Made by a program: the position numbers and the translations under genes
Source of the DNA: a virus
Strand: one strand, 5' to 3'
IMG/VR virus record: IMGVR_UViG_3300033553_000026
Coordinates: 1 to 20,502 of that record
Length of the DNA: 20,502 nt
Shown here: positions 1-20,502 of the stretch, one piece after another
Layout of the letters: each line of letters starts with the position of its first letter
Numbering within the stretch: position 1 is the first letter of the stretch
The notes under the pieces: generated by a model
Told to the model about the DNA's origin: nothing
Databases searched by the model: none
Seen by the model: the letters and a program-made list of their open reading frames with translations, nothing else

Positions 1-782
1 AAAAGCCTGTTTAAGTCGTCAGGCGTTATCGTGTAGGGGGTTGTTGGTATTACTTTTAATGGTAGGTAGTCTAAGGGCGCAACTGGTGCCTGATTTAGTA
101 AGAAAAAATCACCTGAAACCGCCTCCGTGGCTAAACCTCCATACAATCCATCCCCGCCTACCCATTTCCATATCTTAGGTTCATCTCCTTGAGTGGCTAA
201 AATAAAACTGGTTCCGTCCATTGTGAACGGTGCATCAATACTTGCATTAAATGCCGTTTCAATAGCTGTCATTCCTATATCCCCTAAATTTACCAAGTTG
301 TCAGGGATATTTCTAATAACGCCGTTTGGAACCAAATCCCCCGCCGGGTCTGATATTCCTGTAAATGATAATGCCCCGCTTGTTTCGCTGTAATACCTCC
401 ATAGCACGTTAGGAATTAAAAGACCAGGCTCAGGCTCAAAGTAAGAAGATTGAATTAATCTAAAGACAATTCTTTCTCCGGCAACGTTTGTTATTTCACT
501 GCCGTAAAATGTAGATAGCGTGTAATTTATAGCCTGAGCGACTGCAAATAATTGGTCTATTGCCCAGTCGTCGTCAAATGTACCGTGCGGGAATACATTA
601 ACTATTTTTATTTTATTAGGAGGTATTTCAGTAATTACACCAGCTAAAATAAGTGTTTTGATATTGTCTAACGTTGTGGTATGAAGTAACTCACCTATAC
701 CAAACATAATTGGATTGTCAAGTGTGGCCGTACCGGGTGGTAATTCTGTAATGTTTACTAATGTGATATTTTGTTCTAGCAT
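1..782 (-). CDS. Partial tail-tip/baseplate-region protein (3' end beyond the window)
   Basis: An open frame starts at an ATG (782-780) 11 bases after the stop of the preceding gene and runs without a stop to the left edge, giving about 260 residues; the C-terminus is missing. The protein begins MLEQNITLVNITELPPG. Near residues 65-75 it has an acidic stretch (FPHGTFDDDW), and it is rich in Pro, Gly and hydrophobic beta-type residues, with no signal peptide or membrane segment. I do not recognise the family. Its place directly after the tail-tip genes, on the same strand with tight spacing, suggests a baseplate, tail-tip or receptor-binding component. That role is inferred from gene order only. 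Confidence 0.7.
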   Translation of the reverse strand, partial: MLEQNITLVNITELPPGTATLDNPIMFGIGELLHTTTLDNIKTLILAGVITEIPPNKIKIVNVFPHGTFDDDWAIDQLFAVAQAINYTLSTFYGSEITNVAGERIVFRLIQSSYFEPEPGLLIPNVLWRYYSETSGALSFTGISDPAGDLVPNGVIRNIPDNLVNLGDIGMTAIETAFNASIDAPFTMDGTSFILATQGDEPKIWKWVGGDGLYGGLATEAVSGDFFLLNQAPVAPLDYLPLKVIPTTPYTITPDDLNRL

Positions 783-793
783 AATTTTACTAT

Positions 794-1276
794 TTATGGT
801 GATACTCCGTTACCCAATCCATCTTCTACTCCATTACCTTGACCGTCTGATAGCAATTGATTATCTAAGTATAATTTCGGCGAACCATAACCCTGAATCA
901 CTCCACTAAAAGAACCATCTTCATTAACAGGGTTTTGTCCGCTTAAACTAACTATAATTCCTCTTCCCTCTTGCACCAAGTCATTACCTCTTACTTCTCG
1001 CCATTCAACAAGCGTTCTATTTCGTTTTATTATTTGTAAGCGGTCATAAGATAACAATTCAATGGGTGCGGGTATTGTAAAGACTTGTAAGCCTGTGAAA
1101 TTAAAAGAATAAGATTGTAAGTTTGCCCTGAAAGTGAGCCATCCGTTAGTCTGTCGTGTGGTTGTTGGCAAAAGTTCGGTTTCTTCATCCATTCCGTTAT
1201 CGGTCAAACAACCAATAGGAACGAAATCCCCCGCCCATTTTATAAACAATATACTTTCGTTGCCACTTAAAATCAT
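794..1276 (-). CDS. Major-tail-protein-like paralogue in the tail-tip cluster
   Basis: A 160-residue protein whose ATG overlaps the stop of the upstream tail-tip gene (ATGA). It resembles the major tail protein at 6101-6562 along its length. ILFIKW..PIGCLTDN (residues 9-27) matches ILYIYD..PIACLTSN. DRLQIIKRNRTLVEWR (about 78-93) matches DRLLELQELKELINWK. EDGSFSGVIQGYG (about 119-131) matches ENSTFSGTLDGSG. The C-terminal 25 or so residues are a Gly/Asn-rich tail (GQGNGVEDGLGNGV) absent from the major tail protein. These matches support a tail-tube beta-sandwich fold. Because it lies after the tape measure, I infer a ring at the tail tip, such as a distal-tail or hub adaptor, rather than bulk tube protein. 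Confidence 0.75.
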   Translation of the reverse strand: MILSGNESILFIKWAGDFVPIGCLTDNGMDEETELLPTTTRQTNGWLTFRANLQSYSFNFTGLQVFTIPAPIELLSYDRLQIIKRNRTLVEWREVRGNDLVQEGRGIIVSLSGQNPVNEDGSFSGVIQGYGSPKLYLDNQLLSDGQGNGVEDGLGNGVSP

Positions 1277-3294
1277 AGTTCCCTAATTAATACGTTTCTC
1301 TCATTTTCAAAGATATATTTTTTCTCGTGATTTATCGTAACATTTTCATTAAACACTTGCGCACTTTCCAACTGTATCACATTTTCAACGGTGTTATAAA
1401 TATAACTCAATGGCGTGAATAATCCATTGATGCCGTCATATTTTATTGCAGAACTGTATGGAATGTATCCAAATATATCACCCCTGAATATCATTTGCGG
1501 GTTTGCCTTTGCTTTTATTCGTTCCCTTCCTGTAAGTTCTAATAAGTCTATGTATTCGTCGGTATTCCACGCTTTCCATTTATTCATAGGAACTAAACCC
1601 GTTTCAATCTCAGGTGCCAAAGCCAACCTATATAAATTGTTTTGAAAATATGCGTTAGATTCGTTTGTGTTTATAATATCAACTGGTTCTACTAAAAAGG
1701 TTGACCTTTTTTCTGGTTGCGTGCTATCGTGTATTTTTCCCGTTCCGAATTGTTCTGTTTGAAATGCAAAATCAACGCCTGTAATTCTACACTCGTGGTA
1801 TCCTGTGTTGTCGCCATAAGGAGAATAGAACGTCATTTGATATTCGCCTGTAACATCTTGGCCGCCTGGGGGTGCTAATATTTCAGTTTGTCCTTCTACA
1901 AGTCCTATTGCTTGTACTCCCGGAGTAGGCCATTCGCCTTTGAATACAATATAAGTTGGTGTATCAGTCCATTCATTCTCGTTTAAATCAAAAAACAAAG
2001 TTTCCGTGTCTGTGATGTAGGTTAATGTAAATTGAAAATTAACAGGCATTGGTATTGATGTAGCGGGGTTTACAAAATTGTAATCAACCCACCAACTAAT
2101 TAAAATTCTAACTCCAATTTCAATGTTTGTAGGTGGTTTTATCCTTTTTGAATTAAACCAAGGGTCATTTACTAAGTCAATAGTAAACACTTGCCACATT
2201 AAAAGATAATTGTTAAATATACCCCATTGTTCTGCCGCTGTTGGATATTCTGGCAAAGGTGGTATTTCTACCCAATCCTCCTCTATCGTTCCCAAAAATG
2301 ACCTTAAGCCTTTCCATTCTGATTGAAACCTAAAGTTTTGCAAAACAGGAGAAAATAATATCTGTTGATTTTCATTACAATGTATGGCATCAAAAGCAAC
2401 CTCCTGACCGGGTTGGTTGGTATTAATTTCAGAGTAAATTGTCTTTATTTGTGGATGCCCATCCGCAAATGCAAATTGCTGTAATAAAACCTGAACACTA
2501 TCAGACCCTTCAGAGGCGTCAAGAACCGTGTTATATTGTCTGTTTCTTTTTACGGCGGTTGGATAAGCCGTGTAAATAACCCTTGAAATATACCATACTA
2601 AACGCCCTTCAATATTAGATTGCGTAATTGTAAGATTGTATTTTTGTAATATATCCTTTAATATTGTTTCGCAGTCTTGAAAGTTTCCGTTATAGTTTAT
2701 AAATACATTCTTATCAATAATTCGCTTTTTAATGTCTGTCCAGTCAACAGGCACGCCTAAATCTACGTTTATGTCATCTGCTATAGTATAAGGTAGTTCA
2801 TAGCCTAAACGCTTTAAAATAGCGTGTAAATAGTTTATTTCACGTGGTGCATATCTAAACGGTAATGGCTCACCTAACACCTGTATAGTATCTTCATCTG
2901 AAAATTCTAAGTTTCCAATTGTACCAAGACCGTCAACGGCTGTCATTGATATTTCCCACTTATCATTTACCCAGTCTTGAAAATACCCATCAGGATTTAT
3001 CCAACCTTCAAATATTTGCAGGTTATTACGATAAAATTTAACCTTAAAATCAAATTCATTAAAACTTTGAAAGTCCTGAAGCACATTGCTAACCGAGGCT
3101 TCTAAGTTGATAGTTAATGAAGTTGCTCTAATTGGTGAAAATACATCGTCAATAGATGGTTTTTGATAAATTACACTTCCGGCCAAAGCTTGTTCATCGT
3201 TTGAAAAATCACCTTTTTGAAGTATCTCTAAAAGAAATGTATCCCCTGATAGATTGGGATAAGAAACCGTATATTTTAATTCGTAGTTATCCAC
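1273..3294 (-). CDS. Tail-tip structural protein, distal tail/hub-like
   Basis: A 673-residue protein immediately downstream of the tape measure gene, where siphophages encode distal-tail, hub and tail-associated proteins. The start is a GTG at 3294-3292 that overlaps the tape measure stop by 8 bases; no closer ATG fits. The N-terminal 130 residues are beta-rich and include FEGWINPDGYFQDW, WEISMTAVDGLG and PFRYAPREINYLHAILKRLG, a pattern I associate with hub proteins of Bacteroidota phages that begin with a Dit/gp27-like domain. No lysozyme or peptidase motif is visible. The central region (about residues 330-480) is rich in Trp and Pro. Assignment as a tail-tip protein rests mainly on position and size; Dit versus hub cannot be settled by eye. 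Confidence 0.7.
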   Translation of the reverse strand: MDNYELKYTVSYPNLSGDTFLLEILQKGDFSNDEQALAGSVIYQKPSIDDVFSPIRATSLTINLEASVSNVLQDFQSFNEFDFKVKFYRNNLQIFEGWINPDGYFQDWVNDKWEISMTAVDGLGTIGNLEFSDEDTIQVLGEPLPFRYAPREINYLHAILKRLGYELPYTIADDINVDLGVPVDWTDIKKRIIDKNVFINYNGNFQDCETILKDILQKYNLTITQSNIEGRLVWYISRVIYTAYPTAVKRNRQYNTVLDASEGSDSVQVLLQQFAFADGHPQIKTIYSEINTNQPGQEVAFDAIHCNENQQILFSPVLQNFRFQSEWKGLRSFLGTIEEDWVEIPPLPEYPTAAEQWGIFNNYLLMWQVFTIDLVNDPWFNSKRIKPPTNIEIGVRILISWWVDYNFVNPATSIPMPVNFQFTLTYITDTETLFFDLNENEWTDTPTYIVFKGEWPTPGVQAIGLVEGQTEILAPPGGQDVTGEYQMTFYSPYGDNTGYHECRITGVDFAFQTEQFGTGKIHDSTQPEKRSTFLVEPVDIINTNESNAYFQNNLYRLALAPEIETGLVPMNKWKAWNTDEYIDLLELTGRERIKAKANPQMIFRGDIFGYIPYSSAIKYDGINGLFTPLSYIYNTVENVIQLESAQVFNENVTINHEKKYIFENERNVLIREL

Positions 3295-5449
3295 CGATTC
3301 TGTCTAAATGATTCCTATTTCTATCTACAACGCTCACTAAGTCACGTCCTGAGATTCTAAATACATATTCATTGCCGCCTCCTGAACCGCCGCCGTAAGT
3401 TCTTAAATTGCTTCCCGGTGCGTTTGATGCTGTGTTACTAGATACGCTCCCCGAACCTGAAACACCTGAGTTAGCACGGCTTGCAATTGCAGAGCCTGCC
3501 GCCCTTAATGCTATTCCAACCGCTATTGCTGCAGCTCCCGCCGCTATGGATACTGGTCCACCAGATGCTATTGCTTGGTCAATCGTTCCCTTTGCAATAG
3601 CCAAAGTACCGTATTCTATAAGCATTTGACCCATTTCTGAAAGGAAATTACCCAAACCTCTTAATAAAGTATTTCCTATTGCTTGTAAAACATTAGTTCC
3701 CTCTGCTAATGCCTCGCCTATTGCAGTTCCTAATTGTGAAAACGTGTTTGATAGACTTGAAACAACCAAATCATCAAGGTCTTCCATTAATTTTTTAGTG
3801 AGTTCAAAAAGGCGTATCATTTCTTCGGACACTTCAGCCATAAAATTTAAAGAACCCGTTTCTGCTGTTGTTGGTGGTGCGGTTTGCGTACCCATTGCCT
3901 CCAATCCTGAAACGCCTGTTGTTTCTGCTCTTGCAAATCCCTCGCCTAAACCTTTTGCTACACCTTCGGAAACAGAATCTGCAACATCTTTTTTAAGATT
4001 TTCTTTGCTCTCTTTTGAAGCCTCAAATTTGACGTGTTCTTTTTCACCCGCCAAAATATTGTTTATAGCCACCTCTATATTGTCGCCAATAGTATCGGTT
4101 AGTTCCTCAAAGTCTTTTTTTACGCCTGTAACAATGTTATCTATGTTTTTAAGCATAGATTTTTCATAATCCGCTAATCCTTGTTTTAGTGTATCCCAAT
4201 CAAATGTTAATGCCGCTTTTATTATAGCACCCATTAATTTGAATTGATTAACTATGTTGCTTACAACCGCTTTAATAACAGTCCATAGTGATTTCATTAC
4301 AAACTTAACAACCGCAAACATATTCTTAAAGTTCAATACCAAAGCCTCAATACCGGCTCTAAAGACTAAACTTTCATTATAAAGGTCAATAAACCAATTT
4401 ACTAAATCCTCGGCCCATTGTTTAACAGCATCCCAATTCTTATATATAACATAAGTCAATGCTGCTATACCCGCAACAATTAAACCTACGGGGCCGGTAA
4501 GTAATGTTAAAGCTGCTCCGATTGCTGGAAGTGATTTTAAAAGCGTTCCTAACACAATCAGTACGGGGCCAATTGCTGCGGCCAATCCAGCAACAACAAC
4601 AATTATCTTTTTTGTGCTATCCTCAAACTCGCTAAATTTATCAACAACCTTTGTAATTGACGTGACTACCCTCGTCACAAAAGGAAGTAAGACTTTTCCT
4701 AGTTCATCAGATAAATCTTTTATTCGGGCTTGCAATAACCTTGTTTGATTTGCAAAACTCCCGCTTGTGCGTTCATAATCACCAATTGCATTTTTACTTT
4801 GCTCTTGTGCTATCTGAAGTGTTGCATACGCTCTGGCTTGTCTTTCTGTTTCAAAGGTTAATCCTTGTTGTGTATTTAGCAACACCCGTGCCTGTACATC
4901 GGTTTCTAAAATTGAAATACCTAAACTCTTAACCGATTCCCGCTCTCCTAATAATGCCTTTGTAAGTGCGGCACTCGCACCCTCTGCACCGCCCGCAAAG
5001 TTGGTGAAACTCGCAAGGTCAACCGCTAATTTATTGACCTCTATAGATAAATCTAAAGCTGCCCTTTGTGAAAAACCAAATCCCGTTAATAAATCACCGG
5101 TATCACCTAATAATTTTTGCGATTGCTGCCTTGCAAGTCCGTAACTATTACGCAACATTTCAGCGGCATCACTTGCAGATTTTGAAATATCCCTGAATAC
5201 AGTGTTGTATTTTGATGCAGTTTCTTCGGCATCACTTGCAGATTTTATTGCAGCCGCTCCAAGTGCTAATATAGGAAGTGTTAACCCAACGGTTAATTTT
5301 GAGCCTACTCGCTGGAATGAACTACCAACCCTGTCAAGTGAAGCCTGAGTTTTTTTACCAAATATGCTAATTTGGTTCGTTGCTCTGTCAAGGCTACGTT
5401 TTAACCCTTCAACATCCGCCCCTATCTCAAATTCTAACTTCTTACTCAC
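3287..5449 (-). CDS. Tape measure protein
   Basis: A 720-residue protein that follows the frameshifted chaperone genes, the canonical position of the siphophage tape measure. The N-terminus (LEFEIGADVEGLKRSLDRAT) is typical of this family. It is followed by Ala/Ser-rich helical segments, a first hydrophobic segment (LTVGLTLPILALGAAAIKSA, about residue 52), a long hydrophobic pair in the middle (from KIIVVVAGLAAAIGPVLIVL to about 60 residues further on), and another near the C-terminus before a Gly/Ser-rich linker and a final FRISGRDLVSVVDRNRN motif. The start is GTG at 5449-5447, overlapping the chaperone stop. By the usual rule of about 0.15 nm per residue, the tail should be near 110 nm; this is an estimate. 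The hydrophobic segments are expected to insert into the host membrane during DNA entry. Confidence 0.93.
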   Translation of the reverse strand: MSKKLEFEIGADVEGLKRSLDRATNQISIFGKKTQASLDRVGSSFQRVGSKLTVGLTLPILALGAAAIKSASDAEETASKYNTVFRDISKSASDAAEMLRNSYGLARQQSQKLLGDTGDLLTGFGFSQRAALDLSIEVNKLAVDLASFTNFAGGAEGASAALTKALLGERESVKSLGISILETDVQARVLLNTQQGLTFETERQARAYATLQIAQEQSKNAIGDYERTSGSFANQTRLLQARIKDLSDELGKVLLPFVTRVVTSITKVVDKFSEFEDSTKKIIVVVAGLAAAIGPVLIVLGTLLKSLPAIGAALTLLTGPVGLIVAGIAALTYVIYKNWDAVKQWAEDLVNWFIDLYNESLVFRAGIEALVLNFKNMFAVVKFVMKSLWTVIKAVVSNIVNQFKLMGAIIKAALTFDWDTLKQGLADYEKSMLKNIDNIVTGVKKDFEELTDTIGDNIEVAINNILAGEKEHVKFEASKESKENLKKDVADSVSEGVAKGLGEGFARAETTGVSGLEAMGTQTAPPTTAETGSLNFMAEVSEEMIRLFELTKKLMEDLDDLVVSSLSNTFSQLGTAIGEALAEGTNVLQAIGNTLLRGLGNFLSEMGQMLIEYGTLAIAKGTIDQAIASGGPVSIAAGAAAIAVGIALRAAGSAIASRANSGVSGSGSVSSNTASNAPGSNLRTYGGGSGGGNEYVFRISGRDLVSVVDRNRNHLDRIGG

Positions 5450-6097
5450 GGGATTTTATTTGTTGTTTGTATTTTTCAAACGCTTTCATATACGCCTCTC
5501 TTTGCGCATCTGTAACGCCTTTTTTAACGTGTTCACCATCAATTGGCATAAACTTTTCAATACTTGGTGTCGACTTTGCCATAAGAGCGGGAAACTTACT
5601 TGAATAAGCTATTATCCGGGTCTTTTGCAATTCTTTTTTTTGTGCCCTCTCATAACCGTATACCCTTAGTTGAAACTCTCGCCAAGTCATACTATAAACC
5701 GCTTTTAAAGACGGCATACCAAGTTCGTGAAGTGCAAAAGAATAAACCTCAGTATCAAAGTTTATCCTTTTGCTGGCTTCTTTTTTTTTGTCGTCGGTGT
5801 TTCTACTTTCGTTTCAATAGATTTTGTAAACACTTCAAACATTTCCTGTATTTCCTTTGAATTATACCCTAACTTATCCACTTCATTAATCACTTCCTTT
5901 AAGCTAATTGGGGTTTCTTCATTCAGTTCAGCGGTCGTATTGATTGCCGTGTGAATGAATATCGGAATGTACTTTAAAGGATTGGTTTGAAGTAACGCTA
6001 ACGCCTTGTCAAAAGATAGGTCAACCCGTTCTACAAACTCACCCAAAAAGTACGTTCCAAATTCTATTTCCCTATTTAAAAAAGTGTATTTATTCAT
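5442..6097 (-). CDS. Tail assembly chaperone G-T fusion made by -1 frameshifting
   Basis: If ribosomes slip back one base at the A-run at 5780-5789, the 111-aa upstream frame joins an open frame that ends at 5442, giving about 218 residues. Past the slip the frame reads through INFDTEVYSFALHELGMPS and then the Met-initiated stretch MTWREFQLRVYGYERAQ. This FDxEVY..AL..LGM..MTW.EF..R..GY pattern is the hallmark of gpT-type tail chaperone domains. The -1 frame is open back to the slip site, well before the first ATG at 5717, so the downstream part is unlikely to be an independent gene. Position directly before the tape measure fits the lambda gpG/gpGT arrangement. The fusion wraps the tape measure during tail assembly and is not expected in virions. 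Confidence 0.85.
5762..6097 (-). CDS. Tail assembly chaperone, short form (gpG-like)
   Basis: The unshifted product has 111 residues from an ATG at 6097-6095, 4 bases after the major tail gene stop. It is helical and mildly acidic (FDKALALLQTNPLKYIPIF, then KEVINEVDKLGYNSKEIQEM) and ends in a Thr/Lys tail, TPTTKKKKPAKG, encoded by the slippery A-run. In phages with this arrangement the G-like product is made in excess and a small fraction of ribosomes yields the G-T fusion. Sequence alone does not name the fold; identity comes from position between the major tail and tape measure genes and from the frameshift architecture. Confidence 0.85.
   Translation of the reverse strand: MNKYTFLNREIEFGTYFLGEFVERVDLSFDKALALLQTNPLKYIPIFIHTAINTTAELNEETPISLKEVINEVDKLGYNSKEIQEMFEVFTKSIETKVETPTTKKKKPAKG
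5780..5786 (-). other. -1 programmed frameshift site, A_AAA_AAG
   Basis: On the minus strand the zero frame reads ACA AAA AAA AAG AAG, with nine A in a row at 5789-5781 followed by G at 5780. A_AAA_AAG (5786-5780) is one of the most efficient bacterial slippery heptamers; A_AAA_AAA at 5789-5783 also fits. Slipping -1 enters the gpT-like frame, while the zero frame stops 15 bases later at TAA (5764-5762). I found no obvious strong stem-loop immediately downstream. Confidence 0.85.
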
Positions 6098-6100
6098 ATC

Positions 6101-6562
6101 TTATAAACTTGGTGCAAATGGATCAACTCTGGAAATTGCTCCTGAGCCGTCTAAGGTTCCTGAAAAAGTTGAGTTTTCCGATACCGCTTGGTCTAAAGTT
6201 AAATCTGTTATCAACGCAAGTCCGTAATATTCAACAGCATCGTTATCCTGAATGTCGGTGTCAAGTTTCCAGTTAATAAGTTCTTTTAATTCTTGCAATT
6301 CAAGTAATCTATCGTGTGATTTCTTTGTATTATCACCGCCCGCTGTCGTGGTGTCGATATACTCTCCCTCTATTGAAAGATTGTAGTTAAATGGGCCAGA
6401 TGATTTTTCAATCACACCCGGTGCGCATTTAGTTTGTCTTTCAATTACTTCTACGGTTGTGTTTAGACTGTTTGAAGTCAAACACGCAATAGGCTTCCAA
6501 GCCTCTCCTACGGTGTCGTAAATGTACAAAATACCGTAATCTCCTTTAATTGGTGTACTCAT
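6101..6562 (-). CDS. Major tail (tube) protein
   Basis: A 153-residue protein directly before the tail chaperones. It opens with MSTPIKGDYGILYIYD and contains PIACLTSNSLNTTVEVIE, then a GPFNYNLSIEGEYID beta-hairpin region, DRLLELQELKELINWK, and a C-terminal ENSTFSGTLDGSGAIS. The pattern of an N-terminal CLTSNS strand, a conserved acidic linker and a FSGTL..SG ending is typical of the TP901-1-type major tail protein family. The ATG at 6562 follows the tail terminator gene by one base. Hexameric rings of this protein should build the non-contractile tube. A paralogue is encoded at 794-1276. Confidence 0.88.
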   Translation of the reverse strand: MSTPIKGDYGILYIYDTVGEAWKPIACLTSNSLNTTVEVIERQTKCAPGVIEKSSGPFNYNLSIEGEYIDTTTAGGDNTKKSHDRLLELQELKELINWKLDTDIQDNDAVEYYGLALITDLTLDQAVSENSTFSGTLDGSGAISRVDPFAPSL

Positions 6563-6563
6563 T

Positions 6564-6962
6564 TTATTTCAATTTTAGATTAATATTTATTATTTGGCGG
6601 TCAATGACCTGGTTTATTCCTTGTGTTGTTATTGAGTTGCTATCATACTCTTTTTGTATAAGCGAATAGCCCGTTATTGATACGTTGTTAAAAGCTGTTA
6701 TTACTTCATTCTCAATATCATTTATAGCCACTCTACTGCCTTTATTTTGCGTTCCCTGACTACGTTGTATTATTTCTATTATAATACCGCAATCCCAACC
6801 TTTATAACACTTATTGTCGTCGGTTTTTATTTTTGTCTGGTTGCTCATAACCATATACAATGTATCTTGTTCATTTACACTATTAGCATCGTAAATAGGA
6901 ATACTAAATGAGTAATCTGCAAAATACTTTCGTATCCATTTATCTGGACTGGCTACTAACAT
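6564..6962 (-). CDS. Probable tail terminator/tail completion protein
   Basis: A 132-residue protein between the HK97 gp10-like gene and the major tail gene, where lambda gpU/HK97-type tail terminators occur. It has an N-terminal beta strand and acidic segments, a Gly-Trp-Asp turn (KGWDCGIIIEIIQRSQG, about residues 69-85), and a C-terminal run VIDRQIININLKLK that would form an edge strand. Its ATG overlaps the upstream gene by 23 bases. There is no decisive motif, so the function is taken from order and size. Confidence 0.6.
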   Translation of the reverse strand: MLVASPDKWIRKYFADYSFSIPIYDANSVNEQDTLYMVMSNQTKIKTDDNKCYKGWDCGIIIEIIQRSQGTQNKGSRVAINDIENEVITAFNNVSITGYSLIQKEYDSNSITTQGINQVIDRQIININLKLK

Positions 6963-7455
6963 ATTGTCTTATATCGATTTCAAATTGTAATTTAGTTTTT
7001 TTCCACGCTGGGTACATAAATGGTTGTGGTCTTTGTCCATCTTCCAAAATAGTTATCAAAATCGGATATGCCAGACCTTCATCAATTCCTTTCAATCTAC
7101 ACCACGTTTTAATGCTTTCTAATGCTTTTGCAAAGCCACCAGCTCTAGCCGTTTTTCTTAACTCTAAAGCCATTTTTTTCCATTCAGCGGGTACATCTAC
7201 TTTTCCCCCCGTTCCAAACTCCACATAAGGGGCATAATCTGCATTAGCTATTACTTTAGCGTTTAATTTCTTTTTTTCAATCCCTATGGATTGTGCCAAT
7301 TTTCCAAATGCTTTTGGTGCTTTTTGCTTAGCTATTTTATTACCTTCAAACGCATTGGATTGTACTATTTTATCCAAATCAGATTCAATCTTTTTTCGGT
7401 CATCATTCAACTCATTAAAGAGTTTTTTTAGCTGTGATTCTATTGACTTTGCCAT
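6940..7455 (-). CDS. HK97 gp10-like head-tail/tail completion protein
   Basis: I place the start at ATG 7455-7453 (MAKSIESQLKKLFNELNDD), giving 171 residues, because this ATG overlaps the stop of the previous gene in a TAATG junction. An upstream start at 7488 would add 11 residues lying inside that gene. The key signature is PYVEFGTGGKVDVPAEW in the middle, the YxEFGT motif shared by the HK97 gp10 family, with a basic helical N-terminus and a C-terminal QPFMYPAWKK that is also typical (P-F-x-P-A). Members help finish the neck or the head-proximal end of the tail. Confidence 0.9.
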   Translation of the reverse strand: MAKSIESQLKKLFNELNDDRKKIESDLDKIVQSNAFEGNKIAKQKAPKAFGKLAQSIGIEKKKLNAKVIANADYAPYVEFGTGGKVDVPAEWKKMALELRKTARAGGFAKALESIKTWCRLKGIDEGLAYPILITILEDGQRPQPFMYPAWKKTKLQFEIDIRQYVSSQSR

Positions 7456-8684
7456 TACCCCTTTCCGTTTAAGTTCAAAGATAAACAAGTTAAGTTGTCT
7501 GTACCTGAGTTATTCTCCGCCCATATTTCTACATAGTCATTAGGTTCTAAACCAACTAGGTCGGTAACAAATCCTAGCCGTTCATCACTTCCAGAACCAA
7601 TCCTAACAGGGCTTAAACTTTCAGGTCTAACTATTCCATTTTTAGCTATGTAAAATGATAAGTTAACATTGTTCCCGCTATCTACTGCAAAACTCCCTGA
7701 GAAAGACCCTACCGTTGGTTGTAGCCCTGTGTAAGTTAATCTGTTATTAGTAGCTGTAAATCGCTCGTTTAATGCTTTACCAGTTGTTGTACCTTCAACC
7801 TTAACGGGTGTATCAATAGTTGTTATTACGGTTTCAATTGCAGTAGTAAGATAAAAACCTCCCACAATCATTGAGTTTGCAATTCCTGAGTTGTCGGTCA
7901 TTGTCCAATTCTCATCCGCCGCTGCTAATCCTGATAAAGGGATTGCATTTCCAACAATTAAAGAACCTCTTATCTTACCCTCTTCTACTTGGTATCCAGC
8001 TTGTGCTGTTATTCCAACACCGGGAGAATCAAACTTAAAGAACGAGGTTACTATATCCGCAACCGTAGCGTTTAAATCTGAGGCTAGGGTTATTGCGCTT
8101 CCTGTGATTCCATAAAAAGGACAGGCAGAAATAAATATTTTATTTGTAGTTCCTTTGTGAGTTAACCCGTCTGTGGCACTTATAAAACAATCCTTAAATG
8201 CTTGTACATCAAACCCTGTTATTATGCCGGCTTTTACTCCAAACATACCAACAAAGAATAAGTTTAATTGGTGGGCTATTGTGCCTGTTAAATTAAAACA
8301 CTCGCCACCTGTGGCGACTACATTAAACTCCCTACCTATAACCGCACTATCTATATTCGTGGCACGTATAACACCCCCTGTAACACTTGAAATAACGGTT
8401 GCGTTTGCTAACCCCCTTAATACCGTTCCTTGCGAATATCTAAGGGCTTTATCTACAAGGTTAATTGTACCGTTAAGAAGTACTAATTTGTTAGCCGGTA
8501 AACTGTACTCATCACCCGTAAGAAGTCCATCTAAGTCATCAGGCGATTCAACTAATAAATAGTTAAGTTGTGATTCTACAATGTCCTCAAATAAACCCCC
8601 AACCATTACTTCAGTTACGCCTTCTACCTCTGTTTCCGTCTTAATCTCTATTGCCCTTGCAAGTTGTTCTGCTTTTGTTGCCAT
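7455..8684 (-). CDS. Repetitive beta-rich protein in the neck cluster; candidate head fibre or decoration protein
   Basis: A 409-residue protein that I do not assign to a named family. The first 40 residues are helical and charged. Residues from about 55 to 290 are a run of short beta segments rich in Gly, Thr, Ile and Val (for example LVLLNGTINLVDKALRYSQG, then GGVIRATNIDSAVIG, then GSAITLASDLNA), as expected of a right-handed beta-helix. The C-terminal 120 or so residues (GKALNERFTATNNRLTYTG to the end) look like a TNF/C1q-type jelly roll, with FSGSFAVDSGNNVNLSFYIA and PNDYVEIWAENNSGTDNLT. The ATG at 8684 overlaps the adaptor stop (TAATG). No signal peptide. Its site between two neck genes is unusual and suggests a virion-bound surface protein. 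Confidence 0.7.
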   Translation of the reverse strand: MATKAEQLARAIEIKTETEVEGVTEVMVGGLFEDIVESQLNYLLVESPDDLDGLLTGDEYSLPANKLVLLNGTINLVDKALRYSQGTVLRGLANATVISSVTGGVIRATNIDSAVIGREFNVVATGGECFNLTGTIAHQLNLFFVGMFGVKAGIITGFDVQAFKDCFISATDGLTHKGTTNKIFISACPFYGITGSAITLASDLNATVADIVTSFFKFDSPGVGITAQAGYQVEEGKIRGSLIVGNAIPLSGLAAADENWTMTDNSGIANSMIVGGFYLTTAIETVITTIDTPVKVEGTTTGKALNERFTATNNRLTYTGLQPTVGSFSGSFAVDSGNNVNLSFYIAKNGIVRPESLSPVRIGSGSDERLGFVTDLVGLEPNDYVEIWAENNSGTDNLTCLSLNLNGKG

Positions 8685-9058
8685 TATGCGAACTTATTAT
8701 TAAACTTATTGTTAAATATTCTACTAACTGATTGAGTAAAAAAACCCGTATTAATACAATCCAATACTATTTGGGTTTGTAATTGTGTAAAATGCCTGTC
8801 GTTAATATCGTACCTTAATCCTTTATAAACAATAAACATTCCGCTTACTATACGCCTTGAACGTATATGAAACCTATAAACCTGTTGGGTTATGTTTTGC
8901 CCATTTTCTAAATAGGGATTTCTTTTCAACTCCTCACGCCTTGCATATACATCAGCAACCTTAACGCCTGAAATTGTAAGCCCACCAAAACCATCAGCGG
9001 TTTCTTCAGTTTCCCAAAGTTCAATTATACAGTTGAATGCACGTGCTTTTAAATCCAA
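8684..9058 (-). CDS. Head-tail adaptor (SPP1 gp16-like)
   Basis: A 124-residue protein with the family pattern: N-terminal ELWETEETADGFGGLTISG, a region VYARREELKRNPY, a QVYRFHIRSRR strand, then GMFIVYKGLRYDINDRH near residue 80. This matches the SPP1-type head-tail adaptor/joining family that caps the connector. The best start is TTG at 9058-9056, overlapping the previous gene stop; no ATG lies near. An AGGAGG on the minus strand is present just upstream of it (about 9066-9061) but is unusually close, so the exact start is uncertain. Confidence 0.8.
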   Translation of the reverse strand: MDLKARAFNCIIELWETEETADGFGGLTISGVKVADVYARREELKRNPYLENGQNITQQVYRFHIRSRRIVSGMFIVYKGLRYDINDRHFTQLQTQIVLDCINTGFFTQSVSRIFNNKFNNKFA

Positions 9059-9477
9059 AACCTCCTATATTTATTTATTACCTGAGTTACCGATATGGGT
9101 AACAAAGTTGTATTGCTTTCTTTTTCACTTTCATAGTACCAGACCTTTACAATCTGCAAAATACATTGTTGTATGTCATCCGGGATTAAATCAGTTGTTA
9201 AATATCCAACCGTTAATGTCAATGGGTCGGTACATTCCGAATTATAGTAATAGTTTGCACGTGGTTTTAATTCGACTGCATCCGGGTCTACAATAGGAAA
9301 ATCGTAAATCTTTGATGCGCCATAGTAAACTTTTTCCTTTCTCGTTAACCTTACATTGGTTTCATTTCCAAAGTAAATCATAGCACCGTCCAACATCGAT
9401 TGTATTTCGTTGTCATCTGCCGTAAAGTCGCTATCAATACGCAAATAGGTTTTTACACGTGCTAAATCTAATACCAT
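9049..9477 (-). CDS. gp6-like head-tail connector protein
   Basis: A 142-residue protein starting MVLDLARVKTYLRIDSDFTADD, the signature of the gp6-like connector (DNA packaging) family: an aspartate-rich YLRID..D..I..ML helix pair. The C-terminus has ILQIVKVWYYESEKE, another helix typical of the family. It sits between the capsid block and the adaptor. The ATG (9477-9475) overlaps the preceding gene stop as TAATG. It forms part of the dodecameric ring below the portal. Confidence 0.88.
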   Translation of the reverse strand: MVLDLARVKTYLRIDSDFTADDNEIQSMLDGAMIYFGNETNVRLTRKEKVYYGASKIYDFPIVDPDAVELKPRANYYYNSECTDPLTLTVGYLTTDLIPDDIQQCILQIVKVWYYESEKESNTTLLPISVTQVINKYRRFWI

Positions 9478-9686
9478 TATTTACCTTTTTTTGCTTTTGT
9501 TTTTTTAACAGTTGCTTTCTTTTCTGTTACCGGCTCAATTACTTTTTTCGCGTAAACATCCTCAGCGTAACCATTCGCTATTGCCAATTTACCTCTTTTT
9601 TCTGAAACATCGATAACATCACCTAAAAGTAATTTTTTACCTGTTTGCCCGTCTTTAACGCCGTTTCTTATTAATCTAATTTCCAT
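9477..9686 (-). CDS. Small lysine-rich protein after the capsid gene
   Basis: A 69-residue protein. Residues 1-45 (MEIRLIRNGVKDGQTGKKLL, then GDVIDVSEKRGKLAIANGYA) look like the small beta-plus-helix phage proteins often found between the major capsid and connector genes, with a pattern of two strands then a helix ending NGYAED. The last 20 residues are a lysine-rich tail (KKATVKKTKAKKGK). The function is unknown; a role in the capsid or as a minor head protein is possible by position only. It lies just after a weak terminator and at the start of the connector series. Confidence 0.6.
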   Translation of the reverse strand: MEIRLIRNGVKDGQTGKKLLLGDVIDVSEKRGKLAIANGYAEDVYAKKVIEPVTEKKATVKKTKAKKGK

Positions 9687-9699
9687 AATATTATTTTTT

Positions 9700-9721
9700 A
9701 AAAGGGGGTTTTTACACCCCC
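9700..9721 (-). terminator. Weak intrinsic terminator or attenuator after the capsid gene
   Basis: On the minus strand a GGGGG/CCCCC stem (9721-9717 with 9708-9704) with an 8-base loop is followed by TTTT (9703-9700) and then A-rich sequence. It lies in the 43-base gap after the major capsid stop. The stem is only five pairs and the U-run is short, so it may only reduce read-through into the connector genes. Confidence 0.5.
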
Positions 9722-9729
9722 GTTGTTAA

Positions 9730-10929
9730 TTATACACTAGCCACCTCAAACAAATTCGAGATTTTTCTAAATGCTAATGGTTGTTCTATAACCAATACAT
9801 TGCTTTCTTCTACTCTTGCAGTAATAGCGTTCTTTTGAACGTTATCTACATCCTGCTCAAATAGTTCAACTTTAAGCCCGTCTGTAACGTACTTGTAAGC
9901 CTGTGTCCAATCTCCTACTAATGCAGTTCCTTGTGTGATAAAGGATGCTTTGTAAACCGGCACACCGTTAACCATTAAACGTCCTCCAGTGAATGTTACC
10001 GTACTTGGTAGGGTAAACTCTCCTTCGGATGTTGTTCTGTTTATCGATAAAGTTGCCCAATCTGCCGGGTTGATAACAATTCCATTCACTCCAAAATCAG
10101 CCGCTTCTAATTCTCCAATAGTTTGTACTAAATTAATAATACCATACTCAGTAGATGCAGTTTCATCAATAGAAGCTAAGATGTCCACTAAGAAATCCCT
10201 GTTTTCAGCCTTGAAATAATTACGTCTAAGCATTTCAGGTAATCTTTGTTGCATCCAAGGTAGGTTTCTCATCATTGACTTATGGAAACGGTAAATAGCC
10301 GCTCTATAAGTTGCTGTGAATACTACTGGAGGTGTGTCGAAAACTTGTGCTGGTTTCAAATCACCTTTTGCAACCTCTGCAACCGCATTAGTCGTCGCCA
10401 CTTCTCTCCAAAAGCGTAAAGTATCCTCGCTACCTGTAACCGTACGGATAAGGTTTGAGAAGTTTACAAGCGGTGAAGGAAGGATAACCCCACCGCCTTG
10501 ACGGATAACAGCACCGCCATCTTCATTAGCTAGAGGCGTTTCAACACTTCCGGTTTGGGTGTTATTGGTGTTTATTACAACATCTTTTAACTCCATTGTC
10601 ATTTTCTGACCAATTCCAACGGTTGCAAGTTCGGCTTTACGCTCTTCCAATTCTCTTGAAAATTCACTCTCAAAAGTTTTGTATTCAACGCGCTTTCCTT
10701 CAGCTTTCTTGGCTTTCATTTCTGCTACAACCTTGTCAATTCGGGCGTTAAATTCCGATTTGATTTCTTCGATTTGTGCAGCGTTTGCGGTGTTCATTTT
10801 AGTTTCCGCATCTTTTATCAATTGGGCAGTCTTTGCCTCAATCCCCTCAATGCCTTTTGTTTTTTCAGCAACCTGGGATTTAATTTCATTAAGACCTTTT
10901 TCTATTTGGTCTTTGATTTCGTTTTCCAT
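9730..10929 (-). CDS. HK97-fold major capsid protein
   Basis: A 399-residue protein. Residues 1 to about 95 are charged and strongly helical (coiled coil, from MENEIKDQIEKGLNEIKSQV), corresponding to the scaffolding delta domain cut off by the prohead protease. The body begins around residue 115-150 with VETPLANEDGGAVI and GVILPSPLVNFSNLIRTV and ends with the usual A-domain strands (AITARVEESNVLVIEQPLAF), the pattern of the HK97 capsid family. It sits immediately after the S78 protease gene with a 4-base gap. A hairpin terminator follows it, fitting a high-expression gene. Confidence 0.95.
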   Translation of the reverse strand: MENEIKDQIEKGLNEIKSQVAEKTKGIEGIEAKTAQLIKDAETKMNTANAAQIEEIKSEFNARIDKVVAEMKAKKAEGKRVEYKTFESEFSRELEERKAELATVGIGQKMTMELKDVVINTNNTQTGSVETPLANEDGGAVIRQGGGVILPSPLVNFSNLIRTVTGSEDTLRFWREVATTNAVAEVAKGDLKPAQVFDTPPVVFTATYRAAIYRFHKSMMRNLPWMQQRLPEMLRRNYFKAENRDFLVDILASIDETASTEYGIINLVQTIGELEAADFGVNGIVINPADWATLSINRTTSEGEFTLPSTVTFTGGRLMVNGVPVYKASFITQGTALVGDWTQAYKYVTDGLKVELFEQDVDNVQKNAITARVEESNVLVIEQPLAFRKISNLFEVASV

Positions 10930-10933
10930 CTGT

Positions 10934-11620
10934 TTAGATTTTAAAGTTTTTAAATAATTGTTTTACCTCGTCTAAGTTCGACTTATCTTCAGCGGGTTGC
11001 TCCGACTGATTAAGCGCATCTTTTTTACCAAGTTCGTATGATTGCATTTGCAATTCTTTTAATGCTAATTCTAAAAGGGTAAAGGTTTCATCTGTAAATT
11101 TTCCCGTTCTAAATGCTTTGATTATCAAAACCTCCTTTTCCCTTATTTGATCCAAGTTCATAGATTTAAGTCCTGTAATAACCGCCCCGTCATTTGCGGG
11201 TAGTGTTACCGTTGACCCTTCCATTAACTTTACTTCGGTCAATCTCCTATATTGTCCCTCTTTTTGGCTCTTCATTGTGATGTAGCCTATTGAGTTGCTG
11301 TTTATAATGCCTTTTTCAATCAGTTCTATTGCATCGTTGGAATAGGACGTATTAGGAAAAGGGTTTGAAATAAACTTTAACCCGTAGTTATCAACTTCCA
11401 ATTCAGAAAATTTACCGTGGGGTTGGCTCCAATTGTGTTGGTTTAAATAGTAAATATCATTCTTACGCTCTGATAAGGTCATATTAAACGCCTTTTTATC
11501 TACTATATCCATTACCTTGTCGGATACCTCTACCTGTGAAAGATAACCGCTTACAATGCGTTTCTTAACGTCCACATCCCTTATAACCTCTCCAAATTCT
11601 TTATATTCTAGTGTTTTCAT
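10934..11620 (-). CDS. HK97-type prohead protease (S78)
   Basis: A 228-residue protein with the S78 prohead protease layout: VSGYLSQVEVSDKVMDIVDK (about 23-42), catalytic His at about residue 62 in YLNQHNWSQPHGKF, and nucleophile Ser at about residue 110 in GIINSNSIGYITMK, followed by the acidic VKLMEGSTVTLPAND (the third catalytic position is probably the E in this stretch). After residue 160 comes a charged helical tail. It cleaves the capsid delta domain during maturation. The gap to the capsid gene is 4 bases. Confidence 0.92.
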   Translation of the reverse strand: MKTLEYKEFGEVIRDVDVKKRIVSGYLSQVEVSDKVMDIVDKKAFNMTLSERKNDIYYLNQHNWSQPHGKFSELEVDNYGLKFISNPFPNTSYSNDAIELIEKGIINSNSIGYITMKSQKEGQYRRLTEVKLMEGSTVTLPANDGAVITGLKSMNLDQIREKEVLIIKAFRTGKFTDETFTLLELALKELQMQSYELGKKDALNQSEQPAEDKSNLDEVKQLFKNFKI

Positions 11621-11621
11621 A

Positions 11622-12386
11622 CTAATTAAGTATTAAATTACCATTAATGTCCCTTACGGGTTCATATCCTATCGTACATCTGCAATTAATTACCTCTTCA
11701 GCCGAGCCTCGTGGGTCTCCCGGATAAGCCAAACCCGTAAAAAAAGTATCGGTTTCAGGTATCGTTGTGCCGTTCAATTCTCTATGAGTTGACCGTTCCC
11801 GTCCATCACCCGCAGCTATCCAAGTTTTATTTAAGTTTAAATTGCTTTCATCCGCCGCCACATTCATTGCGTTATTCATTGCATAAGTGGTTTCGGTTCT
11901 CGCTATCCTTTGAGCTTGCCATTTGTAAAAATCTGGCTTATTTACATAACCATAAATCAAATTCCTTATATCGGTCAAATCTGCATTGACCTCTAAAGAC
12001 TGAATAACAACCCCTGTTAGTTCTTCTAATAAAGTGCCTTTTATTGACCTTATACGACTTCCAATGAGTAGTGATGCGGTGTTCATTACCCAATTATTCC
12101 AAACCTCTGAAAAGAACGGGTTTAACCGTTTTGTTTTCATTACATCTAATTCATTGTATAGAATTGATCCTATTTGACCGCAACGGATATAATGGCTTAA
12201 AAGTTCTTGTTCAAGATTGTTCATTGTAACCGCACTTAATATGCCTTGGTAGTTTTCCTTGTACATATTAGGTAAGTTTGAAAGGTCGCCCCTTAACCCT
12301 CGTACTATTGCACGGGATAAAAGACGCTCATTCCTGCCGTGAAGTGCCTCAAATAGCTTTTTATATTTTCTATTCCTCTTGTTCAT
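11622..12386 (-). CDS. MuF-like head morphogenesis protein
   Basis: A 254-residue protein with the Mu F/SPP1 gp7-type C-terminal domain: RIARTETTYAMNNAMN (about 165-180), a WIAAGDGRERSTHRELNG region, and near the C-terminus INCRCTIGYEP with the conserved Cys-x-Cys. The N-terminal half is helical and not conserved by eye. The ATG overlaps the portal stop by 17 bases. These proteins bind portal or DNA inside the head; no toxin domain is fused here. Confidence 0.9.
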   Translation of the reverse strand: MNKRNRKYKKLFEALHGRNERLLSRAIVRGLRGDLSNLPNMYKENYQGILSAVTMNNLEQELLSHYIRCGQIGSILYNELDVMKTKRLNPFFSEVWNNWVMNTASLLIGSRIRSIKGTLLEELTGVVIQSLEVNADLTDIRNLIYGYVNKPDFYKWQAQRIARTETTYAMNNAMNVAADESNLNLNKTWIAAGDGRERSTHRELNGTTIPETDTFFTGLAYPGDPRGSAEEVINCRCTIGYEPVRDINGNLILN

Positions 12387-13755
12387 CTATCGGTGTAAAA
12401 AAGTCATCGGTTATCATTGCCTCATCCATTCTTATTTTGCCCCTGTTCATCCAAATGTCATCCATCCCTTCATTCTGTAAAGGCTCGAATTTAATCAAAT
12501 CCCTCACTTCGTTTGGTGTTATCGGTGCTTTATCCGCCCACTCCATAAGCGTTTTAATGTCGTCCTGCATTTCGGGCAGTTCGCTTACATCAAAGAATAA
12601 TTTAGTGCTATCGTACCCTTTGAAAAAAGGTAAATATTTCTCGTTAAAATACTCTTCCAATAATTGAAGGTCTGGTAGTATGTTATCTTGTATCACAATC
12701 TTACGTGCAAATTCAGTCTCATTAGAAGATAAAGATGCCGTTCCGTCATTGTTTAATAGTTCGTCTTGCCAACCTAAAACATTGCATAAAGTTTTCCTAT
12801 CCCAACCTAATGCCGTCCAAGTGTCCATTTCGTCATTACCCAAACTCATACGGGTAAATCCAACTTTACCAGAAACAGCTTTTATACGGCTCATACGTTC
12901 TCCTGAGCCGTCCATTTCTTTAATAGCATCTGAAAACTGTTTAGCCTGTGTTTCTCCCCAATTACTACCGTCTTCAGCGTATGCCACACCGATTGCACCC
13001 GCACTTTTGAAAAGCCTTTGTATATGCTTATTAGCCTCTATTTGGTTTTCTACGTTCACATATCCAGACCTTAATGGGGACGTCCCTAGTAGCTGCTCAC
13101 CGTCTATTGTCCATTCGGGATTTGGATATTTTATGTGGTGTATTTCTTCTTCTTCAAAAGGAATAGTAAAACTATTTTCATCTAAGTAATACCCCGCTAT
13201 TGGGCTTTCTAAATTTAGGTTTGCGGCATCGTACTTAATAAGTATCTTCATCTTATGAGATGGAAGTAAGTAAACTGCTAACGGTTGCCCTTGTTCATTT
13301 CTTAGCGTGTAGATAAATATGTTCCCGGTAAGACGTAAGTAAGTTTTAAACAACTGCCTAAACTCATTCCAAGTCTGTAAGATGTTAGGCCGTTCTAATG
13401 GATTCTTTAAATATTTGTCGTCAAAAGCCTTGTTTTTAGCCTTTGTTTCTATTAAAAGATGGGTGTTGTTTTTATGTTGGTAGTTTCTATATTCAACAAA
13501 TTTAGTATAACTATCCTCATTTTTTATTTTCTTAATATATGCAGGGATGGTTGCAGATTTAGAACTCATCTGCTGGATTATTGCGTAAACATCGGGGTTA
13601 TTTTTATATGCCACCTCGATTGCCCAAGTAGCGGTGTAGTTATTTCTAACTTCCATCAACCCAAATTGAAAAAGTATTTTGTTTACTTTATTTTCAACTT
13701 GTTTAATAGTTGGATTTTGCCTGCTTAGGGACAACTCCCATCCTCCTATTCTCAT
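12370..13755 (-). CDS. Portal protein, HK97 family
   Basis: A 461-residue protein following the large terminase by 35 bases. Portal-family features include LRLTGNIFIYTLRNEQGQP near residue 140, EEIHHIKYPNPEWTIDGEQ and LGTSPLRSGYVNVENQI near 200-235, and the DDIKTLMEWADKAPITPNEV near the C-terminus. The IHIKYPNP...LLGTSPL stretch is the classic HK97 portal signature. The first 45 residues are not typical and probably form a clip or N-terminal helix. Twelve copies should form the DNA channel at one vertex. Confidence 0.93.
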   Translation of the reverse strand: MRIGGWELSLSRQNPTIKQVENKVNKILFQFGLMEVRNNYTATWAIEVAYKNNPDVYAIIQQMSSKSATIPAYIKKIKNEDSYTKFVEYRNYQHKNNTHLLIETKAKNKAFDDKYLKNPLERPNILQTWNEFRQLFKTYLRLTGNIFIYTLRNEQGQPLAVYLLPSHKMKILIKYDAANLNLESPIAGYYLDENSFTIPFEEEEIHHIKYPNPEWTIDGEQLLGTSPLRSGYVNVENQIEANKHIQRLFKSAGAIGVAYAEDGSNWGETQAKQFSDAIKEMDGSGERMSRIKAVSGKVGFTRMSLGNDEMDTWTALGWDRKTLCNVLGWQDELLNNDGTASLSSNETEFARKIVIQDNILPDLQLLEEYFNEKYLPFFKGYDSTKLFFDVSELPEMQDDIKTLMEWADKAPITPNEVRDLIKFEPLQNEGMDDIWMNRGKIRMDEAMITDDFFTPIDEQEE

Positions 13756-13790
13756 TTATAACCATTTTAAACAAAACTACAAATAAAATT

Positions 13791-15002
13791 TTAATAAAAT
13801 ACTTTAAAGTCGGATTTTTTATTTAATTCTGTCAAACCCCACACTAAAGCATCTACCCTGTCGGGTGATTTAGCGTTACTTTCAGGGTTAAAAGATACCA
13901 TTTGATTCTCTAAAATAGGCAGGCTTCCAACGTGGTAAACTAAGTGTTGTTCATAAAGTTGGTAAATAGGCTCTGCACGGGTGTATTTTCCTTTTGTGGC
14001 CGTTACCAATCGGATGAGGTTATTTTTGTCCTCGTTATCTAATACTGCCTTTACCATATCCCCGCCTTGGTTCTTTTCAGCTACATAAAAAGAACAATCA
14101 TAATTCCTAAATGCTTGTGCCGCTACCTTTGCCCATTCTTGCGGGGAATAACGCCCTGAAAGGTCATCTAATACATAATACTTATCATTCTCACACTTAC
14201 CCACCACCACAATACCCGTTTCATCACTTGTTTTGTTTGCGGTGGTTGCCGGGTCAATAGAAACAATGGTTTGCATTAGTTCGGGATGCGCTTTTAACCT
14301 ACATCGTTCAATAATTGCCCGGTTCCATAAAATACCCTCGCTTTCTTCCAACCATTCGCCTAAAAATAAATGTGCATACCTATCAGGGTTTTGTTCTTTT
14401 ACATTGGCTGCGTTATCTAAGTAAGACTGTGAAAGGTTTTGTAAATTATCTTTATAGGTTGTGTGAATGTATGTAGTGTCTTTTCGGGGGACTGAAACGA
14501 AATGAGAATAAATCCAGTGTGTTTTGTTAGATGGGTTCATTACCATTATAACACGGTTTGACTTATTCTTTACACGAATGGAAAGGTCTATTTTATCAAA
14601 GGTGTTTTTATCGGTTAACTCCTCAGCTTCATCCAATACCCAACAAGTAACGCCAACAATTGATTTTAGGTTTGCCGTTGCAGTTCCTTGACTTGTTTTG
14701 ATACCCCTAAATAATATTTTACTCCCTGTTTTTTTGTTTATTATCTCGGTTTGCTTAATCTCAAAGTCATCGTGTAATTGTAACAATTCTATCTTTTCCA
14801 AAAACTCCGGTACAATAGAAATGTGAGCAGATACCATTGTCCAACGGGTAAATAATATTATCTCGTTTTGTTCATAGGTAAGGTTAAGTAAAAAAGTGGA
14901 TACGTGAAAAGATTTAGCAGAACCCCTACCACCGGTTATAAGGAAGTACCTTGTAGGGGATGGGTGTTGGAATAGGGGTTTGTATTTGCTAATCAGTTGC
15001 AT
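13791..15002 (-). CDS. terL: Large terminase subunit (ATPase and nuclease)
   Basis: A 403-residue TerL of the PBSX/T4-type family. The ATPase has Walker A GGRGSAKS (residues 24-31), Walker B CWVLDEAEE (about 120-128, with catalytic Glu), and the coupling motif VMNPSN (about 155-165). The RNase H-like nuclease has IVSIDPATT with its first acidic residue around 248, and DRVDALVWGL near 385 as the final acid. The length is normal. The ATG overlaps the end of the small terminase gene by 14 bases, which suggests translational coupling. Confidence 0.95.
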   Translation of the reverse strand: MQLISKYKPLFQHPSPTRYFLITGGRGSAKSFHVSTFLLNLTYEQNEIILFTRWTMVSAHISIVPEFLEKIELLQLHDDFEIKQTEIINKKTGSKILFRGIKTSQGTATANLKSIVGVTCWVLDEAEELTDKNTFDKIDLSIRVKNKSNRVIMVMNPSNKTHWIYSHFVSVPRKDTTYIHTTYKDNLQNLSQSYLDNAANVKEQNPDRYAHLFLGEWLEESEGILWNRAIIERCRLKAHPELMQTIVSIDPATTANKTSDETGIVVVGKCENDKYYVLDDLSGRYSPQEWAKVAAQAFRNYDCSFYVAEKNQGGDMVKAVLDNEDKNNLIRLVTATKGKYTRAEPIYQLYEQHLVYHVGSLPILENQMVSFNPESNAKSPDRVDALVWGLTELNKKSDFKVFY

Positions 15003-15417
15003 TCCAATGGATGGGAGGTGCGGGTAATTTTTCGCCTTTGGTTGTGTTGTCTACCCTTTCAGTCCATTTGTGATTTGATTTTAAATTAACAATACCAACC
15101 GCTGTCTTTATAATTCCTTTTTTAGTGTTCGAGTAACAATTGCGCTCCATAAGGCGTATAATGTGATTAGATTTAGTTTTAAGAGATGGGTGTCGCTTAG
15201 GAATATCCCTTGTTACAAGTTCGTGATAAACACCAAATGCTAAAGTAAGTTCACCTATAAAATCGTGTTTATATCCCAACACTTTAGAAGCATTCATCCC
15301 CGAACCGATAATATATAAATCTTCCTCTTCAGTTGCTTCTATCATTTCATCTAATAATGATTCAGCTTCTTCTAAGTTCCATTTTTCAGCATTAGTATTT
15401 CCATTGGACGCTCCCAT
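14989..15417 (-). CDS. Small terminase subunit (probable)
   Basis: I choose the ATG at 15417-15415 (142 residues, MGASNGNTNAEKW), whose A is the last base of the upstream stop (TGATG). A TTG one codon upstream would add a single residue. Helical and acidic, with a middle region NHIIRLMERNCYSNTKKG and a C-terminal IVNLKSNHKWTERVDNTT, similar to the W-x-(D/E)..(T/S) ending of many TerS proteins. Its position directly before terL supports the call. It should bind the packaging site and gate TerL. Confidence 0.75.
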   Translation of the reverse strand: MGASNGNTNAEKWNLEEAESLLDEMIEATEEEDLYIIGSGMNASKVLGYKHDFIGELTLAFGVYHELVTRDIPKRHPSLKTKSNHIIRLMERNCYSNTKKGIIKTAVGIVNLKSNHKWTERVDNTTKGEKLPAPPIHWNATD

Positions 15418-15878
15418 CAATCTGTATTTTCTAAAAAATCAATCCAGTCATCGACTGTAGATTTAGGGTTAAAAGTACTTATTTTTATTTGATTATTCAA
15501 AATTATTTTCCAGTTGCTTAACTCCATATCTAAAATATGCCCTGTAATGCCTTGTTCTACAAGTTCTTTTGCGCTTGGATAGTTAGTTGTTATTACCGGT
15601 GTTTTGGCTTGTAATGCTTCTAATATTACGTAAGGGCATCCTTCAGTATCGGATAATTGTACCAAGTAATCATATTGGGATATGTAGTCTTTTGCGTTTG
15701 GATTATATCCTTTAAAAGTAACGCACTTTGCGAAATTCCTTACCATTGCTTGTGCATAGGGTGTAGATATTGACCCGTAAACATCCCATTGTATTGGTTG
15801 GGGTAAAAGTTGGGAAAGTTTCAGCATCCTTACAAAGCCTTTTTCTTTTGATATGCGGGATATGGTTATTAACTTCAT
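15417..15878 (-). CDS. Glycosyltransferase, C-terminal (nucleotide-sugar binding) half
   Basis: A 153-residue protein equal to the C-terminal Rossmann-like domain of a GT-B, family 4-type glycosyltransferase. It begins MKLITISRISKEKGFVRML, the usual start of this domain (R8 and K13 bind donor phosphates), and contains DTEGCPYVILEALQAKTPV with the E-x7-E motif (E79 and E87), followed by the SAKEL.EQGITGHI stretch that contacts the sugar donor. The first domain is encoded upstream by a separate ORF overlapping it by ATGA. Only both parts together would make a whole enzyme of about 295 residues. Confidence 0.85.
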   Translation of the reverse strand: MKLITISRISKEKGFVRMLKLSQLLPQPIQWDVYGSISTPYAQAMVRNFAKCVTFKGYNPNAKDYISQYDYLVQLSDTEGCPYVILEALQAKTPVITTNYPSAKELVEQGITGHILDMELSNWKIILNNQIKISTFNPKSTVDDWIDFLENTD

Positions 15879-16303
15879 AGTAGGTTGTAAATTACTTTGT
15901 CACATTTAAAACCGGTTGTTTCTTCAAACATATTCTTTACGTGGTTGCTTACGCAAACGTGATGGGTTGTTGTAGGGTTCTTTTTATATTTAAAATTCCA
16001 ACCTTCAATATATGCTTTATAATCCGCGTGAACTATTTGAATGGTTTTTGATGCTTTTATATTTGTTGGGGTTATGCTCCGTGCGGTTGCAAGGATGCAG
16101 TAATCAGTTTCGTAAGTTTTGCCGGGATTGTAAGTTTCAATCTCACAATATTTTTTAAGCTCAGATAAATCTGAGGCGGTAAAGGATTTAGAAATGAAGG
16201 TAATTTTATAGTGTGGTGATAATGCTTTAATTGTGTTGAAACAAAAGGTTTCTACACCACCGTAATGATTATAGTTTTGATGGTGAAATATTATTGATTT
16301 CAT
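15875..16303 (-). CDS. Glycosyltransferase, N-terminal (acceptor-side) half
   Basis: A 142-residue protein equal to the N-terminal Rossmann-like domain of a family 4-type glycosyltransferase. MKSIIFHHQNYNHYGGVETF includes the Gly-Gly-V-E loop (residues 15-18) that follows the first strand. Later come TIQIVHADYKAYIEGW and HHVCVSNHVKNMFEE, where the acceptor side of the cleft is usually formed. It stops after KVIYNLL, exactly where the interdomain linker should begin, with TGA overlapping the ATG of the second half. The gap to the AAA ATPase stop is three bases, so it belongs to the same transcription unit. Confidence 0.82.
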   Translation of the reverse strand: MKSIIFHHQNYNHYGGVETFCFNTIKALSPHYKITFISKSFTASDLSELKKYCEIETYNPGKTYETDYCILATARSITPTNIKASKTIQIVHADYKAYIEGWNFKYKKNPTTTHHVCVSNHVKNMFEETTGFKCDKVIYNLL

Positions 16304-16306
16304 ATA

Positions 16307-17176
16307 TTAAAAAGATATTTCTTTTTTTCCTTTTTCGGATGGTAAATCGTCTGTTAAAAACGGCAGCCAATTATTGTCTACCATAAAAGCAAAATCTTCA
16401 AAAGGTATGTTTCTGCTATATTCAGGCGTTACCATTGTTAAATCACCATTTTTTTCTACAAAAGAAACCGTTTCTGCTTTTTTTAATATTGAACTTCCAA
16501 GATGTCCGGTAGGTTTGTTGCTTCCAAAGTTTCTATGAAGGACGGTTATTATATGGCATTGCTCTTTGTCGCTCCATTCTAATAGCTTTTGAGTAACTTT
16601 ATTACTACTTTGTAAGTCGTTTACATCGTTTACTAAATCCGCAGCACCGTCAATACTCATAAGCCCTATATTGCCCTTGTATTTGCTTTCTGTGAATAGC
16701 CAGTCTATAAAATCAAATCTTTCATTTGCTGAATATTCCCTTAATGAAAAGGGTATATAAAAATCTGGATTTGATCCAACCATTTCACAAACTCTTTTAA
16801 AAACCCTTTGACTGTGAAATTTTGATTGCTCGGTGTCAATATCAATTACATATTTTCCTTTTTGGTTATGTCCTCTGATTAGGTTATTTGAAAAATCAAA
16901 CGCATTACCTCCGATATAACTGGCTAAAATTAATGATTTAAAAAACGATTTCTTTGCTTTTGATGCTCCAACAATACAGCTAAAATCTCCATAACTTCCA
17001 AAAGGAACGGGATAAATGTCGCCTTTGTATTCAGATTCACCGATTGAAATTGCTACGGGTTGCGGTCTTAATTGTTCAGAAACATCAACAAATGCCTTGT
17101 TATGTATTTTATCAAAATCAATGTCCTGTACTTTGCCGTCAAATGTTATTTTCGGTATTTGGTAAATGTCGCTCAT
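16307..17176 (-). CDS. RepA-like AAA ATPase, probable replicative helicase
   Basis: A 289-residue protein with RecA-type ATPase architecture. Walker A is the variant GASKAKKSFF (residues 70-79), where Lys replaces the usual Gly before Lys-Ser. The first acidic strand is YVIDIDTEQS (109-118). Walker B is GLMSIDGAAD (171-180). TVLHRN (211-216) and GHLGSS (224-229) look like the sensor and L2-type loop motifs. This resembles AAA_25/RepA-type hexameric helicases common on Bacteroidota mobile elements and phages. No primase domain is present. It sits after the replication initiator genes, coupled by an ATGA overlap. Confidence 0.85.
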   Translation of the reverse strand: MSDIYQIPKITFDGKVQDIDFDKIHNKAFVDVSEQLRPQPVAISIGESEYKGDIYPVPFGSYGDFSCIVGASKAKKSFFKSLILASYIGGNAFDFSNNLIRGHNQKGKYVIDIDTEQSKFHSQRVFKRVCEMVGSNPDFYIPFSLREYSANERFDFIDWLFTESKYKGNIGLMSIDGAADLVNDVNDLQSSNKVTQKLLEWSDKEQCHIITVLHRNFGSNKPTGHLGSSILKKAETVSFVEKNGDLTMVTPEYSRNIPFEDFAFMVDNNWLPFLTDDLPSEKGKKEISF

Positions 17177-17676
17177 TTGGATTGGTTAAATTTGTTATAA
17201 GCCTCGCTAATTTGGTCGTTTAATTTTAATCTAATTTCCTCAAATTCCCACAATCCTTTTGAGTGTTTTATAAATTGCTCTTTATTTTCAGATATGATTT
17301 TCATTTGTTCAGCTTCATAAGTTTCAGTCATTGGCTTTAAGTGGTCGGTTTCAATATCCAACAAATTACAAAACTTTTCAAATTCCAAAGTGTTTAAAAT
17401 GCTCCGGTAATTTTCATAAAGCAGTAGTGTTTTAGTGTTAAGGATTCTGTGTAGTTCTTGTTGTGCCGTGTTAGGGTCTTTGTATTTATCGGTTAATATT
17501 GTAAATAAATAACAATACATTTTTGTAAAGAGTATGTTTTCTTTGATGTCGGTCTTTTTAGAGTTGTTAACGTAGGTAACAAGTTCATTAACTGAATCTA
17601 CATCGGTTTGGTTTGGATTCCAAGTTCCGTTTTTTAGTCGCCAGTATAATCTATCTATTGCGTTTTTTAGTGTCAT
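17173..17676 (-). CDS. Hypothetical protein in the replication block
   Basis: A 167-residue, largely alpha-helical protein, rich in Lys, Glu, Asn and Leu, beginning MTLKNAIDRLYWRLKNGTW. A central hydrophobic helix (ILFTKMYCYLFTILTDKY) and a C-terminal charged helix stand out. I do not recognise its family. Both ends overlap its neighbours as ATGA: the DUF1376/DUF4373-like protein upstream and the ATPase downstream. This tight coupling between an initiator-like protein and a helicase suggests an accessory role in replication, for example helicase loading, but no motif supports a specific function. Confidence 0.65.
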   Translation of the reverse strand: MTLKNAIDRLYWRLKNGTWNPNQTDVDSVNELVTYVNNSKKTDIKENILFTKMYCYLFTILTDKYKDPNTAQQELHRILNTKTLLLYENYRSILNTLEFEKFCNLLDIETDHLKPMTETYEAEQMKIISENKEQFIKHSKGLWEFEEIRLKLNDQISEAYNKFNQSK

Positions 17677-18386
17677 AACTGGATTTTTTGTTTTTTAACT
17701 TCTTTTAAGTTGCTAAATTTATCTAAAGTGTCAGACCTACTAAAGTATTCAGCGGTGCAATATTGGTAGTTATTTTCTTTATGATATTCTGAGTCCTTAC
17801 AATTATAAATTGCATTTGCAATATCTTGTTTTGTATAACCCTCTTTTAGCCTTGCTTTTATTTTGCTTCTTATTTTTGAGTTAACAACTCTAAACTCCCT
17901 ATCAAAGACTTTGTTTAGGGTTTCTAAATAAGCATCAAAATTAAAAACAATAGCACCGTTAGGTGCGTTATTATTCTTCTCTTCTCTTCTCTTCTCTTCT
18001 CTTATAGCATTGCCTTCGCTATGCTTTTGCATTGCGTCCGCATCTAAAGTGCCATTTTCATTATGCTTTTCCCATCTTGCTTTTGCAGCATCACTGGCTT
18101 GTTTACTCTTTAAATTAAATTCTTTGAGTTGTTCATCTAAGAAGTGAATAACAATATTTCCATTGTAAATTTTGAGTATATTTTCGTCAGTTAATTCTTT
18201 TAATGCATCCGCATTGCCATTGCATAACTTTTGCAATACATACCTATAAGGTAAATCTCCTAAACGTTGCCAGTAGATAGAAATAATATCAATAAATAAA
18301 CCTTTACTTTCACGGCTGCACATTTGAATTAAACCGTTTTCCCATTCGCTTGGCTCAAATTTAAAATATGGTAGTTCTTTAGCCAT
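17673..18386 (-). CDS. DUF1376/DUF4373-like replication protein
   Basis: A 237-residue protein. Residues 1-105 (YFKFEPSEWENGLIQMCSRE, then GLFIDIISIYWQRLGDLPY) match the N-terminal winged-helix region of phage replication proteins of the DUF1376/DUF4373 type. A charged linker at about residues 130-142 (REEKRREEKNNN) is coded by a pentanucleotide repeat. The C-terminal domain has KIRSKIKARLKEGYTKQDIA, with YTKQDIANAIYNCK near residue 200, a helical repeat found at the C-terminus of such initiators. The gene also holds two copies of a paired 8-base motif and may include the origin, as in the lambda O gene. ATG overlaps the upstream stop (TAATG). Confidence 0.8.
   Translation of the reverse strand: MAKELPYFKFEPSEWENGLIQMCSRESKGLFIDIISIYWQRLGDLPYRYVLQKLCNGNADALKELTDENILKIYNGNIVIHFLDEQLKEFNLKSKQASDAAKARWEKHNENGTLDADAMQKHSEGNAIREEKRREEKNNNAPNGAIVFNFDAYLETLNKVFDREFRVVNSKIRSKIKARLKEGYTKQDIANAIYNCKDSEYHKENNYQYCTAEYFSRSDTLDKFSNLKEVKKQKIQL
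17976..18000. repeat. Five-copy pentanucleotide repeat (CTTCT)5
   Basis: Five perfect copies of CTTCT on the plus strand (AGAAG on the coding strand) within the replication gene. Because the unit is 5 bases, loss or gain of one copy shifts the reading frame. With four copies, I read a TAA stop immediately after the repeat. Confidence 0.95.
18007..18031. repeat. Paired-motif repeat, copy 1 (GCATTGCC and CTTTTGCA)
   Basis: GCATTGCC at 18007-18014 and CTTTTGCA at 18024-18031 are separated by 9 bases. The same pair with the same spacing recurs 204 bp away. A further GCATTGC lies at 18029-18035 and TCCGCAT at 18037-18043. Could be iteron-like, or a product of an internal coding duplication (Q-K-x3-G-N-A in both). 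Confidence 0.7.
18211..18235. repeat. Paired-motif repeat, copy 2 (GCATTGCC and CTTTTGCA)
   Basis: GCATTGCC at 18211-18218 and CTTTTGCA at 18228-18235, again with a 9-base spacer. TCCGCAT overlaps at 18208-18214. The spacers between the two motifs differ between copies, so the motifs themselves are what is shared. Confidence 0.7.
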
Positions 18387-18595
18387 TACTTACGCATTTT
18401 AGATTGAATGTGAAGTAATGTACCTATAAAATCGTGAAGTTCATTTTTATTTAAATCAATATCACAAAAAGATGGTTTTTTAAAATCATCATCATCCCTT
18501 TTTGTAATAAAAATAGTAATAAAAGGCTCGTTTGATTCGTGACGTACTTTGATTGTAGAATCAAATTCATCACCGCTTTGTAGTGTGTATTCCAT
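18386..18595 (-). CDS. Hypothetical 69-aa protein, first gene after the RNA leader
   Basis: A 69-residue protein with beta-rich N-terminal half (YTLQSGDEFDSTIKVRHESN, then ITIFITKRDDDD) and a C-terminal helix LNKNELHDFIGTLLHIQSKM. The LNKNELHDFIGTLLHIQ part resembles small phage proteins of unknown function with a strand-plus-helix layout. It is the first gene downstream of the putative structured RNA and promoter and starts about 20 bases beyond the U-tract. The next gene starts at its stop (TAATG). No function is proposed. Confidence 0.65.
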   Translation of the reverse strand: MEYTLQSGDEFDSTIKVRHESNEPFITIFITKRDDDDFKKPSFCDIDLNKNELHDFIGTLLHIQSKMRK

Positions 18596-18616
18596 AATTT
18601 TAACTTAATTTAATTT

Positions 18617-18671
18617 AAACAAAAAACCCTCTTAGCTTTCGGAAGGCAGTCCTACTCACTAAAAGGGTTTT
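18617..18671 (-). terminator. Intrinsic terminator (3' hairpin of the candidate RNA)
   Basis: The 13-bp stem AAAACCCTTTTAG/CTAAGAGGGTTTT (18671-18659 and 18635-18623) is followed directly by a U-rich tract TTTTTTGTTT (part in the stem end). It should stop transcripts from the recombination block and the short promoter transcript. How much reads through into the 69-aa gene cannot be told from sequence. Confidence 0.75.
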
Positions 18672-18704
18672 ATCCAATCTTTTCTTTGAGTTCCTGCCTG
18701 AACT
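18617..18704 (-). ncRNA. Candidate structured RNA with a kissing-loop pair
   Basis: In the 122-bp gap the minus-strand RNA forms hairpin 1, AGTTC-AGGCAG-GAACT (18704-18689). Hairpin 2 has an outer 13-bp stem (18671-18659 with 18635-18623, one G-T wobble), an internal loop, and an inner GGA-CTGCCT-TCC hairpin (18652-18641). The two apical loops, AGGCAG and CTGCCT, are exact six-base complements. The start falls where the promoter predicts. This could be an independent small RNA or the leader/attenuator of the replication-to-structural operon. I do not recognise a known RNA family. Confidence 0.5.
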
Positions 18705-18709
18705 ATAAG

Positions 18710-18738
18710 CAAATATACTATTTTTTTATCAATTCCAA
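18710..18738 (-). promoter_or_regulatory. Bacteroidota-type promoter upstream of the RNA
   Basis: TATATTTG at 18717-18710 matches the Bacteroidota -7 consensus TAnnTTTG. TTG at 18738-18736 lies 18 bases upstream, an expected distance for the -33 element. The predicted start, a few bases past the -7 box, falls near 18704, the first base of hairpin 1. The promoter overlaps the stop of the winged-helix-like gene. Confidence 0.6.
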
Positions 18739-18987
18739 TATTTCAAGTGCTTTTTTTTCATCACTTAAAGAATAAACATAATACTTTCCGGAATTACCGA
18801 ACCTATTGGTAAAATGTTTAAATGTTTTTTTTGTAAATACTCCAAATTGATTTTCTAATTCTGAAAGTCTTGTGTTGAACTTCCAAAAGAAAGCATCGTT
18901 AATAACAAACTTTTGATCTACTTCTTTGTGATTTAAAAGATACCATAAGACCTGTTCTTTTTGTGTTCTTGGATTAAATTTTTTCAT
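18718..18987 (-). CDS. Small winged-helix-like protein
   Basis: An 89-residue protein that starts at the RusA-like gene stop (ATGA). It shows MKKFNPRTQKEQVLWYLLNH, then NTRLSELENQFGVFTKK around residues 38-54 as a recognition-helix-like stretch, and FTNRFGNSGKYYVYSLS, which looks like the beta wing. This is the arrangement of small phage winged-helix proteins. It could bind DNA as a local regulator or assist recombination. No catalytic residues are seen. It is followed by the promoter and RNA leader. Confidence 0.6.
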   Translation of the reverse strand: MKKFNPRTQKEQVLWYLLNHKEVDQKFVINDAFFWKFNTRLSELENQFGVFTKKTFKHFTNRFGNSGKYYVYSLSDEKKALEILELIKK

Positions 18988-19304
18988 AATTCAGTTATTT
19001 TAATGTTAATAAATTCTTTTCCTATTTCCTTTTTTACATTCAATTCAAATATTTGTTTGTCATTAAACCCATACTTCTTTTGTAATATATCTAAGATTGG
19101 TTTTAAGCCGTTATCTATATCTGATAAGGCAGTTTTAAAGCCAAAGACAATGTCTACTCTTAAATCGCCTTTAAATTGCTTTTTAGTGTAAGGCAGTTTT
19201 AGTAATACTTCTTTTTCAAATGCCTTATATTTATCAGTCTTAAACCTCCTACCTTGAAAAGCCTGATTTATACTGAGCGGTTTTACATATAATTTAATAT
19301 CCAT
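18984..19304 (-). CDS. RusA-like Holliday junction resolvase
   Basis: A 106-residue protein of the RusA family. The acidic catalytic cluster is visible: SDIDNGLKPILDIL gives D62, D64, K68 and D72 (numbered from the ATG), followed by YGFNDKQI with D82 (ND instead of the common DD). The N-terminus MDIKLYVKPLSINQAFQG is the usual strand plus K-P loop. RusA cleaves four-way junctions left by recombination or by branched replication before packaging. The ATG overlaps the HNH gene end by 11 bases, and the next gene starts at its stop. Confidence 0.9.
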   Translation of the reverse strand: MDIKLYVKPLSINQAFQGRRFKTDKYKAFEKEVLLKLPYTKKQFKGDLRVDIVFGFKTALSDIDNGLKPILDILQKKYGFNDKQIFELNVKKEIGKEFINIKITEL

Positions 19305-19590
19305 TTTGTATGTTTAAACCGTCCTTTTGTTGGTGGCACTCCCTGCATAAAAGAGTGATATTATCAACGTCAAATGCCTTTTCAGTCCTGCCGTTTTCTT
19401 TGCAACTCTTAACGCTTTCATTATGTGAACAATCTAAATAAATGCCGTTTGATACACCACATTGCTCACAAAAATTATAACCGTGTTCTTCAAATTGTTG
19501 CTTTACTTTTTGTGCTTTAGCTTTACGAATAAGACTATCAATTACTGATTGCCTTAATCTTTCTCCTGTAGATGTTTTGTAAGTGTTCAT
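19294..19590 (-). CDS. HNH nuclease-like protein
   Basis: A 98-residue protein with HNH features: a zinc knuckle CEQC (Cys41, Cys44), DCSH (His56), NITLLCRECHQQK (Asn77, Cys82, Cys85, His86). The N-terminal 35 residues form a basic helix (RKAKAQKVKQQFEE). It sits between NinB-like and RusA-like genes, in the place of NinG/Rap in lambdoid nin regions. A role in phage recombination is inferred; an alternative is a homing-type nuclease, but its tight coupling to neighbours makes that less likely. Confidence 0.82.
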   Translation of the reverse strand: MNTYKTSTGERLRQSVIDSLIRKAKAQKVKQQFEEHGYNFCEQCGVSNGIYLDCSHNESVKSCKENGRTEKAFDVDNITLLCRECHQQKDGLNIQNGY

Positions 19591-20021
19591 ATATTCAATA
19601 TTAAGTCCTCATTCGGTAAAGGTGCATCCACATTAAACCAGTCTTTTAAAAACTCCCTTATTTCTAAGTGGTATTCTTCTTGTTCGGTTGTACTGTTTTC
19701 AGTTGTGGATTTTGGTGTTTTTATAACCTCTCCAGTATTTTCATTTACTTTCTCAAAATACAGAAACTTTGATTTTAAAAGTTCGTGCGCCTTTTCTTGG
19801 TTCCAAACCTCGCCCCATTCTTTTTTGATTGCTTCTTGTAACAAAGGAATAAGCACGCCCCAATAATATGCGTTTTGAGGCGTGCTTCTTTGCTTTCTTT
19901 TCAATCTTAATACAATAGTTATCTCTTTGCTTTCAAACGATTTAATGGCGTTTAAAATAAGCGGCCTATTTTGTTTAAAATTACCGTTAACAACCTTTGT
20001 ATTTATTGATATTGATTTCAT
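19587..20021 (-). CDS. NinB-like recombination protein
   Basis: A 144-residue protein with RSTPQNAYYWGVLIPLLQEA around residues 45-65, the core signature of NinB-type proteins (R-S-x2-Q-N-x-x-Y-W-G-x-L-I-P). The N-terminal beta part (SISINTKVVNGNF, KEITIVLRLKRKQ) and the acidic C-terminal helices fit. NinB in lambda binds single-stranded DNA and belongs to the orf/ninB recombination mediator region. Here it starts at the stop of the small gene upstream (TAATG) and is followed by the HNH and RusA-like genes. Confidence 0.8.
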   Translation of the reverse strand: MKSISINTKVVNGNFKQNRPLILNAIKSFESKEITIVLRLKRKQRSTPQNAYYWGVLIPLLQEAIKKEWGEVWNQEKAHELLKSKFLYFEKVNENTGEVIKTPKSTTENSTTEQEEYHLEIREFLKDWFNVDAPLPNEDLILNI

Positions 20022-20191
20022 TATACAACTTCAAAGAAACGTTTTTGATAATAAAAATTTCTTCCGTCGTCGTCGGTTAACTTGTAGTCGTTCTCATCTT
20101 CATAATTTTGAACAACTTCATAAATATTACCAACTGTAACCTCTCTTTTTATAAAACCTTCATAGGGTTTTTCTATACATTTAACTTTCAT
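20021..20191 (-). CDS. Small 56-aa protein
   Basis: A short frame from ATG (20191-20189) to TAA (20023-20021) encodes MKVKCIEKPYEGFIKREVTV and, further on, NIYEVVQNYEDEND, YKLTDDDGRNFYYQKRFFEV. It fills the gap between the DUF3127 gene and NinB-like gene. It overlaps the NinB ATG as TAATG, which strongly suggests it is translated. The alternating strands with a GNIYEV turn and a C-terminal YxxRFFEV resemble small phage SH3-like beta proteins. Function unknown. Confidence 0.75.
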   Translation of the reverse strand: MKVKCIEKPYEGFIKREVTVGNIYEVVQNYEDENDYKLTDDDGRNFYYQKRFFEVV

Positions 20192-20202
20192 AATTTAGGT
20201 TT

Positions 20203-20502
20203 TTAAAATGTAAGTCCATCACTTTCTGATTCAGGGTTTAAGTTATCATTTGGTATTGTTTCAAAACCACCATCATTTTTATGCGCCTCATTAGCCGGAG
20301 CATCATTTCCAACCTTAACAATACGCCAACCTTGTATGGAGTTGAAATACTTGGTTTCTCCCTGCGGGTTAAACCATTCACGCCCTCTTAAATTGATGTC
20401 AATAATAACCTTTTCACCTTCATTATAAGCATTTAAAAGGTCGCATTTATCCTGTACAAATTCAACCATTATAGGTTGTGGATATTGCTCCTCAGTAGTT
20501 AT
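20203..20502 (-). CDS. DUF3127-family protein (5' end beyond the window)
   Basis: The frame has no start within the last 33 bases: the codons before the internal ATG at 20469 read ITTEEQYPQPI, which continues the family pattern (VTTEEQYPQ), so the gene is partial and starts past the right edge. VEFVQDKCDLLNAYNEGEKV and INLRGREWFNPQGETKYFNS are strong DUF3127 signatures, a beta-barrel family linked to single-stranded DNA-binding folds. The C-terminal 30 residues are acidic and disordered (NDNLNPESESDGLTF), ending like the C-terminal tail of an SSB. A role in protecting single-stranded DNA near the recombination genes is inferred. Confidence 0.85.
   Translation of the reverse strand: MTTEEQYPQPIMVEFVQDKCDLLNAYNEGEKVIIDINLRGREWFNPQGETKYFNSIQGWRIVKVGNDAPANEAHKNDGGFETIPNDNLNPESESDGLTF

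Follow-up and report, generated by a model that had tools for sequence, protein, structure and literature searches.

A family of promoter-driven RNAs with privately complementary loops in phages of flavobacteria

The stretch of DNA analysed here (the window, 20,502 nucleotides) was taken from IMG/VR and represents a 20.5-kb piece of a tailed phage genome, in which an operon running from replication to structural genes is preceded by a compact element with a promoter, two hairpins with complementary loops and a T-run:

18710..18732, minus strand: promoter of the Bacteroidota sigma-A type, with TTG at 18732-18730 and the -7 box TATATTTG at 18717-18710
18689..18704, minus strand: hairpin P1 (AGTTC 18704-18700, loop AGGCAG 18699-18694, GAACT 18693-18689)
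18672..18688, minus strand: A-rich single-stranded linker between P1 and P2
18623..18671, minus strand: terminator-type hairpin P2, with the outer stem P2a at 18671-18659/18635-18623
18658-18653 opposite 18640-18636, minus strand: internal loop of P2, TGAGTA opposite GAAAG
18652-18650/18643-18641, minus strand: inner stem of P2 (P2b), GGA/TCC
18649-18644, minus strand: loop of P2 (loop 2), CTGCCT
18644..18699, minus strand: kissing (loop-loop) helix, 18699-18694 with 18649-18644, exact complement
18621..18626, minus strand: T-run of the intrinsic-terminator-like hairpin
18386..18595, minus strand: 69-aa ORF (phrog_7002) directly downstream, a candidate partner or first regulated gene
17673..18386, minus strand: replication-initiation-like protein (Phg_2220_C), the first large gene of the operon behind the putative leader

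Between the replication and terminase genes, two overlapping ORFs (15875-16303 and 15417-15878, together 15417-16303 on the minus strand) resemble a single glycosyltransferase divided into an N-terminal and a C-terminal half and might represent a split gene, a frameshift or a true pair.

The promoter consensus and its placement follow the description of Bacteroidota promoters in PMC9723704, where the TAnnTTTG box of F. psychrophilum occupies positions -12 to -5 relative to the start. This placement puts the predicted transcript start in the window at ~18705, so that P1 begins near +2; a TAnnTTTG box is found at the equivalent position in nearly all relatives of the RNA. RNAfold returns both P1 and P2 for the window RNA (-26.4 kcal/mol, z = -2.8), and the kissing helix, just 6 bp long and formed by loops shorter than those of most relatives, has a duplex energy of -8.4 kcal/mol. 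A preliminary description of this DNA had noted the promoter, P1 with its AGGCAG loop and a terminator-like hairpin with the loop CTGCCT; on the minus strand of 18738-18620 this is correct to the base, and the perfect loop complementarity that it reported is likewise exact.

No Rfam 15 family matches the window at the gathering threshold, the intergenic gap giving chance-level matches only (E up to 10), and no Rfam match coincides with the RNA in 20 loci. A nucleotide search with the gap sequence produced nothing convincing, as would be anticipated for an RNA whose sequence drifts. Relatives were fetched by protein homology to the next ORF (18386-18595, phrog_7002), and therefore, these loci were chosen independently of the RNA. 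The first three (L002-L004) show the identical layout upstream of the ORF with other loop words, namely, GTGGTAA/TTACCAC, GTGAGAGC/GCTCTCAC and CATCCTAC/GTAGGATG, respectively. The promoter box and a word of 6-10 nt are present at all 31 non-identical phrog_7002 loci, and at each a terminator-type hairpin carries the exact complement of that word in its loop. The nearest relatives of the window RNA, L004 and L050, which belong to class II (see below), share with it the P1 stem, the start of the linker (CAAAGAAA or TAAAGAAA) and the TGAGTA internal loop, and differ from it in that both loops in the window are shortened and replaced together.

A descriptor that combines the promoter, an exact word pair and a terminator-type hairpin (with 4 T in 6 as the T rule) matched the window and the 46-kb phage FCV-1 once each, whereas 1.86 Mb of Markov-shuffled sequence gave no match. 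A relaxed version, with a background of six matches per 1.86 Mb of shuffled sequence, detected the RNA also in loci that lack phrog_7002, many of them before a second family of small ORFs, the protein of which ends in LDKSTAIKFAKTLRTEINKI. Within this second family, the RNA is present at 79 of the 80 viral loci, 78 of these by the scan at the expected site and one, L078, with a changed promoter, recovered once the promoter rule was dropped; L123 shows a divergent arrangement only. A chance origin of the layout is rejected by the shuffle nulls of the strict descriptor and of the protein-independent scan described below. The descriptor scan was the main finder because a covariance model of class I (R1, with the pseudoknot left out) finds that class well and catches the window only at E = 0.23. 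False descriptor matches were discarded (L005@6286, L114 minus, L117 minus and Danklef_1 39178 minus).

Among phage isolates, the RNA is present in those of Flavobacterium, Cellulophaga, Polaribacter, Olleya and Tenacibaculum:

Flavobacterium phage FCV-1 (L051): RNA at 35886 and 40372
Flavobacterium phage FCOV-S2: RNA present
Flavobacterium phage FCL-2: RNA at 37494
Flavobacterium phage morran9-1 (L052): RNA at 14199
Tenacibaculum phage JQ: RNA at 35967
Polaribacter phage Danklef_1: RNA at 28575
Olleya phage Harreka_1: RNA at 30092
Cellulophaga phage phi10:1: RNA at 10259

The RNA was not seen at the replication gene of Leeuwenhoekiella phage Arctus_1, Riemerella phage PT33 and the contigs L007, L010 and L013, and the bacterial genome contigs scanned with the small-ORF family yielded none, hence no evidence of prophage or host copies.

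A scan of nine whole or near-whole viral contigs that made no use of protein homology gave 18 matches against ~0.3 expected (shuffled null, two in 3.76 Mb), and each of the 18 is followed, 7-48 nt downstream, by a same-strand ORF. Among the 78 representatives, 77 have an ORF within 61 nt downstream (median 41), the overall distance being about 7-60 nt. The genes behind the copies include the small ORFs, replication genes and NUMOD4-HNH and GIY-YIG homing endonucleases. An ERF-like recombinase, a methylase-like ORF and further small ORFs of unknown kind also follow copies, these three being assigned from a reading of the sequence. With its own promoter, a structured RNA and a same-strand ORF immediately downstream, the element has the makeup of a cis-acting 5' leader. 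A phage carries up to four copies (the contig G028 has four), each with its own words, and copies within one phage are complementary to each other over 2-5 nt, compared with 6-9 nt for the cognate pair. Thus, the earlier view of a single special RNA before the replication-to-tail operon was too narrow.

Several other elements were encountered in these genomes. Upstream of the head maturation protease in FCV-1 (11940-12065) and FCL-2 (11963-12036), there is a promoter, a hairpin, a linker GAAAAAAATATTA and a strong terminator that match the model weakly (E ~0.004). Complementary loops were not seen there, and the element may be either a degenerate relative or a different one. Cellulophaga phage Nekkels_1 (L140:3320-3480) contains an enlarged form of the element, in which ATTGGAA is complementary to TTCCAAT and GTCTAAC to GTTAGAC, and L123:1140-1230 has a similar two-pair arrangement. 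In morran9-1 (L052:1807-1841), the Rfam DUF805b RNA, a known motif of unknown function, is found upstream of another gene (52 bits).

P1, P2a, P2b and the loop-loop helix all covary in the relatives. In class I (GTG-type word in loop 1; alignment A4, 29 sequences), 94.7% of the cells are standard pairs and 25 of the 29 pairs show both-sided changes, whereas sliding the partner by 1-3 columns lowers the pairing to 38-42%. The corresponding values for class II (CAC-type word in loop 1; alignment A5) are 90.2%, 22 of 29 pairs and 33-52% for the slid partner. The loop-loop helix is paired at 98.2% in class I and 97.0% in class II, with both-sided change at six and seven of its eight pairs, respectively, percentages that are partly circular because the descriptor selected the alignment rows, unlike the protein-guided locus counts, which are independent of the RNA. 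The two classes swap the types of words between the loops, with AGTGAGA in loop 1 and TCTCACAATA in loop 2, as opposed to TCTCACATTATA in loop 1 and GAAGTGAGA in loop 2. The homologous gaps retain the terminator together with hairpin 1 and the loop complementarity, in different sequence, and the compensatory changes in both stems and both loops, which the preliminary description had named as support for a compact, promoter-driven kissing-loop RNA of ~90 nt, are present in the alignments, so that this proposal is strongly supported by the comparative evidence.

What is conserved is, for the most part, not the sequence. The 78 representatives contain 64 distinct words, and the loops are nearly all different, with no common sequence; the spacing between the words is confined to 45-63 nt, and the lengths of P1 and the linker are conserved. 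Sequence conservation is restricted to the linker and, within subclasses, to the surroundings of the internal loop and the ends of the loops. The linker consensus AA[AG]A[ATC]ATT[AT] is matched at 9 or more of 10 positions in 65 of the 78 representatives, compared with 25% of shuffled linkers; the linker of the window fits it imperfectly (AAAGAAAAGATT). Judged by sequence comparison, the promoter, P1, P2 and the loop 1-loop 2 helix are one conserved architecture. An inverted repeat serving as a DNA operator or origin is disfavoured, given that each word is enclosed by a covarying stem, that these two stems contain G-U wobble pairs and that the element precedes several types of genes. In the loop helix, G-U pairs are almost absent. 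A hammerhead-like core, suggested by TGA...GAAA around the inner stem in the window and L004, was dropped because most members lack this motif.

The terminator is conserved as well. Counted over the 9 nt that follow the last G-C pair, at least six T are found in 91% of the representatives versus 6% of downstream windows; the T-run is weak in a few members, such as FCV-1 (GGGGCTTAACTTTTT). A classical attenuator or riboswitch expression platform was rejected since the alternative antiterminator pairing is absent, the complementarity between the 5' arm of the terminator and the upstream RNA being equal to that in shuffles (mean 4.72 versus 4.75 bp).

The product of the 69-aa ORF behind the RNA is predicted to be a PUR/PC4-like nucleic-acid-binding protein. 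Its model has a beta4-alpha, PUR/PC4/Whirly-like fold (pLDDT 86), with Borrelia Pur-alpha as the best PDB match (TM 0.66, probability 1.0, a weak E-value of 0.04). Whirly and PC4 proteins rank next, among them the PC4 homologue of phage T5. The best match of the second small-ORF family is also Pur-alpha, again with a weak E-value (0.28), and the profiles of the two families show a weak likeness (hhalign E 1.6e-4, probability 50). A nucleic-acid-binding protein encoded by the first gene behind the leader would be a natural autoregulator. Unless it has diverged, the PUR-like protein is not a universal partner because FCL-2 and Danklef_1 carry the RNA, and two hidden Markov models detect no PUR-like ORF in these phages. 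Within the second family (alignment A7, L056-L135), the C-terminus of the protein is nearly invariant (LDKSTAIKFAKTLRTEINKITESEVNNG) and the N-terminal sheet is highly variable, as if diversifying. Downstream of the T-run and ahead of the start codon (ATG) of the LDKSTAIKFA small ORF, a second small covarying hairpin is present in L052 (3259-3305) and most of the L056-L135 loci. It reads TTTAT-CGGT-ATCTTAAA-ACCG-TTA, with the stem variants AGGT/ACCT, CCGT/ACGG, CAGT/ACTG and CTGT/ACAG, and looks like a translational operator.

The RNA probably is a cis-acting, promoter-proximal 5' leader with an intrinsic terminator that sets the read-through into the gene 7-60 nt further on. We propose a leader that gates read-through because the same order of promoter, P1, linker, kissing terminator and ORF recurs before unrelated genes, with no space for a second promoter; that the fold controls termination, and which signal is used, we infer from sequence, in which the family, the fold and the genomic logic are directly apparent. 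The roles initially suggested for this RNA were a small RNA, a decoy or an attenuator, and for the same reasons, the attenuator, or leader, is favoured, whereas a free small RNA or a decoy fares less well. The polymerase would start at ~18705, with P1 folding at once; when loop 2 emerges, P1 would kiss it, and a compact pseudoknot would stand beside the polymerase as the T-run is transcribed and the decision is taken. Either by itself or together with a factor, for which the PUR-like protein encoded next is a candidate, this pseudoknot would shift the balance between termination and read-through. When a phage has several leaders, the private loop words would keep each on its own partner. A more speculative possibility, in which we place limited confidence, is a regulon of privately keyed leaders, where each terminator could be reached only by its own hairpin and a common factor (the host polymerase, or a PUR-like protein expressed from the first leader) would read the kissing architecture rather than the sequence, releasing the operons in order during infection.

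Given the complete gene anatomy, with a conserved T-run, and a conserved, A-rich single-stranded linker that could be a binding site, the element might be a stand-alone ~90-nt small RNA, a regulator, a sponge or an anti-defence decoy, with the downstream gene expressed from transcripts that start further upstream. This appears unlikely because the matches found without recourse to proteins are all just before ORFs, and of unrelated genes at that, and the loops have no common sequence although a trans-acting RNA would be expected to retain the sequence that pairs with its target. RNAs of the put type bind the beta' zinc-binding domain of the polymerase and antiterminate over long distances. It is quite improbable that the folded RNA is a processive antiterminator of this kind, bound to the polymerase and protecting it from terminators further along the operon: the place and the size class match those of HK022 putL (PMC9378689) and the operon here runs from replication to structural genes, but the element has a T-run terminator of its own, additional copies lie a few nucleotides before short units, such as homing endonuclease genes, and the sequence is poorly conserved outside the linker and the subclass-specific positions.

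The pairing could also occur in trans, loop 1 of a free, terminated RNA with the nascent loop 2, to give self-specific feedback on the replication genes or superinfection specificity, or else dimers or rings of the RNA. Both halves of the private pair are present in every RNA and covariation cannot separate intramolecular from intermolecular pairing; nevertheless, we regard this as very doubtful, with intramolecular pairing favoured because the spacing between the words is fixed (45-63 nt), which, along with the conserved lengths of P1 and the linker, is expected of an intramolecular fold, and because copies precede endonuclease and recombinase genes besides the replication genes. Finally, the terminator-type hairpin, the T-run and a P1 that starts at ~+2 would fit a plain terminator of the upstream operon combined with a structured 5' end that merely stabilizes the downstream mRNA, which is hardly plausible at all, given that neither the strictly kept loop-loop helix nor the conserved linker would be needed and that the hairpin follows the promoter, whose own transcript it therefore acts on.

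The cis-acting leader proposed here belongs to a widespread, apparently undescribed RNA family with clear covariation of a pseudoknot. Regulation in these phages has hardly been studied, and culturable carriers are at hand (FCV-1, FCL-2, morran9-1, Harreka_1, Danklef_1, phi10:1 and JQ). If the proposed mechanism is true, a terminator loop that is captured by an upstream hairpin and drifts freely while the complementarity is kept would be a new design of a transcriptional gate; it would offer a handle on the timing of replication genes and homing endonucleases in flavobacterial phages, and gene control in Bacteroidota would gain a compact part that can be re-keyed.

No description of this RNA was found in a literature library that covers few subscription papers and no preprints. 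A structured phage leader is a known kind of element, and the keyed loop-to-terminator architecture is a variant that we cannot place in a known family. Kissing or pseudoknot riboswitches and attenuators share with the present RNA the succession of promoter, structured leader, intrinsic terminator and gene, but the latter has neither a conserved ligand-core sequence in the loops nor an alternative antiterminator helix. The CI immunity RNA of the satellite phage P4 is a processed, trans-acting RNA that is involved in immunity and in termination within the leader. The likeness consists in complementary segments in the leader of a replication operon that are tied to premature termination; the P4 RNA acts in trans, however, whereas here both words appear to belong to one leader, at fixed spacing. 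In phi29 pRNA, which is encoded by one gene at the genome end, loops pair between molecules to form dimers or rings on the packaging motor. As in the present case, there are two mutually complementary loops per RNA that covary between phages, but the RNA described here is internal and occurs as several promoter-terminator copies before early-type genes (replication, endonuclease). The closest functional precedent is put of phage HK022, of which putL, ~70 nt long, folds into two stem-loops, directly follows an early promoter and acts on the polymerase without phage proteins (PMC9378689). The present RNA shares with put the pair of stem-loops and the position immediately behind an early phage promoter, and would likewise act on early-gene transcription; no loop-loop pairing or T-run is described for put, whereas a T-run is found in ~91% of the representatives here, and while put keeps its sequence, the present RNA keeps its architecture, changes its loops and precedes unrelated genes, with up to four copies in one phage.
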